Below, piece after piece: positions 1 to 64,000 of a stretch of 64,000 bases of DNA (within the stretch, counting starts at the first letter, position 1; every line of letters starts with the position of its first letter). The translations under genes and the position numbers were made by a program. The notes beneath the pieces were generated by a model. The model did no database searches, was not told where the DNA came from, and was given only the letters and a program-made list of their open reading frames with translations. The stretch is from a bacterium 0.1xD8-71. GTDB lineage: Bacteria; Bacillota; Clostridia; Lachnospirales; Lachnospiraceae. The stretch spans positions 62,001 to 126,000 of the forward strand of contig RAYR01000014.1 of NCBI GenBank assembly GCA_003612405.1. Direction: 5' to 3'.

Positions 1-161
1 ATCACCGTTGGCAGATCCATGCGGTGCAGTATATTCCTCTTTTCGTTCTGTACCATCATGGAAGTTTCTTTGATAGGTTTACATAAATCATAAACCTCTT
101 TTTTCCCGTCCGATTTTACCTCCAGCAGATTTGATTCGTTTACTTTGTACTCAATATCCAT
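1..161 (-). CDS. Hypothetical protein, N-terminal part only (runs off left edge)
   Basis: An open reading frame on the minus strand starts at the ATG at 159-161 and runs off the left edge of the window, giving 53 visible codons. The start is supported by an AGGAGGG ribosome site about six bases upstream. The visible protein begins MDIEYKVNESNLLEV and has no signal peptide or membrane segment. I do not recognise the family. It is separated by about 400 non-coding bases from the next minus-strand gene, so it probably has its own promoter. Confidence 0.6.
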   Translation of the reverse strand, partial: MDIEYKVNESNLLEVKSDGKKEVYDLCKPIKETSMMVQNEKRNILHRMDLPTV

Positions 162-162
162 C

Positions 163-557
163 TTTACCCTCCTTATGCATGTATTATTTGCTATGGAAAT
201 CACTCTCCCGCCCTCCTCTTGCGGGGTATCCACATAATACAATATTGTGTTAACATGCAAATCCCGCTTTTACAGGGGTTGGGGAGGCTTATAGAGGGTT
301 ATTCATTTCATCCGGGTTAAGCATCTGCCTTTATAAATGCCATCCGACGTAGTATGTTTTTCAACAGATGTTTAAAAAACCTATGTCCTAAAATAAATAT
401 TTTCTCTTGACACAGAGTTCATAATATTGTATTGTGTTAACCTTTCAACATGGTTCCTGATATTTTAGAATATTTTGATTTATGAATGTATTATACTACC
501 TTTTAACACTATTGGCAGACGACAGCATAACATTCTGGACAACCGCACACGTACGCC
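163..557. other. Gene-free AT-rich stretch with two promoter-like modules
   Basis: No convincing gene was found here; the short plus-strand frames look random. An 11-base direct repeat, ATTGTGTTAAC, occurs at 244-254 and 431-441. Each copy overlaps a plus-strand -10-like TATTGT: TTGCGG-18-TATTGT at 219-248 and TTGACA-17-TATTGT at 407-435. The second is a good sigma-A match, but no plus-strand gene follows it before the minus-strand terminator at 558-603. Confidence 0.5.
407..435 (+). promoter_or_regulatory. Sigma-A-like promoter without an obvious gene
   Basis: TTGACA (407-412), a 17-base spacer and TATTGT (430-435). The -10 overlaps the second copy of the ATTGTGTTAAC repeat. No recognisable plus-strand gene lies downstream, so it may be a relic, may drive a small RNA, or may be chance. 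Confidence 0.35.
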
Positions 558-603
558 CAAAAAGGGTGCAGAACCTTCGACTCCTCCATGGTTCTACACC
601 CTT
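558..603 (-). terminator. Rho-independent terminator downstream of the HEPN remnant
   Basis: Read on the minus strand, a 14-base stem (590-603 pairing with 562-575, one G-U or mismatch position) encloses a 14-base loop and is followed by a run of five T. It closes the yxeA/MNT/HEPN transcription unit. Confidence 0.85.
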
Positions 604-620
604 ATTATGCTTATACATTT

Positions 621-797
621 TTACTCCTGTTCAGAATCTATATACTCCTTTATCTTCCGAACAAAACACTCCGCGTTCTCTAACTGCTCCTCCGCCTCTG
701 CCCGTCCTGCCACATAGGAATCATCATAGTCTGACTTTTCTCTGCACAGCGAACTTTCTTTTATAATAACAGCCAACTCTTTTAAGCTGCCTTCCAT
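621..797 (-). pseudogene. HEPN-domain protein, C-terminal remnant of a HEPN-MNT cassette
   Basis: The 58-residue frame matches only the C-terminal third of the HEPN proteins that pair with MNT nucleotidyltransferases: the REKSDYDDSYVAGRAEAEEQ segment followed by a helix. Full-length partners are about 130 residues, so the N-terminal helices with the RX4-6H RNase motif are missing. An ATG at 795-797 with a GGGAGGGG site overlaps the stop of the MNT frame, so the stub could still be translated. HEPN-MNT pairs are known toxin-antitoxin modules in which MNT modifies HEPN; here the toxin would be inactive. The partner is also damaged, so the whole cassette is read as decaying. Confidence 0.7.
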
Positions 798-1112
798 AAG
801 ACAATCCCCTCCCTCCGTACATTCTGGTAAAACGGAAGAACTCTCTCCCATTTTTTCATATTACTCTCCTGTATATCCACAATTGAAAATACCCTCTCAT
901 AACGGATATCCATATTTGCCGCCCAACGGACCAGACGCTTCTTAGTGTTGTTATCCATCTGCTCTTTCACAATGATTGCAATATCAATATCACTGCCGGT
1001 AGTTGCCTCACCCCCTTGCGGCTGATCCATATAAGATGATCATAGATATATTCGTTTGAAAAATATTTGTTAATCCCTGCACTAATTCTTCCTTTATATC
1101 ATCAGCTAACAT
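782..1112 (-). pseudogene. MNT-type nucleotidyltransferase, frameshifted in a G5 run
   Basis: The protein is split between two frames. The first part (from the ATG at 1110-1112) ends ...MIILYGSAARG followed by TGA. The second continues GEATTGSDIDIAIIV... to ...GIVLWKAA. Removing one base from the C5 run at 1011-1015 (G5 on the coding strand) restores a normal ~110-residue MNT domain with the GS-x-DxD nucleotidyltransferase motif. A GAGGTG site precedes the internal ATG. The upstream frame is also continuous with the YxeA-like gene, so the first 35 residues can be made as a YxeA-MNT fusion. The shift may be a decay mutation, a phase-variable tract or a sequencing error. Confidence 0.75.
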
Positions 1113-1481
1113 CTCTCGCACCTCATACCGCTTCTTAACCCCCTCCGGCAGTTCCTCATACTCCACCTCATTCCATTCCACCACGCCGCGGACAGGACTG
1201 ACCGTCAGTTTCAGGAAGGCGCCTTCCCGCAATTCTCGCGACGCCCCAAAGCTAATCTCCTTTCCTGCACCCTTTTCATTATAGGCCATCAATGTGTAAG
1301 AATAACGCATACCGCCCTGCAAATCAATGACACCATCCCTTGGTTTTCCTTCCGTTATCCTGCTGTTATCAATCTGCGTATAGCAGGTGCTTCCGCTTCC
1401 GGAAAAAAGCCACATGCCCAGGCCAATGATAATCACTGCCACCGCAACAACCATTCCAATTACTCCTGTTTTCTTCATCAT
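1008..1481 (-). CDS. YxeA-family protein with a C-terminal read-through into MNT
   Basis: The start is taken at the ATG-ATG pair (1479-1481) behind GGAGG; the longer frame has no ribosome site. The protein has one N-terminal membrane or signal segment (about residues 6-23, ending near GMWLFSGSGS). A small beta-rich YxeA/DUF1093-like domain follows, ending around VEWNEVEYEELPEGVKKRY. Such proteins often sit beside BceAB-type exporters and are presumed extracytoplasmic, with unknown biochemical role. Oddly, no stop follows the domain: the frame runs directly into the N-terminus of the MNT gene, adding about 35 residues that end GSAARG. This suggests loss of the native yxeA stop by deletion. The gene lies 134 bases after the exporter permease and has its own tandem repeats upstream. 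Confidence 0.7.
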   Translation of the reverse strand: MMKKTGVIGMVVAVAVIIIGLGMWLFSGSGSTCYTQIDNSRITEGKPRDGVIDLQGGMRYSYTLMAYNEKGAGKEISFGASRELREGAFLKLTVSPVRGVVEWNEVEYEELPEGVKKRYEVREMLADDIKEELVQGLTNIFQTNISMIILYGSAARG

Positions 1482-1539
1482 CGTATCCTCCATTTCATGA
1501 TTGTTTCCTCTCTTCCTACAGGATACGATACCATGTCTG

Positions 1540-1579
1540 CCTTGCATGAACCTTGCAGGGACCTTGCATTTACCTTACA
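1540..1579 (-). promoter_or_regulatory. Four tandem 11-base-spaced TGYAAGG repeats upstream of yxeA
   Basis: CCTTGCA occurs on the plus strand at 1540, 1551 and 1562, and CCTTACA at 1573, exactly 11 bases apart. Read on the minus strand this is TGTAAGG-N4-TGCAAGG-N4-TGCAAGG-N4-TGCAAGG, ending about 55 bases before the yxeA start. Seven-base direct repeats with four-base spacers are the layout used by PhoB/OmpR-family response regulators. This is therefore a probable activator site placed against the -35 region. Confidence 0.65.
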
Positions 1580-1615
1580 TATTTTCTCTATTCCTGCGCT
1601 TCTTAATATGCAGTC

Positions 1616-3730
1616 TTACACCCCAAGCTGTCTCTTGATTGTCTTTACACTGGCCCGGTATACGGCATAAATCACACCGCCGAACAGCACCATGATTCCC
1701 AGGCATATTCCCATAGCCGCCCATTCTGTCCTGAGAATCCTGCCATCGTTTGCATACAGTATCATGGCAAACAGCAAAAACATGGCAGACATACCTACCA
1801 GAGAAGGCACTTTAAAAACATTGCTGCACTGGCTGCGTACTTCCTGATCCAGAAAGGCCGGCAAAGCCCCAAGCTTTTGCAGATCATCAAAGATATATCG
1901 ATTGTTCAGGGCAATGCTCTGACAGCGGGTATAACACACCACCAGCGCCGTGATCATGCACACGATGAAAATAAAGAAAAACATCATAAACATTACCGAC
2001 ATATTCCGCAGGTAGTCATTCTGATCGAGAATCCGGAAATTCGGCTGATACACCCAAAAGCTTCTGAACATAAAGGAATCCGCCAGTTCATAGCTGATTA
2101 TGACAAAATCGTCCGTATCAGCCCAGTATTCAACTCCTGCCTCGTTCTCCCTGATCTTTTGTACCCTGTCATAATAACCAGGACGTTCACAGGTCTCATC
2201 AAAGGATGACACAAAGAGATGATAAAAGGCATTGGCAAACTGATAAGAATCTCTGCCGTCCACATTAAACTCTACATAATGCCCTCTCCAGTCGTCTGTC
2301 AGCCCTTCTGAAATCCTGGCATAATCCTCATTGTCAAGGACACAGCAGACGATATCCTCCACCAGAAGATCATAGTGCAGGTATCCTGCAAACTGAACGT
2401 CCAACTGCTCACGAGTTACCATATTGGTAAATTCCCGGGCCGATTCATTGGTATACAGCGAACTTTCTTCCTGGTTCTCCAGATGCAGGTAAGTACCGGG
2501 TACAACGTCAACTTCCTGTCCTGTCAATGTCCGGTAAGCATCTTCGGAAAGCACCTTGGCCTCGGAAAGCATCGGCGTATATTCCGTGTGAAAGTGAATA
2601 CCGTCCTCCTCAGAAACATCATGATCTCCCCCGATGCCCAAAGTAACATAATCACATTCCTTCCAATCCTGAAACGTCAGAGCATACTTCCTGCCAAGAG
2701 CTTCCACCGTCTCTTTATCAGGCACATCCTGATCCGCCTGATATTTATAGAAATAATCATAAGGCTGCGATGCATAGCGAAACATAGCCGAGATGCCATT
2801 AGTCGGCAGATAAAAGACTGCAAAACATCCCCCTGCAATCAGCAGGGTAATCACCAGCAGGTTATTGACAGTCTGCTTCCCCTGGAATTTCATCATGCTC
2901 CGGGAAATAATATGCTTATAAGGATTCTTCCTATGGCTTTTCCAACCGTGGACCACGGTATGCAGCATCACCATATACAATCCCACAAATACAGGCGCAT
3001 ACAACACACTCACCCACTCCGGCACACGATAAACGCAAAACCACGCAGTACACGCCAAAGGCGCCCCATATCCCAGTACGGCACCCGAAAGAATCAGCAG
3101 CATGCCCACCGGTCCGCACCATCTGCCCAATTCCTTTACTGGCTCATTGATATGCTCCTCCCTGATCACTTCCATGATGTTGGTTCTCTTCAGATACCGC
3201 CATGCTGTCAGGCAGGCAGCCCCCACCACCAGGAGCAGGAACAGCAGTGAAATAAACAGGCACCTGAAATCAAAAGTAAGTATCATGTCCGAACTGTCCA
3301 CCAGGAGCAGGCGGAAACCATGCCAGATCATCCATACCAGTGGAAACCCCGCCGCCGTACCGGCAATGGCAGAGACCCCGCTTAACGTAATCACTTCCCG
3401 GAACAGCCCCGGAGCCAGCCGTCTCCTGGAAGCGCCAAGCGCCATCAGAATACCGAGCTGTCCGGACTTATGCCGGAAAAACAATCCCAAAGCATAGATG
3501 GTAAAAACAACACATCCAACCAGGGTCATCACAAAGATCATATACATCTGCTTGCGGCTGTCGCCTCCCTTTGGGAATACCCTCTGTACCGTAGGAGAAA
3601 GCATCAGCGCCGAATACGCTGAAATAATCATCAACGCCATAAAATTACAGAACAGGTAAAGCCGCGACTGCTTCCTGTCCGCCCTGTGCAATTTCTCTTC
3701 CATTTGTTTCATATTCTTTATCTGATTCAT
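1616..3730 (-). CDS. BceB-like ABC exporter permease (FtsX family)
   Basis: A 704-residue membrane protein starting behind AGGAGG. It has an N-terminal membrane segment (about residues 26-48), then FtsX-type segments around 80-105, 135-160 and 215-240. A large hydrophilic block (about 320-560) follows, rich in acidic and aromatic residues and lying outside the membrane, and then a terminal FtsX block (about 590-695). The motif RHKSGQLGILMALGAS is typical of the FtsX core. BceB and VraG permeases share this topology and sense or remove peptide antibiotics such as bacitracin through the large outer domain. The ATPase gene lies 24 bases upstream in the same operon. The specific substrate cannot be read from sequence. 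Confidence 0.85.
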   Translation of the reverse strand: MNQIKNMKQMEEKLHRADRKQSRLYLFCNFMALMIISAYSALMLSPTVQRVFPKGGDSRKQMYMIFVMTLVGCVVFTIYALGLFFRHKSGQLGILMALGASRRRLAPGLFREVITLSGVSAIAGTAAGFPLVWMIWHGFRLLLVDSSDMILTFDFRCLFISLLFLLLVVGAACLTAWRYLKRTNIMEVIREEHINEPVKELGRWCGPVGMLLILSGAVLGYGAPLACTAWFCVYRVPEWVSVLYAPVFVGLYMVMLHTVVHGWKSHRKNPYKHIISRSMMKFQGKQTVNNLLVITLLIAGGCFAVFYLPTNGISAMFRYASQPYDYFYKYQADQDVPDKETVEALGRKYALTFQDWKECDYVTLGIGGDHDVSEEDGIHFHTEYTPMLSEAKVLSEDAYRTLTGQEVDVVPGTYLHLENQEESSLYTNESAREFTNMVTREQLDVQFAGYLHYDLLVEDIVCCVLDNEDYARISEGLTDDWRGHYVEFNVDGRDSYQFANAFYHLFVSSFDETCERPGYYDRVQKIRENEAGVEYWADTDDFVIISYELADSFMFRSFWVYQPNFRILDQNDYLRNMSVMFMMFFFIFIVCMITALVVCYTRCQSIALNNRYIFDDLQKLGALPAFLDQEVRSQCSNVFKVPSLVGMSAMFLLFAMILYANDGRILRTEWAAMGICLGIMVLFGGVIYAVYRASVKTIKRQLGV

Positions 3731-3754
3731 AACAGATCCTCCTGGTTTTTATTC

Positions 3755-4495
3755 CTATTGCGCACTCATTTCTTTGATTGCCTCCAGCAGCTGATCCTGA
3801 AACAGGCTGCGGTCTTCCCCTTTTTCCAGCTGACGGTATATGACACCGTCCTTCATCAGGATAACCCGGTCACAGAAGGATGCCGCAAAGCTGTCATGTG
3901 TGACCATGAAAATAGTCGCATCCATCTGTTCTTTGGCATTATTAAAGGTTTCTATCACAGCACGGCTTGACTTGGAATCCAGATTCCCGGTCGGTTCATC
4001 CGCCAGAATAATCAGCGGACTGTTGATCAGACTGCGGGCCACTGCCGCACGCTGCTTCTCTCCGCCGGATATTTCCGCCGGATATTTGTTCAGAATATGA
4101 CTTATCCCAAACATGGCTGCCAGTTGATCAGCCAGTTTCTCGGCTTCCTCCTCCACCTCACCCTGCACGATACGGGGCACCAGGATATTTTCCCGGACGG
4201 TCAGTCCATCCAGGAGCATAAAGTCCTGGAACACAAAACCAATCTTCGTATTCCTGACCCTGGCCAGTGCATCTTCCTTCATGCCTGCCAGTTCCATGCC
4301 GCCCAGCCTGATATTTCCCTTATCAAAGGGAATATAGCAGGATATGCAGTTTAGCAGTGTGGTCTTCCCGGAACCGGAAGGTCCCATGACCGCCACAAAC
4401 TCTCCCTTCGCCACATGAAAGTCAATCCCTTTTAACACCTCATATTTGTTTTTCCCTGCCTCATAAGATTTGTAAAGCTCTTTTACATACAGCAT
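3755..4495 (-). CDS. BceA-like ABC transporter ATP-binding protein
   Basis: A 246-residue ABC ATPase with Walker A GPSGSGKT (38-45), Q-loop Q90, signature ISGGEKQR (142-149), Walker [14 protein letters not shown] (161 onward) and switch histidine H200 in MVTHD. The D-loop and the short length place it in the MacB/LolD/BceA group, which works with FtsX-type permeases. It is first in an operon with the permease and probably with yxeA. It is transcribed away from the LytTR two-component system, which presumably controls it. Its product would power peptide-antibiotic detoxification or lipid-II release. Confidence 0.9.
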   Translation of the reverse strand: MLYVKELYKSYEAGKNKYEVLKGIDFHVAKGEFVAVMGPSGSGKTTLLNCISCYIPFDKGNIRLGGMELAGMKEDALARVRNTKIGFVFQDFMLLDGLTVRENILVPRIVQGEVEEEAEKLADQLAAMFGISHILNKYPAEISGGEKQRAAVARSLINSPLIILADEPTGNLDSKSSRAVIETFNNAKEQMDATIFMVTHDSFAASFCDRVILMKDGVIYRQLEKGEDRSLFQDQLLEAIKEMSAQ

Positions 4496-4567
4496 ATCTG
4501 CATCCTCCTTTTCTTAAATCTTTCTTTAATAGGACCATAGCACAAATACTTCTTCGCAAAAGAAGGG

Positions 4568-4711
4568 CTGTCATTTCTGACAGTCTGCATGTAATCTTTG
4601 GAGGGATTGTGCATGAAATGTAAACTTTGGACGGAAGGAATGTAATGTTTGGCGAGACGGTGCCGGATTATATCTTAAAACCCGGTAAAAATGTGGTACA
4701 CTATCTATAAT
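4568..4711. promoter_or_regulatory. Divergent control region with three LytTR-type direct repeats and a palindrome
   Basis: Three copies of ATGTAANNTTTGG occur at 4589-4601, 4618-4630 and 4640-4652. The last two are 22 bases apart start to start, the two-turn spacing typical of LytTR regulator sites. A perfect inverted repeat CTGTCA-TTTC-TGACAG is at 4568-4583. A TATAAT -10 at 4706-4711 with a poor -35 precedes the regulator gene. An extended -10-like TGTGCTATGGT faces the exporter operon near 4535-4545. Weak -35 boxes beside direct repeats fit activator-dependent promoters on both sides. Confidence 0.65.
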
Positions 4712-4733
4712 AGGACAAGAAAGGAACCCTCCC

Positions 4734-5450
4734 ATGTTACGCATAGCAATCTGTGATGATGAAATAGAGGCAAGAGATGCGCTCCGCATACAGCTGGAGA
4801 AATTAATGATTGAAGATGCTGAGGAGATTATTTACGAATTTTCTTCGGGAACAGGCGCTGCCTCATGGCTTGCAAAACACCCTGGCGAAATAGATCTTCT
4901 TTTTCTGGATATGGAGATGAAGGGATTGAACGGCATGGAAACTGCCGAAAAAATCAGGACTTTTGATACACAACTCATAATCGTCTTTGTCACCGGCTAT
5001 TCTGATTACGTCTTTGACGGCTACCGTGTCGAGGCCCTGGATTATCTGATGAAACCTGTCTCAGAAGAAAAGCTGCGGACATTGCTCGGACGGGTACGTG
5101 CCAAAACGGCACAGGAAGAATCCCAGACCTTCACCATGAAAACCATAGACGGCACATGGCGCTTCCGTCTGGTGGATATTCTCTGCTTTTATTCCGACAA
5201 ACGGAAAGTTACCCTGGTGACCGAAAAGGGACAGTATGCTTTCTATGCCCGTTTAGACGAGATTGAGCGGCAGCTGTCTCCTGCTTTCGTGCGGATACAC
5301 CAGCGTTATCTGATCAATCCGGCTCATGTGGACTATCTGGGCAGTGAGTCGGTCACAATCCACGGCCAGGAATTCCCCTGTAGCCGAAGATACCGGGAAT
5401 CGGCTCTTCATAAGATTGCCAGATTCATGATAGGAGGTGGCCCGGCATGA
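4734..5450 (+). CDS. LytTR-family response regulator (AgrA-like)
   Basis: A 238-residue protein with an N-terminal receiver (acidic pocket DDE at 8-10, phosphoacceptor D59 in LLFLDMEMKG, K112 in YLMKPV). A LytTR DNA-binding domain spans about 130-230, with the RIHQRYLINPAHV and PCSRRY signatures. It binds direct repeats and activates nearby promoters; the likely targets are the three repeats immediately upstream. Its last codons overlap the start of the sensor kinase gene by four bases (ATGA), so the two are translationally coupled. The partner exporter is divergent, which points to a role in sensing peptides or antibiotics. Confidence 0.92.
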   Translation: MLRIAICDDEIEARDALRIQLEKLMIEDAEEIIYEFSSGTGAASWLAKHPGEIDLLFLDMEMKGLNGMETAEKIRTFDTQLIIVFVTGYSDYVFDGYRVEALDYLMKPVSEEKLRTLLGRVRAKTAQEESQTFTMKTIDGTWRFRLVDILCFYSDKRKVTLVTEKGQYAFYARLDEIERQLSPAFVRIHQRYLINPAHVDYLGSESVTIHGQEFPCSRRYRESALHKIARFMIGGGPA

Positions 5451-6766
5451 TAACCATATTAAACATTTGTTTTATAATCATTTTCCTGGCCTGTGCATGG
5501 CTGACCATGCATGCCATGGCATATGTCATTGATATTTCCGAAAAATGGTACCGCCGCCTTTTGCTGTTTGCCGGCTGTTATCTGCTCTGTGTCATGATCA
5601 TTTTTATTGAGGATCCCGTTAATATCCTGTTTACCATACCGTTTTTCCTGACTGCCATCCTATTGTCATGCAGGGGCAGTTTCTGGCAGAAAGTAACGAT
5701 CGGACTGATGTTTTCCAGTACCATCTTTTCTTTCAATGCCCTGCGGGACAATTATATCCCGGCTCTTCTTCCCGAAACATGCAGGCAGATAGAACATGGC
5801 TTTCCCTTTGCCAGGCTGTGCAGTCTGCCGTTTACACTCATGTTATATCTGTATACCAGACAATTTGCGCCTGATAAAAACGATACCCTTTCAGACAGCA
5901 TGTGGCGGTTACTGTTACTCCTCACAGTCACCCCGCTGGGTATCGTTCTGGATGTGGTGGTACTGTTTCATCCATATAATGATTACACTCTTGCGCAGCC
6001 CCACCCTGAATACGCTATCTTACTGCTTATCTCCCTGTTTGCCTTCATCAGCCTGCTCTGGTGTATCAAGGTTATGGCGAGACAGCAGAAACTGGAACAG
6101 CAGAACATGTTCGCAGAAATCAACCGCAGATATTACGAAGCCATGGAACAACAGCATTTTGAAATCCGGCGGCTGAAACACGATCTGGCCAATCATATCC
6201 AGATATTATCCGCCCTGCCCGAAGACAAACGCGAAGCCTATGCCAAAGAACTGGCCGGCAATCCTGCCCTTTCCCAGTCTTTTGCCTACTGTGGGGATTC
6301 TACGGTCAATGCCGTACTGACAGTCAAGAAAAGCGTCATGGAACGATGGCATATTCATTTGGATATGGAAACTGACATTCCCATGCAGCTTCCCTACGAC
6401 AGGACGGATATCTGCGCCCTGTATGCCAATGCGTTAGACAACGCCATGGAAGCATGCATGAAACTGGAAGAAGTACAACGAGTGATCTGCGTAAAAAGCA
6501 AAGCCGGTAAAGGGGTATTCTGTCTGGAAATCAGCAATCCCGATACTAACGAAAAGCAGGACGGTTCTGTATCCGGAAAGATAGCAAAACACGACCTGCT
6601 TCTGCCCACCTCCAAACCAGATAAAGCCAATCATGGTCTGGGATTGAAAAGTATCAGGGAGATTGTGGAAAGATGTCACGGCAGTATGGAAATCAAAACG
6701 GAAAACGGCGTTTTTGATCTGTTTTTGTACCTTCCATTGCCATCAGCCCTTTCTACCTGTCCCTGA
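5447..6766 (+). CDS. AgrC-like sensor histidine kinase (GHKL type)
   Basis: A 439-residue kinase with about six hydrophobic segments in the first 210 residues (near 5-27, 38-54, 60-75, 83-97, 125-138, 155-175 and 188-208), like AgrC and other peptide-sensing kinases. The dimerisation helix holds the phosphoacceptor H245 in RLKHDLANHIQIL. The GHKL ATPase domain shows an N-box around ALYANALDNAMEAC and a G-box around NHGLGLKSIREIV. The signal is unknown, but peptide or membrane stress is the usual input. It overlaps the regulator gene by four bases and forms a two-component system with it. Confidence 0.9.
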   Translation: MITILNICFIIIFLACAWLTMHAMAYVIDISEKWYRRLLLFAGCYLLCVMIIFIEDPVNILFTIPFFLTAILLSCRGSFWQKVTIGLMFSSTIFSFNALRDNYIPALLPETCRQIEHGFPFARLCSLPFTLMLYLYTRQFAPDKNDTLSDSMWRLLLLLTVTPLGIVLDVVVLFHPYNDYTLAQPHPEYAILLLISLFAFISLLWCIKVMARQQKLEQQNMFAEINRRYYEAMEQQHFEIRRLKHDLANHIQILSALPEDKREAYAKELAGNPALSQSFAYCGDSTVNAVLTVKKSVMERWHIHLDMETDIPMQLPYDRTDICALYANALDNAMEACMKLEEVQRVICVKSKAGKGVFCLEISNPDTNEKQDGSVSGKIAKHDLLLPTSKPDKANHGLGLKSIREIVERCHGSMEIKTENGVFDLFLYLPLPSALSTCP

Positions 6767-6797
6767 TCCCTTTTACACGCTATATTTTAATCTGCTG

Positions 6798-7016
6798 TCA
6801 AACCGCCTCGTATACAATTCTGTTATGGCCGCTGTTTTTACCTTGGTACAGCTTCGCATCCGCATCACGAATGATATGCTCTATCTTCCCGGCATTACCT
6901 TCTGTGAGACCGAAAGTCATCGTGATGATAAGCGCCTCTTCTCCATAAATAATACGCCGGGCGCTTAACTCTGTCATCAATTCTTTCATACAGGCCGCTG
7001 CCTCATCAAGCCGCAT
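6798..7016 (-). pseudogene. GGDEF (diguanylate cyclase) C-terminal remnant
   Basis: About 72 residues match only the last third of a GGDEF domain, including TMTFGLTEG and the terminal IIRDADAKLYQGKNSGHNRI signature. The catalytic GG[D/E]EF loop and everything before it are absent, so the fragment cannot make c-di-GMP. It abuts the LytTR/OmpR remnant just upstream on the same strand, suggesting successive deletions collapsed several regulator genes. Confidence 0.75.
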
Positions 7017-7051
7017 GTTTTCGTATGCACCCCTCCTCCTTTTATGTGTGA

Positions 7052-7390
7052 TTACTTCGTCACCGGGACAAAACGGTATCCCTGACCCCACACAGACTCA
7101 ATAAAATGATGTCCGTTCTTCGTCACTACAAAGCTCCCGTGAATGGCCTGAATACAGCCTAAATTGACAAGATAGGCGCGATGTGTCTTGATAAAATCTG
7201 TCCTGTCTGAAAAGTTCTCCTCAAAATCCATAAGAGTACTGTTCACCTCATAGGTGATACCGTCCGCCAAATGACAGGTTACTGTTTTATTGATAACTTC
7301 CACATATTCAAGCTTTGCAAAATCAATCCTGAAAATGCCATCCCGGTTTTTGAGAATAAATCCCTGTTCGTCCTGTACTGTCAGTTTGCT
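7052..7390 (-). pseudogene. Chimeric response-regulator remnant: LytTR domain fused to an OmpR-type tail
   Basis: In one open frame the sequence reads a nearly complete LytTR DNA-binding domain (ILKNRDGIFRIDFAKLEYVE ... FIKTHRAYLVNLGCIQAI ... VVTKNGHH). It then switches without a break to FIESVWGQGYRFV, the hallmark C-terminal hairpin of OmpR-family winged-helix regulators. The usual LytTR ending (I-P-[IL]-S-R) is missing. No receiver domain precedes it: the frame runs back into the 3' end of eutH without an ATG or a credible ribosome site. It is read as a dead recombinant of two regulator genes. Confidence 0.75.
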
Positions 7391-7401
7391 ATCCGCATGG
7401 C

Positions 7402-8481
7402 TTAATCTCTCCCTTTTGGAAAATCAATTTCTATCATTAGTACCATCAGGACTGCCGCAATCCCGCCGCTTAACTTCGCGCCGATCAATGCGCCCAGCAG
7501 CTGCGGCTCCGTACTGAAAGTAAAACCGATATGGGCAGCCAGCATACTGGCCGCACTCACCAGAAAGGCCGCATTGACTATCTTCCCCTTTTCATCCATA
7601 TCCTGATACATGGAAAGAGCGGGAATGGCACTTACCGCTCCCACCAGCAATCCTGTCATACCGGCAGCATTAATCCCCACTCGTGCTCCAAGTATCTGCA
7701 AAGGTTTTTTTAATATTCTTTGCAGAAATTCCGTAACAGGGAGACTGCCCAGCATCACAATTCCAATCGCGGCCACGATTTCCATGGCTTCCGTAATGGG
7801 CGTCATGCCTTTTAAAATCTGAAGACCGCACAAATATTCTATCGCACCCAGTACCAGCCCAACCGTAATCATGAAACGGATTCCCCTGGCAAAAGTACAG
7901 AATCCATAAATCATCTTCTCCGGCATCCTCCACAATCCCAGCATCAGAAGAAGCGCCAGCACAAACACCGGCAGGTTCTGCCAGATACAAACTTCCACAG
8001 AAATACCGGCAAGCACTCCTCCCACAAGCAGCCCCACGGGAATCGTGACCAGTCCAGTCATAATCCCTCTTGCAAAACAGGCTTGATCCTCCTGGCGAAT
8101 CATACCCATACCCACGGGAATCGTAAACACCACGGTGCAGCCAAAGATGGAAGCCGCCACAATCCCCGCATAACATCCGATCAGAGGATTCACTGCCAGT
8201 TCCTGTGCAAGCTGGTATCCTCCCATGTCAATGGCCAGCAGACTGCCAAACATTCCCGGATCCACACCGAGCAGCTTGTAAAAAGGAATCACTGCTTTCC
8301 CGAATGTATCTGCAAGCACTGGTGCCAGACAGATCATTCCCACCATGGACAGCGCTGTACTGCCAAGTAACTGAAACCCCTCCTCAAACTTCTCTCCATA
8401 CCCCCATCGGTTTCCCAATATCCGGTCAATGCCGCCCACCACAGCTCCTGCTGCCATAATAAACATAAGTATCCGGTTCAT
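7402..8481 (-). CDS. eutH: EutH-like membrane protein (ethanolamine utilisation family)
   Basis: A 359-residue, very hydrophobic protein with about ten or eleven membrane segments and Gly-rich turns (GSLLAIDMGGYQLAQELA, LLVGAVSAIPAL). These match the EutH family, the putative ethanolamine transporter of the eut pathway. The start is supported by GGTGGA seven bases upstream. No other eut gene (ammonia lyase, shell proteins, EutT) is in the window, so it is an orphan. It sits 36 bases downstream of an FtsX-type exporter permease on the same strand and may share its transcript. Family assignment is fairly firm; ethanolamine as substrate here is inference. Confidence 0.8.
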   Translation of the reverse strand: MNRILMFIMAAGAVVGGIDRILGNRWGYGEKFEEGFQLLGSTALSMVGMICLAPVLADTFGKAVIPFYKLLGVDPGMFGSLLAIDMGGYQLAQELAVNPLIGCYAGIVAASIFGCTVVFTIPVGMGMIRQEDQACFARGIMTGLVTIPVGLLVGGVLAGISVEVCIWQNLPVFVLALLLMLGLWRMPEKMIYGFCTFARGIRFMITVGLVLGAIEYLCGLQILKGMTPITEAMEIVAAIGIVMLGSLPVTEFLQRILKKPLQILGARVGINAAGMTGLLVGAVSAIPALSMYQDMDEKGKIVNAAFLVSAASMLAAHIGFTFSTEPQLLGALIGAKLSGGIAAVLMVLMIEIDFPKGRD

Positions 8482-8517
8482 TTATTCCACCTATAATCAT
8501 ACTACATCTGCTGCCGT

Positions 8518-10902
8518 TCACAGCTCATTAATAGTCTCCGTAATCGCCATATCCCGAATACGCCTCGCCGGCGCACGCACCGCTGCCACACAAGACAATA
8601 TCACAATCAGGGTGATGATTGCAAGCGGCTCTGCCGGAATCTTCCAGGATCCGCCAAAGTGTGAATAGACAAGCTTATTCATGATCAGCCGGTGCAGGCA
8701 CAATCCTCCCGCATACCCGATGAGCAGTCCGCAGACCGCATACGTTGCGGCTTCCATTGCAATCATCTTAATCATCTGCTCAATACTCATACCGACAGCA
8801 CGCATGGCGCCATACTGCTTCATCTTCGCAGACACACTCATGGAAATATTGTTCATGATATTAAAAATCGTAATCAAGGCAATAATCCCCAGGAATCCAT
8901 AGGCGGCAATCCTGAATACCCAGAAGGACGAATTGCTCTCTTTAATATCTTCGCGCCTGTCTTCCAGTTCATTTTCGCCCATCAGCTCCCGGATGACATC
9001 CACTGTCTCTTCCGGCGCATCCTTGGTAAGCTGTGCGTTCAAAAGGATATAATTATCCTCCCCTGTGATACGGCGGAAGGTTTCCTCCGTACAGACTATC
9101 GCACAGTCGTTCGTCCCGATTCCCTCCGATACCACGCAGGCGATTTCCAAATCTGTCTCCCCGATCCGGATGCGGTCACCGGTATTCAACCGGGAGTCCT
9201 CGTTAAAGATAGTCAGTACATAATCCGTATCGCCACAGACTTTGGACAGATCCCCGCTGACCACCGAGTCCTTTGTCCACTGGAACATATACTCATCATA
9301 AGAAACCAGGTCCACGCTGCCAGGCGCCCCGTTTATTTCAGCAGGCACCGCAAACCACATGGCTGATCCGAAAGCCGCCTCCACCCCGGGCAGTCCGGTT
9401 ATTTTCTCCTTCAGTCCACGATCCATGGAATTAGTATTATCGACAGCAACAATCGAGACATCCGGATTCAGATTGCTTTCAGAAGGAAGCAGTTTCCTGA
9501 CAAAATCAAGCCCCGCAAAGAATACCAGAAACAAGGTCACCGTAAAGGCAAAGGACAAAGACATCAGAATCAGGTTTTTCTTAGCCGACACTGCATGGTA
9601 GACGCCAAGGGCACTCTCTACCCGGAAAAAGCGGGTATTGGCTGCACGGGAAATCTTCCCTCCTGTCTGTGCATTACCGGACACTGCCGCCACAGGAGAT
9701 ACCCCCGCCGCACGCCTGGCCGGAGCATGCGCTGCCAGCAGTACTGTCACCACACCCACCAATATACCGGACACAATACCGATCACACTGAATCGGAAAG
9801 AATAATCGTTGAATTCACCGCCCACCTTTCGCTGCAAAAACTCACTTAAGGCCCAGGTAAACACCATACTGATCCCCAAACCCGCAGGAATGGCACTCTT
9901 ACACCAGTTCAGTGCTTCCAGCCGGACAAAACGCATCACCTGCTGCCTGCTTGCACCGATACAGCGCATCATCCCAAAAAACCTGATTCTCTGGGAGACG
10001 GTACTGTTCATACAGCTGGAAATCATCAGCCCACCGGCAACCAGGATCAGACCAAACACGCCGGCTGCCAGTTCATAAAATCCGTTGATCGTCTGGTTGC
10101 TGCTGGCTCCTGCCATGCCCATGGTAATCTTATTTTCCTCAATGTTTCCGTCACTTAGACCATACTGCTCTTTGAGACCGGCAACCGCTTCTTTGACATT
10201 ACACTCTTTGGCAAACTGCACATACAATACCGGACCTCCAACACTGACAGCCGCATGATTTCCGCCGGAATCTTCCCCATCATACCCATTGGCCTCACAT
10301 ATCTGCTTTAAGGCGTTCAGGCTCATATAGGCACAGACACCGTCATATTTTGTATTGTACAACTGCCATTCATCCACACAGAATCCGGTTACCGCATAAT
10401 TGAAATCCCCTGCCGGCGTGTGTATGGTTATACTATCTCCTGTGCGTACACCCAACCGTTCTCTGGCTATTTCATTCAGCATAACTTCATGGTCGTTCTG
10501 CGGATAAGTTCCCTCCCACTGATACTTTCTGATATCCTCTATATATTCCTGCGTGGTTCCGTACATAACGACTCTTTTATCGCCAATCTGATATCCCTCA
10601 TAAATGTCTTCCCCAAAAGCTCGAAGCCATGCCGTCCGGGACACATTCTCCCGAGCTTTTATCTGTTGTCCCGTTTCCTCCGATATGCCACTGACAATAA
10701 TATGATAGCTCCCATGCTTTCTCACCATGGCAGCTTCCTCGCCCTTTGTCATAATCTCCGCATAGGAGAATACGGTGGTCACCAGAAACACCGCAAAGAT
10801 AATGCACAGCAGAATCAGGCGGTTCTGCTTCCTGTGGGTCTTCGCAGAAATGGGAATAAGGCTTAGATAGCTTTTCATCTCACGGTTTGTCATGCCGAAC
10901 AC
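8518..10902 (-). CDS. FtsX-like ABC transporter permease, 794 residues
   Basis: This has the MacB/FtsX architecture: an N-terminal membrane segment (about 28-47), a large outer domain (50-260), and three segments (about 275-400) holding the first FtsX core with [22 protein letters not shown] second anchor lies near 450-470, then a second outer domain (480-650) and a terminal FtsX core with [16 protein letters not shown]. It overlaps the ATPase stop by 13 bases, so the two are coupled. The gene order regulator-kinase-ATPase-permease makes it the effector of a peptide-responsive or envelope-stress module. The substrate is unknown. Confidence 0.85.
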
Positions 10903-11573
10903 CTCCCCAGATCTGTCAGCACACCATCTGACACCTGCAATACCCGGTCCGCGGTCTGCGCAATCATGCGGTTGTGCGTAATCATGATAATGGTCTGCTC
11001 ATATTTCCTGGAAGCCTCTTTCAACAGGGCAATGACCTCACTGCTGTTTTGTGTATCCAGGTTGCCGGTGGGTTCATCCGCCAGAATCAGGGACGGTCTT
11101 GTGATCAGCGCACGGCCGATAGCCACCCTCTGCTGCTGTCCGCCGGACAGCTGGCTTGGCAGATGGTTCCGGCGCTCTTTCAGATTCAATACAGAAAGCA
11201 GTTCTTCCAGGTAACCTCTGTCCGGCTTCTGGTAATCCAATAACACCGGGAAAATAATATTCTGCTCCACCGTCAGCTCCGGAATCAGGTTAAATGCCTG
11301 GAAAACAAACCCAATGTTTCTTCTGCGGAAAACGGTCAGACTCTTCTCTTTCATGGCAAAGGTATCCTTGCCGTCGATTAACACCTGGCCTGATGTAGGG
11401 GTATCCAGTGCCCCAATCATATTCAGCAGCGTACTCTTGCCGGAACCGGATTCCCCCACGATAGCTACATACTCGCCCTTGGGCACGGAAAAGCTGACGT
11501 TTTTAAGCGCCTGCACAGCCGCTTCCCCACTGCCGTAGGTCTTACAGATTTTGTTGACTTCCAACAGATTCAT
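10890..11573 (-). CDS. ABC transporter ATP-binding protein (MacB/LolD group)
   Basis: A 227-residue ATPase. The ATG at 11571-11573 was chosen because GAGGTG lies seven bases before it; upstream in-frame starts have no site at proper distance. Walker A is GESGSGKS (40-47), signature LSGGQQQR (142-149), Walker [14 protein letters not shown] (161 onward), and the switch histidine is in MITHN (H200). It pairs with the FtsX-type permease whose gene overlaps its end. It lies 77 bases downstream of the kinase gene, completing a four-gene unit. Confidence 0.92.
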
Positions 11574-11650
11574 ATTCATGCACCTCTTTCTAAGTAATGG
11601 TTGATACCAAAAGAGTAGCACCTCAATGTTACGGCCATATTTCCCGCAGA

Positions 11651-12700
11651 TTACAATTTTGTAGTAATCAGGAAATGCAAATGGAAAACTGTTCCGGATC
11701 CCTGCCTGCTGTCCACCTCGATAGTACCGTTATGAGCTTCCACCACCGATTTGGCAAGCGGCAGTCCCAGGCCGATCCCCTGAGTATCCTGGGAGTACCT
11801 GCTGCGATAGAACCTTTTAAATATATGATGCAGATCTTCCGGACAGATGCCGCTTCCATTGTCTTTGACCGTAATCCGGACGGCAGAGGCAGACTGTCCC
11901 CAGCTAATTTCAACCCGGTCTCCGCTCCTGGTATGATCCAGAGCGTTTTTGACAAGATTGCCCACAGCCTCCAATATCCAATCCCGGTCACATAAGAAGG
12001 AGATATTTTCTCCGCCCGACAGGACAATCTCCTTGTCCTCCTGTCCGGCACGGAAAGCAAACTGTCTCTTCACATCATTCATCATTTCCGCAATATTTTC
12101 ATCCCTTTTCTCCATGACAATCGTTCCTGCATCGAACTTTGTAATCTTTAACAGATTCTGCACCAGGGTTTCAATGCGATCAAGTTCCTGTTCAGACAGA
12201 TCGGAAAACTCCTGAATGGCTGCAAGACCGCTTGTCTGTGCCTCAGACTGTATAATTCCGTTATAGATGCCCAATGCCGCCAGCGGTGTCTTTAACTGAT
12301 GGGAAATATCCGAGATGGTATTTTGCAGAAAAATTTTATGTTCCCCCTCATTGACTGCTTTCGCGTTCAGAATTGCCGCCAGGGAATTTACTTCATGAAA
12401 CAGACGGTACAGTTCCCCCTCTTCATTACATTCAATACGAACATCACGATTTCCTGCCATATATTCCTGAATCTTTACCACCGCATCTTCCAGTATTCTG
12501 TCCTGTTCCCTGAAATACCGATAACACACTGCAAGCACTGCAATTCCCATAGTAAGGGGAACCAATACATGAAGGTATCCTCTGCCTGCCGTATCTTTGT
12601 CCAGAAAAACAGCGGAAACCAGGGAAAAGGCCAGTATCCAGAATACCATCTGCCCAAACAGGGCTTTTACTTTGGCATTAATCAGAATCCTCATACACAC
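11651..12700 (-). CDS. Sensor histidine kinase with short extracytoplasmic loop
   Basis: A kinase of about 349 residues. Two membrane segments (about 16-33 and 43-60) are separated by only some ten residues, the layout of intramembrane-sensing kinases that take their signal from a partner ABC exporter. A linker follows, then the H-box FLQNTISDISHQLKTPLAAL with phosphoacceptor H134. The HATPase domain has its N-box at LVKNALDH, G1 DNGSG and G2 GIGLGLPLAK. The first codon may be GTG at 12698-12700 (AAAGG five bases before) or the ATG six bases later. It lies 15 bases after the response regulator. Confidence 0.88.
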   Translation of the reverse strand: MCMRILINAKVKALFGQMVFWILAFSLVSAVFLDKDTAGRGYLHVLVPLTMGIAVLAVCYRYFREQDRILEDAVVKIQEYMAGNRDVRIECNEEGELYRLFHEVNSLAAILNAKAVNEGEHKIFLQNTISDISHQLKTPLAALGIYNGIIQSEAQTSGLAAIQEFSDLSEQELDRIETLVQNLLKITKFDAGTIVMEKRDENIAEMMNDVKRQFAFRAGQEDKEIVLSGGENISFLCDRDWILEAVGNLVKNALDHTRSGDRVEISWGQSASAVRITVKDNGSGICPEDLHHIFKRFYRSRYSQDTQGIGLGLPLAKSVVEAHNGTIEVDSRQGSGTVFHLHFLITTKL

Positions 12701-12715
12701 TTCATCCTTTCCCTG

Positions 12716-13408
12716 CTACAGATTTGTATTCCACTTATATCCCATACCGCGCACCGTCACAATCCTGACCGGTTCACCAGGATCATCCTCTATCTTCATA
12801 CGGAGTCTGCGGATATATACGGCCAGGGTCCTGTTATCAATAAAATTCTCGTCACAGTCCCACAGTCGGCCAAGAATCTGCTCCGCCGAAAGTATCATGT
12901 CCGGATTTTCCATAAACAGACACAGTAGTTTATATTCTCCCGATGTCAGTTCCAAAGGCTTCCCGTTCTTGTAGCCTTCCCCTTTTAAGGGCAGTATGGT
13001 AATCCCATTGGAAGTAAGTTCCGTGTCCTGCCTGCTGAAATTGTCGCTTCTGCGCAGCAGGGCATTAATCCTGGAAAGGAATACTGCCAGTTTGAAGGGC
13101 TTGGTGATATAATCATCTGCACCGATATCCAGGCCCATAATAATATCCGTCTCTTCATCAGCCGCTGTGAGAAACATAATCGGAATGGTAGAAGTCTCTC
13201 GAATCTTCTGGCATATATCAAAACCGGAACCGTCAGGCAATGACACATCCAGAATCACCAGGTCATACTTTCCGCTGTCCCACACTGCGTCCGTCTCAAG
13301 CCTGGTACGCGCCACATCTATTTCATAACCCTGCTTACGGATTGCAAAAGTAAGGCCGTTAATCAGACTTAAATCATCTTCCACCATAAGAATCTTATAA
13401 GGTTTCAT
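12716..13408 (-). CDS. OmpR-family response regulator
   Basis: A 230-residue regulator: receiver domain with acidic pair at 10-12, phosphoacceptor D54 in LVILDVSLPDGSG and K103 in YITKPF. A winged-helix DNA-binding domain follows, with LTSGEYKLLCLF and VRGMGYKWN at the end. GGAGGG lies upstream of the ATG. It heads an operon of kinase, ABC ATPase and FtsX permease and presumably activates it. OmpR-type regulators bind seven-base direct repeats 11 bases apart; such an array occurs in this window before yxeA (1540-1579), so cross-control between the two modules is possible. Confidence 0.92.
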   Translation of the reverse strand: MKPYKILMVEDDLSLINGLTFAIRKQGYEIDVARTRLETDAVWDSGKYDLVILDVSLPDGSGFDICQKIRETSTIPIMFLTAADEETDIIMGLDIGADDYITKPFKLAVFLSRINALLRRSDNFSRQDTELTSNGITILPLKGEGYKNGKPLELTSGEYKLLCLFMENPDMILSAEQILGRLWDCDENFIDNRTLAVYIRRLRMKIEDDPGEPVRIVTVRGMGYKWNTNL

Positions 13409-13480
13409 ATCATCCCTCCATGTTAGTTCAGTTTACCCACTTTTATATACGGTGTCAAATGAAGGTTACCGGCCTTTTTC

Positions 13481-13509
13481 TTGCCAATCTGTCTGGGGCA
13501 TCGTATAAT
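13481..13509 (+). promoter_or_regulatory. Sigma-A promoter of the CotH-family gene
   Basis: TTGCCA (13481-13486), a 17-base spacer and a perfect TATAAT (13504-13509). The predicted start near 13516 falls at the left edge of the dispersed hairpin repeat, so the repeat forms most of the mRNA leader. Confidence 0.8.
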
Positions 13510-13510
13510 T

Positions 13511-13569
13511 AAAGTAATTTGCAAAGCAAATTACTTTACGAGATCCGCCCCGCGGACTCGGATAAGCGG
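13511..13569 (+). repeat. Dispersed hairpin repeat, copy 1 (leader of cotH-like gene)
   Basis: The element opens with a perfect palindrome, AAAGTAATTTGC-AAA-GCAAATTACTTT. It continues with a GC-rich block (AGATCCGCCCCGCGGACTCG and GATAAGC) that can form a second hairpin through CCGC/GCGG and ATCC/GGAT pairing. Nearly the same sequence recurs at 32406-32462. No coding sequence is in it. It resembles a small mobile or REP-like intergenic repeat. Confidence 0.8.
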
Positions 13570-13584
13570 TTAGAGAGGAAAAAC

Positions 13585-15600
13585 ATGCAGAAGAACAGAA
13601 AATCCATCATCCTGTTAGTTATGGTTGTCAGTCTGATATTGATTGTCATAATGGCTTATCCTGTGGTTGATGAACATATTCATGCCAGTCAGAAAGGGGA
13701 TCTCTTTCTGGATCAGGCACAGGAAAACAGCTTGCAGGATACATCTTTGAAAGATAAGACCTCAGAACTGCCTCCTGACACAGATCCCGGGGAACCCCTC
13801 CCCGAGATAACACTTTCCCTGGAAAATGATACCCATAACTTTCACGTTACCCTATGGCAGAGCGACACCGGCACCTGCTATTTCTTTCTGCCCGGATTTG
13901 CAAAGGACACGGGCCTGCTTCTCAAGGATCATGATAATAATGCCATCTACATAAATGATGTGCAGATTCAGGAGACCGATGTTTTACAGGGCATTTCGGA
14001 AGAAGACTCCTATACGCTCTCTGTTCTGGATCCGGAGGGCAATATCCTCCTGCACAGAACTCTTCTTTTCATGTACTCTTCTTCTCTGCCAGTCATGTCT
14101 CTCACGACCAAATCCGGGAATCTGGAATACATTAATGCCGATAAGTCTCATGAGGAACCTGGCACCACTGCTCTATTTGACGAAACCGGACACACTCTCT
14201 ATGAAGGCAGTGTCAAAGCCATCCGGGGCAGGGGCAATTCCACCTGGGGGCTTTCCAAAAAGCCTTATCAATTCAAACTGAATGAAGAAGCAGATTTCTT
14301 TGGTTTCGGTCAGGCCAGCTCCTGGAATCTCATTGCCAACGGCTATGACCAGACCAAGCTCCGCAATCAGATAGCCACAGATCTGGCCACGGAACTTGGC
14401 ATGGACTATGTGCCAGAAGGCCAGATGATAGATCTGTATATCAACCATACTTATTACGGCAATTATTATCTGACAGAAAAGATACGGGTGGATGAGGAAG
14501 GTGTTGCCATCCGGGATATGGACACTTATGTGGATGACGCTTATAACACCGGTGAACTGGGGAAACTGGAACGGCTTGCGAATGAAGATGGATCCCGGAA
14601 GTGGGTGGCAACAGATATTGAACCGGAAGATATCAGTGGAGGCTACCTTCTGGAACGGGAACTGTCCGCACGGTTTGAGACAGAAGCAAGTGGTTTTGTC
14701 ACGACACAGGGAGACTGCTATACCCTGCAAAGTCCGGCATACGCTTCAAGGAGCCAGGTAGACTATATCGCTGACCTGATGCAGGCATTTCAAGACGCTG
14801 TAGCACAGGAAGACGGTATACACCCCATAACGGGCAGACATTATTCGGAATACATTAACATCAATTCTTTTGCCCAGAAATATCTGGTAGAGGAAATTTC
14901 CAAAAATTATGATGGTGGTGTGACAAGCAGTTTTTTCTACAAACCGGATGACTCGGTAAGCGAAAAAATATTTGCCGGCCCAATATGGGACTACGATGTT
15001 GCTTTCGGGAACTGCAATCTGGACAGAATCGCCAGCAATCCCATAGGCATCACCAGACTCCATGATCATGTATATGGCACGGAACTGTTTGCACAACTCT
15101 ATGACCAGGAAGATTTTTATGACCATATGGTTACCCTGTACGAGAGACAGGCCCTGCCCTATCTCAACAATCTGTTAGATACCGGCCTGGATGAAATGGT
15201 GGCACAGAGCCGGGACTCCGTGGCCATGGACCGGGCCAGATGGGAAACCCCTGAAAACCGTTACCAGTATTATCAGGAATATGACAACAGTGTCAGATTC
15301 CTGCGGTACTTCATTGAACAAAGACGCAATTTTCTCAGTGAAGTCTGGCTGGAGGGCGTCAGTTATCATAATCTCACGTTTGTTGTAGATGAAGAGGTGT
15401 GGCAGATCTACTGTATCAAAGACGGTGAACTGCCTCCGGGTGAACCGATTCCCATCCGCTACAACTCCCTCTCTCTCTTTATGGGATGGGTCAGCGAAAA
15501 CGGTGTGCCATACGATATGTATAAACCCATCTATGAAGACATCACTTTTCATGCCACATGGCAGGAATTACCGGCGGAAAACACATTGCCGCAAACATAG
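13585..15600 (+). CDS. CotH kinase-family protein, membrane-anchored
   Basis: The start is taken at the ATG at 13585, behind GAGAGGAAA, giving 671 residues. An N-terminal membrane anchor (about residues 8-27) precedes an acidic linker. The CotH domain shows KAIRGRGNSTWGLSKKPYQF, WNLIANGYDQTKLRNQIATD and YYGNYYLTEKIRV. The last 70 residues resemble a bacterial surface repeat of the InlB/Flg_new type (LSLFMGWVSENGVPYDMYKP). CotH of Bacillus is an atypical kinase that phosphorylates spore-coat proteins; in clostridia such proteins are often surface or cellulosome components, so the real substrate is open. It has its own promoter and is convergent with the chemoreceptor gene. Confidence 0.85.
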   Translation: MQKNRKSIILLVMVVSLILIVIMAYPVVDEHIHASQKGDLFLDQAQENSLQDTSLKDKTSELPPDTDPGEPLPEITLSLENDTHNFHVTLWQSDTGTCYFFLPGFAKDTGLLLKDHDNNAIYINDVQIQETDVLQGISEEDSYTLSVLDPEGNILLHRTLLFMYSSSLPVMSLTTKSGNLEYINADKSHEEPGTTALFDETGHTLYEGSVKAIRGRGNSTWGLSKKPYQFKLNEEADFFGFGQASSWNLIANGYDQTKLRNQIATDLATELGMDYVPEGQMIDLYINHTYYGNYYLTEKIRVDEEGVAIRDMDTYVDDAYNTGELGKLERLANEDGSRKWVATDIEPEDISGGYLLERELSARFETEASGFVTTQGDCYTLQSPAYASRSQVDYIADLMQAFQDAVAQEDGIHPITGRHYSEYININSFAQKYLVEEISKNYDGGVTSSFFYKPDDSVSEKIFAGPIWDYDVAFGNCNLDRIASNPIGITRLHDHVYGTELFAQLYDQEDFYDHMVTLYERQALPYLNNLLDTGLDEMVAQSRDSVAMDRARWETPENRYQYYQEYDNSVRFLRYFIEQRRNFLSEVWLEGVSYHNLTFVVDEEVWQIYCIKDGELPPGEPIPIRYNSLSLFMGWVSENGVPYDMYKPIYEDITFHATWQELPAENTLPQT

Positions 15601-15602
15601 CA

Positions 15603-15639
15603 AAGCGGCGGCATATCACCACAGGATACGCCGCCGCTT
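15603..15639. terminator. Shared hairpin between convergent cotH-like and chemoreceptor genes
   Basis: A perfect 10-base GC-rich inverted repeat (15603-15612 with 15630-15639) with a 17-base loop lies directly after the CotH stop. T-rich sequence follows on both sides, though without a long run. It probably works in both directions. Confidence 0.7.
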
Positions 15640-15669
15640 AATCTTTATAGGATAATCTCCCCGGAAAAT

Positions 15670-17694
15670 CTAGGCTTCATATTTAAACCTTTCTACCAGT
15701 TCTTTCAACAGATCCGCCTGCCCTGATAATTCTTCAGAAGCCGCCGCACTCTCCTGGGAGGTGGCAGAGTTAGATTCCACCACACCGGCAATCTGATTAA
15801 TTCCCTCTGTAATCTGCGCCGTAGCTTCCGCCTGATTATCAGACGCCTCTGCTATCTGGGCAACAGCCTCACTCACCACCTTGGCATTGTCTACCACCAG
15901 CAGTAACGATTCCGCCGTGGAATTAGCCAGCTTTGTTCCGTCCTCTACCGCCGAAAGTGCATTTTGGATTAAGGTCTTCGTGTTCTTTGCTGCCTCACTG
16001 CTCTGCTCAGATAGGATTCCCACCTGTGTGGCAACCACCGCAAAGCCTTTTCCTGCCTCGCCTGCCCTCGCGGCCTCAATAGATGCGTTTAGTGCAAGCA
16101 GATTCGTCTGGGAAGCAATCTCTTCAATACTGCTGATGATCTCGGCAATCTTGTCAGAGGCTTCCCTGATTCTTGCCATTGCCTCTGTACTTTCCCGCAT
16201 CTGCTTATCGCTCTCCATAACCTGATTATTCATATCCGCCACGATTACTCTGACTTTTTCTGCATTTTCCGCATTGATATGGATTTTTTCAGAGATATCC
16301 GTCATGGTCGCCGTCAGCTCCTGAATGGCACTGGCCTGATCCGTAGCGCCTTCCGCCAATACCTGGGAGGCCCCTGCCAGATCCATCGCACCCTTGCGGA
16401 CACTCTCCGCATTGTTGTCAATATCTCGCATGGCAACACTGAGAGATTCCACAATTCCACGGAAAGACTCGCTGATCTGCACGAAATCTCCCTTATAATC
16501 CTCATCCACGGCAATCATGAAGTTTCCGTCCGCCAGCTCCGCCATATTATTGCTGATATCCAGAATAACCGTATTTAAATCCTGCATCGTTTCCGCCAGG
16601 CAGTTTAACAGGATAGCCGTCTCATCGTTTTCCGTGGGAACCGGAACTTCCGAATGGATATCACCTGCCGCCAGAAGTTTCAGCCTGTCTACTGTTCTGG
16701 CAAGCGGAGCTGCAACCGCCTTGCCCAGCTTTATACCATTTTTGATGCCGACAAACGTAAACATCACCACAAAGATAATGGTAAGTACAAGTGAAATATA
16801 GAACATCACCAGGAATTCATTTCTCACCGCCGCAACTCCTATACTCCATCCGTCTGTTTCCGGAACCGGAGAATAGGCAACCACTTTCGTCTTACCATTA
16901 TAACTGTATGTACCTGTGCCATCCTCACCTGCAACCATTTTTTCACAGATTTTACTGTATTTTCTCAGTTTACGATTTGTCTGGCCAAGTGCCAGACTAT
17001 CCTCCACTCCCACAAGCGAAGAATCTATATCCGCAATCGTAATACCATTCTTATCCAACATAAAGGCCGTGCCGCCCTCTCCCACCTTGATGGAACGCAT
17101 GACATTATTTAAAAACTCACCGTTGGGCACATACGCAATCACGCCAACCGGCGTCGTGTCCGGGATACCTCCCTCCCATAAAGGCGCTGCCACAACATAG
17201 GATACCTTTTGTGTCACATCACTGTATGCCGGTGTTGAAATATAGGTCTTACCCTTCATACATTCTTTAAAATAGTCTCTGTCCGAGAGGTTGGCTCCTG
17301 AAATAATATCAACGCCGCTGCTGTCAAGAATATATCCTCCGTCAAAATCATGATCCTTAATCCTCTGATTTAAGATATCCGCTTTTTCCTCCACCGTTTT
17401 CTCCGGATCTGCAAGCCGCGCAATGCTTCCGGTCTCATAGGCAATGGCAACATATTGCTGCAAAGACGCCGAAACATAATTGGCTGCTACCTCTGAAGTA
17501 TTATTGATTGTCTCCGATACGGCACTGATGGATGAGATATAACTCAGAACAGAAGAGACCACTCCCAGTACGATACAACAGATCATAACCACCTGTCCAA
17601 AACGCCAGGAAATTTTTTTCTCAATACTGACGAATTCCCCTTCTTTTGCCTTTTCCCAAAACTTACCTGTACTGCCTCCATTTTGTCCCTGCAT
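15670..17694 (-). CDS. Methyl-accepting chemotaxis protein with dCache sensor
   Basis: A 674-residue chemoreceptor. First membrane segment about residues 33-55; an extracytoplasmic double-Cache domain (about 60-300) with GYILDSSGVDIISG, DRDYFKECMKGK and the distal VAYSPVPETDGWSIGVAA; second membrane segment about 302-325. HAMP follows, then a signalling domain with the hairpin tip SIEEIASQTNLLALNASIEA. The dCache fold usually binds amino acids or other small metabolites. The start is behind GGGGGAAA. Its presence implies a CheA/CheW pathway elsewhere in the genome. It is a single-gene unit. Confidence 0.92.
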   Translation of the reverse strand: MQGQNGGSTGKFWEKAKEGEFVSIEKKISWRFGQVVMICCIVLGVVSSVLSYISSISAVSETINNTSEVAANYVSASLQQYVAIAYETGSIARLADPEKTVEEKADILNQRIKDHDFDGGYILDSSGVDIISGANLSDRDYFKECMKGKTYISTPAYSDVTQKVSYVVAAPLWEGGIPDTTPVGVIAYVPNGEFLNNVMRSIKVGEGGTAFMLDKNGITIADIDSSLVGVEDSLALGQTNRKLRKYSKICEKMVAGEDGTGTYSYNGKTKVVAYSPVPETDGWSIGVAAVRNEFLVMFYISLVLTIIFVVMFTFVGIKNGIKLGKAVAAPLARTVDRLKLLAAGDIHSEVPVPTENDETAILLNCLAETMQDLNTVILDISNNMAELADGNFMIAVDEDYKGDFVQISESFRGIVESLSVAMRDIDNNAESVRKGAMDLAGASQVLAEGATDQASAIQELTATMTDISEKIHINAENAEKVRVIVADMNNQVMESDKQMRESTEAMARIREASDKIAEIISSIEEIASQTNLLALNASIEAARAGEAGKGFAVVATQVGILSEQSSEAAKNTKTLIQNALSAVEDGTKLANSTAESLLLVVDNAKVVSEAVAQIAEASDNQAEATAQITEGINQIAGVVESNSATSQESAAASEELSGQADLLKELVERFKYEA

Positions 17695-17740
17695 AGAATT
17701 TCCCCCATTCTCACACTGGATTTAATAAAATAGATAAAAC

Positions 17741-17828
17741 TAATGACTACGTTTATATTGTATCATAAAGAAATCCTTTTTACCATGGCACATTGATTTT
17801 TTTAGTCGAATACAGATTGTAGTCATTA
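17741..17828. promoter_or_regulatory. Inverted repeat TAATGACTAC ... GTAGTCATTA before the chemoreceptor gene
   Basis: Perfect 10-base arms at 17741-17750 and 17819-17828, separated by 68 bases, flank the probable promoter of the chemoreceptor (minus-strand TACAAT near 17755). They could be paired operator half-sites for looping, or chance in AT-rich DNA. Confidence 0.35.
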
Positions 17829-17854
17829 AAGACAGAACAGGCTGATCTTATTTT

Positions 17855-18739
17855 CTACAGATTGCTGTGCCTCCTGTTCACATGCCTTTGCAGATGATTC
17901 CCCAGGTTCGTAAGACACACCAGGGTCACCACCAGAAACAGGCCCGGAATCAGAATCATCCACCAGGCACGCCCCGACAGCGCCTGTTCCGCCAAAGACA
18001 GCATACTTCCCCAGGAGATAACCTCCACCGGCAGTCCGATTCCCATAAAACTCAAAGTAGATTCCGCCACAATCGCACTGCGGATACTCATAACCACCAT
18101 AAACATAACTGAAGATATAAAGTTCGGCACAAGATGATGCCACAGCACGTGAAAGAACCCGCCGCCCATGCATCTGGCCGCTGTCACATATTCACTGTTC
18201 CTGATCTGCCGCACCTCCGTCCGGATCACTCTGGACATACGCATCCATCCGGTAATCCCGATGACCAGGGTAATACTGAAAACATTAGGCCTCCCAAACA
18301 CTGCCTGTAGCAAAAGCACCAGTAAGAGTTCGGGCACACTGAGCAGGATATCCACACCCCGCATGATCACAGCATCCACTTTTCCGGAAGCACAGCCGCT
18401 TATGGCCCCCACTATGACTGCCAGAAACGTTGTGAGCAGTGTGGATACCAAACCAATAAATAAGGATATCCTGCCTCCATACCAGATCATGGAAAAGATA
18501 TCCCGCCCCATGGTATCTGTGCCAAAGATAAACTCTCTATTGGGCGGCATACTGTGATACTGCAAGTTGAGATAAGACGGATCCTTTGCCGTCATCCATT
18601 TACAGGCCAGGCATCCCGCTGCGATAAAGCATAACAGCAAAGCAGACACAAGCGGTTTCCCCTGCCGTCTGCTCTGTGATCCGGAGGCCGGATACTGCTC
18701 TGTCCGCCGGATTCCCACGATCTCAAAACCATCCCTCAC
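17855..18739 (-). CDS. ABC importer permease, DppC/NikC type
   Basis: A 294-residue permease with an N-terminal anchor (about 30-48), the OppC-type N-terminal region (FIFGTDTMGRDIFSMIWYGG) and a five-segment BPD_transp_1 core carrying the EAA-like loop RTEVRQIRNSEYVTAARCMG. It starts with GTG overlapping the preceding permease stop (GTGA), with GGAGGTGG in front. It is the last gene of the larEBC-importer operon. By context it forms the inner-membrane channel of a nickel or nickel-chelate importer; peptide import is the alternative. Confidence 0.88.
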   Translation of the reverse strand: MRDGFEIVGIRRTEQYPASGSQSRRQGKPLVSALLLCFIAAGCLACKWMTAKDPSYLNLQYHSMPPNREFIFGTDTMGRDIFSMIWYGGRISLFIGLVSTLLTTFLAVIVGAISGCASGKVDAVIMRGVDILLSVPELLLVLLLQAVFGRPNVFSITLVIGITGWMRMSRVIRTEVRQIRNSEYVTAARCMGGGFFHVLWHHLVPNFISSVMFMVVMSIRSAIVAESTLSFMGIGLPVEVISWGSMLSLAEQALSGRAWWMILIPGLFLVVTLVCLTNLGNHLQRHVNRRHSNL

Positions 18740-19725
18740 AGCTCTTCCACCTCCCCATAAGCACCTTCATCATCCACACGGATTCTGGGATCAATCCGCT
18801 CGCTGACGGCCTGCGCCAGCATATTACATACAATCACCGTGATACCCGTAATCAGGCTCAGAAGCATCAGCAGATTATAATCCTGGTATCTGGCGCTCTC
18901 ATAGGTAAGAGTGCCAATCCCCGGATAGGAAAAGACCGTCTCCACAATATAGGTGCCCCCTAGCACATGGGGCACGGAAACAGCCATAATACTGAAATAA
19001 CCAGGCAGTATATTGGGCAGGCAATGTCTGAACATCACCTGGGATTTACGAAGTCCCTTCATTCTGGCAAGGAGTACATAATCCGCCCGTACTTCCACCA
19101 GAAGCTTATTGCGGATCATATAGGCATAGTACCAGAGATGACTCATGACCACCACCGTAAGCGGAAGAACCAAGTGCCGTACTCTGTCTGCCGGATTATT
19201 TTCTTTCCCAACGGCATAGGCCCCTGAACTGGGAAACCACCGCAGAGAAACAGCAAAGATCAGAATCAGGACTAAGGACAGCCAGAATTCAGGAATACAA
19301 CTTGTGACTGTGCCGATCTTACAGATTACACGATCCAGAATCTTATCCTCATGCCATGCACACAGGATTCCAAGAAGCAGTGCCAGAACAAAGATGAGAA
19401 GAAAGCCAATACCGCCAAGGAGCAGTGTATTCAGGATCCTGCCGCCGATTACCGCTGTCACATCCATCTTATATTTATAAGAAATACCAAAGTCTCCCCG
19501 AAAAGCATTTTGCAGCCAGCGTATATACTGCACATGGATTGGATCGTTGAGCCCCAGCCGGTCTCTTGCCCATTCCTGTTCCTGTGGACTCATTTTTTCT
19601 GCCCGGTCTCCATAATAAGATACCAGAGGATCTCCCGGTGACAGACGGGAAATATAAAAGACCAGAAGCGACAGGATAAATACGCTGCCCGCCAGAAGCA
19701 ATATCTTTCTGCCTATGATTTTCAT
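18736..19725 (-). CDS. ABC importer permease, DppB/NikB type
   Basis: About 329 residues from the ATG at 19723-19725, chosen because the longer frame would overlap the ATPase gene and lacks a ribosome site. It shows the DppB N-terminal signature (SPGDPLVSYYGDRAEKMSPQ), a first anchor (about 8-28) and a five-segment core. The EAA loop is VRADYVLLARMKGLRKSQVM and the C-terminal VETVFSYPGIGTLTYESA is typical. It heterodimerises with the DppC-type permease encoded four bases overlapping downstream. Confidence 0.88.
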   Translation of the reverse strand: MKIIGRKILLLAGSVFILSLLVFYISRLSPGDPLVSYYGDRAEKMSPQEQEWARDRLGLNDPIHVQYIRWLQNAFRGDFGISYKYKMDVTAVIGGRILNTLLLGGIGFLLIFVLALLLGILCAWHEDKILDRVICKIGTVTSCIPEFWLSLVLILIFAVSLRWFPSSGAYAVGKENNPADRVRHLVLPLTVVVMSHLWYYAYMIRNKLLVEVRADYVLLARMKGLRKSQVMFRHCLPNILPGYFSIMAVSVPHVLGGTYIVETVFSYPGIGTLTYESARYQDYNLLMLLSLITGITVIVCNMLAQAVSERIDPRIRVDDEGAYGEVEEL

Positions 19726-19739
19726 ATACCTATTTATCT

Positions 19740-21608
19740 TCAACGGTTCTGTCTCCTCTCGTCCCACCCTGTACAACAGGCCGGAAGCGGCATGGATGCC
19801 ACAAGTTTTTGCGTATAAGGATGTACCGGATGATGAAAAATCTCCTTCACCGACCCCGTCTCCACCAGTCTGCCCTGATACATGACTCCCACCCGGTCGC
19901 AGAGAAACTCCACCATGGCCAGGTCATGGGCAATAAACAGAAAGGAAAAACCTTGTTCTTTCTGCAAATGTCTGAAAAGATTCACAATCTGCGCCTGCAT
20001 AGACACATCCAGAGAGGCAATCGGTTCATCCGCCACCAAAAGCGCCGGCTCCATGGAAAGGGCCCTGGCAATCGCCACCCGCTGTCTCTGCCCGCCGGAA
20101 AGGGCGCAAGGATATTGATCCAGATAAGCTGCCGCAAGCCCCACATGCTGCATCTGAAATGCCGCCTCCGCGCGGTATGTCCCCCTGGGTGGTTTCACAT
20201 GCTGTAATCTCATGGGCTCGGCAATGATATCACAGACTTTCATCCGCCGGTTCAGACTGCCGTCACAGTCCTGGAAAATCATCTGCCTTGTGGATTGCAG
20301 CATCTTCTTATGCGCCCGAAACTCCCTGGAATCACAGATATCAATCCCCTGATACAGGATATGGCCGCCCGCGGGCCTGTATACGTTCATGATACACCGG
20401 GCCACCGTGGATTTGCCGGAACCGGACTCACCGATCAGACCAAAGATTTCTCCCCTGCGGATCTGAAAAGATACATCATCCACCGCCGTCAGGGTCTTCC
20501 CTGAAGATATTGGAAAAACATGGGTTAAATGCTGTACGTCCAGGAGTACCTTAGCTGCGGCCTCCGGACTCTTTTGCTCTTCCTGGCAGTCTTCCTCTTC
20601 CATCCTGAAAACAGGCGCCCTGATACCAAGCCCTTCTGCCCGTTCATCCAACAGCCAGGTGGCTGCAAAATGAGTGTCCGTTACCTGGAACATGGGCGGC
20701 TGTTTCTCATAATCTATCGCCAGGGCATATTCGTTGCGGCAGGCAAAGGCATCCCCCTTCGGCGGATCAATCAGCGCAGGCGGCATACCCGGAATCGAAT
20801 ACAGGCTGTCCCTGCCTCTGGCAAAGGCAGGAAGGGCACGCATAAGCCCCCAGGTATAAGGATGCCTGGAATCTTGAAAAATCTCTTCTGTAGTTCCAAT
20901 TTCCACAATCTTTCCGGCATACATCACGGCCACCCGGTCGGCCGCCTTTGCCGCCACACTCAGATCATGGGTCACAAACACGGTGGCCGTATGCAGTCTG
21001 GCCTGCACTTCCTTAATCAAATCCAATATCTGCGCCTGAATAGTCACATCCAGTGCCGTGGTAGGTTCATCTGCAAACAGAAGCTTCGGCTCTGCCGCCA
21101 GGGCTATGGCCATCACACAGCGCTGCTGCATCCCCCCGGACAAGTGATAAGGATACTGCTGCCTGCGTTTTTTCAAGTCCTCTAAACCCACCAGATCAAG
21201 CAGCTGTATCACCCGTTGTTCCACTTCCTCCCGGGACATATTACGGCCATATACCTTCACTGCCTCCGCAATCTGCGCCCACACAGACATGGAAGGATTC
21301 AGGACTGTCATGGGATTCTGAAATACCATGGCAAAAAACCTGCCCCGCAGTCTGCACATATCCTGCTCTCTGTAACCCGTGATGTCCACACCGTTTAACA
21401 GAATCTGCCCCTTTTTAATCCTGGCAATCTCCGGCAGCAGTCTTAAGATACTCTTACACAGCACACTTTTACCGCAGCCTGTCTCTCCCACCACAGCCAG
21501 CACTTCGCCTGCCCTGACACAAAAGCTCACATCCCTGACAGCCTGTATTTCCCCCGCCGGCGTATCAAAACTGACCGACAGATTGCGTACTTCCAACAAT
21601 TCTGACAT
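19740..21608 (-). CDS. Fused double ABC ATPase for peptide/nickel import (DppD-DppF fusion)
   Basis: A 622-residue protein with two full ABC domains in tandem, equal to separate DppD/NikD and DppF/NikE subunits. Domain 1 (about 1-320) has Walker A GETGCGKS, signature LSGGMQQR, Walker B LLFADEPTTALD and the OppD C-terminal extension ending near FACRNEYAL. Domain 2 (about 350-615) has [16 protein letters not shown] and LLVADEPIASLD. The fusion fixes ATPase stoichiometry. It lies between the binding-protein gene and the permeases. Specificity comes from the binding protein; the lar context argues for nickel. Confidence 0.92.
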   Translation of the reverse strand: MSELLEVRNLSVSFDTPAGEIQAVRDVSFCVRAGEVLAVVGETGCGKSVLCKSILRLLPEIARIKKGQILLNGVDITGYREQDMCRLRGRFFAMVFQNPMTVLNPSMSVWAQIAEAVKVYGRNMSREEVEQRVIQLLDLVGLEDLKKRRQQYPYHLSGGMQQRCVMAIALAAEPKLLFADEPTTALDVTIQAQILDLIKEVQARLHTATVFVTHDLSVAAKAADRVAVMYAGKIVEIGTTEEIFQDSRHPYTWGLMRALPAFARGRDSLYSIPGMPPALIDPPKGDAFACRNEYALAIDYEKQPPMFQVTDTHFAATWLLDERAEGLGIRAPVFRMEEEDCQEEQKSPEAAAKVLLDVQHLTHVFPISSGKTLTAVDDVSFQIRRGEIFGLIGESGSGKSTVARCIMNVYRPAGGHILYQGIDICDSREFRAHKKMLQSTRQMIFQDCDGSLNRRMKVCDIIAEPMRLQHVKPPRGTYRAEAAFQMQHVGLAAAYLDQYPCALSGGQRQRVAIARALSMEPALLVADEPIASLDVSMQAQIVNLFRHLQKEQGFSFLFIAHDLAMVEFLCDRVGVMYQGRLVETGSVKEIFHHPVHPYTQKLVASMPLPACCTGWDERRQNR

Positions 21609-21624
21609 CGGTAATCCTCATTTC

Positions 21625-23244
21625 CTATTCGGCAATCGTCCACTGGGCAATGTTCCAGAAAATCCCCACCCCATGATGACCCATAACAGTATCCCGGGAT
21701 ATCCCCCGGATAGAGTCCCTGGCCACATAGTTGGCATCTATATAACAGATAAACGCATAGGCCGGATCCCTGGCCAGTTCTTCCTGAAACCGGTCATAAT
21801 TTTCCGCCCGGACGGAAGGGTCATCGGACTGTCTCGCCTTTAACAGATACTGGTCCACGAGAGCATTGGAGTACCCGTTATAATTGGCTCCCTTATCTGT
21901 GGCAAACACTTTATAGGTATGATCGTCCGCGTCAAAAGGACTGCCCCAGCCGATCAGATACGCCATCTGTCCGCCCCAGTCCACCCGGGTGGGTATCTCC
22001 ACCCGACAGTCAATTCCGATCTCTTGAATCTGCTGGGCTGCCGCCTGGGCAATATCCAGGCGCACCTGGTCTCCCGCACCCACACTGAGTACAAAAGAAA
22101 GCGGCTCTCCGTCTCTTATGTAAATACCGTCTTCTCCCATCACACATCCCAGTCCTTCCAACACTGCCCTGGCTTTGGCCGGATCATAGTCATAGTGCTC
22201 CACTTCCGCATGGTTATAGACATTGCGCTGTAGAGGCCCATAGGCCGGTATTCCCTGCCCCAGCAGGACAGCGTCCACAATTGCCTGTCTGTCAACGGCA
22301 TAGCAGATGGCGGGAATGATGTCTCTGTTGTTCTTCCAGAATTCATGCTGGAAGTTAAAGAGAATCCCCCTGTAATCGGAAGTCTTCATATCATAACAGA
22401 CATATCCCTCTCTGCCTGTAAAATTTCCGGCATCTTTGGGCGTAAGAAGCGCCAGGTCCAGTTCCCCTGATTCCATCTGCACTGCCCTTACATTGTCATC
22501 CGGGACAATCTTAAAGATAACCTTCTCAATCCCTGGTACCCCTTGAAAATACGCTTCATTTCTGGTCAGGACAATCGCCTGCCCCTCCTCCCAGCTTTCC
22601 AGCTTATACGGCCCTGTTCCCACAGGACTGCGGAAGAAAGCCGATTCCTGCATGTCTTCTCCTGCCAGTAAATGTTGCGGAAGCACCGCCAGCGCCATAT
22701 AATCCAGAAATGCCACATTGGGCGCCGCCAGTTTAAACGAAACCGTATACTCATCCACTACCGTGATTTCTTCCACATCTTCGTAATTGGGCGCGTTCTC
22801 GGAACCATTATCAGGATCCATGACAGCCTCTATGGTAAATTTCACATCTGACGCCGTAAACGGCTGCCCATCATGCCACTGCACGCCCTCTTCCAGATAA
22901 AAGGTATAAGTACAGGAATCCTCGTCATACTCCCAGCGCTTCGCCAGACCGGGAACCACCTCATTCTCTCCGTTATGGGCCGTCAGTCCGTTAAACAGGA
23001 GCAGATTAATCTCCCCATGTTCATCCATGGCCGGATTGATCCTTGTATAATCACCGCTGCCATAGACCAGGGTGCTTTGCCTGTCCTGCGTTCCCTGCGT
23101 CTCACCCTCTGCGTCCTGCTGACCGGTCTTACCACAGGCTGTCAGCACTGCCATCAGCCATATTGCCAGAATCCAGATTCTTCTGCTGTTTGTCAAACTC
23201 ATTTTGTTATGAACCAATTTCTTTCTCTTTATCCTGATTTTCAT
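21625..23244 (-). CDS. Substrate-binding lipoprotein, SBP_bac_5 family (probable nickel binder)
   Basis: The ATG at 23242-23244 is used, with GAGGG in front; the longer frame would lie inside larC. The protein has a signal peptide and lipobox (LTAC) at about residues 35-39 and then a complete family 5 binding domain (EEGVQWHDGQPFTASDVKF, FFRSPVGTGPYKLESWE, ACYAVDRQAIVDAVLLGQG). A GHHG motif near the C-terminus (DTVMGHHGVGIFWN) offers candidate metal ligands. The family binds peptides, nickel-chelates or haem. Placement directly after larC and before the importer genes favours nickel for cofactor maturation. Nickel binding is inference. Confidence 0.85.
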   Translation of the reverse strand: MKIRIKRKKLVHNKMSLTNSRRIWILAIWLMAVLTACGKTGQQDAEGETQGTQDRQSTLVYGSGDYTRINPAMDEHGEINLLLFNGLTAHNGENEVVPGLAKRWEYDEDSCTYTFYLEEGVQWHDGQPFTASDVKFTIEAVMDPDNGSENAPNYEDVEEITVVDEYTVSFKLAAPNVAFLDYMALAVLPQHLLAGEDMQESAFFRSPVGTGPYKLESWEEGQAIVLTRNEAYFQGVPGIEKVIFKIVPDDNVRAVQMESGELDLALLTPKDAGNFTGREGYVCYDMKTSDYRGILFNFQHEFWKNNRDIIPAICYAVDRQAIVDAVLLGQGIPAYGPLQRNVYNHAEVEHYDYDPAKARAVLEGLGCVMGEDGIYIRDGEPLSFVLSVGAGDQVRLDIAQAAAQQIQEIGIDCRVEIPTRVDWGGQMAYLIGWGSPFDADDHTYKVFATDKGANYNGYSNALVDQYLLKARQSDDPSVRAENYDRFQEELARDPAYAFICYIDANYVARDSIRGISRDTVMGHHGVGIFWNIAQWTIAE

Positions 23245-23254
23245 ACACAATCCC

Positions 23255-24481
23255 TCACAGGGACGCAAGCACTTCTCCCATCGACATCCCATTCTCTCTT
23301 GCAATGCGCGCGAGATCCTCATACTCATACTTTTCCCGCGTCACGCCATATCCTGCACAGACCTTCTTATGAACTTCCCCATACCGGGTCTGTACCCGTT
23401 CTATGGAACGTCCCAGTGTATATCTTCTGGAAATATTCTCCCGGATACCGATGGTGGTGGTATGCTGGAAAATCAGCTTTACCATCTCATCCTTCATGGA
23501 CTCTTTACACATCACATTAAGCACAATACCCGGACGCGATTTCTTCATACCGGCAGGAATCGTATAAACCTCCAGCGCCCCTGCCGAAAGAAGTGTTTCC
23601 ATGGCAAATCCCACAGCCTCCGCAGTCATGTCATCCACATTACAGCACAGCTCCGCCACAGTATCCCCGATACTGTCTGTCTCACCAAACAGAGCCCGCA
23701 CACAGTTGGCCGCCGGAAAGTCCTTCTGCCCCATCCCATACCCGATCGCCATGGTGCGCATAACGGGCATGGCACCGAAAGAATCCGCAAAATACTTTAA
23801 CAAAGCGGCTCCTGTGGGCGTACAAAGCTCTCCTCTTATCTCCCCGCCATAAATAGGGATATCCTTCAGAATATACGCTGTGGCCGGTGCCGGCACAGGC
23901 AGTATCCCATGGGCACACTTCACCTGACCGCTGCCCACATGCACCGGCGATACCATAACCCGATCCGGCGCCAGTCTGTCCATCAGCACACACACAGCCG
24001 CCACATCCGCAACCGCATCCATGGTGCCCACTTCATGAAAATGTATCTCTGTGACAGGCACGCCGTGTACATGACTTTCCGCCTCCGCAATCAGACCAAA
24101 AACCGCCAGAATATCTTTCTTCACCCGCTCCGATACGGGCAATTCCTCCACAATATGCTCAATCTCATGCATACCACTGTGATGATGTGTATGCGTATGA
24201 TTACCTGTATGCTCTTGTTCGTGCTCATGCGTATGGTCATGTTCATGCGTGTGCTTATGCATCGCTTCGGATTCTTCTTCCCCGTGAATCCGCACCGAAA
24301 TATGCGTGCCGCCGATACCGCACTTGCTTACCGCTTCTGTCTTCACTTCCACACCCGGGATTCCCAGGTTATTCAGCTCCGCCACCATCTTCTCCCGCTC
24401 CGGCATCAATTCCAGCAATGCCGCCGTGAGCATATCTCCCGCAGCACCCATTCCGCAATCCAGATATAATGTTTTCATCAT
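23255..24481 (-). CDS. larC: LarC, nickel insertion enzyme for the nickel-pincer cofactor
   Basis: A 408-residue protein starting MMKTLYLDCGMGAAGDMLTA, the canonical LarC N-terminus, with the conserved central blocks EIHFHEVGTMDAVADVAAVC and GELCTPTGAALLKYF. LarC uses CTP to insert nickel into the dithiocarboxylated pyridinium mononucleotide. A striking histidine tract (residues about 75-105, mostly HTHEHDH-like) sits before the core and probably stores or relays nickel. In Lactiplantibacillus plantarum larC is split and read by programmed frameshift; here it is one continuous frame. GGAGG precedes the double ATG. It lies 51 bases after larB. Confidence 0.95.
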   Translation of the reverse strand: MMKTLYLDCGMGAAGDMLTAALLELMPEREKMVAELNNLGIPGVEVKTEAVSKCGIGGTHISVRIHGEEESEAMHKHTHEHDHTHEHEQEHTGNHTHTHHHSGMHEIEHIVEELPVSERVKKDILAVFGLIAEAESHVHGVPVTEIHFHEVGTMDAVADVAAVCVLMDRLAPDRVMVSPVHVGSGQVKCAHGILPVPAPATAYILKDIPIYGGEIRGELCTPTGAALLKYFADSFGAMPVMRTMAIGYGMGQKDFPAANCVRALFGETDSIGDTVAELCCNVDDMTAEAVGFAMETLLSAGALEVYTIPAGMKKSRPGIVLNVMCKESMKDEMVKLIFQHTTTIGIRENISRRYTLGRSIERVQTRYGEVHKKVCAGYGVTREKYEYEDLARIARENGMSMGEVLASL

Positions 24482-24532
24482 GAAACCTCCGTTTTCACTG
24501 TCATGGATTCTTTCCTTCCATATGTCTACCTG

Positions 24533-25291
24533 TTATTTGTTCTTCGCTTCCATATGATTGATCCTGCTGGCCAGATACCCGGCACCGTATCCGTTATCAA
24601 TGTTCACCACCGACACCCCGCTGGCACAGGAATTTAACATGGAAAGCAGGGCAGATACGCCCTGAAAAGAAGCCCCGTATCCTACGCTTGTGGGAACTGC
24701 TATCACCGGGCAATCCGCCAGCCCGCCGATTACACTGGCCAGCGCTCCCTCCATACCGGCAATGGCAATGATTACAGAAGCGCTCATGATATCATCCATA
24801 CAGGCTAACAGCCTGTGCAGCCCTGCCACTCCCACATCGTAGAGACGTACCACCTCATTGCCATGTACCTGCGCGGTGAGTGCCGCCTCCTCCGCCACCG
24901 GAATATCCGAGGTTCCGCCCGTAGCCACCACGATCCTGCCAATACCGTCAGGTTCCGGCATCCTGCCGATAATGCCGATCCGGGCCTGCGCATGATAATC
25001 CATCTCATGTTCCGCCATCACAAGACGGGCTGCCTCCGGGGCCAATCTGGTAATCAGTATCGTCTGCTGTCCGTTCTTTTTCATCGTATCCACGATACCC
25101 ACAATCTGTTCCGGTGTCTTGCCTGCACCATAAATCACTTCCGCGGCCCCCTGCCGGACGCCCCGGTGCATATCCACCCTGGCATAACCGATATCCGCAA
25201 AGGGCTGTTTCTTAATGGCAAGAAGGGCCTCCTCCACCGACAGGCTTCCGTCTTGTACCTGTTCCAATATTCTCTTAATATCACTGTTCAT
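24533..25291 (-). CDS. larB: LarB, carboxylase/hydrolase of the nickel-pincer cofactor pathway
   Basis: A 252-residue protein with a PurE-like C-terminal core ([60 protein letters not shown]) and the LarB N-terminal helix region ([20 protein letters not shown]). LarB carboxylates and hydrolyses nicotinic acid adenine dinucleotide to give pyridinium biscarboxylic mononucleotide, the first step to the cofactor. The start codon overlaps the larE stop by four bases, so the pair is coupled. Family length and motifs are normal. Confidence 0.95.
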
Positions 25292-26034
25292 TCTCTTCCC
25301 TCCAAATCCAGCAAAACTGCCTGATAATACCGTTTCAATTCCGTAAGAATCTCTTCCCGCTTAAAAAGCACCTTCTCCATCTGCCCGGCAGGAAATTGCA
25401 GCCTGGCCGCCTCTCCCAGCCTGCGCACCCTGAAATCTGTAAACCCTAAAGTAAACAGATAATCCTCCGCCGCCTCAGCGGCCTGAAGCTTCTCTCCGGT
25501 AATCGTCTCACCGGTGGGTATTCTGGTGGCCAGACAGGCGTAAGCCGGTTTATCCCAGGTAAAAAGCCCCGCCTCCTTTGACAATCCGCGAATGGTCTCC
25601 TTCGTAAGACCACATTCCCGCAGGGGAGAACGCACCTCCAGCTCCCTGAGGGCACGCATCCCCGGCCTGTCTCCCTCCTCATCGGAAGCATTGGTTCCGT
25701 CCAATAACACCTGATAACCGTCCTCTGCCGCCGCCTGGGCGATTGCCGCAAAAATCCTCTTCTTACAGTGATAGCATCGGTCACAGGGATTCTCTGCAAT
25801 ATTACTATCTGTCAGTACATCCACCTCCAGAATCCGCAGATCTGCTGATAACTGCCCTGCCAGCCGCCTGGCGTCCTCCAACTCAAACTGTGGCTGAAAG
25901 GCACTTTTGACATAATAGGCCCGTACATCCGCCCCCAGATGCATGGCCGCATAGAGCAGATAAGCCGAGTCAACGCCTCCGGAAAAGGCCAGCGCCGCTT
26001 TCGGCGTATCCTTAAAAAAATGAGACAAGTCCAT
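25288..26034 (-). CDS. larE: LarE, sulfur-insertion enzyme of the nickel-pincer cofactor pathway
   Basis: About 248 residues from the ATG at 26032-26034 (GAGAGG in front); a TTG six codons upstream is an alternative. It has the PP-loop [14 protein letters not shown] (SGGVDS at 18-23), which adenylates the carboxylate. Cys167 in [10 protein letters not shown] corresponds by position to the sacrificial cysteine known in L. plantarum LarE. There is also a CxxCxxC cluster, C84, C87 and C90 ([11 protein letters not shown]). LarE converts the two carboxylates to thiocarboxylates. It heads an operon with larB, larC and the importer. Whether sulfur comes from Cys167 or from a cluster cannot be settled by eye. 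Confidence 0.93.
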
Positions 26035-26060
26035 CTTTGCCCTCTCTTTCAATATAAAAA

Positions 26061-26093
26061 GGCATACAATCCTTCCTGGAAGAATCGTATACC
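26061..26093. promoter_or_regulatory. 33-base imperfect palindrome upstream of larE
   Basis: Two 16-base arms around a single central base (26077) match at 13 of 16 positions; the outer parts read GGCATAC and GTATACC. It lies 27 to 60 bases before the larE start. Long dyads with GTAT/ATAC ends resemble metal-repressor operators, but it could also be an mRNA hairpin. A further GTATAC lies at 26101-26106. Confidence 0.5.
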
Positions 26094-26203
26094 TTCATGT
26101 GTATACATTATTTACCCTTTAACTCTGTCTTTTCATACGGAAACTATGGTTTCCCGATCCGGCTTCCTGCCGGCTGATACTGTTATCTTATCCCGAAACA
26201 GGA

Positions 26204-27418
26204 TCAAAAGTCAATCCCTTTCTTTTGCCGTCTGCTTTGTCCAAGCAGCCGCTCATGCATCACTGCCATCAACACCAGGATAACCAGCAGATAAAAGGGG
26301 AAACAGAATACACCGATATGATTTGCCAGCAGACCAAATACCGGCGGCATAAGGCAGGTCCCTACATAGGCAGAAGCCATCTGTACGCCGATCATGGCCT
26401 GTGACCGTTTTGCACCAAAGTGTTCCGGTGTGGAATGAATGATGGACGGATAGACAGGGGCACATCCCAGACCGATTAAAATCAGTCCCGGCAGAGCCGT
26501 AATCTGTCCAAACGGCAAAAATAACAATACAAGTCCTCCCGATATCAGTCCCGCTCCCAGCCGGATCATCTGCGTGTCATTCAGCTTCCATGTTAAGAAT
26601 CCACTGAGTGCGCGGCCGACCGTGATACCGATATAAAACAAACTGGCAAATCCGGCCGCAGTCTCGGATGCAATACCCCACTGTAACACCAGATAACTGC
26701 TGGCCCATAACCCTGTTGTCTGCTCCAGCGCACAGTAGCAGAAAAAAGTGATCATCACTTCCTTTGCCCCGGGGATCCGGACAATCTGCCGCAAAGACAG
26801 GGGGCAGTCTGCGGCTGTCCCTGCTTCCTCATCCTGTTTCCCGGGTCCATCCTCATCTATTACGGACAGCTTTCCTTTCTGCCATAGAGGCAGACTGAAA
26901 AACAGTATGGCTGTCAGAATCATCTGAAGAACGGAAATACACAGATAGCCCCTATTCCAGCTTTGCCCATTGGATAATACAAATCCCATCACATAGGGGC
27001 CCAGGGAAGCACCTATCCCCCACATACAATGAAGCCAGCTCATATGACGGCTTGCATAGTGAAGGGCCACATAGTTATTCAGGGAAGCATCCACACAGCC
27101 GGCTCCCAGACCGTAGGGAACGGCCCACAGACACAATGCTGTATAAGAGTGACTGACAGAAAATCCCAACAGGGCAGCAGCCGTCATCAGCACGCTGAGT
27201 GCCGTAACCTTTCCAGTACCCAGTTTTCTGGTCAGACGATCGCTTTGCAGACTGGAAACTATTGTGCCTGCCGCAATAATCATGGAAATGCCCCCTGCGT
27301 AGGATACAGGCACAGCAAACTCCCGGTACATGCTCGGCCATGCAGAACCCAATAAAGAATCCGGCAAACCCAGGCTGATAAATGCCAGATAAATAATTGC
27401 CAACAGTAACGTAACCAT
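26204..27418 (-). CDS. Major facilitator superfamily transporter
   Basis: A 404-residue protein with twelve predicted membrane segments. The N-terminal half has the cytoplasmic loop SDRLTRKLGTGKVTALSVL (motif A-like), and VPYGLGAGCVDASLNNYVA is typical of sugar-type MFS proteins related to FucP. A hydrophilic loop of about 30 residues (KGKLSVIDEDGPG...) separates the halves. It has its own promoter at 27451-27479. A dead AraC-type gene is divergent from it, suggesting a once-regulated sugar or drug transporter. The substrate cannot be assigned. Confidence 0.82.
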   Translation of the reverse strand: MVTLLLAIIYLAFISLGLPDSLLGSAWPSMYREFAVPVSYAGGISMIIAAGTIVSSLQSDRLTRKLGTGKVTALSVLMTAAALLGFSVSHSYTALCLWAVPYGLGAGCVDASLNNYVALHYASRHMSWLHCMWGIGASLGPYVMGFVLSNGQSWNRGYLCISVLQMILTAILFFSLPLWQKGKLSVIDEDGPGKQDEEAGTAADCPLSLRQIVRIPGAKEVMITFFCYCALEQTTGLWASSYLVLQWGIASETAAGFASLFYIGITVGRALSGFLTWKLNDTQMIRLGAGLISGGLVLLFLPFGQITALPGLILIGLGCAPVYPSIIHSTPEHFGAKRSQAMIGVQMASAYVGTCLMPPVFGLLANHIGVFCFPFYLLVILVLMAVMHERLLGQSRRQKKGIDF

Positions 27419-27450
27419 CTTTCGTCCTCCTGTAACATTTTTATATCATA

Positions 27451-27479
27451 ATAATATCGACAATGCTGACTTGAAACAA
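27451..27479 (-). promoter_or_regulatory. Sigma-A promoter of the MFS gene
   Basis: On the minus strand: TTGTTT (27474-27479), a 17-base spacer and TATTAT (27451-27456), about 33 bases before the MFS start. Confidence 0.7.
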
Positions 27480-27501
27480 TCTCATTCCGGACATATAATA
27501 T

Positions 27502-27525
27502 AAAAAAACCGCCAGACAAAGGCGG
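27502..27525 (-). terminator. Rho-independent terminator on the minus strand
   Basis: CCGCC-TTTGTCT-GGCGG followed by seven T on the minus strand. It would stop transcripts from the asnS-NlpC/P60 unit before the MFS promoter. On the plus strand the same hairpin sits just before the ribosome site of the AraC pseudogene. Confidence 0.8.
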
Positions 27526-27542
27526 TATGAAGGGAGATAGAC

Positions 27543-27951
27543 ATGGCACTGCAAGCATGTGGTCTGAATCTGAACCGAGGATTGAAAGAATTACAACCTC
27601 ACGGCACTCTGGCTTTTCCCTGTGCCGGATATTCCGCTCTCTACACCGACAAGCCGGAAGATATCATCCCCTGACACTGGCACGAGGAAATGGAAATTGT
27701 CTATGTGACAGAAGGCTGTCTGGAACTGTTAAATATCCCCGACAATATACAGAGTCATGCAGGGTGCGGAGCAATTACTGCGCCAACCGGAATATAGTAT
27801 TTCGCAGATATCACTTTCCTGCGGCTTCGACAGTCCAAGCAATTTTGCCAAATTGTTTAAGCGCTTTTATCATTGTACCCCACGGGAATACCGGAAAGCA
27901 AAGACAACACAGGAATCCTCCGTATCCCTTACACAATCCGCCGCACCGTAA
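27543..27951 (+). pseudogene. AraC-family regulator, inactivated by a stop codon and internal deletion
   Basis: A good ribosome site (AAGGGAG) leads into an AraC cupin-type N-terminus (LAFPCAGYSALYTDKPEDII). At 27672-27674 the expected Trp of the common PWHWHEE motif reads TGA. The frame continues HWHEEMEIVYVTEGCLELL for about 20 residues. It then jumps, in another frame, to the second AraC helix-turn-helix (ISLSCGFDSPSNFAKLFKRF and HCTPREYRK). Some 180 residues between cupin and HTH are missing. The 3' end overlaps the NlpC/P60 gene by 23 bases. It was probably the regulator of the divergent MFS gene. Confidence 0.82.
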
Positions 27952-29200
27952 TAATATTCCGGTAAGTGGCGGAAGTGATCTTGATGCCTGTCCGCTCCGT
28001 GCTGGCATGTACGATCTGTCCGTTTCCTATGTAGATCCCCACGTGTCCGCCGTAGTAAATCACATCGCCCGGTTTTGCCTCCGAGTAGGATACTCCTGTG
28101 CCCACGGTAGACTGTGCATAAGAACTTCTTGGCAGGGATATACCATATTCTTTGAAGACCGACATCACAAATCCGGAACAATCCGCACCGTTGGTCAGGC
28201 TGGTACCGCCCGCCACATAGGGATTACCGATAAACTGACAGGCAAAGTCCGCAATCTGCTGACCCTTTCCGCCGCCACCGGAGGACGAAGGTTTTGATAC
28301 CTCCTTATTGCTTTCAGAGGAATCCCGATCATCATCGTCATCATCATTTCCGCCCTCATTCTGCGCCTGCATCGTCTCCTGCTCTCTGCGCTGCCGTTCC
28401 TCTTCCTCCCTGCGCTGTCTTTCCTCCTCTTCTTTCCGTCTGCGCTCTTCTTCCTCCCTGCGCTTCCGCTCTTCCTCTTCCAGCTTCCTGATCTGGGCAG
28501 TCTCCTGCTTAATCCTGGCAGTATAGGTAGCGGCTTCCTGTCTGGCCTTGGCCAGTACATGGTTATAATTCTCATATTCTTCTTTTTTCTGCGCAAGCAT
28601 CTCTTCCATATATGCCTGCCCTTCTTCCAGTTCTATCTTGGAGGTCTCCAGTTCAGACTTATCCTCCTCCAGCCTGTCCTGCAATGCCGCCACACGCTGC
28701 ACCGTCTCCTCGTATTCTTCCAGAAGTCTGCGGTCGTACTTGTAGAGCTCTTCCACATAGTTTGCCTTGTTCACCATATCCCCCATGCTCTCGGAACCAA
28801 AGAACATTTGCAGATAGGAAAGCTCTCCCTTTTCATACATAAACTGAATCCGGATCTTCATGGATGCATACTGCTCGTCCTTATCCGCCACTGCCGCCTC
28901 ATACTCCACCTGCGTGGCGGCAATCTCCGCTTCTTTATCTTCGATTGCATCCTCGATCAGATTAATGTCCGTCAGAATTGCCACAATCTCTGTATCCAGA
29001 TCGGCAATCTCCTCTTCCACGCCCTCCTGGGCATCCTGGGCATCGGAAATCTTATCCTTGGTCTTATCCAGCTGGGACTGGTTTTTCTTAATATCTTCCT
29101 GTAAATCGGAGATAGTGGTAGCCGATATCGGTTCTACCACTAACAGGCACAATATAAAGGATAACAGGAAATACATCCCTTTTGTATATCTTTTCTTCAT
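27929..29200 (-). CDS. Secreted NlpC/P60 peptidoglycan endopeptidase with coiled-coil N-terminus
   Basis: About 423 residues from MKKRYTKG (ATG at 29198-29200). Signal peptide about 1-28. A long coiled coil (about 30-290) has the PcsB-like block FMYEKGELSYLQMFFGSESM and a charged RREEEERRRKEEEE stretch. A low-complexity Asp/Ser/Gly linker leads to a C-terminal NlpC/P60 domain with catalytic Cys in GADCSGFV, His in GGHVGIYIG and a third polar residue in VHASTE. Such proteins cleave peptidoglycan stem peptides during division and may be held inactive until FtsEX-like partners act. The gene follows asnS by 35 bases with a weak ribosome site (GGGCGG). Confidence 0.9.
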   Translation of the reverse strand: MKKRYTKGMYFLLSFILCLLVVEPISATTISDLQEDIKKNQSQLDKTKDKISDAQDAQEGVEEEIADLDTEIVAILTDINLIEDAIEDKEAEIAATQVEYEAAVADKDEQYASMKIRIQFMYEKGELSYLQMFFGSESMGDMVNKANYVEELYKYDRRLLEEYEETVQRVAALQDRLEEDKSELETSKIELEEGQAYMEEMLAQKKEEYENYNHVLAKARQEAATYTARIKQETAQIRKLEEEERKRREEEERRRKEEEERQRREEEERQRREQETMQAQNEGGNDDDDDDRDSSESNKEVSKPSSSGGGGKGQQIADFACQFIGNPYVAGGTSLTNGADCSGFVMSVFKEYGISLPRSSYAQSTVGTGVSYSEAKPGDVIYYGGHVGIYIGNGQIVHASTERTGIKITSATYRNIITVRRIV

Positions 29201-29235
29201 CGCCGTTTTCCGCCCACTACCGGGTCTCATTTCTT

Positions 29236-30633
29236 TTACAGTTCGCAGTTATTTACCGTTCTCGGGAAGGGAACCACATCCCGGATATTGCCCATACCGG
29301 TCAGATACATCACACACCGCTCGAATCCAAGGCCGAACCCTGCATGTCTCACGGAGCCGTATTTTCTCAGATCCAGGTAGAACTGATAGTCTTCTTTGTT
29401 CAGTCCCATCTCTTCCATCCTGCGCTCCAGAAGTTCCAGACTGTCCTCTCTCTGGCTGCCGCCGATAATCTCTCCGATTCCCGGCACCAGACAATCCATG
29501 GCTGCAACGGTCTTTCCATCCTCATTGAGTTTCATGTAGAAAGCCTTGATCTCCTTGGGATAATCGGTCACAAAGACGGGACGCTTAAACTCCTGCTCCG
29601 TCAGATACCGCTCATGCTCTGTCTGTAAATCACAGCCCCAGGATACTTTATACTCAAATTCATCATTATGCTTCTCTAAGATACTGATTGCATCGGTATA
29701 GGTCACATGGGCAAAATCGGAATTTAATACATGGTTCAACCGCTCAATCAGTCCTTTGTCCACAAACTGGTTAAAGAAATTCATCTCTTCCGGCGCATGT
29801 TCCAGTACATAACGGATCACATGCTTTAACATGGCCTCCGCCACCATCATATCGTCCGTTAAGTCCGCAAAAGCCATCTCCGGCTCGATCATCCAGAATT
29901 CCGCCGCATGTCTGGTTGTGTTGGAATTTTCCGCCCGGAATGTGGGGCCAAAGGTATATACATTCTTAAAGGCAAAGGCATAGGTCTCCACGTTTAACTG
30001 TCCGCTTACCGTGAGGTTGGTAGGTTTGCCGAAGAAATCCTGACTGTAGTCCACTTCCCCCTCTTTCGTCATGGGAAGGTTCTTCAGATCCATGGTCGTC
30101 ACCTGGAACATCTCTCCCGCGCCTTCGCAGTCACTGCCTGTAATAATCGGGGTGTGCACATACACAAATCCTCTCTCCTGGAAGAAAGTATGAATTGCAT
30201 AGGCAATCAGGGACCGCACGCGGAAAACCGCCTGGAATGTATTGGTTCTGGGCCGCAGATGGGAAATGGTCCGCAGATATTCAAAACTATGTCTCTTTTT
30301 CTGTAAAGGATAGTCCGCTGTGGAAGCTCCCTCCACCAGGATCTCCGCCGCCTGCATCTCAAAAGCCTGCTTCGCCTGCGGAGTTGCCACGATCTTACCC
30401 CTGGCAATAATCGCGGATCCCACATTCAGTTTGGATATGGCGTCAAAATTGGAGAGAGTGTCCCCATACACAATCTGCAAAGGCTCAAAAAAGGTGCCGT
30501 CATTGATCACAATAAATCCGAAGGTCTTGGAATCCCTGATACTCCTTACCCATCCGCCGACCGTTACTTCCTTGTCGATATACGCTTCCCTGTTACGATA
30601 TAACTCCTTGATATCTGTCAAATCCATTTGCAA
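29236..30633 (-). CDS. asnS: Asparaginyl-tRNA synthetase
   Basis: A 465-residue class IIb synthetase: N-terminal OB-fold anticodon-binding domain ([20 protein letters not shown]), motif 2 [20 protein letters not shown] and motif 3 [15 protein letters not shown]. Asn rather than Asp specificity fits the overall pattern ([17 protein letters not shown]). It charges tRNA-Asn in the cytoplasm. Start behind AGGAG. It lies 19 bases after the trigger-factor-like lipoprotein gene and is followed by the NlpC/P60 gene, all on one strand. Confidence 0.97.
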
Positions 30634-30652
30634 TACTCCTGCCTTTCTTTCC

Positions 30653-31723
30653 TTAATCTATAATCGTCTCTGTATTCTGTATATTGCCATTCTCCATCAG
30701 GAAAGCCACCACCTTCTTACGCATCAGATCCTCGCTGATGTTCTCCCTGCTCTCTTCCTTCAACAGTTCTTCCTCCGAAGCGTATCCGTAAATCTCCACC
30801 ATGGCGTCAATTTCCTGCTGTACCTCTTCCTCCGTAGGGGTAAGGCCCTCAATATCGGCAATGGCCTGATACATGATATAGCGCTGGGCCATCTCTGTTG
30901 CCGCCTTCTCGAACTCAGCCCGGTATCCTGCCTCGTCAAGCCCTGTGGTAGCCAACATATACTGCGCCAGCGTCATGCCGCTGTTGGCAGCCTGTCTGTT
31001 CTGTGTCACCTCAATGCTGTGCTGATACCGCTCCACCAGGCCTTTCGGCGGCTCTTTCTTAAACGTAGATTCCGCCATGATCGTACTGGACATAATCATC
31101 TCAATCTCATTTTCGTAATTGGCCACCGCGTTCTGATAATAAAGATCATAGACCAGATCCTTTAACTCCTGTGCTGTCTGACAACTGCCCACGCCCAGTG
31201 ACAGTACCAATTCGTCCGTCAGTTCCGGCAGGATGCCGTTGACCGTTACATCAAACACCACCGGTGCACCGGACAGATCCGGATTGCCTTTATAAGGATC
31301 GGGAAAGGTCAGATCCAGACTCACCGTCTCTCCGACTTCGACCCCGATCAGTCCCTCCTCAAAGCCTTCGATAAACCGCCCGGAACCGATTGTCAGATTA
31401 TAACCCTGCCCCGTACCGCCTGCAAAGGCCTCGCCGTCCTGGTATCCCACGAAGTCGATATTGACGATATCTCCTTCTTCAATGGCCCTGCCGGCCTCTT
31501 CCTTCGTCAGCATATTCGGTGTCAGATACTGCTGTTCTATATAATAATCCACCAGTCCATCCTGCACGGAAGGCGCTTTAGCAGACGCCTCGATTCCCTT
31601 ATAATTGCCCAGTGTAACATAATCACCGGCCTTGATATCCTTAATAAATTCCTTGTCTCCGCAACCGGTCAGAAGTACCGCCGATACAAGCGTTGCTGCA
31701 AGTATACTTATTTTCTTTTTCAT
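30653..31723 (-). CDS. Trigger-factor-like peptidyl-prolyl isomerase lipoprotein
   Basis: 356 residues with a lipoprotein signal (lipobox LTGC, Cys at about 21). An FKBP-type domain (about 85-165) has [40 protein letters not shown] and [12 protein letters not shown] trigger-factor C-terminal-like helical region (about 170-345) follows. This combination is common in Lachnospiraceae and is presumed to help fold exported proteins at the outer face of the membrane. Ribosome site GAGGAGAAG. A promoter with TATAAA near 31770 on the minus strand is plausible. Divergent from the small membrane protein gene at 31888. Confidence 0.85.
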
Positions 31724-31820
31724 AATCTTCTCCTCGATCGTTCTGTTATTCTGCTCATAAATCCATATTACTATTTATATCACAAATCCCTGTTTCTTAA
31801 AAGAGTTTCTTCGGAAATTC

Positions 31821-31849
31821 TTGCGCAATACCGGAATCAATGATAAAAT
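31821..31849 (+). promoter_or_regulatory. Sigma-A promoter of the 31888 gene
   Basis: TTGCGC (31821-31826), a 17-base spacer and TAAAAT (31844-31849), 38 bases before the start codon. Confidence 0.65.
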
Positions 31850-31887
31850 ATCCATTACGTGAAGCAAGTAATTCGGGAGGTAGGATA

Positions 31888-32364
31888 ATGAACACACTCA
31901 CAATTGTTTTGTTGGTAATCCTGGCAGTCTTGATCGTTGCCGTAGTGGTACTATATTTCTTAGGAAAAAGAGCCCAGAAGAAACAGAGCGAACAGCAGGC
32001 ACAGATTGATGCCATGAAGCAGACCGTATCCATGCTGGTCATTGATAAGAAACGGATGAAAATAAAAGATGCCGGTCTCCCGGCAATCGTCTTAGAGCAG
32101 ACACCCAAGTGGCTGCGCGGTTCCAAACTCCCGGTCGTCAAAGCCAAAGTAGGTCCCCAGATCATGTCCTTGATCTGTGAGGAGAAAATCTTCGACTCCG
32201 TACCGGTCAAGAAAGAAGTGAAGGCCGTGGTCAGCGGCATCTACATCACGGATGTAAAGGGTCTGCATGGCAAACAGCCCGCCGCGGAACAGAAGAAAAA
32301 GAGCAAATTCAAACAGCTGGTAGAAAGAGCGCAGGAAAAGGCAGGCGCAAAACCCATAAAGTAA
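31888..32364 (+). CDS. Single-pass membrane protein of unknown function
   Basis: 158 residues from the ATG at 31888 (GGGAGG in front). An N-terminal membrane helix (about 4-25) is followed by a short coiled coil (AQKKQSEQQAQIDAMKQ). A basic globular region (about 45-125) contains MKIKDAGLPAIVLEQTPKWL and PVKKEVKAVVSGIYITDVKG, and the tail is Lys-rich. The conserved-looking core and strong signals suggest a real, expressed gene, but I do not recognise the family. A cytoplasmic body anchored in the membrane is the likely topology. It is a single-gene unit closed by a terminator at 32481-32520. Confidence 0.75.
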   Translation: MNTLTIVLLVILAVLIVAVVVLYFLGKRAQKKQSEQQAQIDAMKQTVSMLVIDKKRMKIKDAGLPAIVLEQTPKWLRGSKLPVVKAKVGPQIMSLICEEKIFDSVPVKKEVKAVVSGIYITDVKGLHGKQPAAEQKKKSKFKQLVERAQEKAGAKPIK

Positions 32365-32462
32365 AGTAGTTTGCTTCGCAAGAGAACAAATCGAGCAATA
32401 GCTCAAAAGTAATTTGCTTCGCAAATAACTTTGCAAGATCCGCTCCGCGGACTCGGATAAGC
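32363..32462 (+). repeat. Dispersed hairpin repeat, copy 2 plus a half copy (3' region of the 31888 gene)
   Basis: The full copy (32406-32462) opens AAAGTAATTTGC-TTC-GCAAATAACTTT and continues with the same GC-rich block as copy 1 (AGATCCGCTCCGCGGACTCG, then GATAAGC). A degenerate half copy, AAAGTAGTTTGCTTCGCAA, begins at 32363, immediately at the stop codon. Copy 1 lies 19 kb away in an mRNA leader. The loop differs (TTC against AAA) while the stem is nearly kept. Confidence 0.8.
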
Positions 32463-32480
32463 AACAGAAGCTATATCACA

Positions 32481-32520
32481 GGGACTTCTAGGAAAACAGG
32501 GAGAAGTCCCTGTTTTCTTT
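32481..32520 (+). terminator. Rho-independent terminator after the membrane-protein gene
   Basis: A 9-base stem GGGACTTCT (32481-32489) pairs with AGAAGTCCC (32502-32510), followed by TGTTTTCTTT. The convergent DUF1934 gene stops inside it, so it may serve both genes. Confidence 0.8.
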
Positions 32521-32940
32521 GGAACAGATGTCTATTTTGATGTGGCAGTCGGAGAGGAACTCATAATTGATATCCAGGGCATAATCCACATCCACCACAA
32601 TATTATCTTCCCGCTCGTCAATCTGTATCTTCTTGGTATCTATACCCACCAGAATCTGACCGAACGGCGTATTATAATTAGACATGTTCTTTTTGTTTTC
32701 CTGGAAGACCATGTGCACATTTACCAGCCCGTTGCGGGTCAGTTCCAGCATATGTTCGCTGAATTTGAGACGGTTCTTGGTAGGCTGGTTAAACCCTTCC
32801 GTAATCTCCTCATAAATCACATAATGCTTGTCATTTTTCTTATAATAGTCGCCAACCATGACCATCTCAATCTTGTCGGCGTTTTCTTCCCGCTGATCAA
32901 ACTGCAGTCCCTGCAATGTCAGTAGTACTTCTTTCGTCAT
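32488..32940 (-). CDS. DUF1934 (YwiB-like) beta-barrel protein
   Basis: A 150-residue cytoplasmic protein matching the DUF1934/YwiB pattern: QPTKNRLKFSEHMLELTRNG, MVFQENKKNMSNYNTPFGQI and DVDYALDINYEFLSDCHIKI. The fold is a calycin-like barrel of unknown function. It is the last gene of the ispE-gntR-81aa-murI-DUF1934 run, an order often seen in related Firmicutes. It starts 32 bases after murI and ends inside the terminator hairpin shared with its convergent neighbour. Confidence 0.85.
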   Translation of the reverse strand: MTKEVLLTLQGLQFDQREENADKIEMVMVGDYYKKNDKHYVIYEEITEGFNQPTKNRLKFSEHMLELTRNGLVNVHMVFQENKKNMSNYNTPFGQILVGIDTKKIQIDEREDNIVVDVDYALDINYEFLSDCHIKIDICSKENRDFSLFS

Positions 32941-32972
32941 AGTAGTCCTTCCTTAACAGTCCTCATTCTTTA

Positions 32973-33806
32973 CTAATATTCATCAATATGGATGACTTTG
33001 GCTGACAGGATGCCATAAGTCAGAATGGAATTGGCAAACCGCTGGAACTTATCCGCCGCATCACTGACAAAGAACCGGTACAGCTCCGTTCCAAGACCCG
33101 GTCTGTGTTCGCTCTCCAGCCCTTTGCTGATAAGCAGTTCCTTTAACTCCCTGGCTGTTTCGTAGGCCGGATTCACCAATGTCACCTTAGGCCCCATAAT
33201 CCTGCCCACAGTGGAGCGGATCAGCGGATAGTGCGTACAGCCCAAGATCAAAGTGTCGATATCGCTGTCGATCAGCTCCGCCAGATACCGTCTGGCAATC
33301 TCATCCGTCACCGGATCCTCCCACAGTCCTTCCTCCACCAACGATACAAAAAGAGGACATGCCTTGCCCATTATCCTCACATGATTATCATTTTCTTCTA
33401 TGTACCGGTTGTAGATACCGCTGCTGATCGTGGCCTCCGTGGCGATAACCCCGATCCTGCCATTCTTCGTGGCTTCGATGGCTGCCCTGGCTCCGGGCCT
33501 TACCACACCGATGATGGGAATGTCCACCTCCTGTTCCAGTTCATCCAGCGCATAGGCACTGGCCGTATTACAGGCCACCACGATAGCTTTCACTTCCTGG
33601 GTCTTCAGAAAGTTTACAATCTGTCTGGAATATTTCATCACCGTTTCCCGGGACTTATTGCCATAAGGCACCCGCGCCGTATCTCCAAAATATACAATCC
33701 GCTCGTTGGGAAGCTGACGCATAATTTCCCGCGCCACCGTCAGCCCGCCCACTCCGGAATCAAATACCCCAATGGGGCTGTTATGCCACTCTTCCTGTCC
33801 GTTCAT
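32973..33806 (-). CDS. murI: Glutamate racemase
   Basis: 277 residues. It has IGVFDSGVGGLTVAREIM at the N-terminus and catalytic cysteines C79 in VVACNTASA and C190 in LILGCTHYPLI. It converts L- to D-glutamate for peptidoglycan. The C-terminus has an extra 35 residues (FVSDAADKFQRFANSILTYG) common in clostridial members. The start follows the short upstream gene by one base. Confidence 0.96.
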   Translation of the reverse strand: MNGQEEWHNSPIGVFDSGVGGLTVAREIMRQLPNERIVYFGDTARVPYGNKSRETVMKYSRQIVNFLKTQEVKAIVVACNTASAYALDELEQEVDIPIIGVVRPGARAAIEATKNGRIGVIATEATISSGIYNRYIEENDNHVRIMGKACPLFVSLVEEGLWEDPVTDEIARRYLAELIDSDIDTLILGCTHYPLIRSTVGRIMGPKVTLVNPAYETARELKELLISKGLESEHRPGLGTELYRFFVSDAADKFQRFANSILTYGILSAKVIHIDEY

Positions 33807-33807
33807 C

Positions 33808-34053
33808 TTACTTTATATCCTTCCCTGCCACATTCTCTTCATACCACTCCAGAAATCTGCTCCTGATCACAATCTCATCTCCCGAAGCCTGCAAGAGACT
33901 CTCATAAACCTCTTCCCGTGTCATCCCCTGGAAATCTTCTGCAACCACCACCTGCTCAAAGGTCTCCTCCGTAAAACAGAGTTCCGGATATAATACACCC
34001 CACCAGGCTATTGCAAACATCGCCACCGCAAGGGTTCTCAATTTCTTCCACAT
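33808..34053 (-). CDS. Small secreted or membrane-anchored protein of unknown function
   Basis: 81 residues from the ATG at 34051-34053 (GGGAG in front). It has an N-terminal hydrophobic segment (about 4-21, LAVAMFAIAWWGVLY) and an acidic helical body (FQGMTREEVYESLLQASGDE). It lies between the GntR regulator and murI with tight spacing, so it is cotranscribed. The family is not recognised. It may be a signal-anchored envelope peptide. The coding call rests on the ribosome site and operon placement. Confidence 0.6.
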   Translation of the reverse strand: MWKKLRTLAVAMFAIAWWGVLYPELCFTEETFEQVVVAEDFQGMTREEVYESLLQASGDEIVIRSRFLEWYEENVAGKDIK

Positions 34054-34115
34054 ATGATACACTCCCATCTGCCAGTCACCTGCTGACATTAAAAGTGTAC
34101 CCACCATAGGTTATC

Positions 34116-34823
34116 TTATACGTTCCTGTCCTTCTTTTTCAGCTGTTGTTCCCGTTCCATGCGTATCTGTCTGATAATGGATTTCTCCTGATTGTCGATA
34201 TGAAGCTTTGCCGCTTCCGCCGCCTTCTCCTTATCACCATGCAGAATACTTTCATATATCATTCTATGCTCGTTTACCAGATTATCATGACCTTTCTCAT
34301 CCTTAATATATTCAAAGCGGTACCGGTACATCTGCTCCGAAAGGTTATTGATCAGCTGTATCAGTCTCTGGTTGCCCGTAGCCCGTACAATAATATCATG
34401 AAGCGCCACATCCGCCCCCGCGATCGTAGTCACATCCCCGGTCTTCGTGGCTTTCTCAAATTCGTCACAGGCCTGTTTCAACGCCTCTTTTTCCTCGGAA
34501 GTAATACGGTCACAGGCCAGTTCCACACAAAGCGCATCCAGTGCCCGCCGTACTTCCAGAACATCCTGTAAACTCTTCTCCGTAATCTGCGCCACCTCAG
34601 CTCCCCGCCTGGGAATCATTGTGACCAGTCCTTCCAGTTCCAGCTTGCGGATTGCCTCCCTGATCGGCGTCCTGCTGACGCCCAGCCGGTTCGCCAGATG
34701 AATCTCCATCAGACGTTCCCCCGGTTTCAGTTCTCCTGTCAGGATTGCCCTTCGCAGGGTATTAAACACCACATCACGAAGAGGAAGAAATTCGTCCATA
34801 TTTACCGTAAAGTTGTCGCCCAT
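34116..34823 (-). CDS. GntR-family transcriptional regulator, FadR subfamily (FCD domain)
   Basis: 235 residues. The winged helix (about 15-75) carries LKPGERLMEIHLANRLGVSR and TPIREAIRKLELEGLV. The FCD all-helical ligand domain (about 90-215) has metal-site candidates in ADVALHDIIV, LVNEHRMIYESIL and AAKLHIDNQE. FadR-type regulators sense organic acids. It lies 28 bases downstream of ispE in the same unit. A GntR-consensus operator (TTGTATACAA) sits just after the -10 of the ispE promoter, so autorepression of the operon is likely. Confidence 0.9.
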   Translation of the reverse strand: MGDNFTVNMDEFLPLRDVVFNTLRRAILTGELKPGERLMEIHLANRLGVSRTPIREAIRKLELEGLVTMIPRRGAEVAQITEKSLQDVLEVRRALDALCVELACDRITSEEKEALKQACDEFEKATKTGDVTTIAGADVALHDIIVRATGNQRLIQLINNLSEQMYRYRFEYIKDEKGHDNLVNEHRMIYESILHGDKEKAAEAAKLHIDNQEKSIIRQIRMEREQQLKKKDRNV

Positions 34824-34851
34824 ATAGCCACGCCTTTCTTTTGCCCGATCG

Positions 34852-35727
34852 TCAGTTCATCTCTGCATTGTAGAATCCGGTCACAAATACCTGTCCGGCC
34901 AGGTTCTCATCTGCAATCATCTTCGCCGCCTCCGCCGCCTTTGTCCCGTCCGTGTAAATACCAAACACCGTAGGACCGCTGCCGCTCATCAACGCATTAT
35001 ACGCCCCTGCTCTGCACATCAGCTGTTTTATCTCTTCTATCACCGGATATTCCCGCACTGTCACGGTCTCTAACACATTGCCCATCCTGTCACAGATGCC
35101 CCGCAGATTCTTTTCGGAAAGTGCCTGCGCCATGCCGTCGATGTCCGGATGGTATTGTAGCTGTTCTGCATGAAGGTTACCATACACAAAAGCTGTGGAC
35201 ACATTGATGTCCGGCTTCGCCACTACCAGATGTGCATCCGGGGGTGCCGGAAGCGGTGTCAGGATTTCTCCGATCCCCTCCGAGAGCATAGTGCCTCCCA
35301 CCAGACAGTAAGGAATGTCCGCACCGAGCTTCACTCCCAGATGCTGCAATTCCTCTACCGAATACCCCATATCAAAAAGCGTATTGATGCCCCGCATAGC
35401 CGCCGCCGCATCAGAACTTCCTCCCGCCATGCCGGCGGCAATGGGAATCCGTTTGGCCAGAGTGATCTTGACGCCTTCCGTAACCTTCTTTTCTTCCATC
35501 AGAAGGGCCGCCGCCCGGTAGATCAGATTATCCCGGTTTACAGGCAGTTCTGCATTATCTGTCTGTAAATAGATGCCCGGCTTAAAGGTTTTTTCCAGAA
35601 GCAGATCGTCATAAATATCCACTGTCTGCATGATCATCTTAACTTCATGATATCCATCCGGCCGGCGGCGCAGTACATCCAGTCCGATATTAATTTTCGC
35701 ATAAGCTCTCTGTCTGATCTGCTGCAT
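34852..35727 (-). CDS. ispE: 4-diphosphocytidyl-2-C-methyl-D-erythritol kinase
   Basis: 291 residues of the GHMP kinase family: RQRAYAKINIGLDVLRRRPD at the N-terminus (catalytic Lys11), the ATP loop PIAAGMAGGSSDAAAAMRG (95-113), and a C-terminal MSGSGPTVFGIY motif. It performs the fourth step of the MEP isoprenoid pathway in the cytoplasm. Ribosome site GGAGG. It is the first gene of the unit that runs through gntR to DUF1934, under the promoter at 35802-35830. Confidence 0.96.
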   Translation of the reverse strand: MQQIRQRAYAKINIGLDVLRRRPDGYHEVKMIMQTVDIYDDLLLEKTFKPGIYLQTDNAELPVNRDNLIYRAAALLMEEKKVTEGVKITLAKRIPIAAGMAGGSSDAAAAMRGINTLFDMGYSVEELQHLGVKLGADIPYCLVGGTMLSEGIGEILTPLPAPPDAHLVVAKPDINVSTAFVYGNLHAEQLQYHPDIDGMAQALSEKNLRGICDRMGNVLETVTVREYPVIEEIKQLMCRAGAYNALMSGSGPTVFGIYTDGTKAAEAAKMIADENLAGQVFVTGFYNAEMN

Positions 35728-35779
35728 GTTGCCTCCATTTTAAATCATTCATACCAAAAATGCTTTTTCTAATTGCATT

Positions 35780-35830
35780 TTGTATACAAGGATTGTACTT
35801 AATTTTATACAATGCGCGGGTTTTTGTCAA
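35780..35830 (-). promoter_or_regulatory. ispE-gntR operon promoter with GntR-type operator
   Basis: On the minus strand: TTGACA (35825-35830), a 17-base spacer and TAAAAT (35802-35807). Just downstream of the expected start lies the perfect palindrome TTGTATACAA (35780-35789), which fits the general GntR site pattern NyGTM-KACrN. A second dyad, ATTGTA-N10-TACAAT (35792-35813), covers the -10. Both positions suit repression. Confidence 0.75.
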
Positions 35831-35883
35831 TATTGTCGGAGTTAATTCCGGTATGCAGCACCTTTGCAGTTACAAAAACCGAC

Positions 35884-35925
35884 AAAAAATAATAAGCTTT
35901 GCACTTTATGGGCGCAAAACTTATT
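35884..35925 (-). terminator. Terminator of the mannoside operon
   Basis: On the minus strand a 12-base stem (35914-35925 with 35891-35902, one G-U pair) is followed by ATTTTTT. It lies about 40 bases after the first GH38 stop codon. Confidence 0.85.
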
Positions 35926-35966
35926 ATGAAGCCACAAACACTGACATAGTTTGAAGTTATTGACAA

Positions 35967-38900
35967 TCAAATATCCGGATATATTTTTACAGTGCAGATT
36001 TCAAATGGCCGCAATGTAATGTTCTCTTCTGCTGCACACTCGTCGATTGATTCCTCCAACAAATTGCAGCGCACCATTTTCCCAATTGCAAAATAAGATG
36101 AAAAAGCAAATTTTACAGTGCTCCCCCTACATTCATGCACACGTACAACCAGGCAGTCCTCCTTCTGCGCCTTTTTCACTGCATCTATCTGCACCGCCGA
36201 AGAGGATACTTCTACGACTGTTGTTCCCGTACACTTTCTGCCGGCAAAGACGACTGACGGCGCATTTAAATCCCCCGCCTCTTCCATCGTCTTTCCCTCC
36301 AGCACGTTCCCGCCGTGGGGCAGTAATGCATAAGTAAACTGATGTATTCCTATATCCGCCTGACGGTCCGGATATTTCGCACTTTTTAAAAGACTGATCT
36401 TCATGGCATTATCATAGACATTATATCCATATTTGCAGTCATTCAACAGACTGACCCCATATCCTGTTTCTGATATATCCGCCCATTTATGGCCGCACAC
36501 CTCGAATCTGGCCATATCCCAACTTGTGTTGTAATGGGTCGGGCGTTCCACATAACCGAACTGTATATCATAAAGCGCTTTCACCACATGGATATTGGTA
36601 TAAAAGGCTGCCTTCAGCAATCTGTGGCTTTCCTTCCAATCCACAGTTGTCACAAAATCAATTCTTCTGGAATCCCGGTAGACCTGCATATCCTGGCAGA
36701 TCTGCGAATTTCGATAGCCATACGTAAATCTGAGCACCGCTCTGAGTGTTCCGTTCTCTATCACTTCCACCGGTTTTACCAGTCCTGCTCTTTCCTGTTT
36801 CTCCAGATAGAACAGATCAATGTCCCAGGCATCGTAGTTCAACGGCTTATCCTCAAATACTTCCAGTACATTTCCATACTGTCCTTCTTCCAACACCTGT
36901 CTTTCCTGTTCCTTGTCAAAGAGACTGCAAATCCTCCCATCCTCCGTCCATACAATCACATAAAAGGGCGTCTCCAGTCTTCGCCTGCCCAGGTCGATCA
37001 CAAAAGATTCCTGCTCTTTCTCCATCGTGGCTGACGGCCGGAAATATATCTGCTTCATCTGATATGGCTTTGTCTGCGTCAGGACGCAGTATCCACCGGA
37101 CATTCTCTGGGCCGGAAGGATACCTTCTTCTGCCTCAAAATATCCTTCTTCCTCTGTATGGATACAGACAAGCCCTTTTCCTGCCATTCCGGAAGATGAA
37201 TAAATTACAAATGCATTTTCCTCTTCCTCCAGAATGGCATCTGCTGCCTCTTTTTGTAATGTATCCAGACATCTTCCCGCCTGTTCATAGTTTCGCAGGG
37301 AATCCTCATATACCTCGCCCACAGACGATCCCGGTATAATATCATGAAACTGGTGCAGCAACACGCATTGCCATATCTTATCCAGCATCTCCTGGGGATA
37401 CTCTGCTCCCAGAATCCAGGCCTGTGCACATAAATTTTCCACCCCGGTAAGGCAGTTTTCCATATGCCGGTTCATCTTCTTGTTATATGCCTGGGATGTA
37501 TATGTCCCCCTGTGATATTCCAGATAAAGTTCTCCGTTCCACACCGGAACCCTGCGGTCTGTCTTCTCCACAGCCTCATGCAGCTTCCGGAAAAAATCGC
37601 CTGCCTTTTTTGTTTCCACATGGGGAAGGCCGGGAATTTCATTCATCTTCCTGCGCATCTCGAGCATATCCCTGGTGACACCGCCGCCGCCATCCCCAAA
37701 GCCATACGGAAGAAGCACCTCTGTGCTGATATCTTTATTCTTAAACTTTCGATAGCTTCCAAGTACCGCAGAAGGCATCATCACGCCATTATAGGTAACT
37801 CCCGTGGACATATCCTGGCCCTCTGATGGAGTGGTAATAAAATAAGTCAGCACCCGGCTGCCGTCTATTCCCTGCCACCAGAACAGATCATTGGGCATTT
37901 CATTGTACTGGTTCCAGCTTATCTTGGATGTTATAAAAGTGGAAATGCCGCACTGTTTTAAGATCTGCGGAAGCGCCCAGCTATATCCAAACACATCCGG
38001 GAGCCATAGATATTCACACTTTTTACCAAATTCATCCTCCATAAAATGAATCCCGTACAGGAACTGGCGCACCAGGGATTCTCCCGAAATCAGGTTACAG
38101 TCGGCCTCCACCCACATACCGCCTTCCGGCTCCCATTTATTCTCTTTAATCTTCTCCTTTATCCGGGCATATAACGCAGGGTTATCTTCCTTGACAAACT
38201 GATACAGCTGCGGCTGCGATTGCAGGAAAATATAATCCTCATATTCCTCCATCAGGTGCAGCACCGTCGAGAAAGAGCGCTGCGCCTTCTCTCTGGTATG
38301 CTTCAATCTCCACAACCAGGCCATGTCAATGTGGGTATGGCCAATACCGTATACCGTCACGGAACTCTTTTTCGGCCTGTTGGCCAATTCTGATTTTAAC
38401 TTTTCCAATGCCCGTTCCACGGACGCATAAAAGCAGTCACCCTCATCCCAGACAATTTCATAAAATGCCCGGTCCAGCGTAAGAAGCAAATTCATCCGGT
38501 CCGTATTATCCTCCTCAAGCAGGGGAATCGTCTTTATCATGGCCTCTGCATAAAAATATAATTCATCTGCCGCCTCATGCAGATAGACAAGCTCGGCCTG
38601 CTTTATCTGGTGATAATAGCAGTCTACATTCTCTGCGCTCCCTAATCCGGTCCATACAAGAAATGTCAGCCGGATTTTCTGATCAGACATGCCATGAAAT
38701 ACGACTTCATTATGAAAGGTATCCACTCCCTGACAGGGTTGCCCGTCCACATACAAAAGCGATTCAAACCCGCCGATAAATCCGTCCGACGTTTTTCCGA
38801 AATTAAATAGTCCGGCCACTTTGCAGCCCTCTTTTGTCGGAAGAAGTGCGACCTCCTTCTCCAGCCACATATACCGGTCCTGTCCGGTAAAGAAATCGCC

Positions 38901-39077
38901 AATATGCATTTGCCTGCCTTCGATCTTATCCGGTATCTTACAATACACCTCATCCTTTGAGAGCCCGCCATCCATCGCCGTAAACGGCGCGATGGTCTGA
39001 TGTCCGAAATATCTCCGGCTCTTCAATTCTTCCATTCTCTTCTGTAGTTTTTCCAATGTAAAAAACATATCCCGCAT
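35967..39077 (-). CDS. GH38 alpha-mannosidase (MAN2C1-like subclass)
   Basis: A 1036-residue cytoplasmic-type enzyme without signal peptide. The GH38 core begins near residue 245 with GIGHTHIDMAWLWRLKHTRE (zinc-binding His/Asp). The nucleophile Asp lies in EYLWLPDVFGYSWALPQILK and a further zinc-site candidate in LLHQFHDIIPGSSVGE. C-terminal beta-sandwich domains follow. The HTHID and PDVFGYS motifs place it with MAN2C1 and streptococcal SpGH38, which trim alpha-mannosides from imported glycans. It is the last gene of the importer operon and follows the second GH38 by one base. Linkage specificity cannot be read from sequence. Confidence 0.92.
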   Translation of the reverse strand: MRDMFFTLEKLQKRMEELKSRRYFGHQTIAPFTAMDGGLSKDEVYCKIPDKIEGRQMHIGDFFTGQDRYMWLEKEVALLPTKEGCKVAGLFNFGKTSDGFIGGFESLLYVDGQPCQGVDTFHNEVVFHGMSDQKIRLTFLVWTGLGSAENVDCYYHQIKQAELVYLHEAADELYFYAEAMIKTIPLLEEDNTDRMNLLLTLDRAFYEIVWDEGDCFYASVERALEKLKSELANRPKKSSVTVYGIGHTHIDMAWLWRLKHTREKAQRSFSTVLHLMEEYEDYIFLQSQPQLYQFVKEDNPALYARIKEKIKENKWEPEGGMWVEADCNLISGESLVRQFLYGIHFMEDEFGKKCEYLWLPDVFGYSWALPQILKQCGISTFITSKISWNQYNEMPNDLFWWQGIDGSRVLTYFITTPSEGQDMSTGVTYNGVMMPSAVLGSYRKFKNKDISTEVLLPYGFGDGGGGVTRDMLEMRRKMNEIPGLPHVETKKAGDFFRKLHEAVEKTDRRVPVWNGELYLEYHRGTYTSQAYNKKMNRHMENCLTGVENLCAQAWILGAEYPQEMLDKIWQCVLLHQFHDIIPGSSVGEVYEDSLRNYEQAGRCLDTLQKEAADAILEEEENAFVIYSSSGMAGKGLVCIHTEEEGYFEAEEGILPAQRMSGGYCVLTQTKPYQMKQIYFRPSATMEKEQESFVIDLGRRRLETPFYVIVWTEDGRICSLFDKEQERQVLEEGQYGNVLEVFEDKPLNYDAWDIDLFYLEKQERAGLVKPVEVIENGTLRAVLRFTYGYRNSQICQDMQVYRDSRRIDFVTTVDWKESHRLLKAAFYTNIHVVKALYDIQFGYVERPTHYNTSWDMARFEVCGHKWADISETGYGVSLLNDCKYGYNVYDNAMKISLLKSAKYPDRQADIGIHQFTYALLPHGGNVLEGKTMEEAGDLNAPSVVFAGRKCTGTTVVEVSSSAVQIDAVKKAQKEDCLVVRVHECRGSTVKFAFSSYFAIGKMVRCNLLEESIDECAAEENITLRPFEICTVKIYPDI

Positions 39078-39078
39078 A

Positions 39079-42000
39079 TTATTTCCTCTTATAATAATCT
39101 ACCCAGTACTCGGCCGCTCTTCTTTCCACGCGCACGGTGTTCAGTTCATCCGCCAGACGACAGATCTGTTCATCTGTCTCTTCCAGGAATTGTTTATAAG
39201 CTTCTTCGTCCACCCTGCAATCCTGCTCCCGTTTTTTCTTCTGTGTGTAGATGGCAGAGAGTCTTGCTTCCAGTGCCGTCCTGTGCCATATCTCCATATG
39301 CAGTTTCAAAGCCGCCAGCCGGTATTTTTCTTTTCCGCTTTCCTTCTTTGCCTGTTCCGCTAAATAGAGGTCTTTTTGCCTTGCATACTCGGCCTCTGTT
39401 TTTTCGACACGCGCCATTTCCCGTTCCACATCCTGCTGTGTCACAATTTCCGGGAATGGATACGCCTGATATTCCCTCCACTTTCTGTCATCATCCTGCT
39501 TATCACAGATAACAGCCTCTTTCAGACAAATCTGCTCCCCGACAGGCTTTTGGGGGATGATACGCAACGATACGACCTGAAAAGGTCTGATATCCAACTG
39601 CGCGATTCCTTCTGTAAGCACAAGCTCCTTCTTTTCTTCCTCTGCAAGATTAGTCTCATATATCCTTTCCACGCAATCATGGAATACCAGCCGCACGCTT
39701 TCTGCCTGTTTTCCCACATGAAAAAGTCTGAGAATAATCCCATTCCCGTCCTGTGCGCTTTTTACCGCAGTCACACGGATATCTCCTTCTGTCTCCAAAT
39801 GTACAAAAGAATAATCCGCGGAAAGAGCCCCTTCATGAACCGTCGTACTCACTACCGGAATGGACCTGTTCATTTCTTCAGCTCTCTCCAACAGCCTTCC
39901 TTCCCCGGCGCTGCCCTCAAACAGACAAATCCCGTAATGAAATTCCATGTCACGCAGACACTGGGCCTCCGGCGTGAATATTTCAGGCCCGGCATCCCCA
40001 ATCCTCGTATGCAGATCCGTTCTCGCAAGCCACCCCACAGACCGGAACAATGTCAAGGCAACGGTAGTGTCCTCCGGCAGTACCTCATACTCCGGCAGCC
40101 CTCTGTTCAGAATACAGACACCATCCTGTCCGTCTGTGACCGCCACGAAATCCCTCTGGGGAAATTGGGTGATTCCGCTTCTTTCCCTCGCGCCTATCAC
40201 AATCCGTTTTACATCTTCCGGCATGTTGTCATTGTCAAAGGATTCCGGAATGATATCATGCCGTGTCAGGGCAAACTGTGTCTGGGCATAAGAATATTGC
40301 GTGTGAACCCCCGTGGGAAACATCACACGGATACGGTGATCCCTGCACCGATTCCGGATCAATGTCCGAAACCGTATGATTCTGCTGTCTTTTTGCAATG
40401 TCATATATACCGTAACCGGTACAATTTCTTCCTCCCGGCTCCGTTCCATACGGGTTTCTGAAAGCTGTGCCGGAAGCCTCCACTGATACTGCACCTTTAC
40501 CACCGTGCGCAGGGGCCCCTCCTCCACAAGGAAAATCTCTGGCTCTTCTTCCAATGTGGTTCTTGGCACATCCCCTGTAATATCCGAATAATTATACTCG
40601 TCTCCGCCATCGGCACAGTCTTCCAGATATCCCAGATTGTGATACACCTTCCTACTTTCCTTATCCGTCATGGAAAATGTACCATTCTTATGAAATGCGA
40701 CACGAACATATTGATTCTCTATCACAGGATATTTTCCAGGCTTCGCGCTTACTTCTCCATCTGTTTCCCGAAGTCCGTCTGCTCCCTGTACAGGTCTGTC
40801 ATAAACTCCCAGTGTCCGGTAGCCATATGCCGGAATCATTACTTCCACAACGATACCATCGGCTGTCTTCTGCCACTGATATTCCCTGCCCTTTTCATCC
40901 AGAATCTGCAATTCACGGGAATCGGACATGCAAAACATAACCTGACGCCTCTGCTCTTTTAAAGTGGTGTTAAATACATGATATACTCTTTGTGCCCTGG
41001 CAAACATCCTGGTATCAATCTTAGCCGCCAGTTTCTGAACAATTTCATACAGACAGCTGCCTATTTCCTTTTGCACCCTGGCAAACCGTATTTCCATATC
41101 TGTATGCACATCATCCACACTCACCCCGCAGATACTGTCGTGCGGATGATTCTTTAACTGCAATTTCCATATTTCATCCACTTTGGAAAGCGGATAATCA
41201 TCCCCTGCTAAAAGTCCCATAATCCCGAGCGGTTCCAGCATTTCCTCAAGTTTGCGCTGTACCATATCGTTCTGCATTTTCAGATACATACGGGAGGATA
41301 GAATACCCGGAAATACCGAGATATATCTGCCACTGTATAAAGGCCCGGACAATTGGGGGATTTTTGTCTCTTTGATTCCCTCAATCACCGCATCCATATA
41401 CTCATCCGGTATACTCTGACACACCTGGTATTGTTCCGTATCCGCCCGCCCCTCTTTGATATAAGGCAGAATATCATCCGGTTCCATCTCCTGGTCATAT
41501 CCATTCATCAAAAGCACATGATCCGTCTGGGCAAAGCCCTGAATTTTATCCGCTTCATTGATAATCCGTCCCTGTACCTCTTCCGGATAAGAGGCAAGAC
41601 GCATCCCATTCCTGTAACTGCTCAACAGATAAACACATGGAAGACTTGTTCCATTCGGCGATGCCCAGTAAAATTCCGAGCAAATCTTCTCCGGGGGAAA
41701 GGCCGGCCCCCGCCAGACCACAATTCCGTTCATTCCGAATTGTTCATGAATCTGACAGGCCTGTGAAATCTGCCCGAAATTATCAAGCAGCCAACCTGTT
41801 TTCGATCCGCCGTCCAATTCTTCTGCTATCGCCCTGCCATACAGTAGATTTCTAATCAGGGCTTCCTCACTGACCAACTGCCAGTCCGGCTGTAAATAAT
41901 AGGGCCCGGCAATGATTCTTCCTTCCCGTACATATTTCCTTACGGTATCCATAAACGCATCCATACTTTGTCCGCCCTGCGCCTGAAGCTGTGCACAGCA

Positions 42001-42174
42001 GTCATCTATAATCGAGGTCTGCCCGTCCAGGACAAACCGGTAATCCGGCTCCTTTTCCAACATCCGAAATAAATTCTCAAAGAAAACCGGTATCCAGCGA
42101 TTGACATACTTACTGCTCAGATACCATTCTCTGTCCCAATGTGTGTGTGAAATAATATGTATCTTTTTTTTCAT
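39079..42174 (-). CDS. GH38 alpha-mannosidase (MngB-like subclass)
   Basis: 1031 residues from the ATG at 42172-42174, behind GAGGACAGG; the longer frame adds a region without a ribosome site. The catalytic domain starts at once with KIHIISHTHWDREWYLSSKY (zinc ligands). The nucleophile Asp is in WLLDNFGQISQACQIHEQFG, followed by HPHDSICGVSVDDVHTDME. A long charged C-terminal helical tail (about 930-1031) may form a coiled coil. HTHWDREW is the signature of the MngB/YbgG group, which cleaves mannosylglycerate-like or other alpha-mannosides. Two GH38 enzymes of different subclass in one operon suggest stepwise trimming of a branched mannoside. Confidence 0.92.
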   Translation of the reverse strand: MKKKIHIISHTHWDREWYLSSKYVNRWIPVFFENLFRMLEKEPDYRFVLDGQTSIIDDCCAQLQAQGGQSMDAFMDTVRKYVREGRIIAGPYYLQPDWQLVSEEALIRNLLYGRAIAEELDGGSKTGWLLDNFGQISQACQIHEQFGMNGIVVWRGPAFPPEKICSEFYWASPNGTSLPCVYLLSSYRNGMRLASYPEEVQGRIINEADKIQGFAQTDHVLLMNGYDQEMEPDDILPYIKEGRADTEQYQVCQSIPDEYMDAVIEGIKETKIPQLSGPLYSGRYISVFPGILSSRMYLKMQNDMVQRKLEEMLEPLGIMGLLAGDDYPLSKVDEIWKLQLKNHPHDSICGVSVDDVHTDMEIRFARVQKEIGSCLYEIVQKLAAKIDTRMFARAQRVYHVFNTTLKEQRRQVMFCMSDSRELQILDEKGREYQWQKTADGIVVEVMIPAYGYRTLGVYDRPVQGADGLRETDGEVSAKPGKYPVIENQYVRVAFHKNGTFSMTDKESRKVYHNLGYLEDCADGGDEYNYSDITGDVPRTTLEEEPEIFLVEEGPLRTVVKVQYQWRLPAQLSETRMERSREEEIVPVTVYMTLQKDSRIIRFRTLIRNRCRDHRIRVMFPTGVHTQYSYAQTQFALTRHDIIPESFDNDNMPEDVKRIVIGARERSGITQFPQRDFVAVTDGQDGVCILNRGLPEYEVLPEDTTVALTLFRSVGWLARTDLHTRIGDAGPEIFTPEAQCLRDMEFHYGICLFEGSAGEGRLLERAEEMNRSIPVVSTTVHEGALSADYSFVHLETEGDIRVTAVKSAQDGNGIILRLFHVGKQAESVRLVFHDCVERIYETNLAEEEKKELVLTEGIAQLDIRPFQVVSLRIIPQKPVGEQICLKEAVICDKQDDDRKWREYQAYPFPEIVTQQDVEREMARVEKTEAEYARQKDLYLAEQAKKESGKEKYRLAALKLHMEIWHRTALEARLSAIYTQKKKREQDCRVDEEAYKQFLEETDEQICRLADELNTVRVERRAAEYWVDYYKRK

Positions 42175-42196
42175 AACCTGTCCTCTGCCCTGTCTG

Positions 42197-43144
42197 TTAT
42201 TTGCCTGCTTGGCATATCTCCCCATAACCCGCAAAAGGATAATCAATCACGATACGCCCCTCCTGACAATCCCCGATGCCGCTGTATAAATCTGCCCTGC
42301 CGTCTTCTCTCATCACAATTCCGGAAGTAAAGGCACAGTCTGTCAATGTTGGAACCTTTGCCGGCCCTTCCGGATAACATTTCCTGGTTCCTATGATCTT
42401 CTCTTCCAGAACCTTCCGTGCCACAGGATCAAAAACAAAGGCTGTGTTCATATAAATGCTATTGCCATCCTCTTTATAACACTTGTGACCGATAACGCCG
42501 ATTAATCCCGTATCCAGCAGGTAGCACTGGTTACACCCGCCCCATTCGCCTTCAGCAAATATTCCCTCTATATAGGGTGCTGATACAATCACTTCCGCTG
42601 TCAGTGACGCAATATCATCAATCACCGTAAAGCCAATCATGGACTCGCAATGATACTGCTTCATGATTTCTTCATCTCTCGGCCGCGAAAACACACCAAT
42701 CTTCCCATCTGCCATAGGAACAAGCCGGATATCCTTCATATAATCCGGTCCTGTCGTATAATACCGAAGATCGAACAGATTTTTTCCCTGATAAAAATAC
42801 CCATAATAAGTCTGAATCTCTGACGCACTATATCTTACATGTGTCCCTCCCATTACCAAAATTCCGTCAATTATGGTGATATAGGGGTCCTCCAGTTGAT
42901 ACCAGGGTGCGTCCGCAACAAGTGACCATACATCCTTATCTGTATTCACAAAGAGTCTCACCCAGGACCTGGCCCACTCATTGCGCCTTTCCACCCTGCC
43001 AAACAGATACTGCTTTCCCTCATACCAGAAGGGAATTGTCGTGTTATACACATCACAACCGTCAACACCCACAAACTGCAAAGTGCTGCTTTCATAAATT
43101 CTGCACTGTGTCTCAAATATTTTTTTCTTTTCTATCAGATTCAT
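42197..43144 (-). CDS. DUF1861-like protein, probable beta-propeller glycoside enzyme
   Basis: About 315 residues from the second ATG (GAAGGG nine bases before); the first ATG three codons upstream has its site too close. Repeated strand patterns (PYITIIDGILVMGGTHVRY, DIRLVPMADGKIGVFSRPR, DTGLIGVIGHKCYKEDGNS) suggest a five-bladed propeller like GH43, GH130 and DUF1861. No signal peptide. GH130 enzymes phosphorolyse beta-mannosides, which would fit this mannose locus, but I cannot see a definitive GH130 catalytic signature and keep the DUF1861 label. It lies between the permease and the two GH38 genes. Confidence 0.65.
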   Translation of the reverse strand: MNLIEKKKIFETQCRIYESSTLQFVGVDGCDVYNTTIPFWYEGKQYLFGRVERRNEWARSWVRLFVNTDKDVWSLVADAPWYQLEDPYITIIDGILVMGGTHVRYSASEIQTYYGYFYQGKNLFDLRYYTTGPDYMKDIRLVPMADGKIGVFSRPRDEEIMKQYHCESMIGFTVIDDIASLTAEVIVSAPYIEGIFAEGEWGGCNQCYLLDTGLIGVIGHKCYKEDGNSIYMNTAFVFDPVARKVLEEKIIGTRKCYPEGPAKVPTLTDCAFTSGIVMREDGRADLYSGIGDCQEGRIVIDYPFAGYGEICQAGK

Positions 43145-43162
43145 CTTTTCCATCCCTTCTCT

Positions 43163-44020
43163 CTAACCTTTTACGGCACCCGCCACCATACCTTTGATAA
43201 TCTGCTTGGAAAATGCAAAATAAAGTATGATTGCCGGCAAAATAGCCATAAACATGGCTGCCATCATCTGCGGATAGTCCGTGGAATACTGTCCCTTAAA
43301 GATGGTAAGCCCCACGGATATGGTCTTTAATCTTTCATCACTGAGCAGAATCAGCGAATAGGTAAATTCATTCCACAAAGAAAAAAACTGTATAATTCCT
43401 ATGGTTACCAGGATTGGTTTACAAACCGGCAGAATAATCGAAAATAATGTTCTGGAAAAACTGCTGCCGTCAATTGCTGCCGCCTCCTCCAGTTCCCTGG
43501 GGACATTCTGCACATAACTTTCCACCAGAAACACCGAGATAGGAATCCCAAATGCTGTATAGGGGAAAATCAGTGTATACCAGCTGTCTCCCAGACCGGT
43601 TTTGGTAAACAATATATACATGGGAATCATAATGGCATGTATCGGGATCAACATTCCCAGCAGGAAATATGAATACAGCAGCTTCCTTCCCTTAAAATCA
43701 AACCTGGCCACAAAATAACCTACCACAAATCCAATCAATAGAATAAGAATCAGCGATAAAAAGGTGTTTCTGGCTGTATTTTTCATCCATAAAAGCATAT
43801 CGCTCTTTTGCAGAACATTGATATAATTGCCGAAATTCAATGTTGAGGGGAGCGCTATGGGATTTTCAAAAAATTCACTTTTAGTCTTCATGGAACTATA
43901 AAAAAGCCAGACTGCCGGAAAGATACAGGTGATGGAAAATATCATCAGAATAAGGTTTATAATTATTTTCCCCGACATATTCCCGTGATATGATTTTTCC
44001 GTAGTATTTCTTTTACGCAT
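43163..44020 (-). CDS. CUT1 sugar ABC importer permease (MalG type)
   Basis: 285 residues, six membrane segments. The EAA motif region reads VESYVQNVPRELEEAAAIDG, the classic CUT1 signature contacting the ATPase, and the N-terminal loop has YSSMKTKSEFFENPIALPST. GGAGTAGGGAG precedes the start. It follows the MalF-type gene by six bases. No sugar ATPase gene is in the locus, as in many Firmicutes that use a shared MsmK-type ATPase. Confidence 0.93.
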   Translation of the reverse strand: MRKRNTTEKSYHGNMSGKIIINLILMIFSITCIFPAVWLFYSSMKTKSEFFENPIALPSTLNFGNYINVLQKSDMLLWMKNTARNTFLSLILILLIGFVVGYFVARFDFKGRKLLYSYFLLGMLIPIHAIMIPMYILFTKTGLGDSWYTLIFPYTAFGIPISVFLVESYVQNVPRELEEAAAIDGSSFSRTLFSIILPVCKPILVTIGIIQFFSLWNEFTYSLILLSDERLKTISVGLTIFKGQYSTDYPQMMAAMFMAILPAIILYFAFSKQIIKGMVAGAVKG

Positions 44021-44026
44021 ATCTCC

Positions 44027-44917
44027 CTACTCCTTTTCCTTTGTTATTTGACCCATAACAAACCTGATCACACCGACAAACACAAGGCTTATCACAAGCA
44101 TGCCGATGGATACCGCACTTCCATATCCCATTTTCTGGGATAAAAAGGACGTTTTGTAGGCATACAGTGCAACTACCTCAGAAGCCGTTCCCGGTCCTCC
44201 TCCTGTCAATGTCCAGATATGGTCAAATGCTTTCATGTTTCCGGCAATACACAGAGTAATACATACGGTGATCGTATTCTTAATTAATGGAAGCGTAATA
44301 TGCACTGCTTTCTTCCACCCTGTTGCCCCGTCAATCTCAGCCATCTCAAAAATAGAAGAATCAACACTGGCAATGGCAGAGACAATAATGATCAGATAAT
44401 AGCCCACATATTGCCAGATCAGGGGTATCGTCACCAGCAGGACGACTATCTTTTCGTTGGACAGCCATGGCTGCACTTTATCTTTCATACCTGTTGCTTT
44501 CAGCAGCGTGTTAATCAGTCCATAATTATAGTCATAAATCATCGACCAGATAAAACCGATAACCACCGCACTTAAGACAGACGGAAAGAAGCTTACGGTC
44601 CGATGAAAGCTTTTCAGCTTTGCCACTCTGGACTCCAGAAGCATCGCAAAAATAAACGCAAGCCCGATCTGACCAATCGCACAGAAAACAATCAAAAACA
44701 AATTGTTACCGAGCGCTTTAAAGAATCGCTGATCTGTCATTAATGTCCTGTAATTCTCAAGCCCTATAAATTTCTTTGCCGTGCCTCCCGACCAATCAAA
44801 AAAGCCATAATACGCTGCCACCACAATCGGTACGAATACAATGAATGTATACAACAGAAATGACGGAAGTATGTAGGCCGCAAAAGTGAGCGGGCCCGGC
44901 TTTAACCGATTTTTCAT
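44027..44917 (-). CDS. CUT1 sugar ABC importer permease (MalF type)
   Basis: About 296 residues from the ATG at 44915-44917, because GGAGG lies eight bases before it and inside the longer frame. It has six membrane segments, the EAA-like loop SIFEMAEIDGATGWKKAVHI and the conserved FDHIWTLTGGGPGTASEVVA near the C-terminus. It forms a heterodimer with the MalG-type permease. A stem-loop separates it from the binding-protein gene, which should lower its expression relative to that gene. Confidence 0.92.
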   Translation of the reverse strand: MKNRLKPGPLTFAAYILPSFLLYTFIVFVPIVVAAYYGFFDWSGGTAKKFIGLENYRTLMTDQRFFKALGNNLFLIVFCAIGQIGLAFIFAMLLESRVAKLKSFHRTVSFFPSVLSAVVIGFIWSMIYDYNYGLINTLLKATGMKDKVQPWLSNEKIVVLLVTIPLIWQYVGYYLIIIVSAIASVDSSIFEMAEIDGATGWKKAVHITLPLIKNTITVCITLCIAGNMKAFDHIWTLTGGGPGTASEVVALYAYKTSFLSQKMGYGSAVSIGMLVISLVFVGVIRFVMGQITKEKE

Positions 44918-44974
44918 CACATTATCCTCCATAATTCAGCCTTGCAGAGTCCCAAATTGCCGGCAATTCAGAAA

Positions 44975-45023
44975 GGGCGCCCTCAAAAGCCATCTGCTTA
45001 CCAAAGGCTTACTGAGACGCCCC
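44975..45023 (-). terminator. Attenuator-like stem-loop between binding-protein and permease genes
   Basis: On the minus strand an outer stem (45013-45023 with 44975-44985, imperfect) and an inner AAGCC/GGCTT stem enclose a 14-base loop. Only TTTC follows, so it is probably a partial terminator or a 3'-end stabiliser that raises binding-protein mRNA above the permeases. Confidence 0.6.
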
Positions 45024-45050
45024 TACTGACTGCTCCTCATTTACAGTTTC

Positions 45051-46451
45051 TTACTTACCAATACTTTCCAGTTCTGCCTGAATCTCTGCCGCTACCGTCT
45101 GTGCATCCTTTGACCCATTCATTAATTCCTGTACATCGGAATTCATAACTTCAATGACAGATGCATCCATCAGAATGTCATAAATCGGTGTCAGCTGAAC
45201 ATCCTGCATTAACTTGATGTATTCCTGTGTAGCAGGCGGGAATGTGGATACGTCAACACCTTCTACAACGCTGGGTGCCACAAGCCCGTATTTCTCTGTC
45301 AAGAATACAGAATACTCATAACCGCCAAGATGCATTAACAGATCTTCTACAAGGGCCGCCTTTGCAGAATCTTCCTGAGGCGCCATTCCCATATACCAGC
45401 CGCATCCGCCGGATGTGCTGTTAGCCGCACCTTTACCGCCGTCTACCGTAGGAAGAACTGCAATCTTTGTGTTTGCCTTGACTTCCTCTGTGGCATTTGC
45501 ATTAATATTGGCCAGACTCCAGAAACCGTTGATCATTGCTGCCGCCTGCCCCTGGTTATAAAGTTCTGCTGCCGGGCCAGTCGGAGAGGTATTAAAATCT
45601 GCATTAAATGCGCCTGACTGTGCCATATTCTGAAGATGCTCCAGCGCGCTTACAAATTCCGGATCTGTGAAAGAAGACTGTCCGTTATTTGCGATAATAT
45701 TGTTTGTCCACTCATTGCCCGTATATCTGTCGCCCAAAGCAGAAAGAATACAGGATTCTGCTGGCCATTTATCCAGGTTTCCTAAAGAAAACGGGGTAAT
45801 TCCCTTTTCATTGAATTTATCGACCGCATCATAAATCTCGTCCCAGGTAGTCGGAAATTCAGAGTAACCGATTTCTTCCCACATAGGTGCATTGTAGTAT
45901 ACCAAAGAAGATACCGAGAACTGAATCGGCACACCATAAATTTCATCGCCGACAGTTGCCGCATCAAAAACACCTTCCCGGAACGCATCTTTATGCTCAT
46001 AAGAATCTATGGCCCCCGACATCGGTGCAAGCAGATCGCTTGCTACAAAATTCTTAAACCAGGAACCTTTCACGCAGAACAGATCCGGCATATCGCCAAC
46101 GGCCGCCTGCGCCTGAATCTTCGTCTCATAATCTGCTGTTGCCAAAACAGACTGTGTGATCTTAACATCCGGATGTTGTGCCTGCCATTCTTCCAGCATC
46201 GTATAGAATCCATCATAGTCCGCTGTCTCGGCACGCTGTTCCTCAATATTAAAGTGAGTAATGGTGATTTCCACCTGCTCATCGCCTGCCGGCTGCTCCG
46301 CCTGCTGTTCTGCCGGCTGCTGCTCCTGTTTCGCCTGTTGGGTCTGCTGTTCTCCCTGGTTGTCTGTACTTGTTGTTTCCCCGCCGCCGCACGCTGCGAG
46401 AGACATAGCCAGTACGGATGACATCAATACCGCCACTAATTTCTTTTTCAT
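45051..46451 (-). CDS. Extracellular sugar-binding lipoprotein (SBP_bac_1 family)
   Basis: 466 residues: signal peptide with lipobox LAAC (Cys at about 21), a Gln/Glu/Ala-rich linker (QQTQQAKQEQQPAEQQAEQP), then a family 1 solute-binding domain (GVFDAATVGDEIYGVPIQFS, FPTTWDEIYDAVDKFNEKGI, AAMINGFWSLANI). It is anchored at the outer face of the membrane and delivers an oligosaccharide to the two CUT1 permeases. Ribosome site GGGAGGAG. It is the first gene of the operon with DUF1861 and two GH38 genes, so the ligand is probably a mannose-containing glycan. It is divergent from the YesM/YesN pair. Confidence 0.92.
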   Translation of the reverse strand: MKKKLVAVLMSSVLAMSLAACGGGETTSTDNQGEQQTQQAKQEQQPAEQQAEQPAGDEQVEITITHFNIEEQRAETADYDGFYTMLEEWQAQHPDVKITQSVLATADYETKIQAQAAVGDMPDLFCVKGSWFKNFVASDLLAPMSGAIDSYEHKDAFREGVFDAATVGDEIYGVPIQFSVSSLVYYNAPMWEEIGYSEFPTTWDEIYDAVDKFNEKGITPFSLGNLDKWPAESCILSALGDRYTGNEWTNNIIANNGQSSFTDPEFVSALEHLQNMAQSGAFNADFNTSPTGPAAELYNQGQAAAMINGFWSLANINANATEEVKANTKIAVLPTVDGGKGAANSTSGGCGWYMGMAPQEDSAKAALVEDLLMHLGGYEYSVFLTEKYGLVAPSVVEGVDVSTFPPATQEYIKLMQDVQLTPIYDILMDASVIEVMNSDVQELMNGSKDAQTVAAEIQAELESIGK

Positions 46452-46493
46452 GTTTTGCTCCTCCCTTTGTATGTTGTTTTTGTTGATAGGCTT

Positions 46494-46708
46494 ATTATAG
46501 TTTTTCTCAATTTTTAAAAAAACCTGATTTCTTGTCCACTTTTATCCTGAAACAACATATTTTTTGTTTATCCGCAATATACTCTTTTCTGAATATCCTT
46601 TTTTTTTGATAAATATCCTCTGTTTTTTACCTGGTATCCTTAATCTGTTGTTTATTCCCAACTTTAATATGGGCACAGCTATTTTTCTTGCAGTTTTTGT
46701 TGTATAAT
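46494..46708. promoter_or_regulatory. Mannoside operon control region: five TATCC repeats and divergent -10 boxes
   Basis: In the 339-base gap between the binding-protein gene and yesM-like gene, TATCC occurs in the same orientation at 46543, 46569, 46594, 46614 and 46635, spaced 26, 25, 20 and 21 bases. The last three are about two helical turns apart, as expected for dimers of AraC-type DNA-binding domains. A minus-strand TATAAT (46494-46499) with a poor -35 serves the importer operon; the repeats lie just upstream of it. A plus-strand TATAAT (46703-46708) precedes the kinase. The gap is very T-rich and holds no gene. Confidence 0.6.
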
Positions 46709-46790
46709 TCATTCAATATGTTTCAAATATATCGTTTCTTCATAAACTATTTTTTAAATTTAATTTATACAGTAACAGGAGGGCGGCAGC

Positions 46791-48488
46791 GTGCGGAAAC
46801 AACTATTATTTCTATTTGTCTGTTTCGTGACCATTCCGGTAATCATCATCTATTCGGTTGCCACGGCTATTTTTAACAGGAAAGCCGATGAGAATTTAAC
46901 AAACATCTACAGCAATGATATTAAAAGTATTGCCTCCATTGCCGAAAGCTATTTCTCTGAATCCCTGGAACTGACCATGTACCCCCTTTTGGAGAGTAAT
47001 TTATATAAATATCTGTCTACTCCGTCTGACAATGAAAACTTTATTAACATTACAACGCAGGCAAATACCATATTGAACTCATCCCCTTATGTATTTGGCG
47101 GCAACCGCGGCGTCGTCCTGCAAAAAACAGATGGAAATCAAATAGACACCCATTCCAATTATCTGACAAGCGGCCACATCACCGGGCAGCAGATAGAAGA
47201 AGCCACACGCCTGAACGGGAAATGCTATTGGGAATATAAAACAAATAAATCAACACCCCAGTTTTCCATTACACGCCTGATGAAATCGAAGACAAACTTA
47301 CAGGTTCCGCTTGGTTATATCCGCGTATCCATCAGCAGTCTGGAGCTGCGTAACAACATCCAGAACTCCATGATGGACAAAAACTCCTGCTATTTTATTA
47401 TGGATTCGGCAGACAACATTCTGTTGTCAACTAACAGCGGCTCTGATTATGATAGCGTTTTAAGTCAATATGATTTTGAAACATTACAGCAATTGGCCGA
47501 AAGCCGCCTGAATACGGTTTTAGATGATCAATATTTTATTTCTGCCTATAATATTAAAAACACACCGTATCTGATAGGAAGTATTCACGTGTCAGGTATG
47601 CTTACTTCCACCAAAACCACGCTTACCAATATCCTGACCGTGACAGCTCTGCTTACCGCATTTTTCTTTGCGCTGCTGGCTTTGATTTTTTCCAACCGGA
47701 TTGTCCGCCCGATTCAGGAATTAAGTCATAAAATGGATTCTATTTCCAACGAGAATTTCTCCGTAAGGGCAGAAGTCCATGGACATGACGAAATCGCCAT
47801 GCTGGCAACACAGTTTAATAAGATGAGTGAACGGTTAGAATATCTTTATCGACAGGTATACATGCAGGAAATTGAGTTAAAGCAATCGCAGCTGCTGGCT
47901 TTGCAGTCACAGATCAATCCACATTTCCTGTACAATACGATGGATACCATCTACTGGATGTCCAAGACAGGAGATACGGAAGGCGTCGAACATATTGTGT
48001 CCAACATGTCTTCGCTCTTAAGACTGACCTTTACACCAAACGGTAATAACACAGGCACTCTTGCTGAGGAATTGGAACATTTAAATCATTATGTGGCAAT
48101 ACAACAGATCCGCTATGGAGACAGTGTAAATTTTGAACTGCAATATGAAGAAAAATTTCATCAGGAAAGCGTTCTCCGCTTTTTACTACAGCCGCTTGTG
48201 GAAAATGCTTTGACCCATGGCCTGAAGAATTGTCCCAATGAAGTGATAATCGTTAAAATATACCGGCAGGATACATGCCTGATTTACCGTGTTATGAACA
48301 CAGGAACCCCTTTGGATCTGGAATTGATACCCAAATTGTTAAGCTCCACCAAAACGGAACAAAAGGGATTCGCACTCAAGAATATTGACCGGAGATTAAA
48401 ACTAAAATATGGAGATGAGTATGGGCTTAAATATATGATTGAAGGTGCTTATAACATTTTTGAAATCCAACAGCCCATCTTTAGGTGA
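46791..48488 (+). CDS. YesM-family sensor histidine kinase
   Basis: 565 residues starting with GTG behind AGGAGGGCGG. Membrane segments at about 4-25 and 278-302 bracket a 250-residue extracytoplasmic Cache-like sensor. HAMP (about 303-355, NRIVRPIQELSHKMDSIS) and the His_kinase domain with LLALQSQINPHFLYNTMDTI follow. The ATPase N-box is LLQPLVENALTHGL and the C-terminal block FALKNIDRRLKLKYGD is typical. Such kinases sense extracellular oligosaccharides, often through contact with a binding protein. The stop overlaps the regulator frame and the two are coupled. Confidence 0.92.
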   Translation: MRKQLLFLFVCFVTIPVIIIYSVATAIFNRKADENLTNIYSNDIKSIASIAESYFSESLELTMYPLLESNLYKYLSTPSDNENFINITTQANTILNSSPYVFGGNRGVVLQKTDGNQIDTHSNYLTSGHITGQQIEEATRLNGKCYWEYKTNKSTPQFSITRLMKSKTNLQVPLGYIRVSISSLELRNNIQNSMMDKNSCYFIMDSADNILLSTNSGSDYDSVLSQYDFETLQQLAESRLNTVLDDQYFISAYNIKNTPYLIGSIHVSGMLTSTKTTLTNILTVTALLTAFFFALLALIFSNRIVRPIQELSHKMDSISNENFSVRAEVHGHDEIAMLATQFNKMSERLEYLYRQVYMQEIELKQSQLLALQSQINPHFLYNTMDTIYWMSKTGDTEGVEHIVSNMSSLLRLTFTPNGNNTGTLAEELEHLNHYVAIQQIRYGDSVNFELQYEEKFHQESVLRFLLQPLVENALTHGLKNCPNEVIIVKIYRQDTCLIYRVMNTGTPLDLELIPKLLSSTKTEQKGFALKNIDRRLKLKYGDEYGLKYMIEGAYNIFEIQQPIFR

Positions 48489-48493
48489 ACCTT

Positions 48494-50017
48494 ATGATAA
48501 AACTATTAATTGCTGATGATGAACCCTTCATCCGAAAAGGAATCCGCACTGCTATTGCATGGCAGGAACACAATATTGAAGTAGTTGGCGAAGCGTCCAA
48601 TGGAAAAGATGCTCTGCAATTGGCGCTGCAATTAGAACCGGATATCATTCTGGCCGATATCCAGATGCCGGTGCTGACCGGACTCGAACTTGCGAAGCAG
48701 GTTCACATTCTGCTGCCGCAGACAAGGGTCATCATTCTCTCCGCATATGGCAGCACGGAAAACCTGACCTCTGCTATTGAAACAAAGGTCAGCCGCTTCG
48801 TATTAAAAAACGCCAGCTGCTCTGATATTTTAGATAATGTCCTTGCTGTATGTAAAGAAATCGAACTTAGTCGGGAAGCTCTAAAAGACTATACCCACCT
48901 GCATAGTATCTATCATGAGAATCAGCAGCTTATCAAATCTACCATGGTAATCCGCTATCTCACAAACCAGATGTCTTTTTCGGATTTCCAGGCCAAAATC
49001 CAAAAGGAACAGTTCAATCTGACCGGTCCCTATTATGCACTTCTGGCAGTTAAGTGTCCCTCATCCGATGACTGGCAGTCTATCAATGCATTTAAGGTCA
49101 CCTTTGCCGAATATCACCCATTTGCGCTTTTTATGGAAGACTCCAAACTTGTCATGCTGTTAAACACAGAAAAAGAAGGAATTTCCGATGTGACACTGGA
49201 TCTGCTCCTTCCGGAAATCAAACCATATTTTTCTTCCAATCAGCTTGTACTCATCAATGGACTGGAAAGCATTGGGGAATTTCCGATAGCTTATACCACT
49301 ATCAACAACTGTCTTGATTACTGCTTCTGGAATACAGAACAGGATTATACCATCATTACACCTGCTTATACACTGCAAAAGACAGAGGACGACAAATTCC
49401 CCGGACAGGAGAGAGACATTATCTCTGCTCTTCTATCCGGCAACAACAAAGCCATCGAGGACTCCCTGGGCCAATATTATGATTTCTGTAGAAATGCGCC
49501 TGTCTCAAAGAGCGTATTCCTCGATTCAGTCAGGCGCCTGATTCTGCTCATATCCTCCATTCGCCCGGAAGATATTGATGCAGACTCAGCTATTTCTTAC
49601 CTGTATGAACTGGAAACCCCTGATGAAATCATGCAATACCTGGAAAGTCTGATCCTGCCAAATCTTTCTTTCCAGGCACAGATGCCCCGGGTAGTAGATG
49701 CCCTGTCGTATATTAATCTGCATTACGATGAAGATATCATGCTCAATGATGTGGCACAGGCAATCGCCCTCTCCGCAGGGTATCTCAGCCGTGTTTTTAA
49801 AGCTGAGACCGGTTACTCTTTTAAAGAATATATACACCGCGTCCGTATCGAAAAGGCTAAGGAACTGATTGCCACCACGAACATGAAATACTACGAAATT
49901 GCAGAAAAAGTAGGCTACAAGGAATATAAATATTTTGCCACCTATTTTAATAAACTTTGCGGATGCAGTGCCAAAGAATATCGGAACAAATGTATTAAGG
50001 ACTCTATACCGGATTAA
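48494..50017 (+). CDS. YesN-family response regulator with AraC DNA-binding domain
   Basis: About 507 residues from the ATG at 48494, which has AGGTG nine bases before it. Receiver domain (acidic residues D8/D9/E10, phosphoacceptor D55 in IILADIQMPV). A middle region of about 270 residues of no clear family. A C-terminal AraC double helix-turn-helix (IMLNDVAQAIALSAGYLSRV, AEKVGYKEYKYFATYFNKLC). With the YesM-like kinase it forms a sugar-sensing two-component system. It likely activates the divergent importer/GH38 operon through the TATCC repeats. The 3' end overlaps the convergent AraC gene by 14 bases. Confidence 0.92.
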   Translation: MIKLLIADDEPFIRKGIRTAIAWQEHNIEVVGEASNGKDALQLALQLEPDIILADIQMPVLTGLELAKQVHILLPQTRVIILSAYGSTENLTSAIETKVSRFVLKNASCSDILDNVLAVCKEIELSREALKDYTHLHSIYHENQQLIKSTMVIRYLTNQMSFSDFQAKIQKEQFNLTGPYYALLAVKCPSSDDWQSINAFKVTFAEYHPFALFMEDSKLVMLLNTEKEGISDVTLDLLLPEIKPYFSSNQLVLINGLESIGEFPIAYTTINNCLDYCFWNTEQDYTIITPAYTLQKTEDDKFPGQERDIISALLSGNNKAIEDSLGQYYDFCRNAPVSKSVFLDSVRRLILLISSIRPEDIDADSAISYLYELETPDEIMQYLESLILPNLSFQAQMPRVVDALSYINLHYDEDIMLNDVAQAIALSAGYLSRVFKAETGYSFKEYIHRVRIEKAKELIATTNMKYYEIAEKVGYKEYKYFATYFNKLCGCSAKEYRNKCIKDSIPD

Positions 50018-50849
50018 TCACCGAATGATTCAGGGCACGATACCTGCTTGGCGTCATTCCATAATTCTTCTTAAACAGCTGGTTGAAATGAGATACATTA
50101 TTGAATCCACATTCCAGCATGATATCCAGAATGGATTCGTCTGTTGTTTCCAGAAGAATTGTGGTCTGCTCCAGCCTGATCCGATTAATATATTCCGTTG
50201 GCGTTACATGATAATACTTTTGCATACAACGGGTTAAATGTTCCTGGGTTTTGCCTGCTATTTCTATAAATCTCTCCAGTCCATCCAGATAATTCTTATC
50301 CTGCCTCATTCTCAGACATGCCTGTTCCAGCCACTCCGGAACACTCTCTTCATATTCCTGCCTGCTATGCAGAACCAGGAGACAATCCAATATAATACTG
50401 ATTACCAGATCTTTTCTTTCCAGCAGGGACAGGCTTGTCTTATCTCTTGCCAGAAATGCCATCTTGGACTGGATGGCAAGTTCCATTCTGGACGGCAAGT
50501 GTGTCTCCACGCTGTTCCCACTTTTCCTGGTATCAAAATAAAGATCCGCTATGGCTTCCGCTTTCTGAAAAATGCCGTCGGAAAAAGCCATATTCACAAA
50601 CTGCGCCTTCTTACAGTTCCCTTTCTGAAAGCAATGCTCATCCTCCGGCCTGACAAAATAAAGATCGCCCTTTTTCATCACACTCTGACTGCCATTGATC
50701 AGATGACATACTTCCCCCTCCTCTATCAGAAACAGTTCAAAAAAATCATGTGTGTGCTGATAGGTCATTGTCCCATCCTTTAAAACTGTTTCCCCAATAT
50801 GAAACCCCATCCCGTGAAATATATTTTCCGCCTCTAATCTGACTCCCAT
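50004..50849 (-). CDS. AraC-family regulator with cupin sensor domain
   Basis: 281 residues. An N-terminal cupin (about 15-100) shows HTHDFFELFLIEEGEVCHLI and GDLYFVRPEDEHCF, the metal- or sugar-binding core of AraC regulators. The C-terminal AraC DNA-binding domain has TPTEYINRIRLEQTTILLET and IMLECGFNNVSHFNQLFKKN. It is divergent from the glycyl radical enzyme gene, with 147 bases between them containing two TATCAATATA repeats. It is the probable regulator of that operon and would sense its substrate or product. Cupin AraC proteins mostly sense sugars or sugar acids, which hints at a carbohydrate-linked function for the enzyme. Confidence 0.9.
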   Translation of the reverse strand: MGVRLEAENIFHGMGFHIGETVLKDGTMTYQHTHDFFELFLIEEGEVCHLINGSQSVMKKGDLYFVRPEDEHCFQKGNCKKAQFVNMAFSDGIFQKAEAIADLYFDTRKSGNSVETHLPSRMELAIQSKMAFLARDKTSLSLLERKDLVISIILDCLLVLHSRQEYEESVPEWLEQACLRMRQDKNYLDGLERFIEIAGKTQEHLTRCMQKYYHVTPTEYINRIRLEQTTILLETTDESILDIMLECGFNNVSHFNQLFKKNYGMTPSRYRALNHSVINPV

Positions 50850-50884
50850 ATCCGTCCCCCATTTCCCATAAAATTTTTCTTTAA

Positions 50885-50936
50885 TATCAATATACCATAC
50901 ATATTATCACATTACTATAGGACAGGTATCAATATA
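50885..50936. promoter_or_regulatory. Two TATCAATATA direct repeats in the AraC/glycyl-radical-enzyme intergenic region
   Basis: Identical 10-mers at 50885-50894 and 50927-50936, 42 bases apart (four helical turns). They are placed between divergent genes and are candidate AraC operator half-sites. AT-rich TATGAT-like -10 boxes lie just right of the second copy (near 50935-50950). Confidence 0.5.
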
Positions 50937-50996
50937 TGATATATGATGATAGCAAATCAACTACCCTGTAATATATGAAAAAGGAGGCTGACATCC

Positions 50997-53183
50997 ATGT
51001 TCACAAATTCAGAAAAAATCCAGCATATGATGCATTTCACCAAAACATACGAAGAGAACAGCCATAATATCTATCTGCGGGAGGCACGCTGTCTGGAAGC
51101 ACAGTTTTCTTATCTTATGCTCCCAATACGTTCAGAAGATTTGTTCGTTGGCCGCAAGACAGAACTCCCCATAGGATTCTGGGCACAAAATTCATACGGA
51201 ACGGTTGGCTATTACTGCGATGTTCCATCCTTACTTGCCTTAAAGGAGGATACCGCCCTTTCCGAAAAAGAGCTTCTTTCCATTGATTACCTGATTCAGT
51301 TCTGGAAGGGAAAAACCACCGATGAGAAGATACGTGCACAGTATACCCCCGATCAGAATAAGTATCTGAGTCATGGCGATTTTGAAATAGAAGCCGGAAT
51401 TGGCTGGCCCCTTTACCGAATGAGCGGCGCACAGATGAATCCGGAAAAGCTGCTGAATAAGGGTATCTGTGGAATCATCGAAGAAGCAGAAAAGCTTCGT
51501 TCCGGGAATCCTGATTTCTATGATGCCGTCAAATCAGCCATGCAGACCTTACAGACAATCTGCCTTCGCTATCGCCAGGAAATACTGAATCAAAAAGATC
51601 TTTGCAAAGATACACAGCGTCTTAAGGAACTATCCAATATGGCGGACAACCTGGAAGAAATCGCTTACCGTACACCGAAATCTTTCTGGCAGGCCGCACA
51701 GTTAAGCTATCTGTTCTATCTGCTTTCCGGTACCTATAATTATGGACGGATGGATGAATACCTGGGAAGCTATTATACCCATGACCTGGATACCGGAACG
51801 ATTACAGAAGAATGGGGATTATCTCTTTTAACAAGTCTGTGGAAGCTGATCATTGAACGCAATAATATCTTTGACGGCCGCATCATCCTGGGCGGAAAAG
51901 ACCGGAAGAATCTGGAATATGCAGACCGCTTTGCCCTCGCAGCCATGGAAACTTCGCGTCGTACCAAGGATATCCTTCCCCAGCTCACCCTCCGGTGCTA
52001 TACCGGCATGAATGAGACCGTGTATCAAAAAGCACTGGAAGTCATCGGCGAAGGTACTACCTTCCCGATGCTCTATAATGATGATGTGAACATTCCGGCA
52101 GTGGCAAATGCCTTTAACCTTCCCACGGATATTGCTCAGGAATATGTTCCTTTTGGCTGCGGTGAATATGTCATTTATAACAAAAGTTTCGGCACCCCCA
52201 GCGGCGCAATCAACTTTTTGCAGGGCCTCAACGCAATGCTTTATGATGGGGAAAAGAATTATCTGGAAGAATGTCCTGACTTTGAAAGCTTTTATGCGGC
52301 ATACCTGTCTGACATGCAGCATATCATTGAACTCCTTGCCTTACAGGAACGGCAGGAATATGATGTATGCGCCGCTGACGCACCGTATCTGTTTTTCAGT
52401 ATCCTGTTTGATGACTGCCTGGAGCGCGGCAAACCGGTATTCGATGGCGGCGTACGCTATTTAGAAGGAACCCTCGAGGGGTACGGCAATACCAATACCG
52501 CTGACAGCCTGACTGCCATCAGAAAATATGTATATGAAGAAAAACTGATCACACCGCAGACAATGGCCGAAGCACTGAAACATAATTTTGAGGGCTATGA
52601 AGAAATTAGGACAATGCTTCTGGCTGCGCCCAAATACGGCAATGATGATGACACGGCGGATTCCATGGCAGTCCGTTTTCATGAAGATATCAGCAACATC
52701 ATCCGCAACAGCGCCAGGAAGGCTGATTTACACTCTTACCTGATGGTGGTGATCAATAATCACATGAATACCACATTCGGTATGACTACCGGTGCTTCTG
52801 CCGATGGTCGTCCCGGCTATTCCTATATGGCCAATGCAAATAACCCCACCGGAGGCTGTGATACCAATGGCATCACAGCCATGCTGAACTCTCTCGTAAA
52901 GCTGACTCCGTCCTTACATGCAGGCTCTGTACAGAATATGCGCTTCAGCAAAGAAATGTTCACCAGACTGCTGCCCAAAACGAAAGGTCTGTTAGCCGCT
53001 TATTTCAAAAACGGCGGCGCACAGACAATGATCACTGTGCTAAACCGTGGCGATCTGGAGCGTGCCATGGAAGAACCCGAGAAATATCAGAATCTGATTG
53101 TCCGTGTCGGAGGATTCAGCGCACGTTTTGTAGAACTGTCCCACAATGATCAAAAAGAACTTTTAAGCAGAAACACTTACTAA
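50997..53183 (+). CDS. Glycyl radical enzyme of uncharacterised clade (GCGEY motif)
   Basis: 728 residues behind AAAGGAGG. The C-terminal glycyl radical site is VRVGGFSARFVEL with radical Gly706. The thiyl-radical cysteine is C388 in EYVPFGCGEYVIYNKSFGTP, with E390 two residues later. Pyruvate formate-lyase has a Cys-Cys pair here; dehydratases and C-N or C-S lyases have GCVEP. This protein keeps Cys-x-Glu but replaces V by G and P by Y. His126 in YLSHGDFEIEAGIGWP may match the catalytic His of glycerol dehydratase. The usual annotation, formate acetyltransferase, is therefore doubtful, and elimination of water or another group from a diol-like substrate is more likely. It is cotranscribed with its activase and is oxygen-sensitive. 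Confidence 0.9.
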   Translation: MFTNSEKIQHMMHFTKTYEENSHNIYLREARCLEAQFSYLMLPIRSEDLFVGRKTELPIGFWAQNSYGTVGYYCDVPSLLALKEDTALSEKELLSIDYLIQFWKGKTTDEKIRAQYTPDQNKYLSHGDFEIEAGIGWPLYRMSGAQMNPEKLLNKGICGIIEEAEKLRSGNPDFYDAVKSAMQTLQTICLRYRQEILNQKDLCKDTQRLKELSNMADNLEEIAYRTPKSFWQAAQLSYLFYLLSGTYNYGRMDEYLGSYYTHDLDTGTITEEWGLSLLTSLWKLIIERNNIFDGRIILGGKDRKNLEYADRFALAAMETSRRTKDILPQLTLRCYTGMNETVYQKALEVIGEGTTFPMLYNDDVNIPAVANAFNLPTDIAQEYVPFGCGEYVIYNKSFGTPSGAINFLQGLNAMLYDGEKNYLEECPDFESFYAAYLSDMQHIIELLALQERQEYDVCAADAPYLFFSILFDDCLERGKPVFDGGVRYLEGTLEGYGNTNTADSLTAIRKYVYEEKLITPQTMAEALKHNFEGYEEIRTMLLAAPKYGNDDDTADSMAVRFHEDISNIIRNSARKADLHSYLMVVINNHMNTTFGMTTGASADGRPGYSYMANANNPTGGCDTNGITAMLNSLVKLTPSLHAGSVQNMRFSKEMFTRLLPKTKGLLAAYFKNGGAQTMITVLNRGDLERAMEEPEKYQNLIVRVGGFSARFVELSHNDQKELLSRNTY

Positions 53184-53214
53184 AACCAGGATGCCATAGG
53201 AGGAGGAATTTGTG

Positions 53215-54129
53215 ATGGATGATTTAAAAACAGGTATGATATTCGATATACAACGCTGTTCTATGTATGACGGCCCCGGCATCCGGACAACCGTATTCCT
53301 GAAAGGATGCCCCCTGTCATGCAAATGGTGCCATAATCCCGAGTCACAAAGACCGCTTTCTGAACTGGCATTTTACGCTGACAAATGCGTACGCTGCGGA
53401 AAATGTGGAGAAATCTGCCCCGATGTGCACAAACTGTCCGCGCGTACTCATAAAGTCCATTATCAAAACTGTAAAGCCTGCGGCAGATGCGAAAGCGTCT
53501 GCCCGGTTCATGCCTTAAAACTAATCGGGAAAACCTATCAGATTAAAGAAGTCATGGATATCCTGAGAAAAGATATTCCCTACTTTGCATCTGCCGGGGG
53601 AGGGCTGACCATATCCGGCGGAGAACCCTTTTCCCAGTACATTTTCCTGAAAGAACTGCTGCAACATGCAAAAGCGGAAAACATCCATACCTGTATTGAA
53701 ACAAGCGGCTTTACCACCCGTGAAAAAATAGACGGTGTTCTGCCATATACAGATCTGTTTCTCTTTGACTATAAAGTCACCTCACCGGAATTACACCGAC
53801 AGTTCACCGGTGTTGACAACCATATGATATTGGAAAACTTCCGATATCTTTATTCCCGCAGTCAGGCAGTCATTCTCCGCTGTCCTATCATCCCCGGATA
53901 TAATGACACGGAAGACCATTTTCGCGCCATCTGCGACATGGAGAGACAATATCCGAATCTGACCGGTATCGAAATCATGCCCTATCACAGCCTGGGGCGT
54001 GAAAAAGCTGCCGCCGTGAATAAAGCCTACGAAATAACAACGCCTACCGCAGACGATACGGTCAAAAAACAGTGGAAAAGACAGTTAAAAACGTTTGGCG
54101 CAAGTGATGCATTATTAAAGTCATTTTAA
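53215..54129 (+). CDS. Glycyl radical enzyme activating enzyme (radical SAM)
   Basis: 304 residues from the ATG at 53215 behind AGGAGGAGG. The radical-SAM cluster motif is KGCPLSCKWCHNPE (C32, C36, C39). An inserted ferredoxin-like domain has two CxxCxxCxxxC sets (C58/C61/C64/C68 and C86/C89/C92/C96), as in activases of dehydratase-type enzymes but not in PflA. The SAM-binding LTISGGEPF motif follows. It abstracts hydrogen from Gly706 of the adjacent enzyme. The gap is 31 bases, so the two are cotranscribed. The extra clusters support the view that the partner is an eliminase-type enzyme and not pyruvate formate-lyase. Confidence 0.94.
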   Translation: MDDLKTGMIFDIQRCSMYDGPGIRTTVFLKGCPLSCKWCHNPESQRPLSELAFYADKCVRCGKCGEICPDVHKLSARTHKVHYQNCKACGRCESVCPVHALKLIGKTYQIKEVMDILRKDIPYFASAGGGLTISGGEPFSQYIFLKELLQHAKAENIHTCIETSGFTTREKIDGVLPYTDLFLFDYKVTSPELHRQFTGVDNHMILENFRYLYSRSQAVILRCPIIPGYNDTEDHFRAICDMERQYPNLTGIEIMPYHSLGREKAAAVNKAYEITTPTADDTVKKQWKRQLKTFGASDALLKSF

Positions 54130-54155
54130 TACCGGATTACCCATTCTTAAAAAGC

Positions 54156-54184
54156 TTGTCAAAAAAAACAATCTGGATTATACT
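54156..54184 (+). promoter_or_regulatory. Sigma-A promoter of the 54243 gene
   Basis: TTGTCA (54156-54161), a 17-base spacer and TATACT (54179-54184). It separates the following gene from the glycyl radical enzyme operon; no terminator is visible between them. Confidence 0.7.
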
Positions 54185-54242
54185 GTTTTTAATAATAGAG
54201 CAAAACAAACTCTTACATGACAATATAGGGAAAGTTAAAAAC

Positions 54243-54866
54243 ATGTACGAAAATAATCCGACGCCAAACCAGAACAAGACAAATATAGAACGGGATACAG
54301 CCGCCATCAATGCACAGTTAGGAGAAGTAGCCTCTATCAGGGAACAGTTCAAAGCCTATAAAGAGAAAATCTACATGGATTATCCTGAAGTTCTAAAATT
54401 TGAGACGCGCAAAGAAAGATGGCTTCTTTTTCTGTTTCTTGCAGGACTATTGTTGTATCTTGCAAAAGCTTCCCTGCTCAGACAGACGAACGGCACATCC
54501 ATTCCGGTACTGGCTGTTTCCATAATCATGTCATTCGGTATCGTTGCCATCTTCCTGCTTGCCGCCATGAGCCCGAAGTGGAGAATCTCAGGAGGTCTGT
54601 ATTTCCTGGCGCTGAAAGATATCGTCACCTATATCAATACCTTTCATACGGCCGGTATTGATTCTTTTGAAAAGTTTTCATGGGTATACATAGACGGGTT
54701 CCGGGAATATCCCTTTGCCGTCAGTCTGGATTTCCTATCCTGGATTTATACACTGCTCATTCTGCTTACCGCCATCTGCCTGACCCTCATTCCCCGGAAC
54801 AGAGAACTGGCAGAACAGTCGGAGCCGCTTCATGCACAGTGCAAGAATTTCAGACCTGGTCTCTGA
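54243..54866 (+). CDS. Multi-pass membrane protein of unknown function
   Basis: 207 residues from the ATG at 54243, chosen because GGGAAAG lies eight bases before it; the longer frame begins inside the promoter. A polar N-terminus (about 1-58, rich in Asn/Gln/Glu with a short coiled coil, AAINAQLGEVASIREQFKAY) precedes three or four hydrophobic segments (about 62-78, 90-112 and 172-192). I do not recognise the family. The neighbours give no clear functional link. Confidence 0.65.
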   Translation: MYENNPTPNQNKTNIERDTAAINAQLGEVASIREQFKAYKEKIYMDYPEVLKFETRKERWLLFLFLAGLLLYLAKASLLRQTNGTSIPVLAVSIIMSFGIVAIFLLAAMSPKWRISGGLYFLALKDIVTYINTFHTAGIDSFEKFSWVYIDGFREYPFAVSLDFLSWIYTLLILLTAICLTLIPRNRELAEQSEPLHAQCKNFRPGL

Positions 54867-54934
54867 TTGGGGGCATCCTGTCATAAACGGTTATATTTTT
54901 GCCATAAAAAGTTAAAATTTTAGTATTTTACTTC

Positions 54935-54962
54935 TAATTTATCTAGGAAAATGGTACGATAT
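54935..54962 (+). promoter_or_regulatory. Possible sigma-28 (flagellar) promoter before the 55054 gene
   Basis: TAAT (54935-54938), 16 bases, then TACGATAT (54955-54962). The flagellar sigma-D consensus in Firmicutes is TAAA-N15/16-CCGATAT. The match is partial, and a sigma-A reading with TATATA nearby is also possible. Confidence 0.35.
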
Positions 54963-55053
54963 ATATACAAATAGCGGAGATTACATCAGGAGTCTTCGTT
55001 TGTTACGATATAACATAAACCAACCATTAACATTTTTCCAAGGAGGGATACCG

Positions 55054-55686
55054 ATGAGCGTAAATGGAATTACCAGTACAGTCAGTACTTATGATCCTTA
55101 TCAGACCACACAGCCCAGCACAAAGCCTGCGGAAGAGACAGGCGCTGCTTCCGGCTCAACATCTGCCAAAGAAGAGTCCGGTGTTGTTTATGAGCCTTCA
55201 AAAGAAAACACCACAACTTCAGCAAAAAAATACACACAAAATACAGAGTTGGTTAATAAGTTAAAAGCTGACGCCGAGTCACACACAAAGCAGTTACAGA
55301 ATATCGTACAGCAGCTGATGACCAAACAGGGCCAGACTTATAACAATGCCAATGATATGTGGCGTTTCCTTGCCAGCGGCAAGTTTGAAGTAGACGAAGC
55401 AACCAAACTTCAGGCACAGAAAGACATCGCTGAAGACGGTTACTGGGGCGTCAACCAGACTTCCGACAGAATCATTGATTTTGCCAAAGCTCTGACAGGC
55501 GGCGATCCGAGCAAGATTGAAGACATGCGCGAAGCTTTCAAGAAGGGCTACAAACAGGCTGAAAAGACATGGGGCGGCGAACTTCCGGAGATTTCCAAAC
55601 AGACATATGATGCTGTTCTGGCGAAGTTCGACAAGATGGCTGAGGAAGCAGGACAGACCACAGCGCCTGTTGAGACTACCAACTAA
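55054..55686 (+). CDS. Soluble alpha-helical protein of unknown function, possibly flagella-associated
   Basis: 210 residues from the ATG at 55054 behind a perfect AAGGAGG. A Ser/Thr/Gln-rich, low-complexity N-terminus (about 1-70, MSVNGITSTVSTYDPYQTTQ) resembles that of proteins exported by the flagellar apparatus, with no signal peptide. The rest is helical, with GYWGVNQTSDRIIDFAKALT and KAEKTWGGELP-like motifs (QAEKTWGGELPEISKQTYDA). I recall similar proteins in Lachnospiraceae without assigned function. The strong ribosome site, possible sigma-28 promoter and strong terminator suggest high expression as a single gene. The flagellar link is inference. Confidence 0.7.
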   Translation: MSVNGITSTVSTYDPYQTTQPSTKPAEETGAASGSTSAKEESGVVYEPSKENTTTSAKKYTQNTELVNKLKADAESHTKQLQNIVQQLMTKQGQTYNNANDMWRFLASGKFEVDEATKLQAQKDIAEDGYWGVNQTSDRIIDFAKALTGGDPSKIEDMREAFKKGYKQAEKTWGGELPEISKQTYDAVLAKFDKMAEEAGQTTAPVETTN

Positions 55687-55708
55687 ATATTTGTTTGATG
55701 AAAACAGA

Positions 55709-55739
55709 AGGAATCAGGGGTTTCCCTGGTTCCTTTTTT
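55709..55739 (+). terminator. Rho-independent terminator after the 55054 gene
   Basis: An 11-base stem (55709-55719 with 55724-55734, one G-U type mismatch), a four-base loop and six T. Confidence 0.92.
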
Positions 55740-55805
55740 GTGCGCAATCGGCTATAATCAAGCTAATATGACACAGAGGCTCTCAAAGCCCGGAAAGAGG
55801 TATCT

Positions 55806-57821
55806 ATGGTTGAATATGAAAAAATAACGAAAATTCCCTACGGCGGAGACTACAATCCGGAACAGTGGCCGGAAGAGACCTGGGAAGAGGATATGCGGCT
55901 TCTGAAACTGGCCCACATCGACATTGTCACTCTGAACGTCTTCAGCTGGGCCGCTTTACAATCCGATGAAGACACCTATCATTTTGAGAAGCTGGATAAA
56001 ATCATGGAACTGGTGCGCAGTCATGGGCTCAAAGTATGCCTGGCCACATCCACTGGCGCCCATCCTGCCTGGATGGCCAGAAAACACCCCGATATCCTGC
56101 GGGTGGAGAGCAACGGCATGAAACGAAAGTTTGGCGGCAGACACAATTCCTGCCCCAACAGTCCCACCTATCGGAAGTTTGCCCCGGCGCTGGCGGCCAA
56201 ACTGGCCGAACGCTACAAAGGATATGACAATATCGTCTCCTGGCATATCTCCAACGAATACGGCGGGGAATGTTACTGCGAAAACTGTGAGAAAAAGTTC
56301 CGGGAATGGCTGAAAGAAAAATATCAGACCATCGAAGCGGTGAACCATGCCTGGGATACCGCTTTCTGGGGGCACACTTTCTATGACTTTGAGGACATCG
56401 TTGTTCCCAATCAGCTTTCCGAACACTTTAACAATGACCGTACCATGTTCCAGGGCATCTCCCTGGACTACAGACGGTTCAACTCCGAAAGCATCTTAAA
56501 TGCCTACCGTCTGGAATATGACGCCATCCATGCCATCACACCGGATATCCCCATCACCACGAATCTGATGGGTACTTATCAACCCCTGGATTATCAGATG
56601 TGGGCCAAATACATGGACTTTGTCTCCTGGGATAACTACCCGGCCAACGATACGCCTCTGGAAGAGACAGCCATGCGCCATGACCTGATGCGCGGCCTAA
56701 AGCAGGGCAAACCTTTCGCCCTGATGGAGCAGACGCCTTCCGTGACCAACTGGCTGCCCTATAATATGCTCAAACGGCCCGGCGTTATGCGGCTGTGGAG
56801 TTATCAGGCAGTGGCCCACGGCGCCGATACCGTCATGTTCTTCCAGATGAAAAGAAGTATTGGCGCCTGCGAGAAGTACCATGGCGCCGTGATCGACCAT
56901 GCAGGCCATGAAAATACCCGGGTCTTTCGGGAAGTCAGTGAACTGGGTGCCGAACTTGATAAGCTGGGAAATAAAACCCTGGGCGCAAGATGCGACGCCA
57001 GGACAGCCATTGTCTTTGACTGGGATAACTGGTGGGCCGTCTCCTACTCCGCAGGTCCTTCTGTCTACCTGGATTACTGTAAAGAAGTACTGCGCTACTA
57101 TAAGGCGCTCCATAACCTGAATATTCCCGTGGACATGATTGGTGTGGAGGACGACCTGTCCGCCTATTCCCTGGTGATTGCTCCTGTACTCTATATGGTC
57201 AAGACCGGTTATGATGAGAAAATCCGTTCCTATGTAGAGAACGGCGGCCGTTTCCTGACCACCTTTTTCAGCGGTTATGTGGATGAGCATGATCTGGTGA
57301 CCGTCGGCGGCTACCCCGGCAGACTGCGGGATATCCTGGGCATCTGGGTGGAAGAGGAAGACGCCCTGCCGGAAGATGTGCATAACAGCTTCACCTACCA
57401 GGGTAAAACCTATCCTGCCGCCATGCTCTGTGACCTTCTTCATCCGGAAGGCGCCGAAATTCTTGCGGTCTATGATAAAGACTTCTACGCCGGTATGCCC
57501 GTATTGACAAAACATGCCTTTGGCAGAGGCTTCGGTTACTATGTGGCCACACAGTCAGACGAAGCCTTTTACAGGAATTATCTACAGGAAATCTGTGAGG
57601 AAGCCGGCATCAGACCGATTATGGATACGCCGGATACTGTAGAAGTGACCAGAAGAATCAATAAAGAAGGAACTTTTATTTTTATACTCAATCACGGGGA
57701 TAAGATTTATCAGACTACGCTTCCTTTTGCGGGAACTGACCTTCTGAGCGGACAAGTCCATGCTGCTGGTGACAAAATTACAATTGCCCCCATAGATGTG
57801 GTGATTCTACAGCTTTCCTGA
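55806..57821 (+). CDS. GH42 beta-galactosidase
   Basis: 671 residues, no signal peptide, so cytoplasmic. It opens PYGGDYNPEQWPEETWEEDM, the GH42 hallmark. The acid/base is E151 in WHISNEYGGE and the nucleophile E308 in FALMEQTPS. Four zinc-site cysteines, C116, C156, C158 and C161 (NSCPNSP and GGECYCENCEKKF), are all present. A trimerisation domain (about 395-600) and a small C-terminal beta domain follow. It hydrolyses beta-galactosides, often galactooligosaccharides or plant galactans. TATAAT at 55753-55758 and an AAAGAGG ribosome site precede it. It is a single gene next to, but separate from, the mannoside locus. Confidence 0.96.
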   Translation: MVEYEKITKIPYGGDYNPEQWPEETWEEDMRLLKLAHIDIVTLNVFSWAALQSDEDTYHFEKLDKIMELVRSHGLKVCLATSTGAHPAWMARKHPDILRVESNGMKRKFGGRHNSCPNSPTYRKFAPALAAKLAERYKGYDNIVSWHISNEYGGECYCENCEKKFREWLKEKYQTIEAVNHAWDTAFWGHTFYDFEDIVVPNQLSEHFNNDRTMFQGISLDYRRFNSESILNAYRLEYDAIHAITPDIPITTNLMGTYQPLDYQMWAKYMDFVSWDNYPANDTPLEETAMRHDLMRGLKQGKPFALMEQTPSVTNWLPYNMLKRPGVMRLWSYQAVAHGADTVMFFQMKRSIGACEKYHGAVIDHAGHENTRVFREVSELGAELDKLGNKTLGARCDARTAIVFDWDNWWAVSYSAGPSVYLDYCKEVLRYYKALHNLNIPVDMIGVEDDLSAYSLVIAPVLYMVKTGYDEKIRSYVENGGRFLTTFFSGYVDEHDLVTVGGYPGRLRDILGIWVEEEDALPEDVHNSFTYQGKTYPAAMLCDLLHPEGAEILAVYDKDFYAGMPVLTKHAFGRGFGYYVATQSDEAFYRNYLQEICEEAGIRPIMDTPDTVEVTRRINKEGTFIFILNHGDKIYQTTLPFAGTDLLSGQVHAAGDKITIAPIDVVILQLS

Positions 57822-57853
57822 AATAATGTATCTATATGACAGTACTAAAATAA

Positions 57854-57883
57854 GCAGGCGGGAATCTAAATCTTCCCGCCTGC
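57854..57883. terminator. Bidirectional terminator between GH42 and sortase genes
   Basis: A perfect 11-base stem GCAGGCGGGAA/TTCCCGCCTGC with an 8-base loop. TTATTTT follows on the minus strand, so it mainly serves the sortase gene. Confidence 0.85.
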
Positions 57884-57888
57884 CTGTG

Positions 57889-58797
57889 CTATCTGATCCT
57901 CTTTGCCACCACCACAAACCGTCCGTCCTGCACATGATATGCACATGTCGATAAGGTCAGAAACGTATCTCCAAACTTCGCCTCCACACCCGTATCATAT
58001 AGAGAAAGTTCTTTGATATTATTATAAAAATCATCAAATTCCGCCTGCGTCCCCGCCTCGTAGAACTGATAATACTTAAACACATCGTCTTCCGCATTAT
58101 AGACCTGTGACCGGAATACCGCTATCACATCATAAGCACGCTCCTCATAAAGCGTGTCAAAGGAAATTCTGGAATGTTCTTTATAGAAACTCTCCTTCTG
58201 GTACAAGTCCAGATCCCCGAACATGGAACCGTCTTTCATGTTGTGGCCATAGACGATAAAGTTGGTTCCTGTATCCACATCGGCCTGGTTTTTCACATAG
58301 AGACATCCGTACTTACTGTCATTCCCATAAAAATCATGATGCAAATAATATTCGTTATCTGCATTTTGCAGAATGGGATAATCTATCTTCATATCCTCTA
58401 TGGAAACCCATCCCACCAGGTCGCTGTTTTCCTGATATATATCCACATATTTGGCCAGCATGACAGGAGATTCAGCGCCTGTTGTCATGCTTTCTTCTGT
58501 CTGCGGCACGGCAGATGTTTCCGCATTGTCCGCCCCTGCCTGCGACATGGCAGACATTTCCACTTTCACTGTCTCTGGCATACCGCCATTTTCCAGGACA
58601 GAAACCTCGCCCGTTTCCGACACTTCTCTCTCCTGTGAAATATGTTCCTTGGACACTTCCGTCATCTTCCGCAGAGCTTCCTGCTGTGCCTTACTCTGCA
58701 TGGATTCGCGGCATGCCTGCCCGATGGGAATCAGACATGCCACAAACACCACCAGACAGACAATCTTAATTATCCGCCTTATTTTTCTATTCTCCAT
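57889..58797 (-). CDS. Class B sortase
   Basis: 302 residues from the ATG at 58795-58797 (AGAGGT in front), overlapping the surface-protein stop by 11 bases. N-terminal membrane anchor (about 8-28). A 90-residue Ser/Glu/Met-rich linker is followed by the sortase domain (about 113-302). The catalytic triad is H185 (FIVYGHNMKDG), C285 (LTLSTCAYHVQDG) and R293. The TLSTC motif and the helix preceding it are class B features. It cleaves a sorting motif and links the surface protein to cell wall or pilus. The tight overlap suggests it is dedicated to the adjacent gene product. Confidence 0.93.
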   Translation of the reverse strand: MENRKIRRIIKIVCLVVFVACLIPIGQACRESMQSKAQQEALRKMTEVSKEHISQEREVSETGEVSVLENGGMPETVKVEMSAMSQAGADNAETSAVPQTEESMTTGAESPVMLAKYVDIYQENSDLVGWVSIEDMKIDYPILQNADNEYYLHHDFYGNDSKYGCLYVKNQADVDTGTNFIVYGHNMKDGSMFGDLDLYQKESFYKEHSRISFDTLYEERAYDVIAVFRSQVYNAEDDVFKYYQFYEAGTQAEFDDFYNNIKELSLYDTGVEAKFGDTFLTLSTCAYHVQDGRFVVVAKRIR

Positions 58798-61700
58798 AAA
58801 CCTCTTTCCACTCCACAGCCGTCTGTTTACCGATACTGTGATAGTAAACCAAAAGCACAAAAATTGCAACAAGAGCAAGCAGTCTGCGTATTCTGCCGCC
58901 ATGTTTTGCCCAGCTGATCATTCTCGACACAAGTTCCTTCTTAGTCTCCTCACTCATACCATATCTGCGGTCTGTAAAGTATAACAGCAGATAGGTGAGA
59001 CCAGAGATCATGGCAAGTGTTGCACACAATTCTATCGGCGTATTATCCTGTGTCTTTGGCTCGTTATCTCTTGTCTGTGACGCTTTACCGGCTGCCGGCC
59101 CGACCGTAGCCGTGTCATCCGCTTTTGCCACATCCTGATAGACGATCGCATATGTGGAGAAACGATCCGTGGCAATGGAGATCGTATCCGCGCCGGTATC
59201 CAGATCATTCAGGATATCTGTCTTGCCGTCATGTACCCGGATAACAGCAAATACTCTTGTCTTACTGACATCTGTATTCCGCAGCCTCTCCGGCACAGCC
59301 ATCGTCACAATAACTTTATCTGATGTCCTGGTGATATCGGTGCGCTGCATCCCCACCAGCTTATACAGACTGATATCCAGATACTGCCCAAGGGTAAAGC
59401 CCGGCAGGGATCTGTTCAGTGCCGCTTCCACCAATGCCTTATCTGCACTGCTTACAGTGTCAGCAGCATCCTTCACATCCAGAACAAGTCTTGTATCCAC
59501 GCCTCCTGCCACCAGCTGCTTCTCTGTCTCATTCAAAAGCATGTCTGCCAGTTGTGCCAGAGGCGTTGCTATGATGGTATCAAAGGTATCCTCCGCCTTG
59601 ACATGTACTTCCTTGCGAAGTAATCCCTGATTTTCACTCTTTACCCTGGTCTGCGCCGTGGCAGGATCATAATTACCATTCCCGCCCGGATTGCGGCTTG
59701 CTGCGGATATCGTGCCATCCGCTGTGCCGCCCCCGCCAGAACCATTGCTGCTGCCGTCAGTACCTGTGTTATCTCCGGCCGGTATGCCGCCGCCATTACC
59801 GGTATGATTGCTTCCACTCGATCCGTTGCTGCCAGTGTTATTTCCGCCTGAACCGCCGCCTTGATTATCGCCGGTATTGTCACCGCCTGTCCCGGTGGCG
59901 GGGATTGCCTCCGTCCGCATGATACGGCCGCATACATTACACTTATAGGTTCTTGTCCCTTCTGTAGTCTGTGTAGGCGCTGTCGTCACCGTTCCGCTAT
60001 CTTCCACATGCTGTGCGATATTCTGCCTGTCACCACACCCAAGACACTCACGCCAATGGTTTGCAGCATCCGATTTCCAAGCGGTTCCATAGTCATGGAT
60101 ATGGCCGGGCGGCAGTTTGTCGATTGTCTCCGTCCGCATCACATGACTGCACACACTGCACTTATAGGTTCTTACACCTTCTGTAGTCTGTGTAGGCGCT
60201 GTCGTCACCGTTCCGTCATCTTCCGTATGCACCGCATATCCCTGTTTATCCACATTCTCTGTGATGGAACAGTCCGCCGCCTCGCAGTTATGCCAGTGAT
60301 GGGTTTCATTGTCTGTCCAGGCATCCGCCCATTGATGTTCATGGGATGCCGCCTTAGTTCCCAGGTAGAGATTCCTGCCGGTCCCCGGCGCAGTTCCAAA
60401 TACTAAGTCATAATCGGTTCCGGAAAGCATAAACACTGCCGGATCCAGTGTAATCGAATCGCCTGCCGGGCAGACAATCAGGGTTCCCTCCTGATTCACA
60501 TTTTCCACATTGATCGGAATATTACTGCCTGTCACCGCGCCAATCTGTGTGACTGCCTCCCCGGTTCTCAATACGATTCTGCCATCCGCTCCAAAAACCG
60601 GGCTTCCCTCAATCCGAAGCTCTGAGGCTTCTGTGGGTGCCGCAACACCTCCATTGCGAAGCATAACCATTCCGTTTATTGTACCGCCGTGAATGGAAAT
60701 GCTTCCCCGCTTCCATGACTTCTCCTCGGAAGAATTCTTATCAGCCTTTCCGATAACCACCTTCCCGGCGGAACCACTTGCTATATCAATGGAAACACTG
60801 CCGGCCTTATCTGCCCATACACCAATCAACTGGCCGCCGATTGTTCCGCCATTGACAACCACCGAAACATCTTCCACATAAGCGTTCTGTACACCGATTA
60901 CAGAACCTTGGATTGCTCCGCCCACAGCCCGTATCTCCACAGCCGGAGCATGGGACCCAGCACTCGTGATACCCTGCACAAAACCGTCTACAGTACCTCC
61001 CTGAATATCAACGGTAACTTTCTGTCGAAAATCAGTTGAAAACTGATCTGCATACACCGACCCTTTGATATGACCACTTTTCAGAGTGACAAGGGAAGTT
61101 CCTGTTATCACATTGTCAGGCTGCTGTCCGCCAATAAAGATACCATCATAGCCGCCGCCAGATCCGATGCTGGCATTTCCCTCCACCGTAATATTAATAT
61201 TCCCATCTATTGTAATATCAGGGTTTTCAGCACCGCCATACACGGCTTCACTCACCGCCGCATCGCCGCCGATTACTATATTCACATTGCCGACCATATC
61301 CTCGGCACCGGCAGACCTTATCTGTCCCACAGTACCGCCTGTCATATGAAAATCAAAGTTTCCATGCAATGCTCCTGCAAAAGCAGCCTGAACCTGCTTA
61401 ACATTCCCGCCCGTCATGGCAATCCTGCTGTCTCCGGTATAATCTCCACTAAGGTTCGCGCCATATATTATAGACTTACTAAGATCATAACCCTCATCCA
61501 GGCTGCCTGTTTCACTCTGAAGTTCTATCAGGTTTTCTCCTGCATCCACTTCCCCGTTACCGTTTGCATCATGATAGAGCTTCGTCTTACCCGCATCAGC
61601 ACCCTCTGTCACAACCACCGGTGTGCCGTTTAACACAATCCAACCTTTTACAGAATTATCAATATTTACGTCCGCCCGGCCCACTGCCCGCATCGACATC

Positions 61701-62623
61701 ATAGCAGCCTGCGCCGTCCAGCTGGCATATACAGTCCTGGCGTCTGCAATCTCTTGGGTAAAGTCAAAGACTTCATCTCCTCCCTCTGCCGTCACCCAGC
61801 CGTCAAACTGATAGCCTTCCCTCACGGGATCTGACGGTTTTACAGCTTCCGCCTTCCCGTCCAGGGCATAGTCCACAAAATATTTCTCCCCCTCATTTAT
61901 AAATGTCACCGCATAAAAAGAACAGGGCCCAAAAGTCTGCTCCTCTCCCTTGTACACGGTATAATCCCCTATCTGTATCTGATTTCTATATACATAAACA
62001 TGGCTCGTCCACCGGGCATCCTCTTCCTGTGTCAGAAACCCATTCACGGTGGCGCTAAGTGTGATTTCCGTATAGTCACCCTTATCCTCTGTTTCCGTTG
62101 TACAGGACAATGTTCCGTCTTCGCCTGCCAATTCCAGAGTTCCAAACGAATCTGCATCATATCCATATACCTGGAACACGATGCTTACTTTCGCCTCTTC
62201 TTCGGAAGTCCCCGTTTCCGTGGATTCCTCCGGATTCTTTTCCTCGCCTTCTACCAGGGTATCATTCTGCCCCGGCAAATTTTGATCCGGAAGGTCTGTC
62301 GGATCTCCCGGTTCATTTCCGTCCTGCGTTCCTGTCGGGTCTCCCGGTTCATTTCCATCCGGCGTTCCCGTAAAATCTCCCGTTCCGTTTTCATCCGGTG
62401 TTCCTGTCGAATCTCCCGGTTCATTTCCACCCGGCATCCCTACCGGGTCTCCTGTCATATTCCTGCCATCAGTTACTGTATCCGCTTTTTCATCCTGCCC
62501 TTCGACATTCTCCTGCGCGAACACATACATCGGTACTGCGTTAGCCGTCATTCCAACCACCAACACGGCCGAAAGCAGCATGGCCATAGCTCGTTGTAAC
62601 AGGCTGCCCTTTTGTCTCTTCAT
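58787..62623 (-). CDS. Large repeat-containing cell-surface protein, probable sortase substrate
   Basis: 1278 residues from the ATG at 62621-62623 behind GGAGG. In order: signal peptide (1-36); 12-residue Pro/Gly/Asp-rich repeats (about 60-115); an InlB-type repeat (PVREGYQFDGWVTAEGGDEV); a calcium-loop-like HDANGNGEVDAGENLIEL; a long Gly-rich stretch of beta-helix-like GG-x-V turns (about 390-720); two homologous CxxC-bearing repeats (YKCSVCSHVMRTE and YKCNVCGRIMRTE); a Gly/Ser/Asn linker. The C-terminal region carries the sorting-like motif EPKTQDN, a membrane segment, a basic loop and, unusually, a second membrane segment. It is probably an adhesin or matrix-binding protein. The sortase gene overlaps its end. 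Confidence 0.82.
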   Translation of the reverse strand: MKRQKGSLLQRAMAMLLSAVLVVGMTANAVPMYVFAQENVEGQDEKADTVTDGRNMTGDPVGMPGGNEPGDSTGTPDENGTGDFTGTPDGNEPGDPTGTQDGNEPGDPTDLPDQNLPGQNDTLVEGEEKNPEESTETGTSEEEAKVSIVFQVYGYDADSFGTLELAGEDGTLSCTTETEDKGDYTEITLSATVNGFLTQEEDARWTSHVYVYRNQIQIGDYTVYKGEEQTFGPCSFYAVTFINEGEKYFVDYALDGKAEAVKPSDPVREGYQFDGWVTAEGGDEVFDFTQEIADARTVYASWTAQAAMMSMRAVGRADVNIDNSVKGWIVLNGTPVVVTEGADAGKTKLYHDANGNGEVDAGENLIELQSETGSLDEGYDLSKSIIYGANLSGDYTGDSRIAMTGGNVKQVQAAFAGALHGNFDFHMTGGTVGQIRSAGAEDMVGNVNIVIGGDAAVSEAVYGGAENPDITIDGNINITVEGNASIGSGGGYDGIFIGGQQPDNVITGTSLVTLKSGHIKGSVYADQFSTDFRQKVTVDIQGGTVDGFVQGITSAGSHAPAVEIRAVGGAIQGSVIGVQNAYVEDVSVVVNGGTIGGQLIGVWADKAGSVSIDIASGSAGKVVIGKADKNSSEEKSWKRGSISIHGGTINGMVMLRNGGVAAPTEASELRIEGSPVFGADGRIVLRTGEAVTQIGAVTGSNIPINVENVNQEGTLIVCPAGDSITLDPAVFMLSGTDYDLVFGTAPGTGRNLYLGTKAASHEHQWADAWTDNETHHWHNCEAADCSITENVDKQGYAVHTEDDGTVTTAPTQTTEGVRTYKCSVCSHVMRTETIDKLPPGHIHDYGTAWKSDAANHWRECLGCGDRQNIAQHVEDSGTVTTAPTQTTEGTRTYKCNVCGRIMRTEAIPATGTGGDNTGDNQGGGSGGNNTGSNGSSGSNHTGNGGGIPAGDNTGTDGSSNGSGGGGTADGTISAASRNPGGNGNYDPATAQTRVKSENQGLLRKEVHVKAEDTFDTIIATPLAQLADMLLNETEKQLVAGGVDTRLVLDVKDAADTVSSADKALVEAALNRSLPGFTLGQYLDISLYKLVGMQRTDITRTSDKVIVTMAVPERLRNTDVSKTRVFAVIRVHDGKTDILNDLDTGADTISIATDRFSTYAIVYQDVAKADDTATVGPAAGKASQTRDNEPKTQDNTPIELCATLAMISGLTYLLLYFTDRRYGMSEETKKELVSRMISWAKHGGRIRRLLALVAIFVLLVYYHSIGKQTAVEWKEVYGE
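59912..60223 (-). repeat. Duplicated CxxC-domain segment in the surface-protein gene
   Basis: Two nearly identical stretches of about 95 bases (59912-60005 and 60127-60223) encode the repeats TVTTAPTQTTEGTRTYKC and TVTTAPTQTTEGVRTYKC, each followed by a second Cys. The DNA identity is high, so the duplication is recent or kept by gene conversion. Confidence 0.75.
62301..62444 (-). repeat. 36-base tandem repeat, four units, in the surface-protein gene
   Basis: Units start at 62301, 62337, 62373 and 62409 and encode a 12-residue repeat of the form DPTGTQDGNEPG. A partial unit follows at 62445. The array lies just after the signal peptide and could expand or contract between strains. Confidence 0.85.
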
Positions 62624-62679
62624 TATATTTTCCTCCATTTCGTTCCCTGATACCTCTGTCTCAAAATATAATTCATCAT

Positions 62680-62688
62680 AGTATAGCA
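62680..62688 (-). promoter_or_regulatory. Extended -10 promoter of the surface protein-sortase unit
   Basis: On the minus strand TGCTATACT, an extended -10 (TGnTATACT), about 57 bases before the start; the -35 is weak (ATATTT at 17 bases). Confidence 0.5.
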
Positions 62689-62802
62689 GAAAAACTTCGG
62701 AAAAATATAAATATGGAATACTTTGTATTTTTGGGGGTATGATTTGTAAGATATACGCCAAAAAAGTCGATTGCAGACTGAGATTCCCGTTTTGTAAGCG
62801 CC

Positions 62803-64000
62803 CTACAACAGACTGTCGAGTACTCCTTTGATTCCTTTTTCATCATACAGATTCTTATAAACCGCCACTTCCCCCTGAATCAGCTCGTCAATGACCCGCA
62901 TCCCCAGAAGTTCCACCGGCGCCTTGTCATCCGTCATGATACGTTCCCCTGCTTCATATACCGTCAGGTTATCCGAAACGGCGCCCATCATGGCATAGAG
63001 CCCCTCATCCGTAATCTTCTCCCGGTGAAGATGCAGATTCTCAAGCATCTGTGGATTATTGGAGGCAAAAAGCTCTCTGTTCGTAGAACCTTTGACATCC
63101 ACTGTGTACACTTCTCCAAACACACTGCTGATGGTATCCGCCAGGTAAGCGTTGATGCTGTCTTCGCCGCTGCCCCGCATATTCATATTCACCACCATCA
63201 CGCCATCTTCTGTCAGATGGTCTCTCACCAGTGTAAAGAATTCTGTAGAGGACATCTGAAAGGGAATCGTGATATCCTGGTAAGCATCTACCATGATCAC
63301 ATCATATTTCCCGTCAATGGCATTCAGGTAGGCCCGCCCGTCATAGGTAGTGACTTTCACATCCTCCGGCAATTCAAAATACGCTCTCGCCAGATCCGTG
63401 ATCTTCTCATCAATCTCCACACCTTCCACTGCCATATTCCCATAATACCTGCGGCACTGGTTGGCGTAAGTACCCGTCCCCATGCCAAGAATCAGCGTAT
63501 TACAGTCTGCCGGATTTTCCTGCCCCGTCATCAACGGTGCCGCCATGGCATAATCATAATACATGCCGGTAAGTTCTTCCCCTTTCATGAGAATGGACTG
63601 CACACCGAATAAAACATTTGTCGATAATATGACACTTCTGTCGTTTTCTTTGACCTGCAAATAGTTATAGACGGATTCTCCCTCATAGGTCAGATCACTC
63701 TCCCAGAAAGCAAAGCTGTTGGAAGTACCGAAGATACAGCACAGAACAAAAAGCACAGCTGTAGCCGCACATTTGCGCAGTCCTCTTTTGACGCTGACAA
63801 AATAAAGCAGGCTTAAGATCAATAATATTCCCGCAAAAATAAGAAAGGTCACAGAAGTGCCTACTGCCGGAATGGAGATAAAGGTAGGCACAAAGGTCCC
63901 GATAATACTGCCGATGGTATTAAATGCACCTAACGTCCCCACAATCCTGCCGCTGTCATCCAGGCTGTCCACCGAATACTTGGCCAGGGATGGTGTCACC
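62803..64000 (-). CDS. Membrane protein fused to a spermidine-synthase-like domain (5' end outside window)
   Basis: The 3' 399 codons are visible; the frame is open to the right edge, so the GTG near 63999 is probably not the start. The visible N-terminal part has hydrophobic segments (about 25-50, 53-70 and 80-95) with an MFS-like turn (GRIVGTLGAFNTIGSIIGTF). The C-terminal domain (about 130-360) is a Rossmann methyltransferase-like fold of the SpeE type: NTLILGMGTGTYANQCRRYY, VEIDEKITDLARAYFELPE, YDVIMVDAYQDITIPFQMSS. The Asp-rich gate of true spermidine synthases is not clear, so activity on polyamines is uncertain. A membrane-tethered aminopropyl- or methyltransferase is the best description. 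Confidence 0.8.
   Translation of the reverse strand, partial: VTPSLAKYSVDSLDDSGRIVGTLGAFNTIGSIIGTFVPTFISIPAVGTSVTFLIFAGILLILSLLYFVSVKRGLRKCAATAVLFVLCCIFGTSNSFAFWESDLTYEGESVYNYLQVKENDRSVILSTNVLFGVQSILMKGEELTGMYYDYAMAAPLMTGQENPADCNTLILGMGTGTYANQCRRYYGNMAVEGVEIDEKITDLARAYFELPEDVKVTTYDGRAYLNAIDGKYDVIMVDAYQDITIPFQMSSTEFFTLVRDHLTEDGVMVVNMNMRGSGEDSINAYLADTISSVFGEVYTVDVKGSTNRELFASNNPQMLENLHLHREKITDEGLYAMMGAVSDNLTVYEAGERIMTDDKAPVELLGMRVIDELIQGEVAVYKNLYDEKGIKGVLDSLL

Follow-up and report, generated by a model that had tools for sequence, protein, structure and literature searches.

What kind of sorting signal runs on past its own basic end? Such signals are usually treated as a pentapeptide followed by one helix and a basic end; the class B sortase (SrtB) of S. 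aureus recognises NPQTN, and sortase studies have mostly used the catalytic domain alone. We analysed a 64,000-nucleotide stretch of DNA (hereafter, the window) from the Lachnospiraceae bacterium 0.1xD8-71 (assembly GCA_003612405.1, contig RAYR01000014.1), in which a sortase gene adjoins the gene for a surface protein whose C-terminus carries two hydrophobic segments. Is this end a damaged copy of a familiar signal, the anchor of a protein that is never cut, or a signal of another kind?

Both genes lie on the minus strand, the surface protein gene (58787–62623, 1278 amino acids) preceding the sortase gene (57889–58797, 302 amino acids), with 11 bases (58787–58797) common to both. This overlap, already noted in a first-pass annotation of the letters alone, was confirmed and recurs in homologues: 12 of 22 adjacent substrate–sortase pairs overlap by 11 bases as well. 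The sortase scores 164.2 bits (E = 3 × 10−48) against the NCBIfam class B model TIGR03064, above its cut-off of 153.75, is also matched by PF04203 in Pfam, and has 2oqw as its best match among SrtB relatives with solved structures (E = 4 × 10−34). Its hydrophobic N-terminus forms an N-terminal signal anchor, and the catalytic residues stand in their usual contexts, His185, Cys285 and Arg293 being assigned by motif (YGHNM from residue 183, STCAY from 283, and R293). By family score and motif context, it is a predicted class B sortase. The pair is flanked by a GH42 beta-galactosidase and a spermidine-synthase-like protein (window 55806–57821 and 62803–63999), and genes resembling these two flank an srtB that stands alone in genome G040. 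Elsewhere in the window (50997–54129), a glycyl radical enzyme (PFL-like, Gly_radical) precedes a radical-SAM activase that has 4Fe-4S domains.

The surface protein, listed as the partner of the sortase, has a signal peptide-like N-terminus and a Listeria–Bacteroides repeat (Pfam List_Bact_rpt) at residues 237–300. Its C-terminus reads EPKTQDN-TPIELCATLAMISGLTYLLLYF-TDRRYGMSEETKKELVSRMISWAKHGGRIRR-LLALVAIFVLLVYYHSIG-KQTAVEWKEVYGE. The motif EPKTQDN (residues 1188–1194, at 59042–59062), with an expected cut after Thr1191, is followed by a hydrophobic helix that would be the stop-transfer helix of the signal (helix 1, IELCATLAMISGLTYLLLYF, 58976–59035), a basic loop with a predicted helix of its own (SEETKKELVSRMISWAKH, 58901–58954), a second hydrophobic helix ending in YYHSIGK (helix 2, LLALVAIFVLLVYYHSIG, 58829–58882) and 12 more residues, all on the minus strand. 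The Pro and Thr of EPKTQ, helix 1 and the basic residues are those of a canonical sorting signal, but the protein does not stop at a short basic tail: 62 residues follow helix 1, among them the conserved second helix. A C-terminal extension with a second membrane segment had been claimed on first inspection, and it proved to be a conserved domain, with seven invariant columns across 28 aligned homologues (L003, L012 and L024 were left out of the alignment). An AlphaFold model of the tail contains three helices at low confidence (mean pLDDT 66, pTM 0.39). Model helix 11–37 corresponds to helix 1 (pLDDT ~75 over most of its length) and model helix 41–57 to the loop helix; helix 2 is placed by the alignment, motif statistics and the structure model.

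The first-pass annotation had called the sorting end atypical. Gln does stand at P1′ in place of Gly, but the motif retains its E, P and T, here and in all 28 aligned copies. Across 82 distinct tails (loci L001, L002 and L032–L112), 72 are C-terminal with a readable motif, 4 lie at sortase N-termini and 6 are remnants or fragments without a motif; the last two groups were excluded from the motif count. The 72 share the consensus EPxTx, with Glu at P4 in 69 (V in 2, A in 1), Lys at P2 in 60 and Gly at P1′ in 59, the 13 others having Q (4), A (3), S (3), D (2) or R (1). Position P1′ is therefore loose, with Gln in the minority, and we rejected that Gln as what makes the pair special. On the sequence evidence, the distinguishing features are Glu at P4 and the second helix.

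That second helix is highly conserved, its terminal YYHSIGK being almost invariant across proteins that differ widely in length and ectodomain. In three near pairs, dN/dS is ~0.05–0.08 over 57 codons of the tail and looser, 0.11–0.16, over the 190 codons preceding the signal; the tail is under strong purifying selection. The loop carries a net positive charge in 69 of the 72 tails, and its amphipathic helix showed helical-face conservation at an uncorrected p of 0.017; for helix 2, helical-face conservation was not significant (p = 0.057). The 29-position sorting-signal model TIGR03063 (srtB_target) matches 11 of the 28 tail homologues at E ≤ 0.1, at best 2.5 × 10−5, and the window copy, at 14.4 bits, misses its cut-off of 18.15. 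The loop and helix 2 are described by no Pfam or NCBIfam model.

Using the 93-residue C-terminus as a query, we found a second tail in the same genome, terminating a 2442-residue open reading frame (ORF) on another contig, and tails in 22 of 98 genomes (own included), all 22 within one genus. The tail was absent from 38 genomes of other families of the order, in a coarse sample and first look. A scan of 84,980 species genomes yielded 62 tail loci, a set retrieved with the peptides LVYYHSIG and GM[TS]E.. as probes and thus uninformative on tails without them. Most of these loci are labelled Lachnospiraceae or a member genus, some only 'bacterium', and a few come from bins named otherwise; four such bins (L105, L109, L111 and L099) are titled Muribaculaceae, Gastranaerophilales or Bacillus, have Lachnospiraceae-like loci and are probably mislabelled. 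With at most 12–13 candidates scored per genome, the tail was present in 11 of 397 genomes, in 8 of 334 genera, of a family-wide sample, and in a phylum-wide sample of 398 only in the genome of the window. A general Firmicutes domain was accordingly rejected (1/398 in the phylum, 0/38 in other families), with the proviso that the samples are coarse. Several of the surveyed genomes are incomplete.

Within these limits, the tail follows one type of sortase. Among 60 genomes of the genus, it was present in 21 of 22 with a window-type SrtB and in 1 of 38 without (Fisher, p = 5.9 × 10−14), window-type meaning a P0002 match of at least 262 bits, a cut chosen after the scores had been seen, the next lower match being at 212 bits. 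Among the 21 is G052, whose only tail is divergent and adjoins a sortase that is itself divergent; when this genome is not counted, the conservative figures are 20/22 and 1/38 (p = 1.1 × 10−12). On a species-proxy tree of the housekeeping sortase (a single gene and a quick method, 57 genomes, with 3 of the 60 left off as having no housekeeping sortase), SrtB and tail both change 11 times. Among eight independent, supported pairs in which SrtB differs, the tail follows in 6–7, shows no difference in 1–2 and never goes the opposite way (median p = 0.031). In the family sample, the tail was present in 8 of 10 genomes with an SrtB of at least 250 bits, again a cut set after the scores were seen, against 3 of 387 others; G000 and G059 belong to both samples, which are therefore not independent. 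A close SrtB is found in 24 of the 62 loci, 22 times downstream of the tail gene (intact or as a remnant) and twice upstream. Linkage is not the cause everywhere, because five genomes (G003, G029, G038, G040 and G059) keep SrtB distant from the tail genes, and in the genus sample the two often lie on contigs not linked to one another. The pairing of tail and sortase clade is thus well supported, and since the tail is almost confined to bacteria with this one sortase, it resembles an address label of two helices that this enzyme reads.

A tree of sortase catalytic domains (77 of 81 retained, four distant sortases left out) placed all 42 tail-type enzymes in one clade (support 96/96), with one divergent tail-bearing pair, L023 and L049, outside it. 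We also read 12 other SrtB loci (L149–L153, L156, L204, L205, L217 and L219–L221). Six adjoin a surface protein whose signal has one helix (IPKTG, TPQTG, SPQTG, VPNTG and, twice, VPKTG); beside the remaining six, no single-helix surface protein was recognised. Homologous pairs with PKTG and a single helix, which would have implied a mutation in the window copy, were absent from the tail-type clade, where PKTG is common and, in the copies found, comes with two helices; this absence is partly by construction, because the copies were found through the tail. A search of the genome itself for similar endings is less biased in this respect: the DNA pattern for EP[KQE]T has 10 matches, of which two are sorting signals, each with two helices. 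By the Pfam sortase model, this genome has two sortases. The housekeeping enzyme (415-amino-acid ORF) lies in G000:C10:26119–34131, where a nearby 1934-residue ORF ends in TPKTGD with one helix. Among 22 sortase columns that discriminate the clade, none offers a Lys or Arg to bind the P4 Glu; two are His. A Cys-Leu in the sortase anchor occurs in 36 of 42 tail-type enzymes and 6 of 39 others, a weak signal because many other sortases have Cys-Phe at a similar place.

The exceptions to the pairing include several decaying genes. The tail of G034, which has no SrtB, is a 32-amino-acid fragment, and that of G153, without a window-type SrtB, belongs to a gene broken in frame and split into ORFs of 247 and 677 amino acids. 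Conversely, G047 has an SrtB and no tail, and the final codons of a tail gene remain just 5′ of its srtB, so this genome has lost its substrate neighbour. In G040 and L110, the neighbour is gone or a remnant and srtB is intact, G040 having a tail protein elsewhere. Tail genes are often lost or reduced to their last codons (L148, L110, L160, L106, L107 and L112), with the adjacent srtB intact in L148, L110 and L160. Val occupies P4 in two of the three tails of G202, a genome whose nearest SrtB (221 bits) lies beside a single-helix VPNTG protein; P4 of the motif may thus track the sortase (L205, L214–L216). The tail of G272 adjoins an SrtB of 235 bits. Against the pattern, we detected no tail in G481 and G445, which have close SrtBs, or in G121, which has a more distant one. 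At L154 (G052) and L155 (G059), the tail is very divergent, with GISEEKKNE..ISWAK instead of YYHSIGK, and the adjacent SrtB is equally so, ~39% identical to that of the window. The first-pass suggestion of a variant motif read only by its own sortase therefore survives in part: co-occurrence, clade and decay all speak for a dedicated pairing, but Gln is not its distinguishing feature.

In four sortases (L072, L080, L088 and L105; tree labels L010, L026, L088 and L017), a copy of the loop and helix 2 precedes the usual signal anchor. These extended enzymes form one subclade (support 100/96), and gene order suggests that the copy arose by tandem duplication of the substrate's 3′ end. It is under purifying selection (dN/dS 0.11–0.46 over 45 codons), as compared with 0.05–0.10 for the catalytic part and a looser 0.08–1.29 for the linker after the copy. 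This linker is very basic and separates the module from the signal anchor, so a substrate-like in-to-out topology would be impossible, because under the positive-inside rule the linker would then face outside. The module in the extended sortases is therefore predicted to be either non-spanning or oriented differently from that of the substrates.

These results fit a scheme in which the surface protein would be a substrate of the adjacent SrtB and a member of a Lachnospiraceae family with the two-helix signal EPxT|x. By the positive-inside rule, helix 1 would run from out to in as a stop-transfer segment, the basic amphipathic loop would be cytoplasmic, and helix 2, with YYHSIGK at its end, would lead back to the outer face. 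SrtB, by analogy with its class B family, would cut after Thr and join the ectodomain to the wall. The hairpin past the cut site would be a dedicated module with two tasks, membrane retention of the substrate and its docking to this sortase clade. A single SrtB could then serve its own scattered set of substrates, with the housekeeping sortase presumably working alongside on ordinary single-helix signals of the TPKTG type. The parts of this scheme differ in strength. That the surface protein is a cognate substrate of the window sortase clade is very probable. For the whole reading, in which a dedicated sortase B system works on a sorting signal extended by a membrane hairpin for holding or docking the substrate, our preference is modest; we judge the odds even that the hairpin recruits substrates to that sortase or retains them for it. 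More tentatively, and somewhat on the doubtful side, the loop and helix 2 may be a transferable intramembrane docking module, with recognition perhaps running from module to module.

The best surviving alternative is that the hairpin does nothing but retain the protein, as a sturdier stop-transfer element, with specificity residing in EPxT and the tail inherited together with the signal by common descent. The motif and the tail do go together, and the residue at P4 (Glu in 69 of the 72 tails) may shift with the sortase, as perhaps in G202, where two of three tails have V and the nearest SrtB is beside a single-helix VPNTG signal. An anchor alone, however, need not keep YYHSIGK almost invariant across very different proteins, nor would it explain the tail copy on the sortase itself, and we consider passive retention unlikely as the full account. 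It is improbable, too, that the functional product is the remnant, an 87-residue hairpin left after the cut and acting as an intramembrane signal or on the sortase. Its tight selection (0.05–0.08 against 0.11–0.16 before the motif) would suit such a role, and PMC11502775, referring to Hall et al. 2019, offers a precedent in the C-peptide intramembrane signal of Streptococcus gordonii adhesins; yet an unsystematic look at the loci revealed no linked sensor gene beside the tail genes, and substrate choice explains the link to a sortase clade more simply. If the protein stayed uncut instead, its two helices would make it a resident membrane protein working with the sortase. Two helices joined by a basic loop would suit a stable hairpin, and P1′ is variable, but E, P and T, kept in 28 of 28 copies, would be needless in an uncut protein, and P1′ variation is known for another class B sortase (AbpA, LPKTS; PMC4974636), which makes this reading quite improbable. 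A mutated or chimeric window gene, with Gln and the extra helix as defects, can be dismissed despite the common decay of tail genes in the group (G034, G153, L106 and L107), as the intact homologues found have helix 2, the nearest relatives L051 and L052 retain both Gln and helix 2, and the tail is under purifying selection.

We conclude that the tail is real and conserved, a variant sorting signal paired with a dedicated class B sortase, and that the role proposed for its second helix is a good hypothesis. Evolution has given a conserved second helix to the substrates found for one clade of sortases and, on one occasion, to the enzyme as well, which makes intramembrane recognition testable by deletions and swaps. 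The tail also provides a handle for predicting the substrates of this SrtB, and annotation could use it to recognise a class of surface proteins of gut bacteria that current sorting-signal models overlook or place below the cut-off. If the docking module is real, it would constitute a second address beyond the pentapeptide and a natural system for testing how sortase and substrate meet through their membrane parts. In the open-licence literature, we found no published description of the two-helix tail, including for the strings YYHSIGK, EPKTGD and VYYHSIG, and the variant is apparently undescribed.

Among its closest known counterparts is the class B system of TIGR03064 and TIGR03063, to which it is linked by the window sortase passing the former model and 11 of 28 tails matching the latter; it differs in the EPxTx motif, the ~62 residues after helix 1 and the conserved second helix. 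The sister SrtB pairs likewise consist of a class B sortase and a neighbouring large surface protein, the signal of the latter being of PxTG type, but this signal has a single helix before its basic end and carries I, T, S or V at P4, and the sortases fall outside the tail-type clade. As described in PMC4974636, AbpA–SrtB of oral streptococci is also a dedicated adhesin–SrtB locus with an unusual signal, LPKTS, and a tolerant P1′, the S being its most variable residue; AbpA, however, ends in LPKTSAVK without any helix, the opposite departure from the usual signal. Recognition between substrate and sortase inside the membrane has a parallel in S. pyogenes, where, in PMC12746448, a transmembrane contact of SrtA with M protein is proposed from simulation. 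Those simulated partners are single helices, whereas in the window system a conserved extra module would make the putative contact.
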